Source: Candidatus Sulfopaludibacter sp. SbA3
GTDB taxonomy: Bacteria > Acidobacteriota > Terriglobia > 20CM-2-55-15
NCBI GenBank assembly: GCA_945865815.1
Contig: CAMBFR010000014.1
Coordinates: 1-53,529, forward strand
Direction of reading: 5' to 3'
Length of the DNA stretch: 53,529 nucleotides
Shown one piece after another: positions 1-53,529 of the stretch (positions are counted from its first letter, which is position 1; the number at the start of each line of letters is the position of its first letter). A program made the position numbers and the translations under genes. The notes under the pieces were generated by a model. The model saw only the letters and a list, made by a program, of their open reading frames with translations. It was not told where the DNA came from and searched no databases.

Positions 1-2
1 AA

Positions 3-947
3 CCGGTGGTTTTCGGATACCAACTGGTTCCCCGGATCGTGGATTCTCAAGGCGCAGCGAACGCGCCGCCCATTACGTCGTTCTCCTACAGTTGGCCAAT
101 CACCCAAAGTTATATCGAGAATGAAGGCGTCCGCCTCGCACGCGCCCAGCAGGACCTGAGGCAACTCGGTGAGACCGATGGCGACAACTCCGCAGCGCTT
201 ACGAAGTTGATTCGCGATTACCGAAATATCGTGACGAACCAGGGCACCATCGATCAGTACATTCAGTACAACCGTTTCTGGCAACGCTCGATCGCGCAGG
301 ACCGGTCCCGGTTCGATCAAATGACCAGGGTCTACGAAGTCTTGAAGTCGGGCCAGCCGGCCGCCGCTGCCGCGGTCCAGCAGATTCTGGGCAAACCCGA
401 CGTGCCGTCATTTGTCAAAACGGTTCGAAGCGGGGTGGATCGCGTTCTCCTGCGGGTTCCTCTTTATACCGATATCGAGGACGAGGGGTTTTTGGCCGAA
501 GCCAGACGGACGATCGAGGAAATGTGGCGGGCAGGCGAGGGCGGCATCGAGTATGCCGTTGAGATCGACCTGCGCCTCGTTCCCGCACAGCAGTTGTATC
601 GGACCGGAAACGTTCCGCGGCGCGGGGACCATCTGGATTTACGCCCGCACGCCGGACGTTTTCCAAACGATGGCGCCGTGTTGACAACAGGCGCCGAGGC
701 GACGCACAGCCTGGTAGGACGTTATGTGGCCCTGGGTCCCGGGGAACTTTCCAAACGCACTCTGGCTCACGAATTCGGACACTTGTTGGGATTCCGCGAT
801 GGCTACGTCCGCGGATATCAGGATCTTGGCGAGAAGGGTTTTGAAATCCTCGAACTCACGTCCGTGCTGGACGACATCATGACGGCGCCGCGGCAAGGCA
901 ACGTGCGGGCGGCACACTTCAAACTGATACTGGACGAACTGCGATAG
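3..947 (+). CDS. zinc metalloprotease-like protein, 5' truncated by window edge
   Basis: The reading frame is open to the window edge and its first possible start (GTG at 6) has no room for a ribosome-binding site, so the gene very probably begins upstream. Residues 255-265 of the visible part read HEFGHLLGFRD, the HExxHxxGxxD zinc site of metzincin-like proteases, with Asp as the likely third ligand. Residues 35-115 are polar and rich in Gln, Arg and Glu, compatible with a helical or coiled-coil stalk; the region before the zinc site is the expected catalytic N-lobe. The substrate is unknown. It converges with the lytic transglycosylase, whose stop is 11 bp away. I am fairly sure of the metalloprotease class and unsure of the family. 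Confidence 0.72.
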   Translation, partial: PVVFGYQLVPRIVDSQGAANAPPITSFSYSWPITQSYIENEGVRLARAQQDLRQLGETDGDNSAALTKLIRDYRNIVTNQGTIDQYIQYNRFWQRSIAQDRSRFDQMTRVYEVLKSGQPAAAAAVQQILGKPDVPSFVKTVRSGVDRVLLRVPLYTDIEDEGFLAEARRTIEEMWRAGEGGIEYAVEIDLRLVPAQQLYRTGNVPRRGDHLDLRPHAGRFPNDGAVLTTGAEATHSLVGRYVALGPGELSKRTLAHEFGHLLGFRDGYVRGYQDLGEKGFEILELTSVLDDIMTAPRQGNVRAAHFKLILDELR

Positions 948-957
948 AAACCAACGT

Positions 958-2478
958 TTAGCGGACGGTCTGATCGGGCGGCTTAACCTTTTCCAGTTGA
1001 GCCACGCCTCGCTCGAAAAGGCTCCGGATACGCGGACTGGTGCGGAATTCGGCCAGGATCTGGCTTCGGCGGCTGGCGTAGGCTTCGGCGGCTACATAGG
1101 CGAGCACAGCGCTCATCACGCTTCCTTCCTCCGTGTTCGTCGCCTTGAATCTCTTCTGGAAATCCCGGAGAACGGTTTCGAATCGAGGGTCGTCCCACTG
1201 TTCGACTGTCGCATCGATCCGGACGAAATCATTCATGACGGCCGCGAATGTGGGGTGGGGTGCGTTGTGCCAGAACGAGACATCGGCTCCAAAATCGGCA
1301 ACATATGATGGCAGGTAGAGGGTAGCGTTCCTGGGAACCTGCCGGACCAGCGCGGGATTAAACCGCCGTACTTCATCCGGCGAGAGGCCTGAACGCCGCG
1401 TGATTTCGCTCAACGGAATAGCGCGGGGCGTGCGCATCGCAAAAATCCGGGCCTGAGGGATCTTCGCTTTCAGTTCCGTGACATTAAATGTATTGCCGAA
1501 AACCATCTCCGCATACAAGGAAGAACGCGGACCGTAGGTGCGATAGATCTCGCGATAACCGCGGAGCGAAAGGTCCCTCAAGCGCATGGCAAGGCCGGAC
1601 CCGGTGAAATACCTTTCGCGGATATCGTGGCCTCCGAGCCGCTCACCGTTGATCACGGTTCTTCCCACATTCACAGCGCCGGAATGATGTTCGGAAAGAG
1701 CGGGAACGAACGATCCATATTTTGTGGCGAGAATCACCAGATAGGCGGCGCAGTAGGGCGCCTGCGTCGTCTGGTTATGCCCCTCGATCACGGACGCAGC
1801 GAATCCTTTCATCCGATTCCAGTTTCTCTCGAGCCATTGGCAGAATCCCACGGCGCGGGCTTCGGACCGAATGGTGCCGTTCAGGCCGGATTCCACGATA
1901 GCCTGCGCAAGCCCGATCTCGGCGGGAACGCCGAACCGTTCATATATGGCGCTCCACTCGTCCAGAAAACCGCCATAACGGCCGGAGTTCGAGAGCAGAA
2001 TCGATCCTCGGGTCGCGTTGTGCAGAACCGGACCGACTTGGGGCTCAAACAGGGACACCACGCGGTCGCGCCATTGGCGGCGTGACGCCGGCATACCCTG
2101 ACCCTGAAGGACGGGCTTAAGCGATAAATCTTCCCAACGCCCATCACGAGTCCAATTGCTACGCTCGGGAAACGTGACCAAAAGCCTTCCGTCCTGAACG
2201 CTGCCAAAAGCAACAGCGCCGTCTGGAATCGTGAAAACGTGCTTCCAAAATGGATAGGACGGACGAAACGCCTGGACAGCATCAAAGTCCTGCTCCAGAC
2301 GCGCGAGGGCGTATTGATAAGCCGGATGTTGGAATCGCGCCGGTGCAAGTATCGGCCGAGCCGCGCGAACAGGCGCTTCGGCGACTGCTTCGGTGGTGAG
2401 GCTCTCGGGATCGGCCATCGGGCCGGCTGCCAGCAGAATGGCAATTCCCACCAGTGCTGCAATGACGACGCGATTCAT
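958..2478 (-). CDS. lytic murein transglycosylase (SLT domain, MltD-like) with LysM-like segment
   Basis: A 506-residue exported protein predicted to cleave peptidoglycan glycan strands in the periplasm. It has an N-terminal hydrophobic signal (residues 3-20). An SLT lysozyme-like core starts near residue 178: the segment around AQAIVESGLN carries the expected catalytic Glu196, followed by AVGFCQW, which corresponds to the family GxxQ motif. Around residues 360-395 a segment with ITRRSGLSPDEVRRFNP looks like a LysM repeat, as in MltD-type enzymes. The gene is monocistronic. There is no Shine-Dalgarno sequence before the start; instead TATAAT lies 9 nt upstream on the coding strand, suggesting a nearly leaderless mRNA. 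A long palindrome sits directly upstream of that hexamer. Confidence 0.82.
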   Translation of the reverse strand: MNRVVIAALVGIAILLAAGPMADPESLTTEAVAEAPVRAARPILAPARFQHPAYQYALARLEQDFDAVQAFRPSYPFWKHVFTIPDGAVAFGSVQDGRLLVTFPERSNWTRDGRWEDLSLKPVLQGQGMPASRRQWRDRVVSLFEPQVGPVLHNATRGSILLSNSGRYGGFLDEWSAIYERFGVPAEIGLAQAIVESGLNGTIRSEARAVGFCQWLERNWNRMKGFAASVIEGHNQTTQAPYCAAYLVILATKYGSFVPALSEHHSGAVNVGRTVINGERLGGHDIRERYFTGSGLAMRLRDLSLRGYREIYRTYGPRSSLYAEMVFGNTFNVTELKAKIPQARIFAMRTPRAIPLSEITRRSGLSPDEVRRFNPALVRQVPRNATLYLPSYVADFGADVSFWHNAPHPTFAAVMNDFVRIDATVEQWDDPRFETVLRDFQKRFKATNTEEGSVMSAVLAYVAAEAYASRRSQILAEFRTSPRIRSLFERGVAQLEKVKPPDQTVR

Positions 2479-2487
2479 AGTCGGCGC

Positions 2488-2493
2488 ATTATA
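2488..2493 (-). promoter_or_regulatory. putative -10 box for a leaderless lytic transglycosylase mRNA
   Basis: On the minus strand the hexamer TATAAT is followed by 9 nt and then the ATG at 2478, with no purine-rich ribosome-binding site between. The expected -35 position falls inside the neighbouring palindrome and does not resemble TTGACA. Confidence 0.4.
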
Positions 2494-2501
2494 TCGAGGG
2501 G

Positions 2502-2554
2502 ATTCGGGGACAGGCCACTCAATTCCCCATTTTTTGAGTGGCCTGTCCCCGAAT
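2502..2554. repeat. palindrome family A, copy 1 (GGGGACAG type)
   Basis: Perfect 21-bp inverted repeat (2502-2522 and 2534-2554) around an 11-bp loop. The outer ends read ATTCGGGGACAG, shared with four other palindromes in this window. It lies between the upstream end of the transglycosylase gene and the stop codon of the MBL hydrolase gene. It looks like a REP-type mobile palindrome; no transposase is present in the window. Confidence 0.85.
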
Positions 2555-2559
2555 TAGGC

Positions 2560-3507
2560 TTACTGGCCGTCCGGCAGCGCGCGCAGTCTCTGGGCCTCGG
2601 TGCGCATTTCGTTGTAGAACGAAGCCAGCCGGGTATCCGGCATGGTGATGTTCCATCCGCCAAGGTCGGTCTGCACGATGTCGTAGAACATCTGCGCTCT
2701 CGGCACATTGCGGCGAGCCACCGTGATGGACCGATCGACGAAGACTTCCAGCTTTGTCTTGAACTGAAGGAACTGGTCTCTCGTCATCGGATTCCCGTGA
2801 CCGGGAATTACGGTGTCGAAGTCCAGCTTCTGCACCTCATTCAGCGAACGAACCCAGCCCATCATGCTTCCACCGTTCGGATAATCGGAGTTCGGCGCCT
2901 GCGGCCAGACCATCTCATCACCCATCGCAACAATTTTCACATCGGGGAAATACACGATGGTGTCTCCACCCGTGTGGCCGGCGGCGTAATGATGGGCTTC
3001 CACGGCAACATTGCCCAGACGAACCACATGATCCCTCGCATAAGTAATGCTCGGAACATCGGGTTTTCCAGCAGCCGATGTATAGGTCTTCAAGTTCTCG
3101 GCCAGGCCTTCGTGCGCAATAACCTGGGTTCCCGCCGCCTTGAAGCTCGCGGTATTTCCACTGTGATCCTGATGCACGTGGGTAATGAACGCATATCTCA
3201 CGGGCTGCTGTGTGACGCTGCGGATCTGGGCCATCAGCGCGTTATAGTTCTGCTCGCCCAGATTCTTGGTGTCTACGATGGCGACGCCATCATTGGTGAC
3301 TCGAACACTGGTATTCCCACCAATGCCGGTGACCACATAAAAGCCCGGCTTGATTTCCCGGATCGCCGGTGGCGCCTGATTGGCTCCGCCGCCTGCTGCG
3401 GGCTGCTGGCCGGCAGCCGGGGCCTGCTGGGGTTCGGCCAATACAAACGTAGCTGCGACAAGCATCACGGCCACAAGGGTCATAAGGAGCACTTTACTTC
3501 GCACCAT
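2560..3507 (-). CDS. secreted MBL-fold metallo-hydrolase
   Basis: Start chosen at 3507 rather than the longer frame at 3552, because an AGGAGG ribosome-binding site lies just upstream and a signal peptide (VLLMTLVAVMLVAATFVLA) follows immediately. The exported protein of about 315 residues has an intact metallo-beta-lactamase zinc site: THVHQDHSGN (His110, His112, Asp114, His115), then AAGHTGGDT near 178 and VIPGHG near 247. Proteins of this group include subclass-B-like lactamases and quinoprotein-associated hydrolases; the substrate cannot be read from sequence. A Pro/Ala/Gln-rich linker (residues 25-48) separates signal and domain. It is flanked by family A palindromes on both sides. Confidence 0.85.
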   Translation of the reverse strand: MVRSKVLLMTLVAVMLVAATFVLAEPQQAPAAGQQPAAGGGANQAPPAIREIKPGFYVVTGIGGNTSVRVTNDGVAIVDTKNLGEQNYNALMAQIRSVTQQPVRYAFITHVHQDHSGNTASFKAAGTQVIAHEGLAENLKTYTSAAGKPDVPSITYARDHVVRLGNVAVEAHHYAAGHTGGDTIVYFPDVKIVAMGDEMVWPQAPNSDYPNGGSMMGWVRSLNEVQKLDFDTVIPGHGNPMTRDQFLQFKTKLEVFVDRSITVARRNVPRAQMFYDIVQTDLGGWNITMPDTRLASFYNEMRTEAQRLRALPDGQ

Positions 3508-3595
3508 GGTTCCTCCTAGCAAAATTGACGTAAGGTTTGAGAATGGCTGCACATTCTAACCTGTCTCTATTGATGTGTCATCCTTACTTATGGAT

Positions 3596-3622
3596 CTAAT
3601 TCGGAGTCTGACCCCGAATTAG
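3596..3622. repeat. palindrome family A, copy 2 (short form)
   Basis: A compact hairpin, CTAATTCGG (3596-3604) pairing with CCGAATTAG (3614-3622), with GTC/GAC continuing the stem inside. The right half carries the family sequence ACCCCGAATT. It lies in the divergent region between the MBL hydrolase and the DUF6152 gene. Confidence 0.7.
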
Positions 3623-3694
3623 ACCGGAAATTGGTTGGTAAGCGCCACCTTGCACCGTGGTATGATTTTGCCAATCCTCAATGAGGTGCTGAGC

Positions 3695-4099
3695 ATGAAA
3701 CCTGGATGGATCGGGATACTGTTGGCCTTGGTGGTTTTGGCCGTTACCGTTCTGCCTGTGTACGCTCACCATACGTTTGCCATCGATTTTGACGAGGGCC
3801 GATCGATCCGGCTGAAGGGCACCATCACCCGCGTGGAATGGAAGAATCCTCACACCTACGTTTACATCGACGTCAAGGGCCAACGCGGGGCCGTGGAACG
3901 GTGGGCTCTTGAAGGAAATCCTCCAAATCTTCTGACACGCATCGGCTGGATGCGCGAAATGTTGAAGCCGGGCGACCAGATCAGCGTTTTCGGTTACCTT
4001 CCCAAAATGAGTTCGGACCTCGCTATCGCCCGAATAGCCGCGGGCCGGGAAGTCACCCTGGCGGACGGCCATACACTCGTTTTCGGCATAGGCCGCTGA
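3695..4099 (+). CDS. secreted DUF6152 family protein
   Basis: The 5' end of the open frame (3635) is discarded: ATG at 3695 follows GAGGTG by 6 nt and opens a clear signal peptide (IGILLALVVLAVTVLPVYA). The mature protein begins HHTFAIDFDE and continues with LKGTITRVEWKNPHTYVYIDV, the hallmark of DUF6152, a small exported beta-rich family of unknown function common in Acidobacteriota and proteobacteria. The domain fills the whole mature protein (about 115 residues). A second member with the same architecture lies at 43296-43709. It is followed by the Lhr helicase on the same strand after 45 bp, probably independently transcribed. Confidence 0.8.
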   Translation: MKPGWIGILLALVVLAVTVLPVYAHHTFAIDFDEGRSIRLKGTITRVEWKNPHTYVYIDVKGQRGAVERWALEGNPPNLLTRIGWMREMLKPGDQISVFGYLPKMSSDLAIARIAAGREVTLADGHTLVFGIGR

Positions 4100-4144
4100 C
4101 CCACAGGCACCCAGCCAATCTGCTAAAATCGTTTTCCGAATCCC

Positions 4145-7100
4145 ATGACTTTTCATCCGCTCGTACAAGAATGGTTTAACCGTTCGTTCGCAGCCGCTAC
4201 CGAGGCCCAGGAACTTGCATGGGCCGAGCTTGCCGCGGGAAGCGATGTGCTGATTTCCGCCCCGACCGGCTCCGGCAAGACGTTGGCCGCCTTCCTGATA
4301 TGCCTCGACCGGCTGGTGCGCCGCTGTCTGGATGGCACGATCGAGGACCGCACGGAAGTTGTCTACGTATCGCCGCTCAAGGCGCTGAGCAACGACATCC
4401 AGAAGAATCTCGAGCGGCCGCTGGCGGAAATCGCGGCATTGGCCGCCGAAAAAGGCATTCTCATGCCGCCGATCCGCGTGGCGTTGCGCACGGGCGATAC
4501 GCCTGCTTCGGAACGGCTGTTGATGATCAAGAGGCCGCCGCACATCCTGGTCACGACGCCCGAGTCATTATTCATCCTCCTCACTGCGGGACGCAGCCGA
4601 GACGTTCTGCGCGCCACAAACACGCTGATCATCGATGAAATCCACGCCGTGGCCGACGACAAGCGCGGCGCGCACCTGGCCCTCTCCATTGCGCGGCTGG
4701 ACGATCTCGTCGCGAAGGCCGGCGGCAAACAGCCTCAGCGGATTGGGATCTCGGCAACTGTAAAGCCGATTGAAGAAGTTGCCCGGTTTGCCGGCCCTCA
4801 GAATTCCCTTCGCATCATTGACAGCGGGCATCGGAGGAAACTCGATCTTGCCGTCGAGGTTCCCAAAGATGAACTCGGACCGGTTGCATCCAACGAAATG
4901 TGGGCAGAGATCTACGACCGGATCGCGGAGCTTATCCTGGCCCATCGCACAACGCTGGTCTTCGTCAACACCCGGCGGCTCGCGGAACGCGTCGCGCATC
5001 ATCTGGCGGAACGGCTCGGTGAAACGGCCGTCCTGGCCCACCATGGGAGCCTTTCAAGGCGGCTGCGTCTTGAAGCGGAACAGAAGCTGAAGGCCGGCGA
5101 GCTGCGGGCCGTGGTCGCGACAGCCTCCCTGGAATTGGGAATCGACATCGGGTCTGTCGATCTCGTCTGCCAGATCGGATCGCCCCGTTCGATAGCCGTC
5201 ACGCTTCAAAGAGTCGGCCGGTCGGGCCATCAAGCCGATCCCGCAAGCGTACCGAAAGGCCGGCTGTTTGCCACAACGCGTGACGAGTTGATCGAGTGTG
5301 CGGCCCTGGTGTGGGCCATTCGCGCAGGATCGCTGGACGCGCTGGAATTTCCCACGTGGCCGCTCGACGTTCTGGCACAGCAGATTGTTGCGGCGGTTGC
5401 GTGCGAGACGTGGCGCGAAGACGACCTGTATGAACTTGTCTGCAAGGCCTATCCGTACCGGGCTCTGCCCAGAAGCGAGTTCGACTCCGTCATCCGGATG
5501 CTCTCGGAAGGCATTGCGACCGCGCGGGGACGCAGCGGCGCATTCCTCCATCGCGACCAGGTGAACGGCGTGGTGCGCCCCAGGCGCGGAGCGCGTCTTG
5601 CCGCAATTACTTCCGGAGGAGCGATTCCGGAAAATGCAAACTACTTTGTCGTCGCCGATCCCGAAGAAACGATCGTTGGAACCGTCGATGAGGATTTCGC
5701 GGTCGAGAGTATGGCCGGAGATGTTTTTCTGCTTGGCACCAATTCATGGCGGATACGCCGCGTCGAATCGGGACGCATCCGCGTGGAGGACGCCCACGGG
5801 GCAGCCCCTTCAATTCCCTTCTGGCGCGGCGAAGCGCCGGGCCGGACTCCAGAGCTTTCCGGGGCGGTGGCAAACCTCCGGACGTCGATCGCCAGTGAAA
5901 GCGGGCCGGTCGAATGGCTGATGCGCGAGTGCGCCCTGGATCGCCGCGGCGCCGAGCAGACCGCGCTCTATGTGCGCGCCGGCGCTGCCGCGCTCGGCGT
6001 CCTGCCCACGCAGCAGACCGTCGTCGCCGAACGATTCTTCGATGAAGGCGGCGGCATGCAGCTCATCCTGCACGCTCCATTCGGATCGAGGATCAATCGG
6101 GCATGGGGTCTTTCGCTTCGGAAACGGTTTTGCCGGACGTTCAATTTCGAGCTGCAGGCGGCCGCAACCGACAACGGCATCGTCATCTCGCTCGGCGAGC
6201 AACACAGTTTCCCGCTCGATGCGGTCTTTCAGTTTCTGACCGTCGGAACCGCCGAGGATGTGCTGACACAGGCGATGTTGGACTCTCCCATGTTCACGGC
6301 GCGTTGGCGATGGAATGCATCGAGATCCCTGGCCGTCCTTCGGTTCGCCGGCGGAAGGCGAGTGCCTCCTCCGATTCAACGCATGCGCTCGGACGACCTG
6401 CTGGCCGCCGTGTTTCCCGATCAGGCCGCCTGCGGCGACAACATCGTCGGCGACATTCAGATTCCTGACCATCCGCTGGTAAATGAAACGATCCGTGACT
6501 GCCTGCATGAAGCCATGGACCTCGATGGATTGAAACAGGTCCTGGAAGGCATCGCCGAAGGCAGGATTCAAACGGTCTCGATCGATACAGCGGAGCCTTC
6601 GCCGTTCTCGCACGAGATACTGAACGCCAACCCGTACGCGTACCTGGACGACGCCCCGCTCGAAGAACGAAGAGCGCGGGCCGTTCAGATGCGCAGGACG
6701 CTGGGAGTCGACGCCGCAAACCTCGGAGCATTGGATCCCGCCGCGATCGCACAGGTGCGCGAGGAATCCTGGCCCGTCGTGAGGGATGCCGAGGAATTGC
6801 ACGACGCGTTGCTGACGTTGATGGTGCTGCCTGCTGAGCCGGAATGGGAGCACTGGTTTGAAGAGCTGACGGCAATGCGCCGGGCAACGGCGATCAAGGC
6901 CGGAGCCCGAACCCTCTGGGTTGCCGCCGAACGCTGGACTGCCGTGCGTTCCGTTTTAGAGGAGGGCGATTCCGCCGTCACCGTAATCCAGGGATGGATG
7001 GAATCCACGGGTCCGGAAACCGCCAATCTTCTGGCCGGGCGGCTCGGGCTGACGCGCGAGCGCGTGGATCAGGCCCTGGTCACACTCGAAGCGAGCGGCC

Positions 7101-8188
7101 AGGTGCTGCGTGGAAAGTTCACGCCGGATGCGTCCGATACGGAATGGTGCAACCGGCGGCTGCTCGCCCGAATCCATCGGCTGACGCTTGGCCGCCTGCG
7201 AAAAGAGATTGAGCCGGTCACGCCGGCCGATTTCATGCGGTTCCTGTTCTCATGGCAACACCTGGAGGCAGGAACTCCGCTTCACGGAGTGGATGGTCTC
7301 TTCCAGGTTCTCAAACAGCTTCAAGGCTATGAAATTTCCGCGGCGGCATGGGAATCGGAAGTGTTGCCGAGGCGGATCGTGGGATACACGCCCGATCTGC
7401 TCGATCGGCTCTGTCTGTCGGGCGAAGTCATGTGGGGACGGCTCTCGCTGCCATCGCCGAATGTGCGCGCCACGCGAGTTGCGCCCGTATCGATCTTTCT
7501 TCGAGAGGACGCGCCATGGCTGATTCAGCCGGGCGAGCGGGCCGCCGTGCTCTCGCACGCCGCGCGCGACGTCGTCGAAGCGCTCAAGCGCCGTGGCGCT
7601 TCGTTTCTCACGGAACTGGTGAAAGCCAGCGGCCGGTTGAAGAGCGAGGTCGAGGATGCGTTATGGGAACTCTCGGCCGGAGGCATCGTGACGGCCGACG
7701 GTTTCGATAATCTGCGCGGACTGGTGGATCCACAACGGCGTCGGCTCCGCCGGCATGCCGCAGGCCGCTGGGCGCTGCTGGAATCGCACGAGGTTTCAGA
7801 CTCGGATCGGACCGAAGCCATCGCCCGTCAACTGCTCGAGCGCTGGGGAGTTGTCTTCCGCGACCTTGTGGCGCGCGAAACACTGGCTCCCGCCTGGCGC
7901 GACATGCTGATCGTGCTGCGCCGCATGGAAGCGAGAGGAGAAATCCGGGGCGGCCGTTTCGTCTCCGGCTTCCTCGGAGAGCAATTCGCGAGACCCGAAG
8001 CCGCCGATCTTCTGCGCGCCATCCGGCGAAAGCCGTCCGGCGCCGCGCTGCGCGTTCCGGCATCCGACCCGCTGAATCTCGCCGGAATCGTCATACCGGG
8101 CCCGCGCATCAACCCGCTAACCGCTCAAATCGTGGATCTGCTCGCCCCGGTTGAAGTCTTCACCGGCCCTCTGTTGAAAACGCTTTAA
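4145..8188 (+). CDS. lhr: Lhr-type ATP-dependent DEAD/DEAH helicase
   Basis: A 1347-residue superfamily 2 helicase. The N-terminal part carries the Q-like region, Walker A APTGSGKT (39-46), motif Ib TTPESL, Walker B DEIH (164-167), SAT near 203, and the second RecA domain with HHGSLSR and motif VI QRVGRSGH. This is followed by the long Lhr-specific winged-helix, beta-barrel and C-terminal helical region. Lhr enzymes are 3'-5' DNA translocases/helicases linked to DNA repair; the bacterial form is usually about 1500 residues, so this one is slightly short but complete. No Shine-Dalgarno sequence precedes the ATG; TAAAAT lies 15 nt upstream, suggesting a very short leader. Cytoplasmic. Confidence 0.9.
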   Translation: MTFHPLVQEWFNRSFAAATEAQELAWAELAAGSDVLISAPTGSGKTLAAFLICLDRLVRRCLDGTIEDRTEVVYVSPLKALSNDIQKNLERPLAEIAALAAEKGILMPPIRVALRTGDTPASERLLMIKRPPHILVTTPESLFILLTAGRSRDVLRATNTLIIDEIHAVADDKRGAHLALSIARLDDLVAKAGGKQPQRIGISATVKPIEEVARFAGPQNSLRIIDSGHRRKLDLAVEVPKDELGPVASNEMWAEIYDRIAELILAHRTTLVFVNTRRLAERVAHHLAERLGETAVLAHHGSLSRRLRLEAEQKLKAGELRAVVATASLELGIDIGSVDLVCQIGSPRSIAVTLQRVGRSGHQADPASVPKGRLFATTRDELIECAALVWAIRAGSLDALEFPTWPLDVLAQQIVAAVACETWREDDLYELVCKAYPYRALPRSEFDSVIRMLSEGIATARGRSGAFLHRDQVNGVVRPRRGARLAAITSGGAIPENANYFVVADPEETIVGTVDEDFAVESMAGDVFLLGTNSWRIRRVESGRIRVEDAHGAAPSIPFWRGEAPGRTPELSGAVANLRTSIASESGPVEWLMRECALDRRGAEQTALYVRAGAAALGVLPTQQTVVAERFFDEGGGMQLILHAPFGSRINRAWGLSLRKRFCRTFNFELQAAATDNGIVISLGEQHSFPLDAVFQFLTVGTAEDVLTQAMLDSPMFTARWRWNASRSLAVLRFAGGRRVPPPIQRMRSDDLLAAVFPDQAACGDNIVGDIQIPDHPLVNETIRDCLHEAMDLDGLKQVLEGIAEGRIQTVSIDTAEPSPFSHEILNANPYAYLDDAPLEERRARAVQMRRTLGVDAANLGALDPAAIAQVREESWPVVRDAEELHDALLTLMVLPAEPEWEHWFEELTAMRRATAIKAGARTLWVAAERWTAVRSVLEEGDSAVTVIQGWMESTGPETANLLAGRLGLTRERVDQALVTLEASGQVLRGKFTPDASDTEWCNRRLLARIHRLTLGRLRKEIEPVTPADFMRFLFSWQHLEAGTPLHGVDGLFQVLKQLQGYEISAAAWESEVLPRRIVGYTPDLLDRLCLSGEVMWGRLSLPSPNVRATRVAPVSIFLREDAPWLIQPGERAAVLSHAARDVVEALKRRGASFLTELVKASGRLKSEVEDALWELSAGGIVTADGFDNLRGLVDPQRRRLRRHAAGRWALLESHEVSDSDRTEAIARQLLERWGVVFRDLVARETLAPAWRDMLIVLRRMEARGEIRGGRFVSGFLGEQFARPEAADLLRAIRRKPSGAALRVPASDPLNLAGIVIPGPRINPLTAQIVDLLAPVEVFTGPLLKTL

Positions 8189-8284
8189 CTGGTAAATTGC
8201 GCAGTCTTTGTTGGTTTGCACGATGCGCGGCTGGAATCCGGAAACATCAGACGGTCTACCATTTATACCCTGCGTTATCCAAAC

Positions 8285-9064
8285 CTAGATGGTCTTCGTC
8301 GATCCTCCGTCCATATCGATCAATGCTCCCTGCAAAAACCTGCCTTCGGGCCCGACTATGAAGGCCGCGAGGCCGGCGATGTCTTCCGGCTCGCCGATTC
8401 GGGTGATGGTGGGACTGCGAACGATTTCCTTCTCTGCCTCCGGCAAGTCGATCCCCTTCTGCTTCATGATTTCTGCCAGGCGCACCTGAAGCCTGCCGGT
8501 GCGAACCGTGCCGGGATTGATCGTATTGACCTGAACTCCGTCGCGAATGCCAAGATCGGCGAGCGCCTTGGTTAATGAGAGCAGGGCGGCATTGACGGAG
8601 CCGCCGATCGTGAACGCGGCGCCGGGCGTCCGGCCACCGGCGCCGGAAATGTTCAGCACGGATCCGGAGCTTGCCTTGAGTGCCGGCCATGCGGCGCGGA
8701 TCAGCCGGACGGCGCCAAAGAATTTCAGGGCAAAGCCGTCGGCCCAGTCGTCGTCGGTCAACTGCTCGAACTCGCCCCGCTTCGTGGCGCCAGCATTGTT
8801 CACGACAATGTCGATGCGGTCGTAAGTCTTCAATGCAAACTCCGCCAGGCGGGCTGGCGCGCCGGGCAGCCGCAGGTCGAGCGCTATGGCGGAGGCCCGG
8901 CCATCTTTGGCCTCAATTTCGCGCACAACCTGATCGAGCGCCGTTTCGGTCCGGGCGCACAGGACGACGCTCGCGCCTTCGCTTGCCAGACGCTGGGCGA
9001 TCGCGCACCCGATCCCCTTGCTGGAGCCCGAGACAATAGCTACTTTTCCTTTCAGTTTTTGCAT
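8285..9064 (-). CDS. SDR-family protein with substituted catalytic tetrad
   Basis: Start placed at 9064 (MQKLKGKVAIVSG) because the longer frame adds 24 residues with no family similarity. The Rossmann dinucleotide motif is present (SGSSKGIG), as are NNAG near 90 and the typical C-terminal NxINPGTVRT loop and GG end. The catalytic positions are abnormal: where classical SDRs have YxxxKAAL this protein has GGSVNAAL, so Tyr and Lys are Gly and Asn, and the usual helix-4 Asn is Lys (FALKFFG). Known divergent SDR subfamilies look like this. It may bind NAD(P) without standard oxidoreductase chemistry. It is divergent from the small gene starting at 9105, 40 bp apart, and convergent with lhr. Confidence 0.8.
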   Translation of the reverse strand: MQKLKGKVAIVSGSSKGIGCAIAQRLASEGASVVLCARTETALDQVVREIEAKDGRASAIALDLRLPGAPARLAEFALKTYDRIDIVVNNAGATKRGEFEQLTDDDWADGFALKFFGAVRLIRAAWPALKASSGSVLNISGAGGRTPGAAFTIGGSVNAALLSLTKALADLGIRDGVQVNTINPGTVRTGRLQVRLAEIMKQKGIDLPEAEKEIVRSPTITRIGEPEDIAGLAAFIVGPEGRFLQGALIDMDGGSTKTI

Positions 9065-9104
9065 GGGCGGAAGCGTACAAGAATTGGGTAAACTCTGGAA
9101 GCAA

Positions 9105-9416
9105 ATGCCTACGTACACGGGTCCGATCGACGACACACGGGAGCTGATTCAATTCTTTCGCAATGAGGCGGCGAAACTGCGCAATTTGCGCAAGCTTGTC
9201 ATCTCGCGTGAAAAAACCGTCGTGCAGGATATCAATGGCGAGGCCATCGAATTCCCGGGCTTAACCTACGGCTCCAGGACCCTGGAAGATCTGCTACGGG
9301 ATGTGGGCGTCATCTTCACTCCCGAGACCCTGCACAACCCCAACGCCACACGAACGGGCGTGAAAGAGTTCCTGCTCACGAATCGCTGGACGTGGGGCCA
9401 CGACCGCATCCTTTAG
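9105..9416 (+). CDS. conserved-looking hypothetical protein, 103 aa
   Basis: ATG at 9105 is preceded by GGAAG and, 10 nt upstream, by TAAACT. The product (begins MPTYTGPIDD, ends TWGHDRIL) is soluble, charged, without signal peptide or membrane segment, and not recognised. It contains a helical N-terminal half rich in Arg, Leu and Glu (residues 12-35) and a more mixed C-terminal half. It is divergent from the SDR gene with only 40 bp between the starts, so the two may share a regulatory region. Codon bias matches its neighbours, which supports a real gene. Confidence 0.55.
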   Translation: MPTYTGPIDDTRELIQFFRNEAAKLRNLRKLVISREKTVVQDINGEAIEFPGLTYGSRTLEDLLRDVGVIFTPETLHNPNATRTGVKEFLLTNRWTWGHDRIL

Positions 9417-9429
9417 ATTCGGGGAGAAA

Positions 9430-9458
9430 TTGGTAGACCGGATGCCTTGGAGTATACT
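9430..9458 (+). promoter_or_regulatory. putative sigma70-type promoter
   Basis: TTGGTA (9430-9435), a 17-bp spacer, and TATACT (9453-9458). It lies upstream of the secreted lectin-like gene, which starts at 9527 behind a GAGGAGA ribosome-binding site, giving a leader of about 60 nt. Confidence 0.5.
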
Positions 9459-9526
9459 AACGCCCTCAAAAAGACCACGACGACGGTCGGGGTCGTGATC
9501 CGAAAACCTACTCGAGAGGAGAATCG

Positions 9527-10219
9527 ATGAAGAAGATTGTAACTGTCAGTGCCGCAACAACGCTGTTGCTGTTGGGCACGTTCATGCTTTTCGCGCAACA
9601 GGGCGGCGGCGGCCAGGCTCCAGCAGCGCCTCCAGAGCCGATGAGATTTTTTGTTACCAGTGCGGGCAAGGGCGATGGAGCCAACCTCGGTGGTCTGGCA
9701 GGAGCCGACGCGCATTGCCAGGCGTTAGCTCAGGCTGCCGGAGCCGGCAACCGCACGTGGCGCGCGTATCTGAGCACCACGGCTGCAGGCAATCAGCCGG
9801 CAGTCAACGCGCGTGACCGAATCGGAACGGGACCCTGGCACAATGCGCGTGGCGCCTTGATTGCCACCAACGTTGCCGATCTGCATGGAGACGTTCAGCG
9901 CGACCGTAACAATGTCCGGAAGCCCACAGCGCTTTCCGAAAAGGCCGCGATGATCAATGGCGTAGGCGACATGCCGAACCAACATGACATGCTGACGGGT
10001 TCGGACTCCACCGGCCGGTCACTGCCCGGCGACGCCGCAATGACAACCTGCGGCAACTACACCAGCAACAACATGGGCAGCGTTATGCTGGGCCATCATG
10101 ACCGTCTTGGCGGCGGAAACGTTTCATGGAACGCCACGCATGCAAGCCGCGGCTGCAGCCAGGCGAACCTGGTTCAGACCGGCGGCGCCGGCATGTTCTA
10201 CTGCTTCGCTACCAACTAA
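9527..10219 (+). CDS. secreted lectin-like protein (DUF1554-like)
   Basis: A 230-residue exported protein: signal peptide (residues 1-25, ending before GGGGQAPAAPP), a short Pro/Ala/Gly linker, then one globular domain. The domain opens with FFVTSAGKGDGANLGGLAGA and DAHCQALA, a pattern I associate with DUF1554 and related C-type-lectin-fold adhesin domains, and holds four cysteines (in DAHCQA, TTCGNY, SRGCSQ and MFYCF) that could form two disulfides after export. Function is unknown; extracellular carbohydrate or surface binding is an inference. The start is well supported by GAGGAGA 5 nt upstream and by a promoter at 9430-9458. A family A palindrome follows the gene. Confidence 0.65.
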   Translation: MKKIVTVSAATTLLLLGTFMLFAQQGGGGQAPAAPPEPMRFFVTSAGKGDGANLGGLAGADAHCQALAQAAGAGNRTWRAYLSTTAAGNQPAVNARDRIGTGPWHNARGALIATNVADLHGDVQRDRNNVRKPTALSEKAAMINGVGDMPNQHDMLTGSDSTGRSLPGDAAMTTCGNYTSNNMGSVMLGHHDRLGGGNVSWNATHASRGCSQANLVQTGGAGMFYCFATN

Positions 10220-10232
10220 GCACCGTCTGATC

Positions 10233-10302
10233 GGAGATCTGGGGACAGACTCCGAATTGCTCTGAAGTACAAGAGCAATTCGGAGTCTGTCCCCGGATCT
10301 CC
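10233..10302. repeat. palindrome family A, copy 3
   Basis: Arms of 31 bp (10233-10263 and 10272-10302) with a single mismatch and an 8-bp loop. The arm includes GGGGACAGACTCCGAATT, identical to copy 4. It lies after the lectin-like gene and before the DUF4159 gene and could also act as a transcription block, though there is no T tract. Confidence 0.88.
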
Positions 10303-10356
10303 CTCTCCCCCGTCTAAAATATCCACGACTTCCGATAACGTTTCATCAATTAGCGG

Positions 10357-10362
10357 TATATT
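10357..10362 (+). promoter_or_regulatory. putative -10 box for a leaderless DUF4159 mRNA
   Basis: TATATT followed by 9 nt and the ATG at 10372; no Shine-Dalgarno sequence is present between them. Confidence 0.4.
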
Positions 10363-10371
10363 GAACGGCGC

Positions 10372-11130
10372 ATGCGCAAGATCCTGTGGATTGCGGCAAT
10401 GGTCCTGGTTCTCAGTCCTTTCGTCCAATGGGCGCAAGACTGGCCGTTTCGCGAAGGACGCGACGAGCCTGTGCCCGAGTTTGTCTTCGCCCGGCTGATT
10501 TACTCCGGCCGGTTTGGCGGATTCGGAAGGGATTGGGCAACAGATTATCCGGCGGCGGATCGCAAATTCATGTGGGGCGTTCAACGCCTGACGAACATCC
10601 GAATCCGGATCGAGGAAAATGCCATCCGCATCATGGACCCGAACTTGTTCAAGTATCCCTTTCTCTATGTAGTCGAACCCGGGCGCGGTTTGGTCCTGAG
10701 CGATGTCGAAGCGAAACGGCTGCGGGAATACGTCGATCGTGGCGGATTCATGATTTTCGACGACTTCTGGGGAACGGCTCAATGGAGAAACTTCACGAAT
10801 CAGATGCGAAAGGTTTTTCCGGACCGCGAGATCGAGCCGATCCCCAGGGACCACGAAATCTTCCACACCTTCTACGATATCGACTCGTTCATACAGGTTC
10901 CAAATGTCGGCAACGGCATTCGTGGCGGACCAACCTGGCAGTCCGACGGATACGTTCCCCAATTGTTGGGAATCTTCGACGAGAAGCGCCGCCTCAACGT
11001 CGCCATGAGCTTCAACAGCGATCTCGGCGATGCCTGGGAGTGGATGGATCACCCTCAGTATCCTGAAAAGTACTCCGGTTACGCCTACCGGATCGGCGTC
11101 AACTTCATTATCTATGCTATGACTCACTGA
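10372..11130 (+). CDS. secreted DUF4159 domain protein
   Basis: A 252-residue protein with an N-terminal signal (IAAMVLVLSPFVQWAQ) and a single DUF4159 domain: EFVFARLIYSGRFGGFG at the start, LFKYPFLYVVEP in the middle, then LREYVDRGGFMIFDD and a C-terminal NFIIYAMTH. DUF4159 has a class-I glutamine-amidotransferase-like/Rossmann appearance, but its activity is unknown. A second member at 33262-34026 has the same architecture. The gene lies 10 bp upstream of the IMPase-like gene, so the two are probably co-transcribed. The start lacks a ribosome-binding site. Confidence 0.8.
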   Translation: MRKILWIAAMVLVLSPFVQWAQDWPFREGRDEPVPEFVFARLIYSGRFGGFGRDWATDYPAADRKFMWGVQRLTNIRIRIEENAIRIMDPNLFKYPFLYVVEPGRGLVLSDVEAKRLREYVDRGGFMIFDDFWGTAQWRNFTNQMRKVFPDREIEPIPRDHEIFHTFYDIDSFIQVPNVGNGIRGGPTWQSDGYVPQLLGIFDEKRRLNVAMSFNSDLGDAWEWMDHPQYPEKYSGYAYRIGVNFIIYAMTH

Positions 11131-11140
11131 TAAACAAAAC

Positions 11141-11968
11141 ATGATTGAGAGTACGGATATCAACGCCGCCCTTGAAGTCGCCGTCCGGGCGGCGCGCAAG
11201 GGCGGCGAGATCGCGAAAGCACGCCTCGGAAAGCCGGGGTACTTGAAGTGGAAGGGACACCGCGACGTGGTCTGCGAAGCATCGTTGCTCGTGCAGGACG
11301 CGATCGTCGCGTCAATTCTGGCGGAATTTCCGGGTGCGGCAATCCTTGCGGAAGAAGGCCCCGACGATGCACCGATGCCGGTGGATGCGCCGGACCTGTG
11401 GATCGTCGATGCGATCTGCGGAAGCCTCAATTTCACCCAGGGTATTCCTTACTTTTGCGTATCCGTCGCGCTGCGGACAGAAGGCAACATCTCGGTAGGG
11501 GTGGTCTATGACCCATGCCGCGACGAAATGTTTGAAGCGACCATTCACACTCCAGCCACACTCAACGGCCAAAGGATTTCCGTTCAGCAGATACTCGAAG
11601 GCGCCGAAGCCTGGAACAGCGCGATCACCGGCACGGACTGGCCGCCGAGCGGTGACCGGCGCAGGCTCACAAGAATGATCGTGGGCCTCATGTCGGATCA
11701 GGTCGTCGCACTCAACCTGATGGGATCGCCGGCGCTGGGCCTGTGCAATGTGGCATGCGGCAGGCTCCACGCCTACTGGCACCTCGATTTGAATATCTGG
11801 GACATTGCCGCCGCTAGCCTGATCCTGCAGCGGGCCGGAGGAATTCTTACCGACGCGAACGGCGTGACGTGGCTTTATTCCGATGGAGGATACATTGCGA
11901 CGAACGGCGTGATTCACGGCTGGACGTTGAACTGTATTCAGGCGGTGCTGAACCTCTCCAAAAAATGA
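11141..11968 (+). CDS. inositol-monophosphatase-like protein with missing metal ligands
   Basis: A 275-residue cytoplasmic protein of the IMPase/FBPase/SuhB/CysQ superfamily, which normally hydrolyses phosphate esters with two or three Mg ions. Conserved parts: LAEEG (Glu71/72), WIVDAICGSLNF (residues 87-98) and WDIAAA with Asp221. The canonical DPxDGT metal motif reads DAICGS here, so the second Asp is Cys93, and the first-strand Asp (usual TEAD) is Ser48. At least two Mg ligands are therefore missing, which suggests altered or lost catalysis. It directly follows the DUF4159 gene and probably shares its mRNA. The start at 11141 is the only sensible one but has a weak ribosome-binding site. 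Confidence 0.85.
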   Translation: MIESTDINAALEVAVRAARKGGEIAKARLGKPGYLKWKGHRDVVCEASLLVQDAIVASILAEFPGAAILAEEGPDDAPMPVDAPDLWIVDAICGSLNFTQGIPYFCVSVALRTEGNISVGVVYDPCRDEMFEATIHTPATLNGQRISVQQILEGAEAWNSAITGTDWPPSGDRRRLTRMIVGLMSDQVVALNLMGSPALGLCNVACGRLHAYWHLDLNIWDIAAASLILQRAGGILTDANGVTWLYSDGGYIATNGVIHGWTLNCIQAVLNLSKK

Positions 11969-11972
11969 AAAT

Positions 11973-12037
11973 TGAGAATTGAATAATGAATAATGAGTAT
12001 TGACATTCAATAATCACTATTCATTATTCAATTCTCA
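11973..12037. repeat. AT-rich inverted repeat (family D)
   Basis: Arms of 31 bp (11973-12003 and 12007-12037) with two mismatches around a 3-bp centre, composed of repeated GAATAATGAATAATGA-like units. It is far more A+T-rich than the rest of the window and fills the gap between two convergent stop codons (11968 and 12045), so it may serve both genes as a transcription end. Confidence 0.8.
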
Positions 12038-12044
12038 TTTGTCA

Positions 12045-13088
12045 TCACCTCGCGAGAGCTACGCCAGCAAGTTCTCCGAGGCCGCCGAGAGTCGTCTGGG
12101 CGGCATTGAAGCCGAGGCGAAAGGCGTCTTCTCCGTAAGTTTCGTATTTATCCGTTGGCTGATGATGGTTTGGATTTGATCCCCTGACAATGCCGGTGAC
12201 CCTTTCATTTTCGCGGACGCTGACCGAGGGCACTAGATCCTGAAACCGTATCGAATCCGTGCCTGCCATATTGGCGCCGATTGTTGCAGGATATTGCCCG
12301 GCGTGGGACCGGTTTGCGGCGTGCAGTAAGGCTGCCAGCCTCTCGGAGCCGGCTGCCATTCTGGAATTTCTCTGATACTCAATATTGATGTCGGCATTGG
12401 GACTCTGTCTCGGCCCGGGAGGCATGCCATGGTCGAACATCATCATGTCGTGCTGGATGACGCCCAGCCACTTCGGTTCGGCCGCCGAGCCCTGGAGCGG
12501 CGCCCTTTCGAGGGCATAGGTCCCACTGCCGTCCATCCCGAACTCCTCGTTGTTCCAGAAAATGAACCTCACCGAGCGGTTCGTCCGGACGTCGGCCATT
12601 CCTAAAACGCGGGCCAATTCGAGCACCACCGCGCAGCCGGAGCCGTCATCGTCGGCGGCCTCACCACCGCCGCGGCCGTCCATGTGCGCCGAGACGATGT
12701 ACATCTCTCCCGGCGTGGTCGTACCGATCTTTGTAGCGTAGATGTTCTCGAGAGGGCCGCTGGCCGACATGAACCGATGCCGCACGACGTTGGTGTACCC
12801 GAAGCTCCGCAGTTGTCTCTCGAGCCAGTCGATAGCGTCACGGTTGCGTTCGGTTCCCTGCATTCGATCGCCGAACTGGGTGAGTCCTTTGATGTGCGCC
12901 TTGTATCGTTCCAGTTCAAGTCGTCCGACGACAGTGCGCGCAGCATCTGAAGGCGTGCTCGTTGTCTGCGCCGAAAGCAAAGCCGCGAAAAGCAATATTC
13001 CTGGCAGGAATCGGGTGACAATTCTGGGGACAGACTCCGAATTCCTGTGGTACAGAATTCGGAGTCTGTCCCCAGAATTGTCATTCAT
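12045..13088 (-). CDS. M28-family zinc peptidase; N-terminus formed by a palindrome
   Basis: An M28 aminopeptidase-like protein with zinc-site segments SAHMDGRG, DDDGSG and WNNEEFG, plus a signal-type segment (FLPGILLFAALLSA) at residues 27-40. The only ATG in frame is at 13088 and forms TAATG with the stop of the FAD-subunit gene, a typical coupling. The first 23 codons lie inside a perfect palindrome (13016-13083), so the predicted N-terminus (MNDNSGDRLR...) is repeat-derived and places 26 polar residues before the hydrophobic segment. Either the repeat inserted after the start codon and stayed in frame, or translation begins inside or after it at a non-ATG codon. It is the last gene of the molybdenum-enzyme operon. 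Confidence 0.85.
   Translation of the reverse strand: MNDNSGDRLRILYHRNSESVPRIVTRFLPGILLFAALLSAQTTSTPSDAARTVVGRLELERYKAHIKGLTQFGDRMQGTERNRDAIDWLERQLRSFGYTNVVRHRFMSASGPLENIYATKIGTTTPGEMYIVSAHMDGRGGGEAADDDGSGCAVVLELARVLGMADVRTNRSVRFIFWNNEEFGMDGSGTYALERAPLQGSAAEPKWLGVIQHDMMMFDHGMPPGPRQSPNADINIEYQRNSRMAAGSERLAALLHAANRSHAGQYPATIGANMAGTDSIRFQDLVPSVSVRENERVTGIVRGSNPNHHQPTDKYETYGEDAFRLGFNAAQTTLGGLGELAGVALAR
13016..13083. repeat. palindrome family A, copy 4, inside the M28 coding start
   Basis: Perfect 29-bp inverted repeat (13016-13044 and 13055-13083) with a 10-bp loop. It shares GGGGACAGACTCCGAATT with copy 3 and overlaps codons 2-25 of the M28 peptidase frame without breaking it. Confidence 0.9.
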
Positions 13089-14080
13089 TACGCGAGGCCC
13101 TGCAAAATCGTCCGCTCCACCAGGTTCTGCGCGATATCGACCTTGTAGGCGTTCATGCTCATCGGGCGCGCCACGGTGCGGATGATCGCCGCGGCCTGCT
13201 TGATGCTTGTCTTGATGTTCTTTCCCTTGAGCTGGTTCTCGATGGCCGTGGCCCGGTAAGGAACCGGCGCAACGCCGCCCAGCACGATGCGCCCGTCTTG
13301 CCAGACATCGCCCGCGGCCGTGAACGCGGCCGCGACGGAAATCAGCGCAAAGTCGTAAACCTCGCGGTTCTTCAGTTTCAGCCAGGTCTGCTTCGTGCCC
13401 GCCGCCGGGTTCGGGATGAACACCTCGACCAGGATCTCGTTCGCCTTGAGGACATTTTCGTTGAGGATATTTTCACGGGGACCGACGAAGTAGCTGTCAA
13501 ACGGCACCATCCGCTCGCCCGCAGGCCCCGCGATCTTCGCCTGCGCGTTCAGAGCCAGCAGAGCGGCGGCCGTGTCCGACGGATGCACGATGTAGCACAG
13601 CTCGCCGCCGATAATGGCGTGATAGCGGTTGTCGCCGCCAACCGAGAAACAGAAATCGCCGCCCTTCTTATAGCAGTCGAAATCCGGTCCGCGCAGGAAC
13701 CAGCAACGCGGCCTCTGGTTGATATTGCCTCCAAGGGTCGCGTAATTCCGAATCAGGGGAGATGCCACGCTGTGCGCGGCCTGCGCGAGAAGCGGCAGCT
13801 TCCCGGTGACTTCCTTCGATTCAAAAATCTCGGTCAGGGTGGTGTTGGCGCCGATGGTTATGCCGGCGGCCGCGGCCCGAATGCCCTTGAGCTGCGGAAT
13901 CGTTGTGATATCCACGAGCGCGGTGGGTATCGGCATGCCGCTGCCTTCGACCCAGTCTTTCATCACGCCCGAGACAAGATCGCTGCCGCCCGCCAGAACT
14001 TTCGCGTTGGGGCCAATCCTGGTCAGAGTATCGACTGCTTCTTTTACCGTTTTGGGTTCGTGGAGTTCAAAGCCCTTCAT
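13088..14080 (-). CDS. molybdenum hydroxylase FAD-binding subunit (CoxM/XdhB/PaoB-like)
   Basis: The medium FAD subunit of a three-part xanthine-dehydrogenase-family enzyme. Start set at 14080 (MKGFELHEPKTVKEAVDTL) behind GAGGT. It shows the vanillyl-alcohol-oxidase-type FAD motif near residue 35 (AKVLAGGSD) and the second motif IRNYATLGGNINQRPRC, which binds FAD and usually the flavin ring. The C-terminal CO-dehydrogenase flavoprotein domain follows. In the complex this subunit passes electrons from the FeS subunit to its acceptor. It carries no signal peptide, as expected if the complex is exported with the Tat-tagged FeS subunit. It lies 5 bp after the Mo subunit and overlaps the M28 start. 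Confidence 0.9.
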   Translation of the reverse strand: MKGFELHEPKTVKEAVDTLTRIGPNAKVLAGGSDLVSGVMKDWVEGSGMPIPTALVDITTIPQLKGIRAAAAGITIGANTTLTEIFESKEVTGKLPLLAQAAHSVASPLIRNYATLGGNINQRPRCWFLRGPDFDCYKKGGDFCFSVGGDNRYHAIIGGELCYIVHPSDTAAALLALNAQAKIAGPAGERMVPFDSYFVGPRENILNENVLKANEILVEVFIPNPAAGTKQTWLKLKNREVYDFALISVAAAFTAAGDVWQDGRIVLGGVAPVPYRATAIENQLKGKNIKTSIKQAAAIIRTVARPMSMNAYKVDIAQNLVERTILQGLA

Positions 14081-14085
14081 GGTTG

Positions 14086-16578
14086 TTACCTCACCCTTCG
14101 GAGTTCTGTCAGAAGTTTTTCGCGCGTTATGGGCATGCTGTCGATCCATACGCCCACGGCGTTGTATACAGCCGCTGCCACAGCCGGCGCGGGCGGACCC
14201 ATTGGAGGTTCGCCGATTCCATGAGCGCCGAACACACCGTACGCCTTTGGCTTTTCCACCAGGACGACATCGATCTGCTCGGGCACATCCTGGATGCTCG
14301 GCGCCCGGTAATCGAGCATGTTCGCATTCAGCGGAAGGCCGGTGGCGTTATCGATCAGTAACTGCTCGTTGAAGACAGCGCCGAGGGCCATGACCACGCC
14401 ACCCTCGATCTGCTGCTCGAGCGCAAACGGATTCAGCGACCTCCCGACGTCGTGCGCCGCCACAAATTTCGTAACCTTGACGGTGCCGGTGCCGGTGTCC
14501 ACCTCCACCTCCGCCGCATGTGAGGCCCAGGCCGTCCGCTCCCAGTCATTGTCCTGCCGATAAATCGCGCGTCCCAGTATCGGAAGACCTGCTGCCTGGA
14601 TAACCGCCTCAAGGCTCAACTTCGTAGCGGGACTTGCTTTCACAAACACTTCGGCGTTCTTGATATCCAGTTGTTCGGGCGTCATCTGGAGATTCTGGTT
14701 TCTGCGGCGGGCGTCGTCTACGAACTTCTGGGCCGCATAAACCAGGATTTGTCTCTTGGCGTCCATGGCCGCCTCGTAGATGCCGCGGCCGCCGGTATTG
14801 GTCTGCCGGCTGCCATTAGTGCCTCCGCAGTCGGTGGTGTTGTCGGTGTCGACGTACAAAGCAATGGTCACCTGGGTCAACGGAACGCCCAGCGCCTCGG
14901 CAGTGATCATCGCCAGTTCGGTCCGCTGTCCGGGCCCGATTTCGGTGCATGCCGATACGCACTGAACGCTGCCGTCGTTGTTCACAATCACCTGTCCGGT
15001 TGCGGGATTCGTTCCGGCGCCGTGGCTGCATGCATGGGCGGCAAGACCGATCCCATGAAAAACTCCCGGGCGCACTTCCCTTGCCCGCGGCGCGTGCCAC
15101 TTTTCCTTCCACCCGATTCGAGTTGCGGCGGAAGTGATGCATTCGCGGATTCCGGAGTTGCTGAACGGCTTCTTCGTCTCCGGGTTCCCTTCTTCATTCA
15201 GGTTCTTAAGGCGGAACTCGACAGGATCCATGCCGACCGCATAAGCCGCTCTCTCCACCATCATCTCGAGCGCGAACGTTCCGTTCGGATGGCTGACACA
15301 GCGATACGGTCCGGATTTGAAGCTGTTCGTCATGACGTCTATGGCGTCCAGCTTCAAATTTGGAATCTTGTACAGCATCTGCATGTTGTACCAGGAGCCG
15401 TTGGCCGCGCCGGCGCGCTGCGCGCCGACGTTGGCGAACACGCGGAACTGTCCGTACTGCATGGTTCCATCGCGATTCACGCCAAGCTTCATTTCATTCC
15501 GGAACTGGGGACGGTGCGTGCGCGTGACGAAGTCTTCCTCACGCGTGTACATGTTCTTGACCGGCCGGCCGGTAACCTTGGCAAGAATGGCCGCGTGCAC
15601 TTCAGACAGATCCACGCCGGAGCGGTATCCATAACCCGACCCCATGTAACCGTTCTGGATGACGCGGACCCGATTTGCCGGAATCTTCAAAGCCTGGGAA
15701 AGGCCGGCGCGCGTGCCATGCGCGTGCTGGTTGGTGTAATAGACGATCAGCCGGTCCACGTCCCAGTACATCAGCGAATTCGTAAGTTCCAGGCACAGAT
15801 GCTGTTCGGTCGGCTTGGTCAGGATCGCGTCGAGGTTGACATCGGCTCGCGCCCCGTCGGGGGTTCCCCGAACCAGCGCAGGCGTCCTCGCGATGATCGT
15901 TCCGTCCTCGCTGTTCTCCCATTGCTTCAGAGCGGAGGGGCTGGCGCCTTCCATCATGTCGAGCACGGCGGGCAATACTTCGTACTCGACCTCGATCAGG
16001 TGCGTGGCTTCGTCCGCAATATGCTCGCTCTCGGCCGCGACGACCGCGATCGGCGATCCGACCTCGAACACTTCCTCATTAAAAAGGAACCGGTCCGGCG
16101 GGCCTCCGCCGAGCTTCACATCCCGGTATTCGGCCGGCAGGTTTCCACGGTGCAGCACCGCCACAACGCCGCGGAGCGCCTGCGCCTTGGCAATGTTCAC
16201 GCTCTTCACCTTCGCATGCGGATGGGGGCTGCGGAGCGTCCGGGTAAAGAGCATCCCGTTCATCCGCATGTTCTGCGTGTACTGGCCGAGGTTCGTAACG
16301 ATGCCCAGGCCGTGCAGCCGCGGAACCTTCTTTCCGATCACTTCGAACGTGTCGGGCCAGACGGGCGTGGCTGCGGATGCCGACTGCGCCGGTATTCCAA
16401 GCTGCGCGGCGTAGGCTTCCATCACCGGAGCCGCCATCTCGTGAAACTCACCCACAAGCTCGCTCCAGACCGGATCGTTGCTGAGCGCGCGCCACTGGGC
16501 GTCGGTCAGACTGGCCGCATACTCTGGATCCTGGACAACCCGAATTGCGTCGACTCTTTGCTCGATGTTTTGCGACAT
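14086..16578 (-). CDS. molybdenum hydroxylase large (molybdopterin-binding) subunit
   Basis: An 830-residue catalytic subunit of the xanthine dehydrogenase/aldehyde oxidase family. The aldehyde oxidase a/b hammerhead domain begins near residue 85 (IGKKVPRLHGLGIVTNLGQYT), followed by the Mo-cofactor domain with GGTNGSRQTNTG and the catalytic Glu in GIGEPPMGPPAPA near the C-terminus. The first 80 residues form a helical extension not typical of PaoC or XdhB. A GAGGT ribosome-binding site lies 7 nt upstream. It follows the FeS gene after 4 bp. The substrate (aldehyde, purine or other N-heterocycle) cannot be told from sequence. No XdhC-type insertion chaperone is in the window. Confidence 0.9.
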   Translation of the reverse strand: MSQNIEQRVDAIRVVQDPEYAASLTDAQWRALSNDPVWSELVGEFHEMAAPVMEAYAAQLGIPAQSASAATPVWPDTFEVIGKKVPRLHGLGIVTNLGQYTQNMRMNGMLFTRTLRSPHPHAKVKSVNIAKAQALRGVVAVLHRGNLPAEYRDVKLGGGPPDRFLFNEEVFEVGSPIAVVAAESEHIADEATHLIEVEYEVLPAVLDMMEGASPSALKQWENSEDGTIIARTPALVRGTPDGARADVNLDAILTKPTEQHLCLELTNSLMYWDVDRLIVYYTNQHAHGTRAGLSQALKIPANRVRVIQNGYMGSGYGYRSGVDLSEVHAAILAKVTGRPVKNMYTREEDFVTRTHRPQFRNEMKLGVNRDGTMQYGQFRVFANVGAQRAGAANGSWYNMQMLYKIPNLKLDAIDVMTNSFKSGPYRCVSHPNGTFALEMMVERAAYAVGMDPVEFRLKNLNEEGNPETKKPFSNSGIRECITSAATRIGWKEKWHAPRAREVRPGVFHGIGLAAHACSHGAGTNPATGQVIVNNDGSVQCVSACTEIGPGQRTELAMITAEALGVPLTQVTIALYVDTDNTTDCGGTNGSRQTNTGGRGIYEAAMDAKRQILVYAAQKFVDDARRRNQNLQMTPEQLDIKNAEVFVKASPATKLSLEAVIQAAGLPILGRAIYRQDNDWERTAWASHAAEVEVDTGTGTVKVTKFVAAHDVGRSLNPFALEQQIEGGVVMALGAVFNEQLLIDNATGLPLNANMLDYRAPSIQDVPEQIDVVLVEKPKAYGVFGAHGIGEPPMGPPAPAVAAAVYNAVGVWIDSMPITREKLLTELRRVR

Positions 16579-16582
16579 ATGG

Positions 16583-17566
16583 TTACCTCACCGGGTGACC
16601 GGACTCCGCAAGCATCTGGCGAACTCTTGCTTCGTCAAGTCGGGTTGGATCCCAAACGGGAGTTATGGTGCGTTCGGTGCCGGAGACGTCGAGAATGCCG
16701 GGCTTCGCCTTCAGCTCGAGAGACAGGTCGTCGAACTGTTCGATCGTTCCCAACGCGGTCGCGAACTCGAATTGCCTGGAAATTCCGGGCACGGTGTTCC
16801 CGCTGATGAGAGGCGCGTCGCCGGTAATCAGCGGAGCATTGTAAGTAACTCTTTCGCCGCGCATCTCGGCTGCCGCCTTTTGGACGGAGGTCAGGATCTT
16901 GGCGTACTCGCCGCAGCGGCAGATGTTCCCGGACAGAGCCTCTTTGATCTGTTCGTTGTTTGGGTTTTTGTTTTTTTCCAGCAGCGCGTAGGCGGACATG
17001 ATGAAACCGCGTGTGCAGATGCCGCACTGGAAGCCCCCGTCAAACCAGAACGCCCGTTGCAACGGATGCAGACCCGCAACGCCCGGCCCCTTGGTGATGC
17101 CTGCCACGGTCAGGATCTTCTGCCCACGCCCATACCGGGCGGTCAGGAGACCGCAGCCATTCACCGGCAGGCCATCCACAAGGACGGTGCAGGCGCCGCA
17201 CTGCGCGCGATCGCAACCGAGATTGCAGTTCGACTGTTCCAGTTGATAGTTCAGTGTCTCCCACAGGCTTTCGCGCACATCGACGCTGACGTCGTGTTTC
17301 TTTCCATCGATGTCGAGCGTGACTTTGCGGGTGACCATAGGAGCCGCTGGAGCGGCCGGAGCGGCCGGCCGTTGAGGCGTCTGCGGCTCGGCTACCAGGC
17401 TGGTAGCGAGACCGACGCCGGTCATGACGCCAACCGCTACTGCTCCGGCGTTGCCGCGGATCAGGAAGTCGCGCCGGGTGAGCTTCGAGGCGGCCTGCGG
17501 GCTGTCCGATTGTGGCTCTGCCGGTTCGGCCGATTTGGCCTGGAGAGGCTCTTTATCTTCCGCCAT
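16583..17566 (-). CDS. Tat-exported [2Fe-2S] subunit of molybdenum hydroxylase (PaoA-like)
   Basis: A 327-residue electron-transfer subunit. The N-terminus has a twin-arginine signal (LTRRDFLIRGNA at 29-40, then a hydrophobic stretch), so the enzyme should be periplasmic, as for E. coli PaoABC. Two [2Fe-2S] clusters are visible: Cys118, 123, 126, 138 (plant-type) and Cys181, 184, 216, 218 (helical domain, GNICRCGEY). An Ala/Pro linker (67-76) follows the signal. After the second cluster there is an extra tail of about 85 residues (NAPLITGDAPLISGNTV onward) not expected in small subunits. First gene of the operon; AGGAGA lies 5 nt before the ATG. Confidence 0.92.
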   Translation of the reverse strand: MAEDKEPLQAKSAEPAEPQSDSPQAASKLTRRDFLIRGNAGAVAVGVMTGVGLATSLVAEPQTPQRPAAPAAPAAPMVTRKVTLDIDGKKHDVSVDVRESLWETLNYQLEQSNCNLGCDRAQCGACTVLVDGLPVNGCGLLTARYGRGQKILTVAGITKGPGVAGLHPLQRAFWFDGGFQCGICTRGFIMSAYALLEKNKNPNNEQIKEALSGNICRCGEYAKILTSVQKAAAEMRGERVTYNAPLITGDAPLISGNTVPGISRQFEFATALGTIEQFDDLSLELKAKPGILDVSGTERTITPVWDPTRLDEARVRQMLAESGHPVR

Positions 17567-17716
17567 GGGATCTCCTTGGAAATCTGCACAGTTTAGGGAA
17601 TTTGAAAGACGCGACGATTCTATAAATCCGCCGGGGATGGGGCAAGGGAAATAGGCTGACCTTCGCTTCGGCGGCAGACAACAGAGACGCCAACCGGTGA
17701 TATATTCGGGTCAATA

Positions 17717-17920
17717 ATGACTTTAGAAATGACAGATCGGATTCGTGAAATCCTCGCCGGGCTCAAACCTGCCGCAGTGTATCTTTTCGGTTCTGCCGCG
17801 AAGGGGCATGCTCGGCCCGAGAGCGATCTGGATCTGGCAATCCTGCCCACGTCGGTCGTCATCAATCGCCCCCTGAGCGACTTCGATCGTTTCCTGCGGG
17901 AATGCAGCGCTGCTCTATAG
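17717..17920 (+). pseudogene. truncated MNT-type nucleotidyltransferase domain
   Basis: A 67-residue frame with the nucleotidyltransferase core FGSAAKGHARPESDLDL (GSxxxG...SDLDL, two of the three usual acidic residues). Minimal nucleotidyltransferase (MNT) antitoxins are normally 90-140 residues with a third Asp and more helices. This one stops soon after the motif, and no HEPN partner follows. It is probably a remnant, though a very short functional protein cannot be excluded. It has a weak start context (no clear ribosome-binding site). Confidence 0.5.
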
Positions 17921-18025
17921 CGCAATTCAGAAAGCGGCGCCCGGCCGTCAGACCTCCGTTCGTTCCGGACCGGCTGATGCCCGCGGGGCGCAGCCATGGA
18001 GAACGGTGATAAGCTTGCCGCGCCT

Positions 18026-20161
18026 ATGTACAGATTGCTCGGTTGTCTTTTTGTTCTGCTTGCGCTCCCGATAGCTGCGTCAGCTCAGGATGCAATCGCC
18101 CGCAAAGTTCCCCGCGGACCGGCAATTGACGGCCGGCTGAACGACGACGTGTGGTCTTCCGCCGCTCCGCTCGGCGAGTTTCGTCAGAAGGAGCCGAGCG
18201 AGGGCGAGCCTGCGACGGAGCAGACCACGGTTCGCATCCTTTACGATGACACGCAACTCTACATAGGCGTTCAGATCGCAGACAGCGTGCCCGCCGAGAT
18301 TCGCGCGGGCGAACTTCGCCGCGACAACACGCTGGAATCCGACGACAGCTTCGCGGTCATTCTCGACACGTTTCACGACCATCGGAACGCCTTCCTCTTT
18401 CGAATCAACCCGCGCGGCACCCGCTTTGACGCACTGGTACGCAACGAAAACCGCATCATGAGCGCCGACTGGGACGAGCAGTGGACGGCATCCGCCATCC
18501 TGACTGAAGAAGGATGGTCTGCGGAGTTTGCGATTCCGTTCAAGATTCTTCGATTTTCGAGCGCAGAGGCACAGACCTGGGGCCTGAACTTCGAGCGTGT
18601 GATCAAGCGCAAGAATGAAGCCGTCTACTGGGCGGGCTGGGATCGCGACTATGCCTTCACGAATGTGTCGCAGGCCGGCCACCTTGGCGGGCTCCAGAAC
18701 ATCCGGCAGACCGAGCGGCTGAGGATTCGGCCTTACTTCATTACCGGCATCGAACGGTTCAACGCGGTGACCACTCCCGGCAGAAAAGTGATTCGGGACT
18801 TCGGCATCGATGATTTGAAATTTTCCCTGACGTCGAACCTGACCGCGGACCTGACAGTGAATCCGGATTTCGCCCAGACCGAAGTGGATGCGCAGCAGGT
18901 GAACCTGACGCGATTCAGTTTGTTCTTTCCCGAGAAGCGGCAGTTCTTCATCGAAGGCGCGGATTCGCTGAAGATGGGCGTGGGCCTTCTGCATCTTGGC
19001 CCCCCTCCCGTGGAAATGTTCTACAGCCGCAGCATCGGTCTTTCGGAGACAGGCGAACGCATTCCGTTACTCGGCGGCGGAAAGATGACCGGAAAAATTG
19101 CAGGTTTCGACCTGGGAATACTGAGCGTTCAAACCGATGACCATCTCGGCCGGCCAGGCGAGAACTACGCCGTTGGCCGGATTCGAAAAGAAATTCTCGG
19201 GCGGTCTTACATTGGCGCCATTGTGACGAACCGGCAGGGGGCGGGCCGGTGGAATCGTGTTGCCGGGGCCGACGCCCGGTTTGTGCTCAAACGATATCTG
19301 AATATCGGAGCGCTGTTTGCAAAGTCATCGGATGCGTCCGGCGCCGATCAGAGTTGGGCGCGGCAGGCGGGCATCGAATGGCGCGCCGACCGGATCGAGG
19401 CCGGGATCAATTACATCAATATCGATCCGAACTTTAATCCGGGAATCGGGTATGTGCGGCGCAGGGACCGCATGATCGGACAGCGGATTTCGTGGAGGCC
19501 CAGGCCCGGCATCAGAGGGATTCGTCAGCTGGAGTTCACGCCAACTTCAGTGACATACCACAACAACTCGAATGTTCTGCAGAGCCGGCAATCGAGAATG
19601 CAGGTCGCGGCGTCGTTTCAGAGCGGCGACCGAATCGAGATGGATGCCAGCAACGTTGTCGAGCGCCTGTCTCGCCGATTCAACATCGGGCCGGGCGTCG
19701 CCTTGCCGGCCGGCGCCTACCAATGGAATGAATCGGTCATGACGTTCAGGTCTTATAACGGACGCAGGGCGAGCGGTACGATCGGATTCAATTTCGGCGA
19801 CTTCTATAACGGGATGAAACACACGCTGAACCTCGCCGGAGAGCTACGGCCAAACAAGAACCTGTCGTTCAGTCCGACTTACAACTACAACAATGTGGAT
19901 CTGGTCGAAGGGTCGTTCGACACGCATCTGGCGGGATTGAGATCCAACGTGTCGTTTACGACGAATCTCCTGACTTCGGCCTATCTGCAATACACCAGCG
20001 CCGGACAGCTTGCCGCGCTTCAACTGCGCCTGAACTACATTTTCCGTTCGATTGACAACATCTTCGTCGTTTACAACGAAACCCGGTACACGGAAGGAGT
20101 CTTCAATGGAGAGTCCAACCGCTCGCTCGTTTTGAAGGTGACGTACTCACTCCACAGGTAG
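18026..20161 (+). CDS. CBM9-like plus DUF5916 outer-membrane barrel protein
   Basis: An exported protein of about 711 residues. Start preferred at 18026 (MYRLLGCLFVLLALPIAASA), a clean signal peptide; the frame also opens at 17996. After the signal comes a carbohydrate-binding-module-9-like domain (IDGRLNDDVW, then LYDDTQLYIGVQIAD) and then DUF5916, recognised by FSLFFPEKRQFFIEGAD near residue 305 and a series of alternating strands ending in VLKVTYSLHR, as in outer-membrane beta-barrels. Such proteins are common in Acidobacteriota and Bacteroidota and are thought to handle glycans or peptides at the surface; the exact role is unknown. No partner gene is obvious nearby. Confidence 0.85.
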   Translation: MYRLLGCLFVLLALPIAASAQDAIARKVPRGPAIDGRLNDDVWSSAAPLGEFRQKEPSEGEPATEQTTVRILYDDTQLYIGVQIADSVPAEIRAGELRRDNTLESDDSFAVILDTFHDHRNAFLFRINPRGTRFDALVRNENRIMSADWDEQWTASAILTEEGWSAEFAIPFKILRFSSAEAQTWGLNFERVIKRKNEAVYWAGWDRDYAFTNVSQAGHLGGLQNIRQTERLRIRPYFITGIERFNAVTTPGRKVIRDFGIDDLKFSLTSNLTADLTVNPDFAQTEVDAQQVNLTRFSLFFPEKRQFFIEGADSLKMGVGLLHLGPPPVEMFYSRSIGLSETGERIPLLGGGKMTGKIAGFDLGILSVQTDDHLGRPGENYAVGRIRKEILGRSYIGAIVTNRQGAGRWNRVAGADARFVLKRYLNIGALFAKSSDASGADQSWARQAGIEWRADRIEAGINYINIDPNFNPGIGYVRRRDRMIGQRISWRPRPGIRGIRQLEFTPTSVTYHNNSNVLQSRQSRMQVAASFQSGDRIEMDASNVVERLSRRFNIGPGVALPAGAYQWNESVMTFRSYNGRRASGTIGFNFGDFYNGMKHTLNLAGELRPNKNLSFSPTYNYNNVDLVEGSFDTHLAGLRSNVSFTTNLLTSAYLQYTSAGQLAALQLRLNYIFRSIDNIFVVYNETRYTEGVFNGESNRSLVLKVTYSLHR

Positions 20162-20355
20162 TTCAGTCCCTCTCCCGCTCCCCCGTGATTCCGCGCACCC
20201 GGCATTCTGTCCCTGAACTGTGTCTGCCGGACGGCCTTTACGCAGAATTGGCAAAGCTACAGAATCCTCTTCGCCGCATCTGCTTGAAAAATCTTGAACA
20301 TCCAGGCGCCCATCTGTGGTTCTATAACTGCACTTTGCGGAGCCCGGAGGGAGTC

Positions 20356-21618
20356 ATGCGTCTATCCTTATTCGTACGTGTACTAATGGTGAGCCTGATT
20401 CCGCTGAGCAGCTTTGCGGTAATGCAACGGTTCACGGTCCTGCAGCACCCGGCTATCAACTACTATGAAACCGAGCCCACGGACTCCGTCACCCAACTTT
20501 GGAAACGGATCGAGTCCGGGGAAGTCCGGCTGGAACGCGACGCTCAGCATGGATACTTGAAGTCGCTGCTGAACGCATTGGACATTGATGTCTCTTCCCA
20601 GATTCTCGTGTCGTCCAAAACAAGTCTCCAGCTCAAAATGATCTCGCCGGCGACACCGCGAGCAATCTACTTCAACGACGACACCTACATCGGCTGGGTA
20701 CAGGGCAGTCCCCTTCTCGAAATCACGACTGTCGACCCCAAACTGGGCGCCGTCTTTTATTCCATCGAGCAGGAGGGCGACAAACCAAAGATCGAACGTG
20801 AATTCGACGTGTGCCTGCAGTGCCACAACCCGGTTGCTCCAGGTCACGTGATGTCGTCCACCGTGCCGGATGAAACGGGAACGCCCGTCTTTCACGCCGG
20901 CTTCTTCGCGACGAGCGACCGCAGTCCACTCCAGGAGCGTTGGGGCGGCTGGTACGTAACCGGCACACACGGCGACCAGCTGCATATGGGTAATCTGGTC
21001 CTGCGAAATCTTCCTCCGGCCAAGGCGGGGCTGGCCGAAACCACGGTAAAGCTGGAACGCTCGGAGGGCGCGAACGTCACCGATCTGACCGCCCTCTTCG
21101 ATTCCAGCAAATACCTCACCAACTACAGCGACATCGTCGCCCTCATGGTGCTGGGTCATCAGATCTTTGTGGAAAACCAGGTTACGGAGTTGAACTACGC
21201 GGCGCAGAAAGCCGTCTACGACTCGCCGGGCGCCGACACTCTCAAACAGTGGGAAGGCAAAGCCGAAGGGTTGGTCGACGCGATGTTGCTTGTGGGTGAA
21301 GCCCAACTATCGAGCAGCATCTCCGGAACGTCGGGGTTTGCAGAGGACTTTCAGCGCCGCGGTATCCGCGACTCGTCCGGAAGGTCTCTCCGGGATCTGG
21401 ATCTCCAGCGGCGGTTATTCAAGTACCCGCTGAGCTACGTGATCTATTCCCGGGAGTTCGACAACCTGCCCGCGCCCGCAAGGAACTATGTTTCCCGCCG
21501 AATCCTCGAGGTTCTCAACGGCGAGGACCATAGTCCGAAGTTCAAGCACCTTTCGCCGGACGACAGGCAGGCGATTCTGCAGATTCTGAAAGAGACCAAA
21601 CCCGACTTCGCCCGCTAG
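20356..21618 (+). CDS. exported single-haem (CxxCH) protein of unknown function
   Basis: Start at 20356, behind GGAGGGAG, opening a signal sequence (LFVRVLMVSLIPLSSFA). The 420-residue product has one c-type haem motif, CLQCHNP, near residue 155, inside an otherwise unrecognised domain that recalls a PAS/sensor-like fold. A nearby His-rich GTHGDQLHMGN could supply a distal ligand. The C-terminal 200 residues are helical and polar. It probably works in the periplasm as a redox or sensing protein; this is inference. Its stop codon interlocks with the stop of the serine hydrolase on the other strand within a CTAG tetranucleotide. Confidence 0.7.
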   Translation: MRLSLFVRVLMVSLIPLSSFAVMQRFTVLQHPAINYYETEPTDSVTQLWKRIESGEVRLERDAQHGYLKSLLNALDIDVSSQILVSSKTSLQLKMISPATPRAIYFNDDTYIGWVQGSPLLEITTVDPKLGAVFYSIEQEGDKPKIEREFDVCLQCHNPVAPGHVMSSTVPDETGTPVFHAGFFATSDRSPLQERWGGWYVTGTHGDQLHMGNLVLRNLPPAKAGLAETTVKLERSEGANVTDLTALFDSSKYLTNYSDIVALMVLGHQIFVENQVTELNYAAQKAVYDSPGADTLKQWEGKAEGLVDAMLLVGEAQLSSSISGTSGFAEDFQRRGIRDSSGRSLRDLDLQRRLFKYPLSYVIYSREFDNLPAPARNYVSRRILEVLNGEDHSPKFKHLSPDDRQAILQILKETKPDFAR

Positions 21619-22850
21619 ACTGCAAGCTGATACACGCCGCGCTCGAACGCATCGTGGAGGGCGAGCGCTTTACGGTCCGCGAACGGGAGAAACTGCATCA
21701 TGATCACCCCCGTGATGCCGCGGGCCGGATCCAGCCAGTAATAGGTGTTGTTGATTCCGCCCCAGCTCAGGCTGCCGGCGGACCGCTTGCCCTGCACCGA
21801 GCCGGTGGTGATCAGGAATCCCAGACCCCATTTGTCACGCCCGTCCGCAACAAACGAGAAGTCGTCGCTGCGCTCGGGCAGCGCGGTCTTGAGCGCCGGG
21901 ACGCCAATCGCGCCGATATGGTTTCGGCCCATCAGGGCTGCGGTGTTGGCCGACAGGATGCGGACGCCATCGAGTTCGCCCCCGTTGAGCAGCGCCCGGG
22001 TGAAGCGGATATAGTCGCCGGCGGTCGATGACAGGCCTCCTCCGCCGATCGGCGTAAAGCCCGATGTGGCCGGCTGCACGCCATCCTTCACGATGGAGCC
22101 GTCCCCCAGGCGGCGATTCACCGTCACGAGGCGCGCTTCCTTGTCCTTCGGAACAGAGTAGAAGGTATCGGGCATCCCCAGTGGCGTGAAGATGCGCTGG
22201 CGGAAGTAGTTCTCGAGCGGCAGTCCCGAGACTTTCTCGACGAGCCGGCCCAGCCAATCCGTGCTCGTACCGTAAAGCCATCGCTCCCCCGGCTCGAACA
22301 CCAGCGGTCCAACAGGGTAAGTCTCGCCCGCGCGCGGCTTGAAGTCGCGAACGGTCGGGTTCGTGAACGCGTATCCAAGTCCGGATGTATGGGTGAACAG
22401 ATGCCGGATCGTTATCGCCTTCGTGGCCGGCCGCAGCCGATAAGCGCCACTGGCGCTGTCGAACGACTCGAAGACGGGCAGCCTGGCGAGTTCCGGAAGA
22501 TATTTTTCCACTGGATCTTCAATCGCAAAGCGGCCCTGCTCGACAAGCTGCATGGCGGCGGTCGACGTAATCGCCTTGGTCATGGATGCGATCCGGAACA
22601 GCGAGTCCAGCCGGAGTGGGCGGGCTTCGCCGATATCGGCGACTCCGAACGCGCCCTGGTAGATGATGCGCCTGCGATCGGCCGCCATCACGACCACGCC
22701 GGCCACGTCCTTGCGCTCGACGGCGCGGCGCATCGCGTCGTCAATGGACTGGACAGTTGCCTGGGCAGTGGACTGGGGCTGTTGTGCGTTTGCGGCGAGC
22801 GGCAAAGCCGCTGCGCCTCCAAGCAGTGTTAAACATTCCCGCCGATTCAT
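21615..22850 (-). CDS. exported serine hydrolase, class C beta-lactamase/esterase family
   Basis: A 411-residue protein with a signal sequence (RRECLTLLGGAAALPLAANA). The beta-lactamase-family Ser-x-x-Lys motif is SMTK (in RIASMTKAIT). The Tyr motif is YGTSTDWLG, where YxN of true lactamases is YGT as in EstB-type esterases, and the third motif is WGG (LSWGGINNTYY) instead of KTG. This pattern fits an esterase or D-amino-acid-peptidase-like enzyme rather than an antibiotic-resistance enzyme. It is periplasmic or membrane-attached, monocistronic, and convergent with the CxxCH gene, with overlapping stops. Confidence 0.85.
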   Translation of the reverse strand: MNRRECLTLLGGAAALPLAANAQQPQSTAQATVQSIDDAMRRAVERKDVAGVVVMAADRRRIIYQGAFGVADIGEARPLRLDSLFRIASMTKAITSTAAMQLVEQGRFAIEDPVEKYLPELARLPVFESFDSASGAYRLRPATKAITIRHLFTHTSGLGYAFTNPTVRDFKPRAGETYPVGPLVFEPGERWLYGTSTDWLGRLVEKVSGLPLENYFRQRIFTPLGMPDTFYSVPKDKEARLVTVNRRLGDGSIVKDGVQPATSGFTPIGGGGLSSTAGDYIRFTRALLNGGELDGVRILSANTAALMGRNHIGAIGVPALKTALPERSDDFSFVADGRDKWGLGFLITTGSVQGKRSAGSLSWGGINNTYYWLDPARGITGVIMMQFLPFADRKALALHDAFERGVYQLAV

Positions 22851-22886
22851 CCGATTAACCTCCGAACGAGTCCGGTAAAGCCGTTT

Positions 22887-23798
22887 TCATGGAAGGCCTC
22901 CCGTCAGTTCCTTATAAATTCGCCGCACCGTAACTTCGCGCTGTGCAGCGTACGTGGGCAGCTTCTCGTACTGCTGAAGTTTCACCGCGGCGACAGCCTG
23001 ATCTTCGGTCGCCCCTCGCGCAATCTCATTCTGGATAGCGTCTCGTGCGTCAATAAGTATCTGCCGCATGCGGTTCAGTTCTGCTCGAGTTCCCCTGGGG
23101 TCTTCGGGAATGGGGCCATGGCCCGGCACAAAGATATCGGCCCCGAGAGCCTCCACCGCATCCAGCACCCGCAGCCATGAGACACCGTAGCCCTGCGCCA
23201 TATTCGGAAATTCCTCGGAGAAGAAAACTTCGCTCAGATACGCAATCCGGTCCTGTGGGACAAAGACGATACTGTCTCCCAGCGTGTGAGCCCGGCCGAA
23301 ATAGAGAACCTGAATTTCCTTGCCGCCGAAATAGAAGGTCACGCGATCACGAAAGGTCTCGTTCGGCAGCCTCGCCCGCTGCTCTTCGGCGGACAAGCCA
23401 CCGCGCACCATCTGGTCGAGAAGGCCGGCACGGTAGTTCTCGTGCCCGATCTTGAACACGTCCGCGTAGGCAGTATTTCCCTTGCTGAACGGATCGTGGA
23501 AGGAAGAAGAAACAAGATAGCGAACCGGCTGTTTGATGATGCTGGAAATCGATTCTCGTTCCGCGCGCGCGACCGCTTCCGAATCCAGGGCGTCGACCAC
23601 CAGTGCCCCCTCGCTTGTAACGATGACGCCGCTGCTAAACACCCTGCCTGCGTTGGTCGTGGAGTAGACATAGTGACCGGGAGCGACCTGTCTCAAGCTT
23701 CCGGAGCTCGCGGACTGGCCGGCCGGGGGCGCCTGTGCAGATACGAATAAGATGGAAGAAAGGCAAATCAGAGGGATCATCGCGGATTTTGTCATCAT
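22887..23798 (-). CDS. exported MBL-fold protein with degenerate zinc motif
   Basis: A 303-residue protein with a signal peptide (MIPLICLSSILFVSAQA) and a metallo-beta-lactamase fold. Two later ligands are kept (GRAHTLGD near 172, FVPGHGP near 222), but the main HxHxDH motif is replaced by SSSFHDPFSKGN (97-108): only one His remains and the Asp-His pair is Pro-Phe. It therefore probably cannot bind two zinc ions in the normal way. The start is at 23798 or the adjacent ATG at 23795, behind GAGGAA. It is divergent from the methyltransferase gene with only 38 bp between the starts. Confidence 0.82.
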   Translation of the reverse strand: MMTKSAMIPLICLSSILFVSAQAPPAGQSASSGSLRQVAPGHYVYSTTNAGRVFSSGVIVTSEGALVVDALDSEAVARAERESISSIIKQPVRYLVSSSFHDPFSKGNTAYADVFKIGHENYRAGLLDQMVRGGLSAEEQRARLPNETFRDRVTFYFGGKEIQVLYFGRAHTLGDSIVFVPQDRIAYLSEVFFSEEFPNMAQGYGVSWLRVLDAVEALGADIFVPGHGPIPEDPRGTRAELNRMRQILIDARDAIQNEIARGATEDQAVAAVKLQQYEKLPTYAAQREVTVRRIYKELTGGLP

Positions 23799-23806
23799 GC
23801 TTTCCT

Positions 23807-23827
23807 CTTGGCGCCAAGTATATATAC
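23807..23827. promoter_or_regulatory. two adjacent palindromes in a 38-bp divergent promoter region
   Basis: CTTGGCGCCAAG (23807-23818) is a perfect 12-nt palindrome, immediately followed by GTATATATAC (23818-23827), which contains the likely -10 region of the methyltransferase gene. This is a compact arrangement that could be a shared operator for both divergent genes. Confidence 0.4.
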
Positions 23828-23828
23828 T
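23823..23828 (+). promoter_or_regulatory. putative -10 box for a leaderless methyltransferase mRNA
   Basis: TATACT followed by 8 nt and the ATG at 23837; no ribosome-binding site is present. Confidence 0.42.
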
Positions 23829-23836
23829 CGCGGAAT

Positions 23837-24526
23837 ATGAAACGACGAATTCTCTCCTTACTTCTGTCCAGCTTGCTTACTGTACTGGCGGCCGCGTGGC
23901 CGGTCGAGGCGTTCCAGGGCACGCACCCGCTTACCGACCGGCGGATTGCTCCGGTCATGGGCGCCGCGGGCGCGGACTGGCTGGATCGGCCCGAGCGGGA
24001 GCGCGAAGAGAATCCGGAAGGCGCACTGGATGCAATCGGCATCCGGCCCGGAATGACAATCGCCGATATTGGCGCGGGGACAGGTTACTTCTCCTTGCGC
24101 ATGGCCCGGCGCGTTGGGCCCGGTGGAAAGGTCTACGCAAACGATCTTCAGCCGGAAATGCTGCGGCGGCTTCGTCAGAATGCGGGTAGCGCCGGACTCA
24201 CGAATATCGAGATCGTTCAGGGAGAGGTAGCCGACCCCAGGCTTCCGGCCGGCCGGATCGATCTGGTTTTGCTGGTCGACGTGTATCACGAGTTCTCACA
24301 GCCTCAATTGATGCTGAGAAAGATCCGCGAAGCATTGAAGCCCGACGGCAGGCTGGTTCTCCTGGAATACCGCAAGGAAGATCCCTCGGTTCCGATTCGT
24401 CCGGAACACAAGATGAGCGTCGCCGAGGTTCGAACCGAACTCGCTGCGGAGGGATTCGTCCTCGCGCGCGTGATCGACACATTGCCCCGCCAGCACATCC
24501 TAATCCTGACAAAGGGTACAGATTGA
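23837..24526 (+). CDS. class I SAM methyltransferase with N-terminal signal peptide
   Basis: Start at 23837 (MKRRILSLLLSSLLTVLAAA), which creates a standard signal peptide; the longer frame from 23735 runs through the neighbour's 5' end and is rejected. The mature part is a Rossmann methyltransferase: motif I ADIGAGTGYFSLRMA, an acidic residue in VYANDLQPEM (motif II), VLLVDVYHEF (motif IV) and LKPDGRLVLLEY (motif V). Such proteins act on small molecules or proteins with S-adenosylmethionine, which is cytoplasmic, so the signal is puzzling: it may be a membrane anchor, or the protein may have another role. Related signal-bearing methyltransferases are known from environmental genomes. Confidence 0.82.
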   Translation: MKRRILSLLLSSLLTVLAAAWPVEAFQGTHPLTDRRIAPVMGAAGADWLDRPEREREENPEGALDAIGIRPGMTIADIGAGTGYFSLRMARRVGPGGKVYANDLQPEMLRRLRQNAGSAGLTNIEIVQGEVADPRLPAGRIDLVLLVDVYHEFSQPQLMLRKIREALKPDGRLVLLEYRKEDPSVPIRPEHKMSVAEVRTELAAEGFVLARVIDTLPRQHILILTKGTD

Positions 24527-24556
24527 GTAGGCCTTCCCTCCTGAACAGGGGGGAAT

Positions 24557-24689
24557 TTTGAAATTGGACGAATCCTGCACCTCAGATCCGAAATCCGAAA
24601 TATCAGATTGGACCAGGCAGGAAGGATCGCCAGTCCAATTCAAGATTTCGGATTTCGGATCTGAGGTGCAGGATTCGTCCAATTTCAAA
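24557..24689. repeat. long perfect inverted repeat (family E, 45-bp arms)
   Basis: Arms 24557-24601 and 24645-24689 are exact reverse complements over 45 bp, with a 43-bp centre in which GATTGGAC and GTCCAATT can pair further. The arms contain the tandem ATCCGAAATCCGAAAT. It lies in the 245-bp gap between the methyltransferase and MBL genes, which holds nothing else except the downstream ribosome-binding site. Confidence 0.9.
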
Positions 24690-24771
24690 GTGTCTCCCAT
24701 ACCCGCACGTTGACACGCCATCGGGCAACACATACGATGACGGCTTCACTTACAAGCAAATGGAGGATCTG

Positions 24772-25887
24772 ATGCGCGCAAGAATACTGTTGGTCCTGGC
24801 TCTGACGCTTTCCGCCGCCGTGGCTGTGGCGCAGAACAGAAGAACAACATTGGACATTTACGTCGTGGACGTCGAGGGCGGCACCGGCGTCCTTTTTGTC
24901 ACGCCTTCCGGCGAATCGGTGCTCATCGATTCCGGAAATACCGGCAACGGCGCGGTCCGTGACGCCGAGCGGATCGTGGCTGCGGCAAAGGATGCGGGCG
25001 TGACGAAGATCGATCACCTGATCACGACGCACTTCCACGGCGATCATGTCGGCGGCCTCAGTGAGTTGGCAAAACGAATTCCCATCATGGACTTCATCGA
25101 CCATGGCCCAAACACTCAGCCGAATGCCGCGACAGATGCGTTCCTGAACGGCGAGTATCGTGACCTTTACACCAAGACGAAGCACACCATCGCGAAGCCG
25201 GGCGACAAGATCAATATCGCCGGCCTGGACTGGCGCATCGTAAGTTCCGCCGCGCAGGTGATCCAGACGTCGATTCAGGGCAGGGCGGCTGCGAATCCTC
25301 TTTGCGCCGCGTATACCCCCGCGACCGGAGTCCAGCTGACCGAGGACGATCAGTCCGTGGGTTCCGTCATTCAGTTCGGCAGGTTCCGAACCATGCTCCT
25401 TGGCGACCTGACATTGAACCGGCAATTCGATCTGATGTGCCCGCAGAACCGCATCGGCACGCTGGATCTGCTGCTGGCCGGACGCCACGGCAACGTCAAC
25501 GGCGAATTCCTTGTCCATCCGCTTCGCCCGCGCGCCGTCGTCACCAATAACGGAACGCGCAAGGGCGGACAGCCGGAAGCCATGAAGATCTTTCATAGCT
25601 CTCCGGGCGTGGAAGATGTCTGGCAGATCCATTTTTCGCAACTGGCCGGACAGGAGTATGCGGCTCCGGGAATGTTCATCGCCAACCTGTACGACCAGCA
25701 GCCCGAGGCCGTCGCGGTCGCGCCGTTTGTCGCTCCGCCGCAAGGCCAGGAAGCTCCTCCGGCTCCGCAGCACAACGGGAATGCGTTCTGGTTCAAGATC
25801 CAGGCGCAGCAGGACGGCACATTCACGATCACCAATGCACGGAACGGGTTCAGCAAAACCTATAGACCGCCAACGGCGAGTAACTAG
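24772..25887 (+). CDS. exported MBL-fold hydrolase (ComEC/Rec2-type domain)
   Basis: Start at 24772 behind GGAGG (the ATG at 24760 lies within the ribosome-binding site). Signal peptide ILLVLALTLSAAVAVAQ, then a metallo-beta-lactamase domain of the type found at the C-terminus of ComEC: IYVVDVEGGTGVLFVTPSGE, IDSGN, TTHFHGDHVGGL (complete HxHxDH) and a LGDLT segment. The C-terminal 90 residues (from APFVAPPQGQEAPP) add a Pro-rich linker and a small beta domain. Stand-alone exported proteins of this class are probably nucleases or phosphoesterases; the substrate is unknown. The cytochrome gene follows after 22 bp, so co-transcription is likely. Confidence 0.85.
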   Translation: MRARILLVLALTLSAAVAVAQNRRTTLDIYVVDVEGGTGVLFVTPSGESVLIDSGNTGNGAVRDAERIVAAAKDAGVTKIDHLITTHFHGDHVGGLSELAKRIPIMDFIDHGPNTQPNAATDAFLNGEYRDLYTKTKHTIAKPGDKINIAGLDWRIVSSAAQVIQTSIQGRAAANPLCAAYTPATGVQLTEDDQSVGSVIQFGRFRTMLLGDLTLNRQFDLMCPQNRIGTLDLLLAGRHGNVNGEFLVHPLRPRAVVTNNGTRKGGQPEAMKIFHSSPGVEDVWQIHFSQLAGQEYAAPGMFIANLYDQQPEAVAVAPFVAPPQGQEAPPAPQHNGNAFWFKIQAQQDGTFTITNARNGFSKTYRPPTASN

Positions 25888-25909
25888 CCGTTAATAAGGA
25901 GAGACATCT

Positions 25910-26953
25910 ATGAAAAGAATGCTTCTACCGATGCTTTTGCTCTTGTTGTCCATCATTCCCGCTTACGGTCAAGCACCCTCTGCCGAAGACATTCGGCAGG
26001 GCAAACGGATCTGGCAGGGCTATTTCACCAATGAGAACGATTGCAAGAATTGCCACGGAGTAAATGGAGAAGGTGGCTTTGCCAGCAGCCTGGCCGGACA
26101 TCAATTGACGAACGAGCAGTTCCTGCGCGTCACCCGCCAGGGAGCTGGAAGGTCGATGCCCGGATTTACCGCCGAGAAGAATCTGACAGACCAGTCCGTA
26201 TTCCAGGTTGCGGCATACCTGAGGAGCTTGCCGAAATATACCGGCCCCAGGCCGGGCTGGCGCTCTCCGGTTCTTCCGACCTACACTGCCGCGCATAAAA
26301 CCTATCTCGAGACTGGGTGTGGGCAATGCCATGGGCCAGTCATGCTCAATCCCCGCAGAGACGCGGGCGGGCTTGGTCCCGACGCCACCTTTGAATGGTT
26401 AATGCATGAGGTCTTTGAGCATACGACGTCGATTACCACAGTCAACTCGCGGCATCTTCGGATGGGGAACTACAGAAGAGACCAGATTCCCGAGGCGACG
26501 ATCCGAGAAATCTGGAAATTCATGATGGACGAGCAGGGTCCGGTAGCGCCGGTCAACGCCACTATCAGCGAAGGCGTTTTCACGGACCAGGGGATCCGAT
26601 ACACGATCGCGGTCAGCAATGGCGGCGAAGCCGGCAAGGGACTGGTGGCGGAACATATCCGAGTCGTACTGCCGGTACTTCGCGCGCGTGACCCTGAAGA
26701 AGAAACCACTGTCATCGAGGCGACGACGGGAGCCGACTATTTTGGAACATCGCGCGACCCGCTTTCAAATACCAACGCAGCGACTTTCCTGATCCCGAGA
26801 CTGGGACCTGGCGAAAGGCGCGAAATCACCATCACGGTTTCCGGAATAGGCGCCATGGTTGGCTTTCCGCGGGCATCGATCCGATGGGAACTGCCAAGGC
26901 TGAAGTCCGGCGAGGCCAATGTCTCTCTGATCTCGCAACCTTTCGGGCGGTAA
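25910..26953 (+). CDS. exported di-haem cytochrome c with C-terminal beta domain
   Basis: AAGGAGAG lies upstream of the ATG. The 347-residue product has a signal peptide (MLLPMLLLLLSIIPAYGQA) and two c-type haem motifs, CKNCHG near residue 45 and CGQCHG near 140. Each is followed by a Met that could be the sixth ligand (SMPGF after the first). The last 140 residues (from VNATISEGVFTDQG) form a beta-sandwich-like domain without haem. It is probably a periplasmic electron carrier serving an unidentified oxidoreductase. It sits in an apparent two-gene unit with the MBL hydrolase upstream. Confidence 0.88.
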   Translation: MKRMLLPMLLLLLSIIPAYGQAPSAEDIRQGKRIWQGYFTNENDCKNCHGVNGEGGFASSLAGHQLTNEQFLRVTRQGAGRSMPGFTAEKNLTDQSVFQVAAYLRSLPKYTGPRPGWRSPVLPTYTAAHKTYLETGCGQCHGPVMLNPRRDAGGLGPDATFEWLMHEVFEHTTSITTVNSRHLRMGNYRRDQIPEATIREIWKFMMDEQGPVAPVNATISEGVFTDQGIRYTIAVSNGGEAGKGLVAEHIRVVLPVLRARDPEEETTVIEATTGADYFGTSRDPLSNTNAATFLIPRLGPGERREITITVSGIGAMVGFPRASIRWELPRLKSGEANVSLISQPFGR

Positions 26954-26968
26954 ATTCGTTTCTGGCGT

Positions 26969-27117
26969 AATTCCCCTCCTGTTTTAGGAGGGGTGGCGCG
27001 ACAGCCAGCGGGCTGGCGCGCCGGGGTGGTATTGAAGGTCCAAAGAATCCTTCGATCTTTTTACCACCCCGCACTCGCTGTCGCTCGGGCTTCCCCTCCT
27101 AAAACAGGAGGGGAATT
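26969..27117. repeat. MITE-like composite palindrome family B, copy 1
   Basis: Outer arms of 25 bp (26969-26993 and 27093-27117) are perfect reverse complements, and each arm is itself a hairpin (CCCCTCCT...AGGAGGGG). Inside, CGGGGTGGTA (27022-27031) pairs with TACCACCCCG (27062-27071). The same plan occurs at 47388-47560. It fills the gap between the convergent cytochrome and TonB-receptor-like genes. Confidence 0.88.
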
Positions 27118-27138
27118 GTGTCTCCTTACCCCAGTTGT

Positions 27139-30100
27139 TCAGAACGTATACTTCAACGCCATCTGCATAATGCGCGGATCGCCGGCGGTCCGGATCTGCC
27201 CGAACTGCGGGCTGGTTAGTATCGTGGTCGGATTGCCCGGATTCACGTGGTTCGGCACATTAAACACCTCGGCCCGGAACTGCAGCGTGTGGCCCTCTGT
27301 CAGCTGGAATCGCCGTGTCAAACCCATGTCGAGCCGGAAACTGCCGGGACCATAGATACCAGGGGCAGTGCTCATGTTCCCAAAGGTGCCGATGGCCGGC
27401 GCTCTGAAGGCCGCCGGATTCAACCACTGCGCCATCCTTTTGTTCGGAGCATACGGATCAGCCAGAACCTGATTCGGGTTCTGGGTCGTGTCGGTCAGTG
27501 CCGTGTCCTCTCCCGAGGTGATTCCGAGGGTGTCGCCCGACAGGATCCTGACGATCGACGAGACCTGCCAGCCGCCAAAGATGGCTTGCAACGCCGGGCT
27601 CGAGGGCGACGGGATTTCATAGACTGTCGAGACGTTGAAATTGTGACGCCGGTCCAGGTCACAGTTCCCGCGTTCATTAAACCGGCGCTCCGGAAGGTAT
27701 CCGCCGCCGTTCTGAAGAATGTCGGTGTACCCGTCCGAAATGCAGTGCCCCCAGGTGTAATTGCCTTGTATGGTCAGGCCCGCGACGCGCCGTCGCTGAA
27801 GCTGAAGCCAGAGCGCGTTATACGTCTGCGTGCCCTCGCCGTGGGCCAGGATCATCGTGTCGAAGAACCGGCCCTCCGCCGGATTGGCCAGAGACAGCGC
27901 GCGCCGGTTGATGCTGTTGCCGGTCACCGAGCACGCGGCGCCGGCCGCCACGGTGTACGGCACTTGCCGGCCGTTCAGGAAACACCGGCCGCCGGCGTCT
28001 CCAACGCCGGGAACGTAGTTGGTCGGATTCCCCTCGTGCCGGGACAAGACGTGAATGATGCTGTTGCCGATGTAGTTTGCGGCGACCATCCAATCGGCTC
28101 CGAATTGCTTCTGAAGGCTCAGGTTCCACTGATTCATGTACTGCTTGGGGATGTCCCAGGGAATGATCGTTGGAGAGCCGGCCAGGGGATATTGCGCTGT
28201 CTTCGGATCGGAGGTAAGCGGGTGCGGGTTGCCGCCGGGGTAGCTTGCCCAGGGATCGTCCAACGTCACGCTGCGCACCACGGTCCTCGCGCCTCTCGGC
28301 GGGTTGTTTCTCCGTCCTCCGTACTGGTGCAGGTGCGGGGTATCGTAGAAGATGCCGTAGGCTCCACGGATCGTCATCGTTCCGTTTCCGGCCGGATCCC
28401 ACGCGAATCCCGCGCGCGGCGCGAAATGCTTCCATTCGCCTGAGAACAGTTTCTCCGTGTCGGGAACGTCGCCCTCCCCTTGAGAGTAGATTCCCGCGGG
28501 GAAGTTCGGAAAAACCGCACTCTTGAGGCCCTTGTCGAACCGCTCGCGGCTGAAGAACAGGTCCTGGGGCATCGTGTCGTCGTATGGCGCAAAATACGGC
28601 TCCCACCGGACGCCGAGATTCATCGTCCACTTCGCGTTGACCTTCCACGTGTCCTGGAAGTAGAAGGCGAGGGAATTCTGCCGTGGCATATGGTGCGAGA
28701 GTTTGTCCTGGTCGAACGTGTCCACGTTGCCGAGCATGAAATTAGCGAGGGCCGAGCCCACTCTCACCGGAGCGTTGGCGGAGAAAATGAAACGGCCGGG
28801 TGTTTGTGTGCTCGACGTGTAGTTCAGCTGGTTGTGGACGTGATTCACGCCGAAGCCGAACTGGTGCGCTCCCGTCAGGTAGTTGAGATCCCAGTTCGTC
28901 TGCCAGGACGTGGAGTTGGTCTTGGAGGGAGTCGGACGTCCCGAATTGCCCTGGCCGATCAGGCCGATCGCGCCGAAACCGGCAATTTGAATCTGCGGCA
29001 TCTTCGCGTAGTTTGGCGGGTAGTAGTAATTCTTCACTCCCAGTTCGCCCAGGTGGAAGTAATCTGCGAGATCCTTTTCATTGAGATTGCGGGTAATCGC
29101 TCCGCGGAAACTGCTGACCAGGTTCGGACTGATCGATATGGTGTCCCCCAGGACAAACGATGTTGCGTGGCGTTCGTAATCAGCTTCGCTGATCGAGAGG
29201 ATGGTCTTGCCGTCGTAGTCGGATCCCAGCGTATGCTGTCCCCGCGTAAAACGTCCGAACAGCGAATGGGTATTGCTGATCTGCCAGTCGATTCTTCCGA
29301 CGGGATACGATTCGTCCATGTCCTGCCGCCGGCCGAACTTCGTAGTGCCGCATTCGTCGATTGGTTTCGCGTCGCCCAGACGCTTCGCCATCAATTCCAC
29401 GGCAATCGGATGGAACCTTCTGGGATCGATCGTATTGCTGACGAATGGAGCGCCAAGCGTGATCGCGCCACGGCTCTGGCACTGGGCTGAGGCGAATGCC
29501 GTCCAGTCACCCGCGAGCATGCGCGCGGTCGGGATGAATACGGTATTGCTCAACGCGTCCGTACGTTGAATCGTCTGCTGAAAGCCGACGAAGAAGAGCA
29601 GCTTGTCGCGGATGATGGGTCCACCGATAACGCCGCCAAACTGGTTGCGCTTCAACGGGTCTTTCGCCGCGGCAAATGTGTTCCGGGCGTTGAACATGCG
29701 GTTGCGCACGAATTCAAACAGGCTGCCGTGAAATTCGTTCGTGCCCGATTTGGTTACCACGTTGACCACACCGGCGCCGTGGAAACCGTATTGCGCCGGC
29801 ACCGCGCTGGTGTCGACCTTGAACTCCTGCATCGCGTCGGGGAAAGGCAGCGGCATCGCCTGGCCCGCATACGGATCGGTGTGTATGCCGCCATCAAGGA
29901 GGAAGTTGATTCCGTTCTGCATGCCCCCGCCGACGGAAATGACATCGCCGGGATACTGCCGGTTTGCGCCCGCGGCTCCCCCACCGACCGAAGCGCCCGA
30001 GAGAATGATCAACTCGGTGATCGCGCGGGCATTGAGCGGGAGCTCGGTGACGCGGACGTTGTCGATCACATTGCCGATGCCGGTTTGCCGCGTTTCCACC

Positions 30101-30477
30101 ATGACAGCGTCGGCCTGGACCTCGACCGTCTGGGCAACCTGGCCCACCTGGAGAGCGATGTTAATCGTGGGGCTTGCCCCCACCTGCAGGATGATACCCG
30201 TCTGCGCGTACGTGCTGAATCCGGGCAGAACCGCTTCCAGCCGGTAGGGACCCACTGGAAGATTGGTTAAGGAATACAGTCCTGTCTCGTTGGTCACGAC
30301 GGTGCGCGTCAGACCCGTGTCGACCTGAGCCGCCGTCACCTCAACCCCGGGCAGTACCGCGCCGGTGGAGTCCGCGACCGTGCCGCTGATCTGGCCGGCC
30401 TGGGCCCAGGCGGCGCCTGAGGCGCCGATGAGCAATACACCGCCCATTAATAGACGCAACGCAATTCGTCGTTTCAT
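27139..30477 (-). CDS. TonB-receptor-like outer-membrane protein with carboxypeptidase-regulatory domain
   Basis: About 1112 residues. Start at 30477 (MKRRIALRLLMGG), since the upstream in-frame ATG lies in the AGGAGGAA ribosome-binding site. After the signal peptide comes a carboxypeptidase-regulatory-like domain (ISGTVADSTGAVLPGVEVTA through the LTNLPVGPYRLEA segment), a plug-like domain (ELPLNARAITELIILSG, FLLDGGIHTDPY, VVTKSGTNEFHGSLFEFVRN) and a long beta-barrel ending in MALKYTF with terminal Phe. This is the Oar-like type abundant in Acidobacteriota, presumed to import or bind peptides or oligosaccharides. No TonB box was identified. Long 3' and 5' repeats flank it. Confidence 0.9.
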   Translation of the reverse strand: MKRRIALRLLMGGVLLIGASGAAWAQAGQISGTVADSTGAVLPGVEVTAAQVDTGLTRTVVTNETGLYSLTNLPVGPYRLEAVLPGFSTYAQTGIILQVGASPTINIALQVGQVAQTVEVQADAVMVETRQTGIGNVIDNVRVTELPLNARAITELIILSGASVGGGAAGANRQYPGDVISVGGGMQNGINFLLDGGIHTDPYAGQAMPLPFPDAMQEFKVDTSAVPAQYGFHGAGVVNVVTKSGTNEFHGSLFEFVRNRMFNARNTFAAAKDPLKRNQFGGVIGGPIIRDKLLFFVGFQQTIQRTDALSNTVFIPTARMLAGDWTAFASAQCQSRGAITLGAPFVSNTIDPRRFHPIAVELMAKRLGDAKPIDECGTTKFGRRQDMDESYPVGRIDWQISNTHSLFGRFTRGQHTLGSDYDGKTILSISEADYERHATSFVLGDTISISPNLVSSFRGAITRNLNEKDLADYFHLGELGVKNYYYPPNYAKMPQIQIAGFGAIGLIGQGNSGRPTPSKTNSTSWQTNWDLNYLTGAHQFGFGVNHVHNQLNYTSSTQTPGRFIFSANAPVRVGSALANFMLGNVDTFDQDKLSHHMPRQNSLAFYFQDTWKVNAKWTMNLGVRWEPYFAPYDDTMPQDLFFSRERFDKGLKSAVFPNFPAGIYSQGEGDVPDTEKLFSGEWKHFAPRAGFAWDPAGNGTMTIRGAYGIFYDTPHLHQYGGRRNNPPRGARTVVRSVTLDDPWASYPGGNPHPLTSDPKTAQYPLAGSPTIIPWDIPKQYMNQWNLSLQKQFGADWMVAANYIGNSIIHVLSRHEGNPTNYVPGVGDAGGRCFLNGRQVPYTVAAGAACSVTGNSINRRALSLANPAEGRFFDTMILAHGEGTQTYNALWLQLQRRRVAGLTIQGNYTWGHCISDGYTDILQNGGGYLPERRFNERGNCDLDRRHNFNVSTVYEIPSPSSPALQAIFGGWQVSSIVRILSGDTLGITSGEDTALTDTTQNPNQVLADPYAPNKRMAQWLNPAAFRAPAIGTFGNMSTAPGIYGPGSFRLDMGLTRRFQLTEGHTLQFRAEVFNVPNHVNPGNPTTILTSPQFGQIRTAGDPRIMQMALKYTF

Positions 30478-30675
30478 CTGTAGATTCCTCCTCATCGTCT
30501 AGAACGCTTCCGTCCCAGCTGACTTCGCTGTCGAAATTCTGGCTTCCTAATGGAGCCTTCCACCCACTCAAAGTTTGTTCTGTTAGCTAACGGGTATAGG
30601 TGTGCGCAGTTAACCACCGGCATGTGCGGTGCGTCAAAAGAAATCACGAAACTGCGGGCGGACACTGAACAAGAA

Positions 30676-30698
30676 AGCCGCGATCCGCGGCTTTTTTC
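30676..30698 (+). terminator. Rho-independent terminator-like hairpin
   Basis: Stem AGCCGCG (30676-30682), loop ATC, stem CGCGGCT (30686-30692), then a run of six T. The complementary strand has a weaker T-rich end (TTTCTTGTT), so it could also stop transcription arriving from the tannase gene. Confidence 0.6.
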
Positions 30699-30739
30699 TC
30701 TATAACTTTTGGTTTGCAGAAACTCTAGTTAAAGCACCG

Positions 30740-30863
30740 TAGGGGCGACATAGCACGATGCCCGCATGTTCTGTCGCCCCGCAGGGGCTAACACTGACAT
30801 GTTTGTTTGAACCCACGGGCTGCCGCCCGTGGCTAACAGTCTTTCGCCGCTCCGCGGCTTTTT
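30740..30863. repeat. composite palindromic modules
   Basis: Three consecutive hairpins: AGGGGCGACA with TGTCGCCCC, CCACGGGC with GCCCGTGG (30813-30832), and GCCGC TCC GCGGC followed by TTTTT (30846-30863). The last resembles a terminator and repeats the GCGGC stem of 30676-30698. Confidence 0.65.
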
Positions 30864-30896
30864 GTGCAAAGCCCCGCGCCCACTGGAGTGGTTCGC

Positions 30897-32393
30897 TTAC
30901 CTTGCCTGGCAGGTGAAGTTCTCGGCGTCGTTGGTTGACCCGGCGCCTTTCCACTTCGCGACCTGGGGATAGGGACACAGCGGGCGCGTCATATCGACCT
31001 GGCCATTGTCGGTCACACGGGAGACTGTAATGCGATCGGGAGCCGTGCCGGACTCGACCCATCGCTCCATGGCGCCGAGGAAATTGGCCTGATCCGGACC
31101 GACTCCGCCCCTGCAATGATCCATGCCGGGCATCATGAAGACTCGAAGCCAGTCGTTTTGATTGGGCCAAATCACCTTGCGCACTTCTTCGAAATAATTC
31201 ACGGTGTTCAGCGGCGACGGACCGGGATCGTTGAGACCGTGATAGATGAGCAGCTTTCCGCCGCGCGCCTTAAAGGCTCTCAGGTCGGGACTCAAAGCCT
31301 CGTAGTCCGCGTTCTTGACTGCGAGAGCAAGGTCGGTGTCGAGTTCGAAGTTCTTCCATGTCCAGGCCGGGTTGTTCTGATGTCCGAAAAACCGGAAGGA
31401 ACCCAGCGGACGCTCCGGAGGCTCGCTGCCGATCGCGGGCATCCGCCAATTCAATTCAAACCCACGCGGATGTCCGGGATAAACAAGCTGGCCCGACTTC
31501 GTGAGCGTATCGCCGTAGGCGGCCTTCAGCGATTCGACCTGCCCGGCAGTAAGGCAACCGGCGGTGTCACCGCCTTTGCACAACAGGTCCGCGGGTTCGA
31601 ATTTGCACATTTGGGGATCGCTTAGAAAACCGTCGCGCACGCTGTCACTGGCGTCGCACTTATCCATGACGGCTTTTGCGATCATCTTGATTTTGTCGGC
31701 CGGAACGAAGCGCCGCTCATCCGCAATGATGTCCATCATCTTCTTGATCTGCGACGCGTGCAGGTGCGTCTGGTTGTTCACCGGAGCGCCCGCAATGATG
31801 GCGTCGAAATCCATTGGGAATCGCTGAGCTTCAGACAAGCCCTGCATGCCGCCCGTGGAGCAGCCCATGTAATACGACAAACGTGGAGCCCGGTCATAGA
31901 AGGCGCTGATGATGGCCTTCGATTTCAGCGTCATCTCGTGCATCGAACGGATGCCGAAATCCATGATCTTCTCGGGGTGACCCACGCCGAAAGCGGCCGT
32001 GTCGCCCTTGTGCCCCGTATCCGTGGACGACGCGGCGTAGCCTTCCCTTAACCCGGATGCCATCGCCCCATAGCTGATGGTTCCGGCGAAACCGCCGTTT
32101 CCGACAGCCAGAAACTTCCCGTTCCAACCCTCGGCGGGCAGCCAGACTTCCATCTCGATGTGCGAGTCCGGCGTCGGAGCAAGTACGGCGGCCACGCGGC
32201 AGTGAGCCGGCATGATCGGGCCCGTTTGTTGCCGCCCTCCCTGTCCCTGTGCCATGTACGGTCCGGACGGAAACGATTTCGCCGAAGTTATGGACGTGTT
32301 CGGCAGCGAAAGCGAGATCAGATTTTCACACGGCGTCGGCGCCGCGGCCGCGGCCATGGCGCTCAGAAGCACGATAGCGAGGGTGCTTGTCAT
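30897..32393 (-). CDS. tannase/feruloyl-esterase family hydrolase
   Basis: A 498-residue exported esterase: signal peptide (STLAIVLLSAMAAAAA), then the tannase fold. The nucleophile motif is GCSTGG (Cys178-Ser179) and the His sits in MDHCRGG near the C-terminus. This gives the CS...HC disulfide-linked triad typical of tannases and feruloyl esterases; the Asp is probably in the LIYHGLNDPGPSP loop. The enzyme should hydrolyse esters of phenolic acids from plant material outside the cytoplasm, though family members also include mono-hydroxyethyl-terephthalate hydrolases. GGGGAG lies 9 nt before the start. Terminators at 30676-30863 follow it. Confidence 0.9.
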   Translation of the reverse strand: MTSTLAIVLLSAMAAAAAPTPCENLISLSLPNTSITSAKSFPSGPYMAQGQGGRQQTGPIMPAHCRVAAVLAPTPDSHIEMEVWLPAEGWNGKFLAVGNGGFAGTISYGAMASGLREGYAASSTDTGHKGDTAAFGVGHPEKIMDFGIRSMHEMTLKSKAIISAFYDRAPRLSYYMGCSTGGMQGLSEAQRFPMDFDAIIAGAPVNNQTHLHASQIKKMMDIIADERRFVPADKIKMIAKAVMDKCDASDSVRDGFLSDPQMCKFEPADLLCKGGDTAGCLTAGQVESLKAAYGDTLTKSGQLVYPGHPRGFELNWRMPAIGSEPPERPLGSFRFFGHQNNPAWTWKNFELDTDLALAVKNADYEALSPDLRAFKARGGKLLIYHGLNDPGPSPLNTVNYFEEVRKVIWPNQNDWLRVFMMPGMDHCRGGVGPDQANFLGAMERWVESGTAPDRITVSRVTDNGQVDMTRPLCPYPQVAKWKGAGSTNDAENFTCQAR

Positions 32394-32518
32394 TGGTTAA
32401 GTCTCCCCGATAATAGTTGGATACTGGTGTCCGTGACGTATCAGATCATAAGTCAGTTCCCTTGCCAACGCAGAATGCGGGGAATAAACTCTGCAGCGTC
32501 GATAAAGGAGCAAACAGG

Positions 32519-33232
32519 ATGCGAACGAGCTTAGCTGTCGCAATAGTATTGAGTTTTCTTGTCCTTGCCACTCCGGCGAATGCCGAAATTGTCGCCCGGA
32601 CCGGAACGTTTTCCGGAATAGTCGTGAACTACAAGGTTGTGCTGCCCACCGGTTACGATCCGGCACAAACGTATCCCGCCATTCTTGCCTTTGCGGGCGG
32701 TGGCCAGGAGATGCGGATCGTCGATAACGTTCTTGAAAATCATTTCAGGAGCGAAGCCGAACGCCGGGGCTACATCGTGATCAGCGCGGCGGCGCCGAAC
32801 GGGAAACTGTTCTTCCAGGAGGGCGACAAGATTTTCCCCGCGTTTCTGGACCAGATGCTGAAAACCTACAAGGTCGAAACCGGCAAATTTCATATCGCGG
32901 GACGCTCGAACGGAGGACTCAGCGCGTTTCATATCGCGGCTTCGTACCCGGCGTACTTCCGGTCACTGACTGGATTTCCCGGATTTCTCCAGCCCGCAAC
33001 GACGGTAAGGGTCGAAGCTCTCAGGCCCCTGTGCATGTACATGCATGTGGGCGAGAAGGATCCGGGATGGCGGCAGGCAATGAAGCAGCAGTACGACCTG
33101 TTCCGTCAGAAGGGTTTCCGAATCAGCTACGCCGTGGAGCCGGGACAGGAGCATTCACTGGAGACTCTGGCAGGCACAGGGTCCAAAACCCTATTCGATC
33201 ATTTCGACGACGCGGCCCAGAACTGCAAGTAG
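32519..33232 (+). CDS. exported alpha/beta hydrolase (PHB-depolymerase/esterase-like)
   Basis: Start at 32519 (MRTSLAVAIVLSFLVLATPANA), a clean signal peptide; the earlier in-frame start at 32417 adds residues unlike any family. The mature protein has an alpha/beta-hydrolase fold: the strand and oxyanion region YPAILAFAGGGQE, the nucleophile elbow GRSNGG (Ser near residue 138), and His in EPGQEHSLE. This corresponds to small esterases related to feruloyl esterase D or polyhydroxybutyrate depolymerases. It is divergent from the tannase gene (125 bp between starts), so both may take part in ester breakdown. A 16-nt perfect palindrome follows its stop. Confidence 0.82.
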   Translation: MRTSLAVAIVLSFLVLATPANAEIVARTGTFSGIVVNYKVVLPTGYDPAQTYPAILAFAGGGQEMRIVDNVLENHFRSEAERRGYIVISAAAPNGKLFFQEGDKIFPAFLDQMLKTYKVETGKFHIAGRSNGGLSAFHIAASYPAYFRSLTGFPGFLQPATTVRVEALRPLCMYMHVGEKDPGWRQAMKQQYDLFRQKGFRISYAVEPGQEHSLETLAGTGSKTLFDHFDDAAQNCK

Positions 33233-33246
33233 CGCTCCGGAGCGCT
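33231..33246. repeat. short perfect palindrome between convergent genes
   Basis: AGCGCTCCGGAGCGCT is self-complementary over 16 nt and overlaps the stop codon of the hydrolase gene. It may help terminate both convergent transcripts, but no T tract is seen. Confidence 0.45.
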
Positions 33247-33261
33247 CAGGAGACAGAAGCG

Positions 33262-34026
33262 TCAGTGCGACATCGCGTATAGGACGAAGTTAAGTCCCAG
33301 CTTGAGGGCTTCCGCCGAAGGCTTGACCGGATAGCGCGGCTCGTCGATGAATTCCCAGAAATCGCCGACGTCATTGTTGAAGCAGACCACCATCGATAGG
33401 CCGCCCTTCCCGTCGGGAAATCCATAAAAGAGCGACTTCACGCCCGTCATCGGGTGGACGGTTTGCAGGCTGTCGATGCCGTAGAATATCTGCATCATGG
33501 GATGGTCGGAGGTCAGAAGGAACATGTCGCGGTCGGGAAACGCTCTTAACAGGTTGGCCCGGAACGACTGGAATTCGCGCTGCTCGTTGCCCTGTCCGCC
33601 AAAGTCGTCGATCATGACAAACCCGCCCCGATTAATGTACTCGCGCAGATTCACAACTTCCTGGTCGGAAAGCTGCATCTCGCCGGGCTCGGAAACATAG
33701 CTGAAGGGATATTTGAATATTTCCGGACTGCTGAGTTCGACGACCGTGTACGACATCCGGGTGGCATCGATACGCGACGTCTCGCTCATGATCTGCAGGA
33801 TGTGTTCCTCGGCCGTCGGATAGTCGTGCGCCCAGCCATCGCCGCGGCGACCCGCGGAATAGTGCCAGCGCGCAAAAACGAACTCGGTTTCAGGCGGTGT
33901 GTTGTCGAAGCTCATGAGGCCCCGGAAATCGTTTCGATTGAAACCGCCGCGCCGCCGCTGCGCTTCAACCACAACCACAGCCAGCATCAGCAACACCAGT
34001 CCCGCAATCCATAGACGCCATTTCAT
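33262..34026 (-). CDS. secreted DUF4159 domain protein (second copy)
   Basis: Start at 34026 (MKWRLWIAGLVLLMLAVVVVEA), chosen for its signal peptide. The mature protein has a basic RRRGG patch and one DUF4159 domain with EFVFARWHYS, IFKYPFSYVSEP, LREYINRGGFVMIDD and a C-terminal NFVLYAMSH, closely parallel to the protein at 10372-11130. The two differ in the 20 residues after the signal and in the middle loop. Both have a predicted exported location. In this locus the gene stands alone, convergent with an esterase gene, so the neighbourhood gives no hint of function. Confidence 0.82.
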   Translation of the reverse strand: MKWRLWIAGLVLLMLAVVVVEAQRRRGGFNRNDFRGLMSFDNTPPETEFVFARWHYSAGRRGDGWAHDYPTAEEHILQIMSETSRIDATRMSYTVVELSSPEIFKYPFSYVSEPGEMQLSDQEVVNLREYINRGGFVMIDDFGGQGNEQREFQSFRANLLRAFPDRDMFLLTSDHPMMQIFYGIDSLQTVHPMTGVKSLFYGFPDGKGGLSMVVCFNNDVGDFWEFIDEPRYPVKPSAEALKLGLNFVLYAMSH

Positions 34027-34177
34027 GCGGGCAAGTATTAACCCAATGGTACCGGATCGCAAACATCCAAATTCTTGCGTTCTGTGCTCCTCCAATTGCT
34101 ATTTGCGTGTGTCTGCAAAACCCCGAGCCAGTCGGCTACTATGCTCTTACCGCGTCGTGGTGGATTTCGGACGGACG

Positions 34178-34263
34178 CTGTGGGCGCGGGGCTTCAGCCC
34201 CGTGCCAAGCTCCATAAAATTCCTGTTTGATCCTGGCACGAGGCTGAAGCCCCGCGCCCACAG
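34178..34263. repeat. palindrome family C, copy 1, abutting a start codon
   Basis: Arms of 30 bp (34178-34207 and 34234-34263), one mismatch, 26-bp centre. Each arm also folds internally (GGGGCTTCAGCCCC in the left one). It ends 3 nt before the GNAT ATG. A shorter relative is at 45458-45491. Confidence 0.88.
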
Positions 34264-34266
34264 TAT

Positions 34267-34806
34267 ATGGACTACTTAAAAGCAGAAATCTTCGGCAGCA
34301 ACATCGTTTTTCGGGATTTGATTCCCGATGAAGTCAACACAATCGTCCGCTACTGGCATGACGAGGATCCGGACTTTCTGTATTCTCTTGGCCTGGACCC
34401 GGCCAAGCTCGTTTCACGCAACGCGACCCGTGAACGCATCCTGTCACCCGGCAGGGCCTACTTTGTAATCGAGGTGGACGGGAAACTCGCCGCATACACC
34501 AACCTGAACTTTCGATCCGAGTCCGAGGCGTGCGCACACTTCCATGTCTTGAAACCCGGCGCACGGATCAAGGCAGTGACCTATGTCCTCTTCCCGGACG
34601 TGATCCGGACGTTCTTTTTGCGCTTTCCTCTGGCCAGGATTGAAATGCAGACGCGGCCGGAGAACAGGAACATTGCCAGGCTGCTGCGGCGGTTCGGCCT
34701 GACACCTCGGAGGGAGTTTCTCAATAATCCAGATGGTCTCGCGCGGCCAGGGGAACTCGATGTATGGGAGTTGAAACGCGGGTCGGCTTTGGACACGTCA
34801 CCGTAG
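34267..34806 (+). CDS. GNAT-family N-acetyltransferase-like protein
   Basis: A 179-residue cytoplasmic protein with GNAT features: an N-terminal RDLIPDEV segment, strands FVIEVDGKLAAYTNLNF, and the C-terminal ENRNIARLLRRFGLTPR, typical of acetyltransferases that rank residues by acetyl-CoA contact. The usual pyrophosphate loop (Q/RxxGxG/A) is not clear, so this may be a divergent member. The start codon is preceded directly by family C palindrome sequence, leaving no ribosome-binding site; expression may depend on an unusual start or be reduced. Substrate unknown. Codon use resembles the neighbours. Confidence 0.7.
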   Translation: MDYLKAEIFGSNIVFRDLIPDEVNTIVRYWHDEDPDFLYSLGLDPAKLVSRNATRERILSPGRAYFVIEVDGKLAAYTNLNFRSESEACAHFHVLKPGARIKAVTYVLFPDVIRTFFLRFPLARIEMQTRPENRNIARLLRRFGLTPRREFLNNPDGLARPGELDVWELKRGSALDTSP

Positions 34807-35193
34807 ATGCTGGGTCTCCCTACCACGCCGAGTGGCGCCTGGACGTCGTCGAGTTCTTTGAAGTGGCGCGCTCTCCCGGCGTAGATCCCATCAACTTCCC
34901 CAAAGAACTCATCGGCACGCCAAAAGCTTTCACAATTCCTTTCGGTTTTACCGTCCCGTTGACGATCACTTGGCTGCCGCTTACGGCCCCGGCTTTCTAT
35001 TCCCTGAAAATACCCAGTCTCTTCCAAAGTGCTTCCCACAACCCTATCTTCCGGCCCACCAACCCTTTCTCTCCCCCGCCAAACCTCATCTTCCGAAACG
35101 GCTGCGCCGAGGTCGAAAGCGTAATCGAATGGGGCTTACCCGGGGTATAATCTGCGCCGGAAAAATCAGGCGTTGTCCTTGAAGGAGGAATTG
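34807..35193. other. 387-bp intergenic region without a supported gene
   Basis: It contains a pyrimidine-rich stretch (about 35020-35095) and a short open frame (34764-35150) with unconvincing composition. The right end has a likely promoter at 35146-35151 and a GGAGG ribosome-binding site for the following gene. No RNA gene or repeat was recognised. Confidence 0.5.
35146..35151 (+). promoter_or_regulatory. putative -10 box upstream of the NTF2-like gene
   Basis: Perfect TATAAT about 43 nt before the ATG at 35194. No good -35 element is visible at the standard spacing. Confidence 0.42.
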
Positions 35194-35664
35194 ATGAAGA
35201 GATTGCTTGTTTTCGCGGTTGTCGTGGTCGCGTTTGCCGGTACGGTGCTGGCACAGGGTGGCGCAGGTGGAATATTCGCTCCTCCGGCAACCCCTGCGGG
35301 TCCGATCATGGATGAAGTGAACTCTCTGTTGACCGCCTTCAACAATCGCGACGCGGCGTATTTCCAGAGCAAGATCGCGCCCGATGCCGTCTGGTTTGAC
35401 GAAGACGGACACGCGCTTCGCGCAAGCGTTTGGGTCACTCGCCTTCTTTCGGCAACCCCGGCGAGGAAACTCACCATTTCCAATCTCAGAGTCGCGAACT
35501 GGGACACGTCCGGCTGGGCCGGTTTCAATTTTGTAATGGAAGGCACCGACAAGGTCGCCGGCGGCGTGAAAGGAACCAACACTCTTGTCTACAGGAGAAC
35601 CGGTAATGCCTGGCAGGTTGCCGTCATTCACGGCGCGGTCGATATGAAGATCGGCGCGCACTAA
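35194..35664 (+). CDS. secreted NTF2/SnoaL-like (DUF4440-type) protein
   Basis: GGAGGAA precedes the ATG at 35194. Signal peptide LLVFAVVVVAFAGTVLAQ, a short Gly/Ala/Pro linker and then one NTF2-like domain of about 120 residues: IMDEVNSLLTAFNNRDAAYF at the start, VWFDEDGHALRAS, and a C-terminal VYRRTGNAWQVAVIHGAVD. Members of this fold are small ligand-binding or enzyme-like domains; DUF4440 proteins are often exported and of unknown role. The gene is alone. A palindrome (35673-35803) begins 9 bp after its stop. Confidence 0.75.
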   Translation: MKRLLVFAVVVVAFAGTVLAQGGAGGIFAPPATPAGPIMDEVNSLLTAFNNRDAAYFQSKIAPDAVWFDEDGHALRASVWVTRLLSATPARKLTISNLRVANWDTSGWAGFNFVMEGTDKVAGGVKGTNTLVYRRTGNAWQVAVIHGAVDMKIGAH

Positions 35665-35672
35665 CGGGACCT

Positions 35673-35803
35673 GGATTGGGAAATGAGCGGCTGCGAATGC
35701 AAGCCCGACGCGAAGCGTGAGCGCGATAGCGCGAAACCTAATGCGAGGCCGCAGCCATCAAGTAATGTCGAGTGCGCCTCGGCCAGTTGACATTTCCCAA
35801 TCC
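35673..35803. repeat. composite inverted repeat (family F)
   Basis: Outer arms GGATTGGGAAATG (35673-35685) and CATTTCCCAATCC (35791-35803) are perfect; inside, GGCTGCG (35689-35695) pairs with CGCAGCC (35750-35756), and GCGCGATAGCGC forms a central hairpin. It fills most of the gap before the glycosyltransferase gene. Confidence 0.8.
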
Positions 35804-35856
35804 CCTTCCCTCTCCTTTGAACTTCCCTCTGAAACCAGTTTGAGGTGTGTGGAACC

Positions 35857-37302
35857 ATGAGCCCGAAAAACAGGAAACGGATACTCTGGCAGACCAGTAT
35901 CAATGAGATCGAGTACGACATTCAGCAGATGTTTTCCGGACTTCGTCCGTACTCCCTCAGCCTGAGCGAACCACAGGCCAGAAATTCCTACTTTTTTCCC
36001 GTGGATGTGAAGATCGACTATTTCAGCACGATTACGGAAGAAGCGATCGCTGCCGCCATCGGTGACTTCAAACCAGACATCATGGTGCATCGATACCGGC
36101 AGCCGATTGAACCATTGCTCTCGGCGTGCAAGAAGACGAAAACTCGTCTCCTCGTTTGGATTTCCGAGCAGGGACCCGAGCGGGAAGTGGAGATCGATCG
36201 GGCACTGTGCTTTCACAACGTCATTGCCAATAACGACTCGGACTACGAATTCTACAAGCAGTCCGGAGTCGAGAACGTGTACAACATGCCGTTTGGATGC
36301 GTCCCATCCTTTCACAGGAAGGTTCGCGCTCCAGCCCGGTACAAGACGGACATCGTGTGCTACGGCAACCCGCTCTATGACTACTACGAAAGCAAGCGGA
36401 AGGCCGTCGACACGCTTGTAAAGCCGGTCGTCGAGAACGGGTTCCAGGTGGCGCTCTGGGGCACGGCCAAGGGCGGGGGAGGATGGCTCGAGATTCCGTA
36501 CGTGGCGAAGAGGGCGAAGCTCTACCGCGGAATGTTTTCTTACGAAGATCTGCCGGCCGTCAACTCCGGCGCCAAGATCGTTCTCGGAATTACGGCCAAC
36601 GCTCAATACGGGGCCTATGGCAGCCGGCTGGCGCGGGCGCTTTCGTGCGGCTCGTTCATCATCTGGCACTACACCGTGGGCATGGAGAAGTACTTCGAGA
36701 ATCACAAGCATTTGTGCTGGAGTTCTTCGCCCAAAGAGACGCTCGATCTCGTGAAGTTCTACCTGAAGCACGACAAGGAGAGGGAGAGAATCGCCAGGGA
36801 AGGGCGGCGGTACGCTCACGAGAACCTCGACTACGCGAAAATGCTTCTTCCCATCATCGACGACGTTCTGGAACAGCCTCGGGTGAAGACTTCGTCGAGG
36901 TGGTATGACCGGTGCCAGCCTCTGAAGGACTCTTATCGAGCAGGCGACTACCGCGCCGTAGTCGACGGTGTGGCCCGCCTGATGAGCGAAGGACTGCCGC
37001 AGCGGCTGAACGATGAACTGCTCTTCTATCTGGCGAACTCGTTCTATTTTGTTGGCCAGTACGAGAAGGCCGCCGCGGAGCTCTCTCAATTGCTGAAGCG
37101 TCGAAGGCAGGCCGAGTGGCTCAACAACCTGGGCGTCGTGCAGTACAAGATGCGAGACGCAGAGGCGGGACAGCGGAGTCTCCGGGAAGCCACGGATGTG
37201 AGACCCGGCTACCTGGATGCGAGATTCAACCTGGAGTTCGCGCGCCTCAACGCGCCGAACCTTGTCGAGCTGAAGCTCACCAAAGGCTACATCCGAAGCT
37301 GA
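35857..37302 (+). CDS. CgeB-like family 1 glycosyltransferase with TPR-type C-terminus
   Basis: ATG at 35857 follows GAGGTG. The 481-residue protein has two Rossmann-like halves of GT-B type. The C-terminal half has SYEDLPAVNSGAKIVLGI, then YGSRLARALSCGSFIIWHYT, and an acidic-rich YFENHKHLCWSSSPKE segment, as in CgeB/spore-maturation-like glycosyltransferases. After residue 345 it continues with about 130 residues of helical repeats (YRAGDYRAVVDGVARLM, then YFVGQYEKAAAELSQLL) that look like TPRs and may bind a partner. It probably adds a sugar during surface-glycan assembly. It ends 4 bp from the end of the convergent amidotransferase gene. Confidence 0.8.
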   Translation: MSPKNRKRILWQTSINEIEYDIQQMFSGLRPYSLSLSEPQARNSYFFPVDVKIDYFSTITEEAIAAAIGDFKPDIMVHRYRQPIEPLLSACKKTKTRLLVWISEQGPEREVEIDRALCFHNVIANNDSDYEFYKQSGVENVYNMPFGCVPSFHRKVRAPARYKTDIVCYGNPLYDYYESKRKAVDTLVKPVVENGFQVALWGTAKGGGGWLEIPYVAKRAKLYRGMFSYEDLPAVNSGAKIVLGITANAQYGAYGSRLARALSCGSFIIWHYTVGMEKYFENHKHLCWSSSPKETLDLVKFYLKHDKERERIAREGRRYAHENLDYAKMLLPIIDDVLEQPRVKTSSRWYDRCQPLKDSYRAGDYRAVVDGVARLMSEGLPQRLNDELLFYLANSFYFVGQYEKAAAELSQLLKRRRQAEWLNNLGVVQYKMRDAEAGQRSLREATDVRPGYLDARFNLEFARLNAPNLVELKLTKGYIRS

Positions 37303-37306
37303 CCTG

Positions 37307-39139
37307 TCAGGAAACCCAGACGGAGGCTCTTTCCGGCACGACTCCGCGGATCGTAGCGCCGGGCATTGCCGGAATGGCAATCGGATCCTCGACAGCCTTC
37401 TCCACCCGCGCGGGCGCGTAGCGGTTGAGCCAGAGGTCCAGCATGAGAAGGCCGAAGACTTCCCGTGAAAATTTGTTTTCCGCAGTCAGATTCATCCGGC
37501 GAAGGTCGTAGAGGTCGCTGAAGCGCGACCCGGTGATTTGTTCGCGAATCAGATGGGACGAGTTGTTCACGAAGGTTCCGATCGGAGTCGTGAACCCCAT
37601 CTTGTCGGTCCGATGGACGACGGATTTCGGCAGCACGCCGGTAGCGATGTCTCGCATGAGCGGTTTCAGTTGCCCACCGCGAAGAAGCGCGTCCGTATCC
37701 AGTTTGTTGATGTGGCGCACCAGGCTCTGATGCAGCAGCGCGGGGCGGCCTTCGAGCCCGTGGCGGCCGCACATTTTGTCGTCGATGTTCAGCAGCGCCG
37801 AAAGAAAATAGCGCCGGTCGAACTGGAGCATGGCCTCAAGTGGTCTGGCTCCCGCGCCGGCGGCGGCAAAGGCCTCCTTGAAGGAATCGGCCACGGACGG
37901 TTCGTAGAACGAATACAGCGATGGGTCGCCCTTCCGATGCGTCATCTCGAAGCGGTCCGCCAGATCCGGCAGGTTGCGCATCTTCCGAAATAGATCGCGG
38001 TACGACTCCTGATGGCACTCGCCCATGGCCAGTTGATAACGCACATATCCGGCGAAGAGTTCGTCGCCGCCGGTTCCCGTCAGCAGAACTTTGTAGCGCC
38101 TGCGCACCTGAGCCAGGACGTCGTCCAGAGGGAGAATCACCGAACCGACCGTCATTTCATCGAAGTCTTCGAGAATGTTCTCAAGCCGCGAGACCAGGTC
38201 GAAGGACTCGTTGGCGTTGACGACGAACAACCGGGTCGAAGTGCCGCCCACGGCCTGCTGAGCGTAAAACGTCTCGTTACATTCGGGATCGGAGTAATTG
38301 CAGTGGTACGCCATCTCCGGCGAAGCCAGCCGGGTAATCAGGCTCGAATCGATGCCGCCGCTGCAGAGCGTTGTGAAAGGCGTATCGCCGACGGTGGAGT
38401 CGGCAACACATTCCTTGATGAGTTCGCGGCACTCGTCAATCCAGGCTGAAGTCGCCGCTTGATGCGCGTTCGCATCGGACTTCAGGATGTCTTCGTAGCA
38501 CCTGCTCTTCACGCCTCCCGTTCGCAGGTCGATTTCCACGGTATGGCCGGGCATCACCTTTTTGACCTGTTTGAAAAAGGTCTTATCGCCGAACGTGAAC
38601 TGGTAACGTACGTACTCCGAAAGAGCCGTGTAGTCGAGATCGAGCGGAGCGGGAATCGATTCCTGAATTGTCCGTATGGTTGAAGCGATGCAGAGCCCAT
38701 TTTCGCCATACGAATAGTAGAGGGGCTTAATGCCATACTGATCGCGCACGAGCGTCAGCCGGCGCGCCACCCTGTCGTAGATGACGAAAGCCCAGAATCC
38801 GGTCAGCTCGGCAAGAACCTTGGGTCCCCAGGCAGTCCAGGCGTGCAGGAGCACTTCCGCATCATTGCCTCCGCGAACCGTCACGCCCTTGGCGCGAAGC
38901 TTCGCGCGAATCTCGTTGTAGTTATAGATTTCGCCGTTGAAGGCCAGAATGTGCGTATCGTTTTCCAGCGGCTCGGCGCCGCGTTCGTCGAGGCCGATGA
39001 TGGCCAGGCGCGTATGCGCCATCTGTACCCAGCTATCGGCCCAGAATCCGATCTGGTCGGGACCGCGCTTGCGCAGGCTCCGAAGGGAACGGTGACTGAA
39101 TGGCCGGTTTACGCCGTGTGTGACAAGAATTCCGCACAT
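37307..39139 (-). CDS. asnB: asparagine synthase-like glutamine amidotransferase (glycan cluster)
   Basis: Start at 39139, so that Cys2 becomes the N-terminal nucleophile (MCGILVTHG); the longer open frame upstream overlaps the epimerase and is rejected. GGAAGGAAAC lies just upstream. The class-II glutaminase domain (FNGEIYNYNEIR, GNDAEVLLHAW) is followed by an ATP-pyrophosphatase synthetase domain with SGGIDSSLI and GTGGDELFAGY. About 610 residues, the usual size. It may make asparagine, but in an epimerase/glycosyltransferase neighbourhood such proteins often amidate a sugar carboxylate, so the symbol names the family only. The start overlaps the epimerase gene by 31 bp, indicating translational coupling. 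Confidence 0.85.
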   Translation of the reverse strand: MCGILVTHGVNRPFSHRSLRSLRKRGPDQIGFWADSWVQMAHTRLAIIGLDERGAEPLENDTHILAFNGEIYNYNEIRAKLRAKGVTVRGGNDAEVLLHAWTAWGPKVLAELTGFWAFVIYDRVARRLTLVRDQYGIKPLYYSYGENGLCIASTIRTIQESIPAPLDLDYTALSEYVRYQFTFGDKTFFKQVKKVMPGHTVEIDLRTGGVKSRCYEDILKSDANAHQAATSAWIDECRELIKECVADSTVGDTPFTTLCSGGIDSSLITRLASPEMAYHCNYSDPECNETFYAQQAVGGTSTRLFVVNANESFDLVSRLENILEDFDEMTVGSVILPLDDVLAQVRRRYKVLLTGTGGDELFAGYVRYQLAMGECHQESYRDLFRKMRNLPDLADRFEMTHRKGDPSLYSFYEPSVADSFKEAFAAAGAGARPLEAMLQFDRRYFLSALLNIDDKMCGRHGLEGRPALLHQSLVRHINKLDTDALLRGGQLKPLMRDIATGVLPKSVVHRTDKMGFTTPIGTFVNNSSHLIREQITGSRFSDLYDLRRMNLTAENKFSREVFGLLMLDLWLNRYAPARVEKAVEDPIAIPAMPGATIRGVVPERASVWVS

Positions 39140-40188
39140 GGTTTGTTTCCTTCCAAGAAGCGCCCGGAATCGGGTCGAAATGCGAGCGCCGCGCCGTCCT
39201 TGAAGCTCACGGGATCCCGCTCCAAAAGGCGCTTCAACGCCGCCGGATCGCCCAGACAGTGCCTCATGTCTCCGGTACGGTACCCACCCAGAATCTTCGG
39301 AACGCACGAGACGCCATACGCTGAAGCGATGGATTCGCAGGCTTCGGTCAATCGCGTGGGAACTCCGGAGCACACGTTGACGACCGCAGGCACCGGCTTT
39401 CCTTTGAGAATGGAAAGAACGGCGGCAACGATGTCGCCGACGTAGACCCAGTCGCGTATCTGCCTGCCGTCTTCAAACAGAAGCGGTTGTTCGCCAGCGC
39501 GTATCCAGCCGGCGAGACGGGCGATTATCGTCGCTTCGCCGTCGTCCAGCCTCAGCCGGTCTCCATAGACCGACGAAAAGCGCAGCACCGTTACCGGCGC
39601 GCGGCTGAAGCCGCGGAAGCAGAGTTCCTGCATGTACTTCGACGCGCCGTATGTTTCCAGTGGCGAAGGCGGGGCGCTCTCCGTGATTGGAAGAATCCGC
39701 GCTTCTTTGTTGCAGTTCCGGCAATAGACTTCGTAGCGATTGCTGGCAAGATCCGATTCCTGACGGGAGGCGTCGCGTGTTACGCCGCACTCCGGGCAGG
39801 CGTATTCGTAGTTGGATCCGTAAACGCTGAAGCTGCCCGCGACAATGACGTGCTTCAGTTCAGGCAGCCTGCTTGCGTATTCCACGAGCCGCGCGGTTCC
39901 GCGGCAGTTCGCGTCGATGACGTTCGCCGGTTCACGGGATGCGCGGGTGACTCCGCCCAATGCCGCCAGGTGGACGATAGCTCCAACGTTTTCGACATCC
40001 GCGGACGGCTGCCAGCTACGCAGGTCCTCAAAGCGGTAATCGACATCGCCGCGAAGGTAGTCCGGGGCCTTTGGATGCACGGCCGGGTCGAGACTGTCGA
40101 CGCAAACGACCTCGTAGCCTTCGTGTGCGCACGCGTCGACCACATGAGACCCAATGAATCCCGCTCCACCGGTGACGAGTACCTTCAT
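39109..40188 (-). CDS. NAD-dependent nucleotide-sugar epimerase with four-cysteine insertion
   Basis: A 359-residue extended SDR. It has the NAD motif TGGAGFIGSH (6-15), VHLAALGG, GSFSVYGS (119-125) and the catalytic YGASK (Tyr180, Lys184). Between the Ser motif and the Tyr motif lies an insertion with CPEC (Cys131, Cys134) and CRNC (Cys156, Cys159), which looks like a small zinc ribbon above the active site; some rhamnose-type 4-epimerases carry Cys-rich insertions here. The likely task is supplying an epimerised nucleotide sugar to the glycan pathway. It overlaps the next epimerase start by 4 bp (ATGA) and the amidotransferase start by 31 bp. Confidence 0.87.
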   Translation of the reverse strand: MKVLVTGGAGFIGSHVVDACAHEGYEVVCVDSLDPAVHPKAPDYLRGDVDYRFEDLRSWQPSADVENVGAIVHLAALGGVTRASREPANVIDANCRGTARLVEYASRLPELKHVIVAGSFSVYGSNYEYACPECGVTRDASRQESDLASNRYEVYCRNCNKEARILPITESAPPSPLETYGASKYMQELCFRGFSRAPVTVLRFSSVYGDRLRLDDGEATIIARLAGWIRAGEQPLLFEDGRQIRDWVYVGDIVAAVLSILKGKPVPAVVNVCSGVPTRLTEACESIASAYGVSCVPKILGGYRTGDMRHCLGDPAALKRLLERDPVSFKDGAALAFRPDSGRFLEGNKPCAEFLSHTA

Positions 40189-41159
40189 ACGGCCACCTGA
40201 ACCGACTCATCGATCCGGGCTCGATTCCTGGCGAACCAGTCGACCGTTCGAAATATGCCGTGCGCGACGTCGACAGATGGGGAGAAGTCCATGCATGCGC
40301 GCGCGCGGGAGATATCCGCCTGACGGCGGGGACTGTGATCCCAGTCGCGGCGCGGCGCAAACTCGATGCGGCTTCGGGACTGGCAGGTTCGCACGATCGT
40401 TTCGGCGAGATCGAGAATCCTGGTTTGAATCCCGGTGCCAAGATTAACAGCCTGCCCGTTCGCTCCGGGAGTCGTTGCGGCCAGCAGCAAGCCCTGCACG
40501 AGATCGTCCACGAAAATGAAGTCGCGGGTTTCCTGGCCCGTGCCGGTGATGACGATCGGTTCCTCGTTCATCGCCGCCCAGATGAAATTGGGAATGACGT
40601 TGCGATACCGTCCCGGCAATTCGCCGGGGCCGAAAGAATTGAAGAAGCGGCAACGAACGGTGCTGACCTGTTTTCCAAAGTAGTTGCAATAGAACTCGCC
40701 CAATGCCTTCGTGATCTGATACGGCGTGTCCAGATGGAGGCTTACCGGCATGTCCTCGTGGATTGGCGCGTCGATTCCGTGGCCCGCGATCGAGCATCCG
40801 GCCGAGGCGTAGACAACGCGGCTGGCGTCATTCTTTGCGGCCCAGTCGAGCACGGCCAGCGTGCCCTTCCCATTGGTGTGCAGATCGTCGAATGGGTGAT
40901 CCACGCTGTTTTGGTTCGCGAAGAACGCAGCGAGATGGAATACGGTGGGCTCCTTCAGCCGGATGCCGAGCGCCGCGATGTCGCATACGTCTCGCCTGAT
41001 GAGCTTTAATCGGGAGTCTTTCGGAAGCAGCCATTCATACCCGGACGACAGGTCATCGATGACCACCACGCTGTCCGCGCCGGATTCGAGCAGCCGATGA
41101 ACGAGCCGCGACCCGATGGCCCCGGCGCCGCCGGTAACGATCGCGTTTGACAAATTCAT
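40185..41159 (-). CDS. NAD-dependent epimerase/dehydratase (extended SDR)
   Basis: Start at 41159 (MNLSNAIVTGGAGAIGSRLV), which puts the NAD-binding motif TGGAGAIGS at residues 9-17, as in the family. The Asp of VVIDDLSSG binds the adenosine ribose, and HLAAFFANQNS, SAGCSIAG and YQITK (catalytic Tyr and Lys) follow. A typical 325-residue enzyme of the UDP-glucose 4-epimerase/UDP-glucuronate decarboxylase group; without structure the reaction cannot be named. It is the first gene of a three-gene minus-strand operon (this gene, zinc-ribbon epimerase, amidotransferase) and overlaps the next by 4 bp. It is divergent from the GT2-like gene. Confidence 0.87.
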   Translation of the reverse strand: MNLSNAIVTGGAGAIGSRLVHRLLESGADSVVVIDDLSSGYEWLLPKDSRLKLIRRDVCDIAALGIRLKEPTVFHLAAFFANQNSVDHPFDDLHTNGKGTLAVLDWAAKNDASRVVYASAGCSIAGHGIDAPIHEDMPVSLHLDTPYQITKALGEFYCNYFGKQVSTVRCRFFNSFGPGELPGRYRNVIPNFIWAAMNEEPIVITGTGQETRDFIFVDDLVQGLLLAATTPGANGQAVNLGTGIQTRILDLAETIVRTCQSRSRIEFAPRRDWDHSPRRQADISRARACMDFSPSVDVAHGIFRTVDWFARNRARIDESVQVAV

Positions 41160-41399
41160 AGCGCTCACTATCCTGTGGCCTCCATTCACATCCGGCATTG
41201 CAATTCCCCGGCCAGACCTTAAGACGCGGTTGTGGAATGGCTTGCAGGGTTATGCGCCGGTGAGAGTGTCAGATGGCCGTCAGGTTCCGGGGCCTGGTGT
41301 CAAGAATTCGAACCTTTCCGGAAGCCCGGTCAGCCAAAGCATTGAGATCCGTGGCCCGTATTTTGGCGCGATGCTTGCAATTCCATCGCGCGGAACAAT
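41160..41399. promoter_or_regulatory. 240-bp divergent region of the glycan cluster
   Basis: It lies between the start of the epimerase operon and the start of the GT2-like gene, so it must hold both promoters. I see no long repeats and no convincing -35/-10 pairs. The GT2-like start has only a weak purine stretch (GCGGAA) upstream. Confidence 0.4.
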
Positions 41400-42644
41400 A
41401 TGACGCCTTACGTTTCATTCGTCCTGACCTCGCGTAACGACGACTATGCCGGCGGGCAGCTTCGCCGGATGGAGCATTCCCTCAACTGCCTGATCCGCCA
41501 GCTTCGGGATTGCGTCGTCGATGCGGAGATCATCATTGTGGATTGGAATCCTCCTGAGAACCGGCCAGCCCTGGTGGATGCTTTGCGCCTAGACGCACCG
41601 CCGCCGCATGTTGCGGTACGTTTTATCGGGGTTCCGGCGCGTTACCATCGAAGGCTTCGCGACTGGCAGCGCAGTGAAATGTGCGCAGCCGTCGCCTGGA
41701 ACGTGGGAATCCGCCGCGCGCGCGGCCGTTTTGTCCTGCCTCGGGCCAGCGATACGCTGCTTTCGATGGAATTGATTGCGTTCATCGCACGCCGCGAGTT
41801 GCGCGAAGACCGCGTTTACCGCTGTTGTCGCGTCGATACGGCTCCAATCGTCCTCGACCGGATCTCTTCGACGGACCCCGCGGCATTGCTCGACGCCTGC
41901 CGCGAGCACGCGATTGCCGAACACGGCTTTCTGCAGGGGCCGGTCTTCCCCCCGATGAGACATCTGCATACCAATGCCTGCGGAGACTTCACGCTCGCAT
42001 CCCGAACCGCCTGGCGGCGCATTCGAGGCAACCGCGAGTGGGGTGGTGTTGTGGCTCTGGATACCGATGGTCTCGCGCTCCACGCCATGGCCAACGTGGG
42101 ACTGCAGCAGGAGGTTTTGCCGCGTACTCATTGCGTGTACAAGGCCGCGCACGGGACCATGACCACCCTGAATATTGCCGAGGAACCCCTTCCGGGAGTC
42201 TTCACCTTGTTTGAGGGCCGGCTGATCCGTGAGATCGACAAGGTGCACCGGCGTCTTGGCGAAAGCTCGGAACACCTCGGCGACCACGTGCGCTTTCTGG
42301 CGCGCCTCCTGTTTGACCTGCCCAGGCGACGGTATCGCAATCTTGGAGAGATCGGCTGTCCTTCCTACACGGACTACCTCTATCGGGCGGCCCTGCTTTC
42401 GGGTTCCGCCTCTTTCCGAAGCCTGTTCTTTCCCCGACGACGACGCCTGGCCTGGGAGGTAGCGCTTCGAGCGCTGAAGGTCTACTGGCAGTTCCGGCGC
42501 TGGGACGAAGCATCATTCGGTCCGCACCGCGTCCTGAGGCGGCTGGTTTACCTGGTGGGGCTCGCCCTCAATCCGCGGCTGTATCGCATGAACGGAACCG
42601 GATGGGGTCTGAAGGGAATCCAACTGGAAGAGCGTCAGTTGTAG
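41400..42644 (+). CDS. GT2-like glycosyltransferase
   Basis: A 414-residue cytoplasmic protein beginning TPYVSFVLTSRNDDYAGG, the GT-A start of family 2-type glycosyltransferases, followed by AEIIIVDWNPPENRP and WNVGIRRARGRFVLPRAS. The usual DxD is replaced by RASD at that place, so the metal-binding motif is doubtful. The C-terminal 150 residues are basic and helical and may associate with the membrane (two Leu/Val-rich stretches near 375-400). It probably contributes a transferase step to the same surface glycan as the divergent epimerase operon. Alternatively it could be a non-catalytic relative. Confidence 0.75.
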   Translation: MTPYVSFVLTSRNDDYAGGQLRRMEHSLNCLIRQLRDCVVDAEIIIVDWNPPENRPALVDALRLDAPPPHVAVRFIGVPARYHRRLRDWQRSEMCAAVAWNVGIRRARGRFVLPRASDTLLSMELIAFIARRELREDRVYRCCRVDTAPIVLDRISSTDPAALLDACREHAIAEHGFLQGPVFPPMRHLHTNACGDFTLASRTAWRRIRGNREWGGVVALDTDGLALHAMANVGLQQEVLPRTHCVYKAAHGTMTTLNIAEEPLPGVFTLFEGRLIREIDKVHRRLGESSEHLGDHVRFLARLLFDLPRRRYRNLGEIGCPSYTDYLYRAALLSGSASFRSLFFPRRRRLAWEVALRALKVYWQFRRWDEASFGPHRVLRRLVYLVGLALNPRLYRMNGTGWGLKGIQLEERQL

Positions 42645-42789
42645 CTCGGCTGTGTTCCTCGCCTGGGACCGATCTCTACCCCGGCGGGAAATATTGGCAG
42701 TTGTCGTTGCGGCATCCCTGAGTTTTAGTTCTCGCCCAGGTTCTCCCGCAACCGTTTTCGGCCCATTTCGTTTTCATCAACCCGACAGG

Positions 42790-43278
42790 TCAGCCTTGAA
42801 TTAACTTCTCGATAGCCTGTTCAAGCCACACCTTGTACTGACGGTTCGTCTGCCGGACCCGGATCGCCTCCACACACAGCGATCGAACGGCGTTGGCGTG
42901 CGCCGGCCAGTTCTTCTTTTTCCACAAATGAGAACAAAGGTAGAACGGCCGGTCGTCGAGAAACAGGTCGCTGCGCGCCAGCGTCCAGATATCGCACTGC
43001 TCCTCTCCGTACGGCACAATGCCCAGGCCGGGCTTCTGCAGCAGATGGGTGAGTTCGTGGCCGATCGTTGCATAGGTGACACCGCCCTTGAGCCGCGGGT
43101 TCACCCGTATCGTCATGTTTCTCGCTTCCGCGCTGCCATGCAGTGCCGCGGACCTGTTCACGCCGATGGTGATCGTCTGATTGGATAACTCGGGAAATTC
43201 CCGGAGGGAACGCTCAATGCGCCGCATCAGTTCCGCAGTCATTTCCCTTCGCATTGGACTGCTCAACTGAATCTGCAT
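42790..43278 (-). CDS. small HExxH metallopeptidase-like protein
   Basis: Start at 43278 (MQIQLSSPMRREM); the longer open frame overlaps the DUF6152 gene in another frame and is not protein-like. The 162-residue product has TIGHELTHLLQ, an HExxH zinc site, near residue 75, with Glu-rich residues after it (GEEQCDIW) that could supply the third ligand. It resembles small cytoplasmic zincins (SprT-like size) but is not assigned to a family; no signal peptide is visible. It begins 17 bp after the end of the DUF6152 gene on the same strand, so the two are probably one transcript. Its ribosome-binding site is weak. Confidence 0.7.
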   Translation of the reverse strand: MQIQLSSPMRREMTAELMRRIERSLREFPELSNQTITIGVNRSAALHGSAEARNMTIRVNPRLKGGVTYATIGHELTHLLQKPGLGIVPYGEEQCDIWTLARSDLFLDDRPFYLCSHLWKKKNWPAHANAVRSLCVEAIRVRQTNRQYKVWLEQAIEKLIQG

Positions 43279-43295
43279 GGAAGCCGCGCGGAGGT

Positions 43296-43709
43296 CTATC
43301 TGTAACGATCGTTCGGGCCGCCATCCCCGAAGCCACTCAAGACACTCTTGCCGTCTGCCATTGTAACGGTTCTGCCGCTCATGTGGGCCGCGCCGTTCTT
43401 GGCGAGGAAGCCTTCGACGGTAATCAGGTCGCCAACCTTGAGAGAGTCTTTTCTCCAGCCGAGCCGATACAGGCCGTTCGGAGCAGCTCCTTCGACGGCC
43501 CAATTTGTCACCTTGCCGGCGGCGTCCGTCACATCGACGTAGTAATAGACGTGGGGATTCTGCCATTCAAACTTCGTAACCTTCCCCTTCAACGTGAACG
43601 GCTTGTTTCCGTCGTACTCGGCCGCAAAGGAATGGTGCGCCAGTACGGGGACTACCGTGAAGATTACGGCAAACGTTATGGCGAATACTGCAATCGTATA
43701 TTTTCTCAT
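43296..43709 (-). CDS. secreted DUF6152 family protein (second copy)
   Basis: GGAGGAG lies just before the ATG. The 137-residue product has a signal peptide (IAVFAITFAVIFTVVPVLA), then HHSFAAEYDGNKPFTLKG and KVTKFEWQNPHVYYYVDV, the DUF6152 pattern, sharing the HHxFA start and the WxNPHxYxYxDV segment with the protein at 3695-4099. A C-terminal GGPNDRYR tail is unique to this copy. Exported, function unknown. It is the first gene of a probable pair with the HExxH metallopeptidase. Confidence 0.8.
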   Translation of the reverse strand: MRKYTIAVFAITFAVIFTVVPVLAHHSFAAEYDGNKPFTLKGKVTKFEWQNPHVYYYVDVTDAAGKVTNWAVEGAAPNGLYRLGWRKDSLKVGDLITVEGFLAKNGAAHMSGRTVTMADGKSVLSGFGDGGPNDRYR

Positions 43710-43989
43710 CGCGCTCCTCCAGCTGGACTCTCATTAACACTTACCTTCCCATTTTAAGTCAAGCGTTTGAGCGGGAACCGGCGATTTTTGAATAACAGGT
43801 TGGATGATAGGTCTTACCACTCTTCACGGTTCGCCGATCATACGGCGCGATTCGAATCGAGCAGCGGGAACACCAGACAGGTGAAAGAGGATCGGCAGGC
43901 GTCCTGTTCGATTTCACGTTTTTCAAAGCGTCTCTCCTTAAGGTGATGCGGAACTTCAGCGGCTTTAGACGGGCGGCATGAGAAGACGG
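43710..43989. other. 280-bp intergenic region, nothing recognised
   Basis: Between asnS (ending at 43990) and the DUF6152 start. It has no strong repeats, no tRNA-like fold and no convincing open frame; it should contain the promoter of the DUF6152/metallopeptidase pair. Confidence 0.4.
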
Positions 43990-45402
43990 TTAGAACTCGG
44001 CGTTCTTCGGAGTGCGCGGGAACGCGATGACGTCCCGGATGTTGCCCATACCGGTGGCATAGATGATGGTGCGCTCGAAGCCAAGTCCGAAGCCGGCGTG
44101 CGGCACGGTGCCATACCGGCGCAGGTCGCGATACCACCAATAATCCTCCTTTCGGAGTTCCTTCTCCTCGAGACGCTGATCCAGGACGTCGAGGCGTTCC
44201 TCGCGTTGGCTGCCGCCAATGATCTCGCCTATTCCCGGAGCGAGCACGTCCATCGCGGCAACAGTCTTGCCGTCGTCGTTGAGGCGCATATAAAAAGCTT
44301 TGATGTCTCGGGGATAGTTCATCACCACCACAGGACGGCCCACCAACTCCTCGGTCAGGTAACGCTCGTGTTCGCTCTGCATGTCGATGCCCCATTTCAC
44401 CGGAAACTCAAATTTCCGGCCCTTGGCCACAGCCTTTTCGAGCGCCGCGATCGCATCGGTATAGGTCATGCGCTCGAAGCTTGACGAAACGAATTTTTCC
44501 AGCCGGTCGATGCAGGTCTTATCGATGCGCTCCGCGAAAAAGCGCATATCGTCGCTGCGTTCGTTGAGCACGGTCCTGAACAGGTACTTCAGGAAGTCCT
44601 CTGCGAGGTCCGCGTTGTCGCTGAGATCGGCAAATGCAATCTCGGGCTCGATCATCCAGAACTCGGCAAGGTGGCGCGATGTGTTGCTGTTCTCGGCGCG
44701 AAACGTGGGACCAAACGTGTAAACCTTCGACAATGCATGGCAGTAAGTCTCGACGTTGAGCTGGCCCGAGACCGTAAGGTGTGCTTCACGGCCAAAGAAG
44801 TCCTGGCTGAAATCCACGCCGCCGGCCGGATTGCGCGGGGGGTTCAACAGATCGAGCGTGCTCACACGAAACATTTCGCCCGCGCCTTCGCAGTCGTTGG
44901 CTGTGATGATCGGCGTATGCACCCACAGGAATCCGTGCTCATGAAAATAGCGATGGACCGCCATTGAAAGGCAGTGACGCACACGCGCCACCGCGCCGAA
45001 GGTATTGGTGCGAACGCGCAGATGGGCCACGGTCCGCAGGTACTCGAAGGTGTGCTGCTTGGCCTGAACCGGATAAGTATCGGGATCGTCCACGAAACCG
45101 AGCACCTTCACCGACGAGGCGCGGAGTTCAAGAGTCTGGCCCTTGCCCTCGCTCTTCACGAACTCGCCCTCGCACTCCACCGAGCATCCCGCGGTCAACT
45201 TGATCACTTCGCTGTCGTAGTTCGGGAGTTCCCTTGGCGCCACCACCTGCAGCGGATCGAAGCACGAGCCGTCACCGACATGAACGAAACTCATGCCTGC
45301 CTTGGAATCTCGGCGAGTGCGAACCCAGCCCTTGATGATTCCATGCAGGCCGATGTGAGCGGAGGGATTGGAAAGCGCGTCGGAAACAGAAATGTGTCCC
45401 AT
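43990..45402 (-). CDS. asnS: asparaginyl-tRNA synthetase
   Basis: A 470-residue class II aminoacyl-tRNA synthetase that charges tRNA-Asn in the cytoplasm. Start at 45402 ([11 protein letters not shown]); the 12 residues further upstream are not conserved-looking. The N-terminal OB-fold anticodon-binding domain ([20 protein letters not shown]) is followed by the catalytic core: motif 2 [20 protein letters not shown], the AsnRS-specific [10 protein letters not shown] signature, and motif 3 [12 protein letters not shown]. The length is normal for bacteria. The start lacks a ribosome-binding site but has CATACT 6 nt upstream, suggesting a leaderless transcript. Confidence 0.95.
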
Positions 45403-45408
45403 GGCGTC

Positions 45409-45414
45409 AGTATG
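45409..45414 (-). promoter_or_regulatory. putative -10 box for a leaderless asnS mRNA
   Basis: CATACT on the minus strand, 6 nt before the ATG at 45402; no ribosome-binding site between. Confidence 0.35.
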
Positions 45415-45457
45415 AGAACTCCCGATTGAAGCAGGCAAGTCTTTTTGCAGATTGTAG

Positions 45458-45491
45458 CTGTGGGTGCCGGGCTAAAGCCCCGCGCCCACAG
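45458..45491. repeat. palindrome family C, copy 2 (short), inside the end of the dus gene
   Basis: CTGTGGG... (45458-45473) pairs with ...CCCACAG (45476-45491) over 16 bp with two mismatches and a 2-bp centre. It shares GCCCCGCGCCCACAG with copy 1. The last codons and stop of the dihydrouridine synthase gene lie in it. Confidence 0.75.
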
Positions 45492-46536
45492 GCAGAACGG
45501 CTCCGGCAGCAATAAGATCCCTCAGGCCCTCCCGAGGGGTCACGGCGGGCCATTCCCGCCGATCGTCGTACCACAGGTCCAGCACGCCGCGGAGCGATTC
45601 GGTATCCTTCGTATCGATAAATGCCTGCCGCACGTCGGCGCGCAGCGGATGGAGATCGGCGTAGGCAATGCCGAATTTCCGAAAGATCGCGCCGGCGCGA
45701 ACCGAGTCATAGAGCCTCAGCGTCTCGGCGAAATGAAATTCGATCGCCTCACGCTGTTCTGCCACCGACGGCGGAGCAATCGGGCAGCCCTCCAGCAACG
45801 CGCGGCACTCGCGAAAGATGAACGGGTTTCCGATCGCGCCGCGGGCAACGGTCACGCCATCGACGCCGGTTTCGCCCATCATTCGAACCACAGCGGACGC
45901 AGTAAATAAATCACCGCTGCCGAGAATCGTGCGCGCTCCCACATGGCGTTTTACCCGGGCGAGGAACTCCCAGTTCGATGGCCCGATATACCTCTGCTTG
46001 ACCGTACGTCCGTGAACGGTGACTGCCGCGGCGCCCAGGGAGAACGCGCCATCAAGTATCGCGAAGAAGTTCCTCTCGCTGTCCGCCGAATCGTCGAAGC
46101 CGCGCCGCATCTTGAGCGTGACAGGACGCCTGCCGCCGACCGCATTGATCACCGACTTCACGATTGCGAGAGCGTTTTCGGGCTCGCTCAGCAGGAATCC
46201 GCCGCGGCAGCGGCCGAGCACCTTCTTCACCGGACATCCAAAATTGATGTCGACCAGATCGTAGCCGCCCTCCACCAGGTCACTGGCCGCTTCCCCGAAC
46301 TGCTCGGGGCGGCTTCCCATAAGCTGTCCTCCAATGGGGTGGTCGTCTTCGCCGATCCGGAACAGTCGGTCCCGAAGCTTTCCCGTTCGCGTTACAAACT
46401 CATCGAGCACAACCTCGGCCATCGCAAATTCCGCGCCGTACCGGCGCGCAACAACTCGCATCGGCCGGTCGGAAAAGCCGGAAAGCGCCGCCTGGATGGC
46501 CGGCATTTTGATTTTGAGCGAGCCGATGTTCAGCAT
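45472..46536 (-). CDS. tRNA-dihydrouridine synthase-like protein
   Basis: A 354-residue FMN-dependent TIM-barrel enzyme of the Dus family, which reduces uridines in tRNA loops. It has FSDRPMRVVARRYGAEFAMA, the catalytic motif DINFGCPVKKVLGRC (Cys near residue 101), LKMRRGFDD, TVHGRTVKQRY and VARGAIGNPF, all typical, so the assignment is firm, but the exact subclass (DusA, B or C) is not. It is the second gene of a pair: the aldo/keto reductase stop and this start overlap (TGATG). The last residues (PVGAGL) and the stop are encoded by a family C palindrome. Confidence 0.92.
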   Translation of the reverse strand: MLNIGSLKIKMPAIQAALSGFSDRPMRVVARRYGAEFAMAEVVLDEFVTRTGKLRDRLFRIGEDDHPIGGQLMGSRPEQFGEAASDLVEGGYDLVDINFGCPVKKVLGRCRGGFLLSEPENALAIVKSVINAVGGRRPVTLKMRRGFDDSADSERNFFAILDGAFSLGAAAVTVHGRTVKQRYIGPSNWEFLARVKRHVGARTILGSGDLFTASAVVRMMGETGVDGVTVARGAIGNPFIFRECRALLEGCPIAPPSVAEQREAIEFHFAETLRLYDSVRAGAIFRKFGIAYADLHPLRADVRQAFIDTKDTESLRGVLDLWYDDRREWPAVTPREGLRDLIAAGAVLPVGAGL

Positions 46537-47363
46537 CAGCAGTCTCCAATGGACTCGATGAAGCTCACTTCACCCGCCGTGAGCGTGATCGTGTTCGCCT
46601 TGAGGTCCTCGGTCATGTGCTGCAGATTCGTGGTTCCTGTCAGCGGCGCCATTCCCACCTGCATGGCAAAGCGAAAAATGACCTGCGCCGGTTGCACGCC
46701 GAGCCTGTGGGCGATGGCACTCACTTCCGGATGGTGCATCACGCCTGGATTCGCCGTCAGGAGTGAGAATCCCTGGTACATGATTCCGTTGGCCCGGCAG
46801 ATGCCCCGAACTTCCCGGTCCCAGCCCTTGTTCGCGAAGCAGCGGTTCTGCACGGCCATGGGCTTCACGCCCGCCTTCCCTATCAACTCCGCAAGCTGCC
46901 AGGCGTTGACGTTGCTGATGCCGATCATGCCGGCGCGGCCCGACGCGTGAATCTCCTCGATAGCTGCCCACACTTCCCAGTCCTCGTCTCCGAGTCCGGG
47001 ATGCGAATAAGGACCATGCAGAAGATAAGAATCCACGCGGTCGGTCTTCAGATGCTTCAGGGACGACTCGAAGGACTGGCGGACCTGGGTTGTCAGATCC
47101 ATCTGCGGGTCATAAGGCACGCGATTGTCGTGGCCGCCGATCGGCGTAAATTTCGTCTGAATGAAGAGGCTCTCGCGAGGAACCCCATTGTCAGCCAGTG
47201 CGCCGAGGGCCTCGCCCACGAGCGGTTCCGAATAGTGTCTGGGCTGGTTGGCGGTATCGATCGCCCTGAAGCCGGCGCTTACGGCCGACCGGACCAGTTC
47301 CGTGGTGGCGTCTTTCTTCCATGCCGTTCCGTAAATGAATGAAGGAGCCTGTCTGATGCTCAT
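46536..47363 (-). CDS. aldo/keto reductase
   Basis: A 275-residue NAD(P)H-dependent oxidoreductase with the AKR TIM-barrel. Start at 47363 (MSIRQAPSFIYGTAWKK). Visible tetrad: Asp in RAIDTANQ, Tyr in PRHYSEPLVG, Lys in FIQTKFTP and His in SYLLHGPYSHP. The cofactor end has GTTNLQHMTEDL. It probably reduces a carbonyl metabolite in the cytoplasm; substrate unknown. It is coupled to the dihydrouridine synthase by a one-base stop/start overlap, an association without an obvious functional reason. No Shine-Dalgarno sequence; TAGAAT lies 8 nt upstream. A family B palindrome begins 25 bp upstream of its start. Confidence 0.9.
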   Translation of the reverse strand: MSIRQAPSFIYGTAWKKDATTELVRSAVSAGFRAIDTANQPRHYSEPLVGEALGALADNGVPRESLFIQTKFTPIGGHDNRVPYDPQMDLTTQVRQSFESSLKHLKTDRVDSYLLHGPYSHPGLGDEDWEVWAAIEEIHASGRAGMIGISNVNAWQLAELIGKAGVKPMAVQNRCFANKGWDREVRGICRANGIMYQGFSLLTANPGVMHHPEVSAIAHRLGVQPAQVIFRFAMQVGMAPLTGTTNLQHMTEDLKANTITLTAGEVSFIESIGDC

Positions 47364-47371
47364 TGGGCTAT

Positions 47372-47377
47372 ATTCTA
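47372..47377 (-). promoter_or_regulatory. putative -10 box for a leaderless aldo/keto reductase mRNA
   Basis: TAGAAT on the minus strand, 8 nt before the ATG at 47363. The region where a -35 box would lie is already inside the family B palindrome. Confidence 0.38.
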
Positions 47378-47387
47378 ACCGTTCGCA

Positions 47388-47560
47388 CAAAACTCCCCTC
47401 CTGGATTAGGAGGGGTGCCGTTCGCGCGTCTTTCAGCGAACGGCGGGGTGGTGTTATAGATGTTCGCGAAGCGCACCATAAGGTGGCTTCGCGCCGTTCC
47501 GTACCACCCCGTCTGCGCCTTCGGCGCAGCCACCCCTCCTAAGACAGGAGGGGAATTTTG
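47388..47560. repeat. MITE-like composite palindrome family B, copy 2
   Basis: The ends CAAAACTCCCCTCC and GGAGGGGAATTTTG are reverse complements with one mismatch; each flank is a hairpin (CCCCTCCT...AGGAGGGG), and the centre carries CGGGGTGGT (47444-47452) and ACCACCCCG. It has the same architecture as copy 1 (26969-27117) but a different, longer middle. Its right end reaches the ribosome-binding site of the pseudouridine synthase gene. Confidence 0.87.
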
Positions 47561-47571
47561 GAGAAATGATT

Positions 47572-48459
47572 ATGTCTCGTCTCTATCTCCCCAAAATCGA
47601 ACCGGCGCCGGCCACCATACTCGCGCATTTGATCGCACACTTTCCGCAGATTCCTCCCGGGACCTGGCGTGAGCGTGTCGCGCGCGGGGTGGTCACAACA
47701 AGCGATGGAGCGATATTGAGCGAGGGTTCTCCATACTGCCACGGCATCACGATCTGCTACGACAGGGAGGTTCCATCGGAGCCCGATTCCATCGAACAGG
47801 AAGAGATCGTTTATCAGGACGGCGAGATCCTGGTTGCCGACAAGCCGCATGGGATGCCGGTAACGCCTGCCGGGGAATATCTCGAACGCTCGCTCCTGGT
47901 TCGTCTGCAGAAAAGCACCGGAGTGAAGGCGCTTGCCCCAATGCACCGGCTCGATCGCAACACGGCAGGAATTGTTCTTTTTGCCGTCAACCCGGCTTCG
48001 CGCGGGATCTACCATCAGCTTTTCGCCGAAGGCAACATCGATCGCGAATACCTTGCTGTTGCTCACATTGACGATCGCGCCTGGTTACGAGAAACAAAAC
48101 AGTGGCGCGTGGAAAACCGGATGGAAGCGGGCGATCCCTGGTATACGCAGCGAATCGTCGACGGACCCGTCAATGCGGTCACCGAAATTGAACTGCTCGG
48201 TGTACAGGGCGGCCTCGGCCTGTTCCGGCTGAGGCCGCAAACAGGGAGAAAGCACCAGCTTCGGGTTCATATGATGTCGATCGGATTTCCGATCGCAGGC
48301 GACCCGGTCTATCCACGAATCAGCGAAATCTCAGACACACCACTCCAACTTCTCGCAACACGGCTGGCGTTCATCGATCCGTTGAGCGGCAAGCCCAGGA
48401 CCTTTACTTCGGCAAGAAAGCTACTGAAAGCTTCCCGAGATTTCCATATTCAATCGTGA
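47572..48459 (+). CDS. RluA-family pseudouridine synthase
   Basis: A 295-residue RNA-modifying enzyme. It has an S4-like N-terminal part (PPGTWRERVARGVVTTSDGA), then ILVADKPHGMPVTP and the catalytic motif MHRLDRNTAG with Asp, followed by LRPQTGRKHQLRVH, all typical of RluA/RsuA-type enzymes that isomerise uridines in rRNA or tRNA. Start at 47572, because GGAG at 47560-47563 has an 8-nt spacing to it and only 2 nt to the ATG at 47566. That GGAG overlaps the end of a family B palindrome. The 3' end overlaps the convergent hydratase gene by 56 bp. Confidence 0.9.
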   Translation: MSRLYLPKIEPAPATILAHLIAHFPQIPPGTWRERVARGVVTTSDGAILSEGSPYCHGITICYDREVPSEPDSIEQEEIVYQDGEILVADKPHGMPVTPAGEYLERSLLVRLQKSTGVKALAPMHRLDRNTAGIVLFAVNPASRGIYHQLFAEGNIDREYLAVAHIDDRAWLRETKQWRVENRMEAGDPWYTQRIVDGPVNAVTEIELLGVQGGLGLFRLRPQTGRKHQLRVHMMSIGFPIAGDPVYPRISEISDTPLQLLATRLAFIDPLSGKPRTFTSARKLLKASRDFHIQS

Positions 48460-49165
48460 GCGGAATCCCGGACGGTACGGTAAGGACGCCCGCGTAGGAC
48501 CCTGTGGTTACGATCGCGGCGGCCTTCAGCGTTTCGCCGCGGCTTGATAGAAAATTGGCGAGCCAGACAAGCGGGCGCAACGGATGCTCATTAGGATGGC
48601 GGCCTTCGCGCGTCAGTATCGTCCCGGACTTCGTGCCCACTGTGAACGGGATGGCGCCGAGTTCGCAATCGAACGGATTCTGAAGCACCGGGCCGGCAAA
48701 GAGTCCGAGGTGGCTGAGGCTGTCGGCGAGGAACTCCGGGAATGGAATCGCATGGGGATCGACGTACCGGGAGCGGATGAGTTCGAGCACGAGGCGTGTT
48801 TCGGAGATCGCATCACGAACTTCGTGTTCCGCATAGGCGGTGTCGCGCGGTGGAAGATCACGCCCCATAATGAAAGCGACCTCCGGCTCGATTCGAGCCT
48901 CCGCCTTCAGGGCTGCAACCGGACAGAAGGGGCCCCTGGAGATAGTCGACCCCGGCAGGGGCGCCAGCATCAGGTTCTCGCCCTTCGGCAACGAGCACTT
49001 CCAGCCGCCGATTTTCTCGCCGGACAATTCCAGAATCCGGCGCTGAACCAGGAGCGCGTCGTCCACGGTTGCCGGCCGGCACGATTCCGGGAGCCGCTCG
49101 ATTTGCCGCGCTTCACGCCGGGCGGCAATCAACTGGGAAGCTGCATCATCTATTGTTGTTGCCAT
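48404..49165 (-). CDS. 2-keto-4-pentenoate hydratase-like protein
   Basis: A 253-residue cytoplasmic protein of the fumarylacetoacetate-hydrolase superfamily, close to MhpD/XylJ-type hydratases that add water to 2-hydroxypentadienoate in aromatic-ring breakdown. Typical stretches: IGGWKCSLPKG, ARIEPEVAFIMG (metal-binding Glu pair) and VTTGSYAGVLTV. Length matches MhpD (about 269). Its start overlaps the patatin stop by one base (TGATG), so it is translated with the patatin gene. Other aromatic-degradation genes are absent from the window, so the in vivo substrate is open. Its 3' end overlaps the pseudouridine synthase gene. Confidence 0.82.
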   Translation of the reverse strand: MATTIDDAASQLIAARREARQIERLPESCRPATVDDALLVQRRILELSGEKIGGWKCSLPKGENLMLAPLPGSTISRGPFCPVAALKAEARIEPEVAFIMGRDLPPRDTAYAEHEVRDAISETRLVLELIRSRYVDPHAIPFPEFLADSLSHLGLFAGPVLQNPFDCELGAIPFTVGTKSGTILTREGRHPNEHPLRPLVWLANFLSSRGETLKAAAIVTTGSYAGVLTVPSGIPLTIEYGNLGKLSVAFLPK

Positions 49166-50712
49166 CAGAAATTATCCACGTAAACGCGCTCGCCCTGCGG
49201 ACGGACCAGCACGAGGCGGATCCAGTCGGTTTGCGTCAGCTCTTCGAACTTCTCTTTAAGTTCGTATTTCGTTTCGGCGTACATCAATTCGAAAGCGTCG
49301 CCGGCCTCGCGGTTCTTCCACAACTCGGCGGTACCAATGGTCAGCGGCTGATCGGGGCAGATCGCGAAAACGGACACCGGCGTATGAACCCTCTCCAGCA
49401 CTCGTTCCGCGGTCGCCGACTGTATATCGGAACCCGGAGCCGGCTTCGACATGCTTCTTTTGGCCGCAGCCAACTCGTTATACAGATATGTCAGCTTCAG
49501 CGAGTTCCGCTCGAGCGCGCCCTGCCGCACATCCATGACGCGGAACAATCTCTTCGTGATGGATGTGTGATTGACCGGCTCGGCGAATGATGCATTCAGC
49601 GGGAGAATGAAAAGCAGATCGCACTCTTCAAGCTGCGTCCCGAACCACACCGGCAGATTGTCGACAACTCCTCCATCTTCGAACCACTCCGTGCGGTCCA
49701 CCTTCACGGTGATGTATGGAAACAGGGGCGGCAGGTCCATGGAAGCAAAAACGCCGCGGCACATCTTGCGAATTGCGGATTCAGTGTCGGCGCCGCCGAT
49801 TAATTCGTACCTGTCGGGTTCAACGACCAGTTTCTGCTGAGCTTTGCCGCTCCGGCCGAAGGCGGGCCGGTACAAACTGTCGAGATCGGAACGATTCGTT
49901 GAAAACTCCACCCGGCCCAACTCCACATTCGAGCGAGTGAAATAAAAATGAATCGGGCGCGCCGACTCCTGTTTTGCCGCGTTAAACAACCGGGACAGGT
50001 GTTTGTGCACCTTGCCATCCTCGACGAATATCTGTTCGAACCCCTCCTTCCAGGGCGTGGGGAGGAGGAACGAGTTCTTGTAGAGGGGAAAGTAATAATC
50101 GAACTCGACGAGCCGCTTGATGCTGATCGACCTCCACCACTGCTCATGCACGCTCGGCTGGCCATCCCGGGCCTTGACGAGATCCGCAAGCCAGAACATC
50201 GAATTCCAGGACCCGATCGAAGTGCCCGCGATCATCTTCACTTTATCGAGTGCGTTGTTCTCCTCCAGAAATTCATGGATCGCCTTCATCGCGCCCGCCT
50301 GATACGCGCCTTTCGCTCCACCGCCGGCCAGGATGATTCCGATTTTCTTGAAACGATCCAGCTTTGTCCCTTTGCCCGGCGCCGGTGTCAACGGCTCCGA
50401 CACAGTGACTTTCGGTCTACCACGCGACTTTCGATAAAGGAACACGCTGAGGTTGTAGCTGATGAGCGTTGCGACCCCGAGAAGCAGCACCATGACCACG
50501 CCGTTCGACGCCAATGCGATGATCTGCAACTGCAGCACCACCTCCGGGATCTGCAGCAAACCCAGCAGCAGCCTCGTGATCCGTGTCACGTCTTCCACCT
50601 GCAAAAACAATCCCATAACAAACAGGCAGATCAGCATGAAGAGGGCGAAGTAGCCAATGAACAGCGCCGGGAGTCTTCGGAGCCAGATGAACAGGAACAT
50701 GGCAATTCGCAT
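49165..50712 (-). CDS. membrane-anchored patatin-like phospholipase
   Basis: Start at 50712 (MRIAMFLFIWLRRLP) with GGAGG 6 nt upstream; the extra 28 residues of the longer frame are unlikely. Two membrane segments lie in the first 95 residues (about 12-35 and 60-90), followed by a basic linker. The patatin domain starts with the oxyanion-hole loop GGGAKGAYQAG, the nucleophile GTSIGSW and the dyad Asp in DGGVVDNLP. This predicts a Ser-Asp lipid acyl hydrolase acting at the inner membrane on phospholipids. The C-terminal 80 residues are soluble. It is coupled to the hydratase-like gene and divergent from the regulatory-domain/haem gene (95 bp between starts). Confidence 0.9.
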   Translation of the reverse strand: MRIAMFLFIWLRRLPALFIGYFALFMLICLFVMGLFLQVEDVTRITRLLLGLLQIPEVVLQLQIIALASNGVVMVLLLGVATLISYNLSVFLYRKSRGRPKVTVSEPLTPAPGKGTKLDRFKKIGIILAGGGAKGAYQAGAMKAIHEFLEENNALDKVKMIAGTSIGSWNSMFWLADLVKARDGQPSVHEQWWRSISIKRLVEFDYYFPLYKNSFLLPTPWKEGFEQIFVEDGKVHKHLSRLFNAAKQESARPIHFYFTRSNVELGRVEFSTNRSDLDSLYRPAFGRSGKAQQKLVVEPDRYELIGGADTESAIRKMCRGVFASMDLPPLFPYITVKVDRTEWFEDGGVVDNLPVWFGTQLEECDLLFILPLNASFAEPVNHTSITKRLFRVMDVRQGALERNSLKLTYLYNELAAAKRSMSKPAPGSDIQSATAERVLERVHTPVSVFAICPDQPLTIGTAELWKNREAGDAFELMYAETKYELKEKFEELTQTDWIRLVLVRPQGERVYVDNF

Positions 50713-50807
50713 TCGTTTCCTCCGGTGAGTGGGCATTGTAGTGTAAACAGCAGCCGCCGGGCAGTGATAAGATCTGCGCCAACTCATATCCCACAAGAGG
50801 AGAATCC

Positions 50808-52931
50808 ATGTTGCACCGCACGGCCTTTTACCTATGCGTGTCGACGATCGCTATCGCGGCCCTTTTGAGTTTCCAACCAACGCGAACACAGGCGCAACAG
50901 AATGCCGCCGTGGCAGGGAGCGATCTCAGCGGTGTCGTTACGGGACCGAGCGGTCCGGAGGCCGGAGTGTGGGTGATTGCGGAAACCACGGATCTTCCGA
51001 CGCAATTCGCAAAGATCGTCGTTACAGACGATCGAGGGCGTTATGTGATTCCCGAGCTTCCCAAAGCGAACTACAACGTCTGGGTGCGCGGCTACGGGCT
51101 CGTCGACTCGCCCAAAGTCCAAACCGCGCCGGGAAACACTCTCAACCTGCGGGCAGTGGCTGCGCCTTCGGCTGCGGCGGCTGCGGAATACTATCCGCCG
51201 GTCTACTGGTTTTCGATGTTGAGGGTGCCGTCCAAAAGCGAGTTCCCCTTGCCGAAGATCAAAAGCCAGGGCGAATGGCTGAACATCGTGAAGAGCGGCG
51301 CCTGCCAGTCGTGCCACCCGCTCGGTACGCCGGGAATGCGCACGCTTCGCCCGGAGCTCGGCGTATTCCCGAACTCGATTGAAGCGTGGCGAAAGCGTCT
51401 TCAGGCCGGCAGTTCGATGAATCTCATGGCGCGCGACATCACGCGGCTCGACACCGAAATCGCGCTGAAGCATTTCGCAGACTGGACGGACCGCATCGCC
51501 ACCGGCGAGTTGCCGTTCGCCAAACCCAGCCGTCCTCAAGGCATCGAGCGCAACGTCGTGATTTCGATGTGGGACTGGGGCAAGCCGACTTCCTATCTGC
51601 ACGACGCCGTCGCAACGGATCGCCGTAATCCGCGAGTGAACGCCAACGGCAAAATCTACGGTTCGCCCGAAGACAGCACGGATTTCGTCCCGGTCCTCGA
51701 CCCCCGGACGAACACCGCGAGCGAAGTGAAGCATCCGGTCCGCGATCCGAACACTCCGAACGTGAAGAGCAACCCGATAGGACCGTCGCCCTTCTGGGGA
51801 CCTGAGCCGATCTGGGATAACCAGACGATCAATCACAATCCGATGTTCGACGAGAGAGGCAGAGTCTGGTTCACGCCGCGCATTCGCATTCCCGCAAATC
51901 CGGACTTCTGCAAGGAAGGCTCGGATCACCCCTCGGCAAAGGCGTTCCCGATCGCGGAATCCGGCCGGCATCTCTCGATGTACGATCCGGCAACCGGAAA
52001 ATTCACGCTGATCTCCACGTGCTTCCCGACGCATCATCTGAACTTTGCCGCGGACGCGAATCAAACTTTGTGGACAAGCGCGGGCGTGGTCGGCCCCGGG
52101 GTTATCGGCTGGTTGAACAGGAAGATGTTCGAGGAGACCGGCGATGAGGTGAAATCGCAGGGATGGACGCCGTTCATCCTCGACACCAATGGCAACGGCA
52201 GGCGCGATGCATACGTGGAACCCGATCAGCCGGTCGACCGCGCAAAAGACAAGCGGGTTCTCGTTAATACTTACGCGGTTGCCGTGAATCCGTCGGACGG
52301 CTCCGTCTGGGGAACCGTGCTGGGATATCCGGGTTCCATCGTTCGAGTCGTGCCCGGCGCCGATCCGACACACACGGCGCTCACGGAAATCTACGAGCCG
52401 CCGCTTCCAGGCTTCGGACCACGCGGCGGAGACATTGGCCGCGACGGCGTGTATTGGGTATCGTTGGCGAGCGGGCACCTGGCAAGCTTCGATCGGCGCA
52501 AATGCAAGGTCCGTAATGGACCCACCGCAACAGGCCGGCACTGCGCCGAGGGCTGGACGTTTTACCAGCTACCCGGACCTCAATTGAAAGACGTGCCCGA
52601 TGCCGGGAGCGCGGAGGCGAGCTACTACACCTGGGTGGATTGGTACGACACATTCGGCCTCGGCCGCAACGTTCCGATCGCCATGGGCAACCTCAACAGC
52701 TCGATACTTGCTCTCGTCGACGGCAAGCTCATCAACTTCACGGTCCCCTACCCGATGGGCTTCTTCGCCAAGAATGTCGATGGACGCATCGATGATCCGA
52801 ACGCGGGCTGGAAAGGCAAGGCCTTGTGGTCGACCTACGGCAGCAGAACCAATTTCCACCTCGAAGGCGGAATAGCGAACCGGGCAAGGGCGGTTAAGAT
52901 TCAACTGCGTCCAAATCCGCTCGCACGGTGA
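50808..52931 (+). CDS. exported regulatory-domain, c-haem and beta-propeller-like protein
   Basis: AGGAG lies just before the ATG. The 707-residue product has a signal peptide (LCVSTIAIAALLSF, ending near TQAQQ), a carboxypeptidase-regulatory-like domain (LSGVVTGPSGPEAGVWVIAE to the VWVRGYGLVDSP segment), one c-type haem motif CQSCHP near residue 165 and then about 450 residues with repeated W-rich, G-rich blades (DERGRVWFTPRIRI, DANQTLWTSAGVVG, GDIGRDGVYWVSLASG) resembling SMP-30/streptogramin-lyase propellers. It probably acts in the periplasm as a haem-bearing lyase-like or binding protein; no activity can be read off. A family A palindrome starts 2 bp after its stop. Confidence 0.82.
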   Translation: MLHRTAFYLCVSTIAIAALLSFQPTRTQAQQNAAVAGSDLSGVVTGPSGPEAGVWVIAETTDLPTQFAKIVVTDDRGRYVIPELPKANYNVWVRGYGLVDSPKVQTAPGNTLNLRAVAAPSAAAAAEYYPPVYWFSMLRVPSKSEFPLPKIKSQGEWLNIVKSGACQSCHPLGTPGMRTLRPELGVFPNSIEAWRKRLQAGSSMNLMARDITRLDTEIALKHFADWTDRIATGELPFAKPSRPQGIERNVVISMWDWGKPTSYLHDAVATDRRNPRVNANGKIYGSPEDSTDFVPVLDPRTNTASEVKHPVRDPNTPNVKSNPIGPSPFWGPEPIWDNQTINHNPMFDERGRVWFTPRIRIPANPDFCKEGSDHPSAKAFPIAESGRHLSMYDPATGKFTLISTCFPTHHLNFAADANQTLWTSAGVVGPGVIGWLNRKMFEETGDEVKSQGWTPFILDTNGNGRRDAYVEPDQPVDRAKDKRVLVNTYAVAVNPSDGSVWGTVLGYPGSIVRVVPGADPTHTALTEIYEPPLPGFGPRGGDIGRDGVYWVSLASGHLASFDRRKCKVRNGPTATGRHCAEGWTFYQLPGPQLKDVPDAGSAEASYYTWVDWYDTFGLGRNVPIAMGNLNSSILALVDGKLINFTVPYPMGFFAKNVDGRIDDPNAGWKGKALWSTYGSRTNFHLEGGIANRARAVKIQLRPNPLAR

Positions 52932-52932
52932 A

Positions 52933-53012
52933 AATAATTCGGGGTCTGACGGGTGAATTCCCACTTTCCTGGAAGAAAATGGGAATTCACCCGTCAGACC
53001 CCGAATTATTTC
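52933..53012. repeat. palindrome family A, copy 5, at the Doc gene end
   Basis: Perfect 32-bp inverted repeat (52933-52964 and 52981-53012) with a 16-bp loop. Outer ends ATTCGGGGTCTGAC belong to the family, while the inner GGGTGAATTCCCA is unique to this copy. The Doc toxin gene ends inside the right arm. Confidence 0.9.
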
Positions 53013-53391
53013 GAATCCAATCGGCAAGCTGTTCTTCGGAAAGCTGACCTCCTGCAAGTTTCAGTATTTCGGTCACGACCTCAGAATCGGTGGCACCGAA
53101 GTCACATCCGTTGATTCCAAGAAACGTTACGACGGCAAGAAATCCGACTCGCTTGTTGCCATCGCAATAAGGGTGACCCGTCACAAGACCGAAGCCGTAA
53201 GCAGCAGCCAGGACGTTGAGGTCTCGCTCCTCCCCATAGACCCATTTGTTGCGGGCGCGTGCCAGCGCCGCCTCCAGAGCATTCTCGTCGCGGACTCCCG
53301 GCAGGCCGCCGTGTTCCTTGAGTTGTTCGATGTGAATGGAATCAATGACCAGCCGGCTCAACCACCGAGGCTCTTTACGGCGCGCTGGCAC
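52987..53391 (-). CDS. doc: Doc-type (Fic fold) toxin of a type II toxin-antitoxin pair
   Basis: A 134-residue Fic-fold protein with HPYCDGNKR, the Doc version of the HPFxxGN active site, preceded by YGFGLVTG. Doc toxins phosphorylate elongation factor Tu and so block translation. The start is GTG at 53391, 3 nt after the antitoxin stop, as usual for a toxin gene following its antitoxin. The final residues, NNSGSDG, and the stop codon are encoded by a family A palindrome, so the original C-terminus was probably replaced; the active site is untouched. The antitoxin is AbrB/MazE-like rather than Phd-like. Confidence 0.9.
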   Translation of the reverse strand: MPARRKEPRWLSRLVIDSIHIEQLKEHGGLPGVRDENALEAALARARNKWVYGEERDLNVLAAAYGFGLVTGHPYCDGNKRVGFLAVVTFLGINGCDFGATDSEVVTEILKLAGGQLSEEQLADWIRNNSGSDG

Positions 53392-53394
53392 GGA

Positions 53395-53529
53395 TCACTT
53401 TGCGAGTTCGCGAAGGGCGGAGCGGTACTTTTTTGCGGCCTTTGCCGCGGCTTTCAAGGCCTTCTCGGTTTCCGGGTCGTATGGCGTGAGGAGGATTCCC
53501 TGTTCGGTTTCGACGGCCAGGTCGCGATC
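53395..53529 (-). CDS. AbrB/MazE/SpoVT-type antitoxin, partial (5' end beyond window)
   Basis: Read from the minus strand, the frame ending at 53395 gives a C-terminal 44 residues with ETEQGILLTPYDPETEKAL and a final KKYRSALRELAK. This C-terminus is typical of AbrB-fold antitoxins paired with Doc-like toxins. The DNA-binding N-terminal half lies outside the window. It ends 3 nt before the GTG of the toxin, so both are in one operon that the antitoxin would autoregulate. Confidence 0.8.
   Translation of the reverse strand, partial: DRDLAVETEQGILLTPYDPETEKALKAAAKAAKKYRSALRELAK

Follow-up and report, generated by a model that had tools for sequence, protein, structure and literature searches.

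The window (the whole stretch of DNA analysed, 53,529 nucleotides) carries on its minus strand a gene for an M28-family metallopeptidase lying directly behind that of a CoxM-like FAD-binding dehydrogenase subunit (Table 1). The M28 product belongs to Pfam Peptidase_M28 (PF04389; E 1.5e-23, 84 bits for a cut-off of 21.3). The final A of the coxM stop codon TAA is also the first base of the M28 ATG (TAATG). Between this in-frame ATG and the hydrophobic, signal-like segment of the M28 protein stands a perfect palindrome, as a first-pass annotation had described. Its arms (13016-13044 and 13055-13083) are 29 nt each and 100% complementary, with a 10-nt spacer. On the minus strand, the palindrome is bordered by ATGAA on its 5' side and by CC CGA TTC CTG CCA GGA ATA TTG on its 3' side; in the M28 frame, it starts at the third base of codon 2, ends at the first base of codon 25, and contains no stop. 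This open frame is less remarkable than it appears, since the arms are stop-free in ~90% of cases in two of the three frames. The junction RNA has a predicted fold of -80.4 kcal/mol (z = -9.45), the predicted energy of the stem alone being -56.5 kcal/mol. No RNA family of Rfam matches positions 9000-15000 of the window, and identity with a known RNA family was dropped on this ground.

Table 1. Features of the coxM-M28 junction and its surroundings (positions in the window).
Feature	Position	Strand	Remark
Further copy of the M28-junction palindrome family	10233..10302		
Unrelated AT-rich inverted repeat at the M28 3' end	11965..12045		From the inverted-repeat listing; GC-rich hairpin there in the sister genome
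M28-family metallopeptidase ORF, 347 aa	12045..13088	-	Pfam Peptidase_M28; dN/dS 0.097 vs sister
ACC codon where orthologues have the start ATG	13014..13016	-	From the alignment
25 codons 5' of the first codon common with orthologues, MNDNSGDRLRILYHRNSESVPRIVT, almost all palindrome-encoded	13014..13088	-	Absent from ten orthologous loci
Palindromic repeat, REP/TIR-like element, 68 nt	13016..13083		Perfect 29-nt arms; family of 35 paired copies in the genome
Outer arm, variable yet self-complementary: TGACAATTCT / AGAATTGTCA	13016..13025		Pairs with 13074-13083
Core GGGGACAGACTCCGAATT in arm 1, nearly invariant	13026..13043	+	GGGGWSAS motif present, as in TIRYT terminal repeats (PMC3733652)
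Core, inverted second copy, arm 2	13056..13073	-	
Second ATG, out of the M28 frame; possible remnant of the ancestral start	13082..13084	-	ORF 12602-13084
Captured ATG, putative start codon, overlapping the coxM stop TAA (TAATG)	13086..13088	-	In frame
Upstream CoxM-like FAD-binding dehydrogenase subunit	13088..14080	-	Stop codon 4 nt from the palindrome
AGGG, Shine-Dalgarno-like by sequence	13098..13101	-	9 nt before ATG-13088

The palindrome is of the mobile type, as initially proposed, and belongs to a dispersed family. Its 18-nt core has 42 + 41 = 83 matches (at most two mismatches) in the 4.34-Mb Acidobacteriota genome against 0 + 0 for the reversed control; together with the z-score of the fold, these counts exclude a chance origin. 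With these core matches and 35 paired copies, the family displays the many dispersed copies of a short palindrome that are expected of REPs. The genome of the sister (G001; Bryobacterales), a MAG bearing the name Candidatus Sulfopaludibacter sp. SbA3, has 38 + 46 core matches, several of them at the same sites. The core is nearly invariant across the 35 paired copies (mean consensus 0.99), and the seven outer base pairs vary among them yet stay complementary. At position -1, pairing is kept in 33 of 35 copies with four pair types, against a permutation mean of 12.8 and a permutation maximum of 23. The outer arms also differ between orthologous sites (e.g., L008/L237), again remaining complementary around a core that hardly changes.

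Copies lie mostly outside genes, near 3' ends of convergent or tandem genes, as do REPs. Gene calls came from a simple codon-usage caller, crude and with the window as its training set; by these calls, the distance to a stop codon is at most 30 nt for 29 of 34 copies in this genome and for 20 of 23 copies in the sister. The neighbours are convergent for 13 of the 34 copies, tandem for 20, and divergent for one; convergent neighbours are thereby enriched relative to other neighbour pairs (6/68, p = 0.0006). The published distribution of REPs shows the same placement, just after stops and between convergent genes (PMC3733652). The M28 copy, 4 nt behind the coxM stop, fits the placement of its family. 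Other repeats are also present. At L152, another dispersed repeat, approximately GAAAATGGGAAATGACCGGCCGGACCCCGTTTT, stands immediately to the right of the palindrome, from position 1563; it is found in both genomes and on many G001 contigs. The window harbors further long inverted repeats (24548-24698, 52932-53011, 26969-27117, 34178-34263, and 2502-2554), some with GGGGTCTGAC or GGGGACAGG.

As to the type of element, nearly all arms carry GGGGACAG, which fits GGGGWSAS, the motif of the terminal repeats (TIRs) around TIRYTs, the TIR-associated, IS200-like tyrosine transposases (Di Nocera et al. 2013, PMC3733652). Acidobacteria have a well-defined group of TIRYTs (PMC3733652). Judged by its sequence, the palindrome looks like two TIRYT-like terminal repeats placed head to head, an arrangement that recurs as pairs in this genome. 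Unlike TIRYT TIRs, however, the exact core GGGGACAGACTCCGAATT was not encountered next to any transposase. The flanks of C55, the one Y1_Tnp gene detected in this genome, are devoid of the repeat, and this gene was rejected as the obvious source of the palindrome. In two family relatives, G003 and G009, the transposases have inverted GGGGACAGTCCCCGAACTC and inverted AATTCGGGGACAGACGTATAAATCACC, respectively, on their flanks; these are repeats of the related GGGGACAG type.

Several known systems resemble the M28 case. REPs at ORF N- or C-termini (PMC3733652) likewise follow stops, separate convergent genes, and in some cases encode terminal residues. The unpaired GTAG or CGTC tag that marks one end of REPs was not recognised as a constant feature in the copy listing, in which the ends are variable. 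A difference is that the sister junction can be aligned here, showing the loss of an ancestral ATG and pointing to the capture of another. Rickettsia palindromic elements (RPEs; PMC2229807), likened here by their published description only, are also palindromic repeats in frame in conserved genes, but they measure 105-146 bp and occur within many ORFs, whereas the present 68-bp element is mostly extragenic and coding only at gene-end overlaps. In the mitochondria of Nematomorpha (PMC6649704), perfect palindromes are also found within coding sequences; there, both arms encode conserved protein, whereas here they would encode an added, unconserved tail.

Comparison with ten orthologous loci bears on the origin of the M28 N-terminus. 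An extension comparable to that of M28 is absent from all ten, and none has an unrelated polar N-terminus of equal length, the observation that the first-pass annotation had named as contrary to its view. In nine orthologues, the aligned position begins with M-R, and the hydrophobic segment comes next; in the tenth (L067), the automated alignment took a later ATG, and a separate comparison reveals an M-R-I-I start. Among these loci, some of which are short, coxM was found directly 5' of M28 in the sister only. There, the coxM stop TAG is followed by CCGCGGGC-TTTA-CGCCCGCG, a different small hairpin, then by ATG CGA GTT GTA TCA GGA ATA TTG, the intact ATG being 36 nt behind the stop. The codon preceding CGA is ACC in this genome and ATG in the sister, so that the ancestral M28 start is gone; this comparison, in which the junction is common to one other genome and fixes neither the exact ancestral sequence nor base-level polarity, indicates that the palindrome removed or split it. 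The 25 codons before CGA are thus new.

The initial proposal, a repeat lying between start codon and signal peptide and creating a new N-terminus, stands as far as the N-terminus is concerned, since this is absent in orthologues. The idea that the repeat was simply inserted ahead of the signal peptide, with the start left as it was, was rejected: the orthologues' ATG, which precedes CGA (Arg), aligns with ACC and has been lost, the present start apparently being a captured one. The second ATG, at 13084 and now out of frame, would be accounted for if the palindrome was inserted right after the start in an ancestral TAATGAATG|CGA, as 68 extra bases are not divisible by three. Alternatively, a longer spacer may have been replaced by the palindrome.

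Downstream of ATG-13088, the next in-frame ATG of M28 is codon 76, and TTG is found at codons 32 and 37. The original claim that M28 has an only ATG therefore holds for the region before the conserved domain. Between the palindrome and codon 76, there is no in-frame ATG or GTG, which makes coding use of the palindrome more likely, though short of proof, than is usual for N-terminal REPs. Such REPs have been published, and many were argued to be extragenic and not translated (PMC3733652).

The favoured reading, to which we give a probability of about 0.7, is that a gene-end palindrome of REP/TIR type took the ancestral M28 start, that the ATG at the coxM stop is now the likely start, and that the hairpin is tolerated. 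The element, which looks like two inverted TIRYT-like terminal repeats, occupies its usual place a few bases after the coxM stop. Because M28 begins directly behind coxM, it removed or split the ancestral ATG-CGA start, as the comparison with the sister shows. The in-frame ATG overlapping the coxM stop would then probably be used through reinitiation or translation coupled to coxM, and the ribosome would read through the hairpin and so extend the protein by ~25 polar residues ahead of the signal-like segment. As for the hairpin, its role is most likely that of a gene-end element, tolerated at this site and not a dedicated M28 switch.

It is unlikely, although the best-placed of the alternatives, that the palindrome is non-coding. 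In this reading, translation of M28 would begin at a non-ATG codon further on (TTG-32, or ATT or CTG as a rare start), and the hairpin would be a 5' untranslated element. Many N-terminal REPs have been argued to be extragenic for this very reason (PMC3733652). An AGGA lies 3 nt upstream of TTG-32, and at sister copy L219, an ORF reads through the palindrome while a good ATG and a signal segment are found behind it. Against this, the M28 region behind the palindrome lacks ATG and GTG up to codon 76, the spacing from AGGA to TTG-32 is short, and a start at TTG-32 would leave out the charged region along with some of the hydrophobic segment. Both TTG-32 and TTG-37 could serve as alternative starts, and both would cut the signal segment.

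Somewhat less probable still is a crippled M28, a poorly translated or untranslated early pseudogene, the sole role of the element being to terminate coxM or to stabilise its 3' end. The strength of the predicted stem and the location of the palindrome, which matches that of gene-end hairpins, are consistent with it. So is the predicted opening cost at the M28 start, 21.4 kcal/mol, which is the highest of the set (10.0-17.6 kcal/mol at eight orthologous starts) and yet not of another order. On the other hand, the 347-codon frame is intact, and the protein is 93% identical to the sister's. Because the dN/dS of 0.097 between them averages over periods on both sides of the event, a very recent loss of function would escape it. 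Polarised changes are similar in both lineages, with 19 synonymous and 9 nonsynonymous in this genome vs 22 and 12 in the sister, leaving no nonsynonymous excess here. Given these values, the M28 gene looks constrained, without visible relaxation. A hairpin selected as a regulatory switch coupling M28 translation to that of coxM is the least probable alternative: it could draw on the TAATG overlap and on a stem base only 2 nt from the start codon, where a terminating ribosome would be expected to reach it, but dozens of other palindrome copies lack such a position, the sister keeps the coxM-M28 junction without the repeat, and conservation of the arrangement is not seen. Control of translation by the mRNA hairpin, also put forward in the first-pass annotation, found no direct support, the predicted opening cost at the start being of the same order as at the orthologous starts.

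Palindromes overlapping gene ends are found elsewhere. On C395 of the sister (L240), a palindrome of the same family lies 6 nt behind the stop of an ankyrin-repeat-like gene, and the next ORF is predicted to begin MEIQNSESVPRLRTVF (MEIQNSESVPR), NSESVPR being palindrome-encoded. The orthologues of this ORF in G004 and G007 begin MAELKLKTVF and MASTIAARRRLKTVF (MASTIAARRRLK...). With its start as predicted, this ORF is a second, independent case of a palindrome-formed N-terminus. In the L240 copy (1502-1563), the loop measures 26 nt and includes the start codon predicted for the gene that follows. At C-termini in this genome, alanine racemase (L021, 1494-1522, plus strand) ends ...RGDVGTDSEF inside a palindrome, just before which the sister's enzyme stops, and a pyridoxal-dependent decarboxylase (L025, 1526-1556, minus strand) ends ...GQTPNS in another copy; the last residues and the stop codons of both are supplied by the palindrome. 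A palindrome used as coding sequence at an operon junction is therefore only partly as unusual as had been claimed, in view of these cases and of the published N-terminal REPs (PMC3733652). Since REPs and Rickettsia palindromic elements are already known at protein N-termini, the M28 case is a clear instance of a described phenomenon.

Gene-end palindromes or hairpins differ between the sister genomes at L002/L262, at L143/L257, and at positions 10233-10302 and 11965-12045 of the window relative to L062, with flanking genes that are ~86-91% identical. Gene-end hairpins thus seem to be exchanged between the sister genomes. The flanks of ten copies from this genome (G000) were searched in the sister, and none of the six sites inspected is cleanly empty: unrelated palindromes occupy two of them, and the rest either had an anchor on a single side or reached the end of a contig, so that insert boundaries and target duplication are not fixed from them. 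It is a doubtful, more far-reaching idea that the palindromes are interchangeable gene-end modules, with a near-invariant 18-nt core and arms that change yet remain complementary, swapped with unrelated hairpins between sister species and rewriting the N- or C-terminus of a neighbour where gaps are short. If this were true, the hairpin-coded leader of M28 would alter its export and coupling.

The coxM-M28 junction provides an alignable example of a gene-end palindrome that takes away a start codon in a tightly packed operon, after which the gene would have to use another start. Start codons assigned automatically at REP-bearing junctions consequently need checking. Arms that change while staying complementary, and gene ends whose hairpins differ between genomes, would lend themselves to studies of the evolution of bacterial 3' ends.
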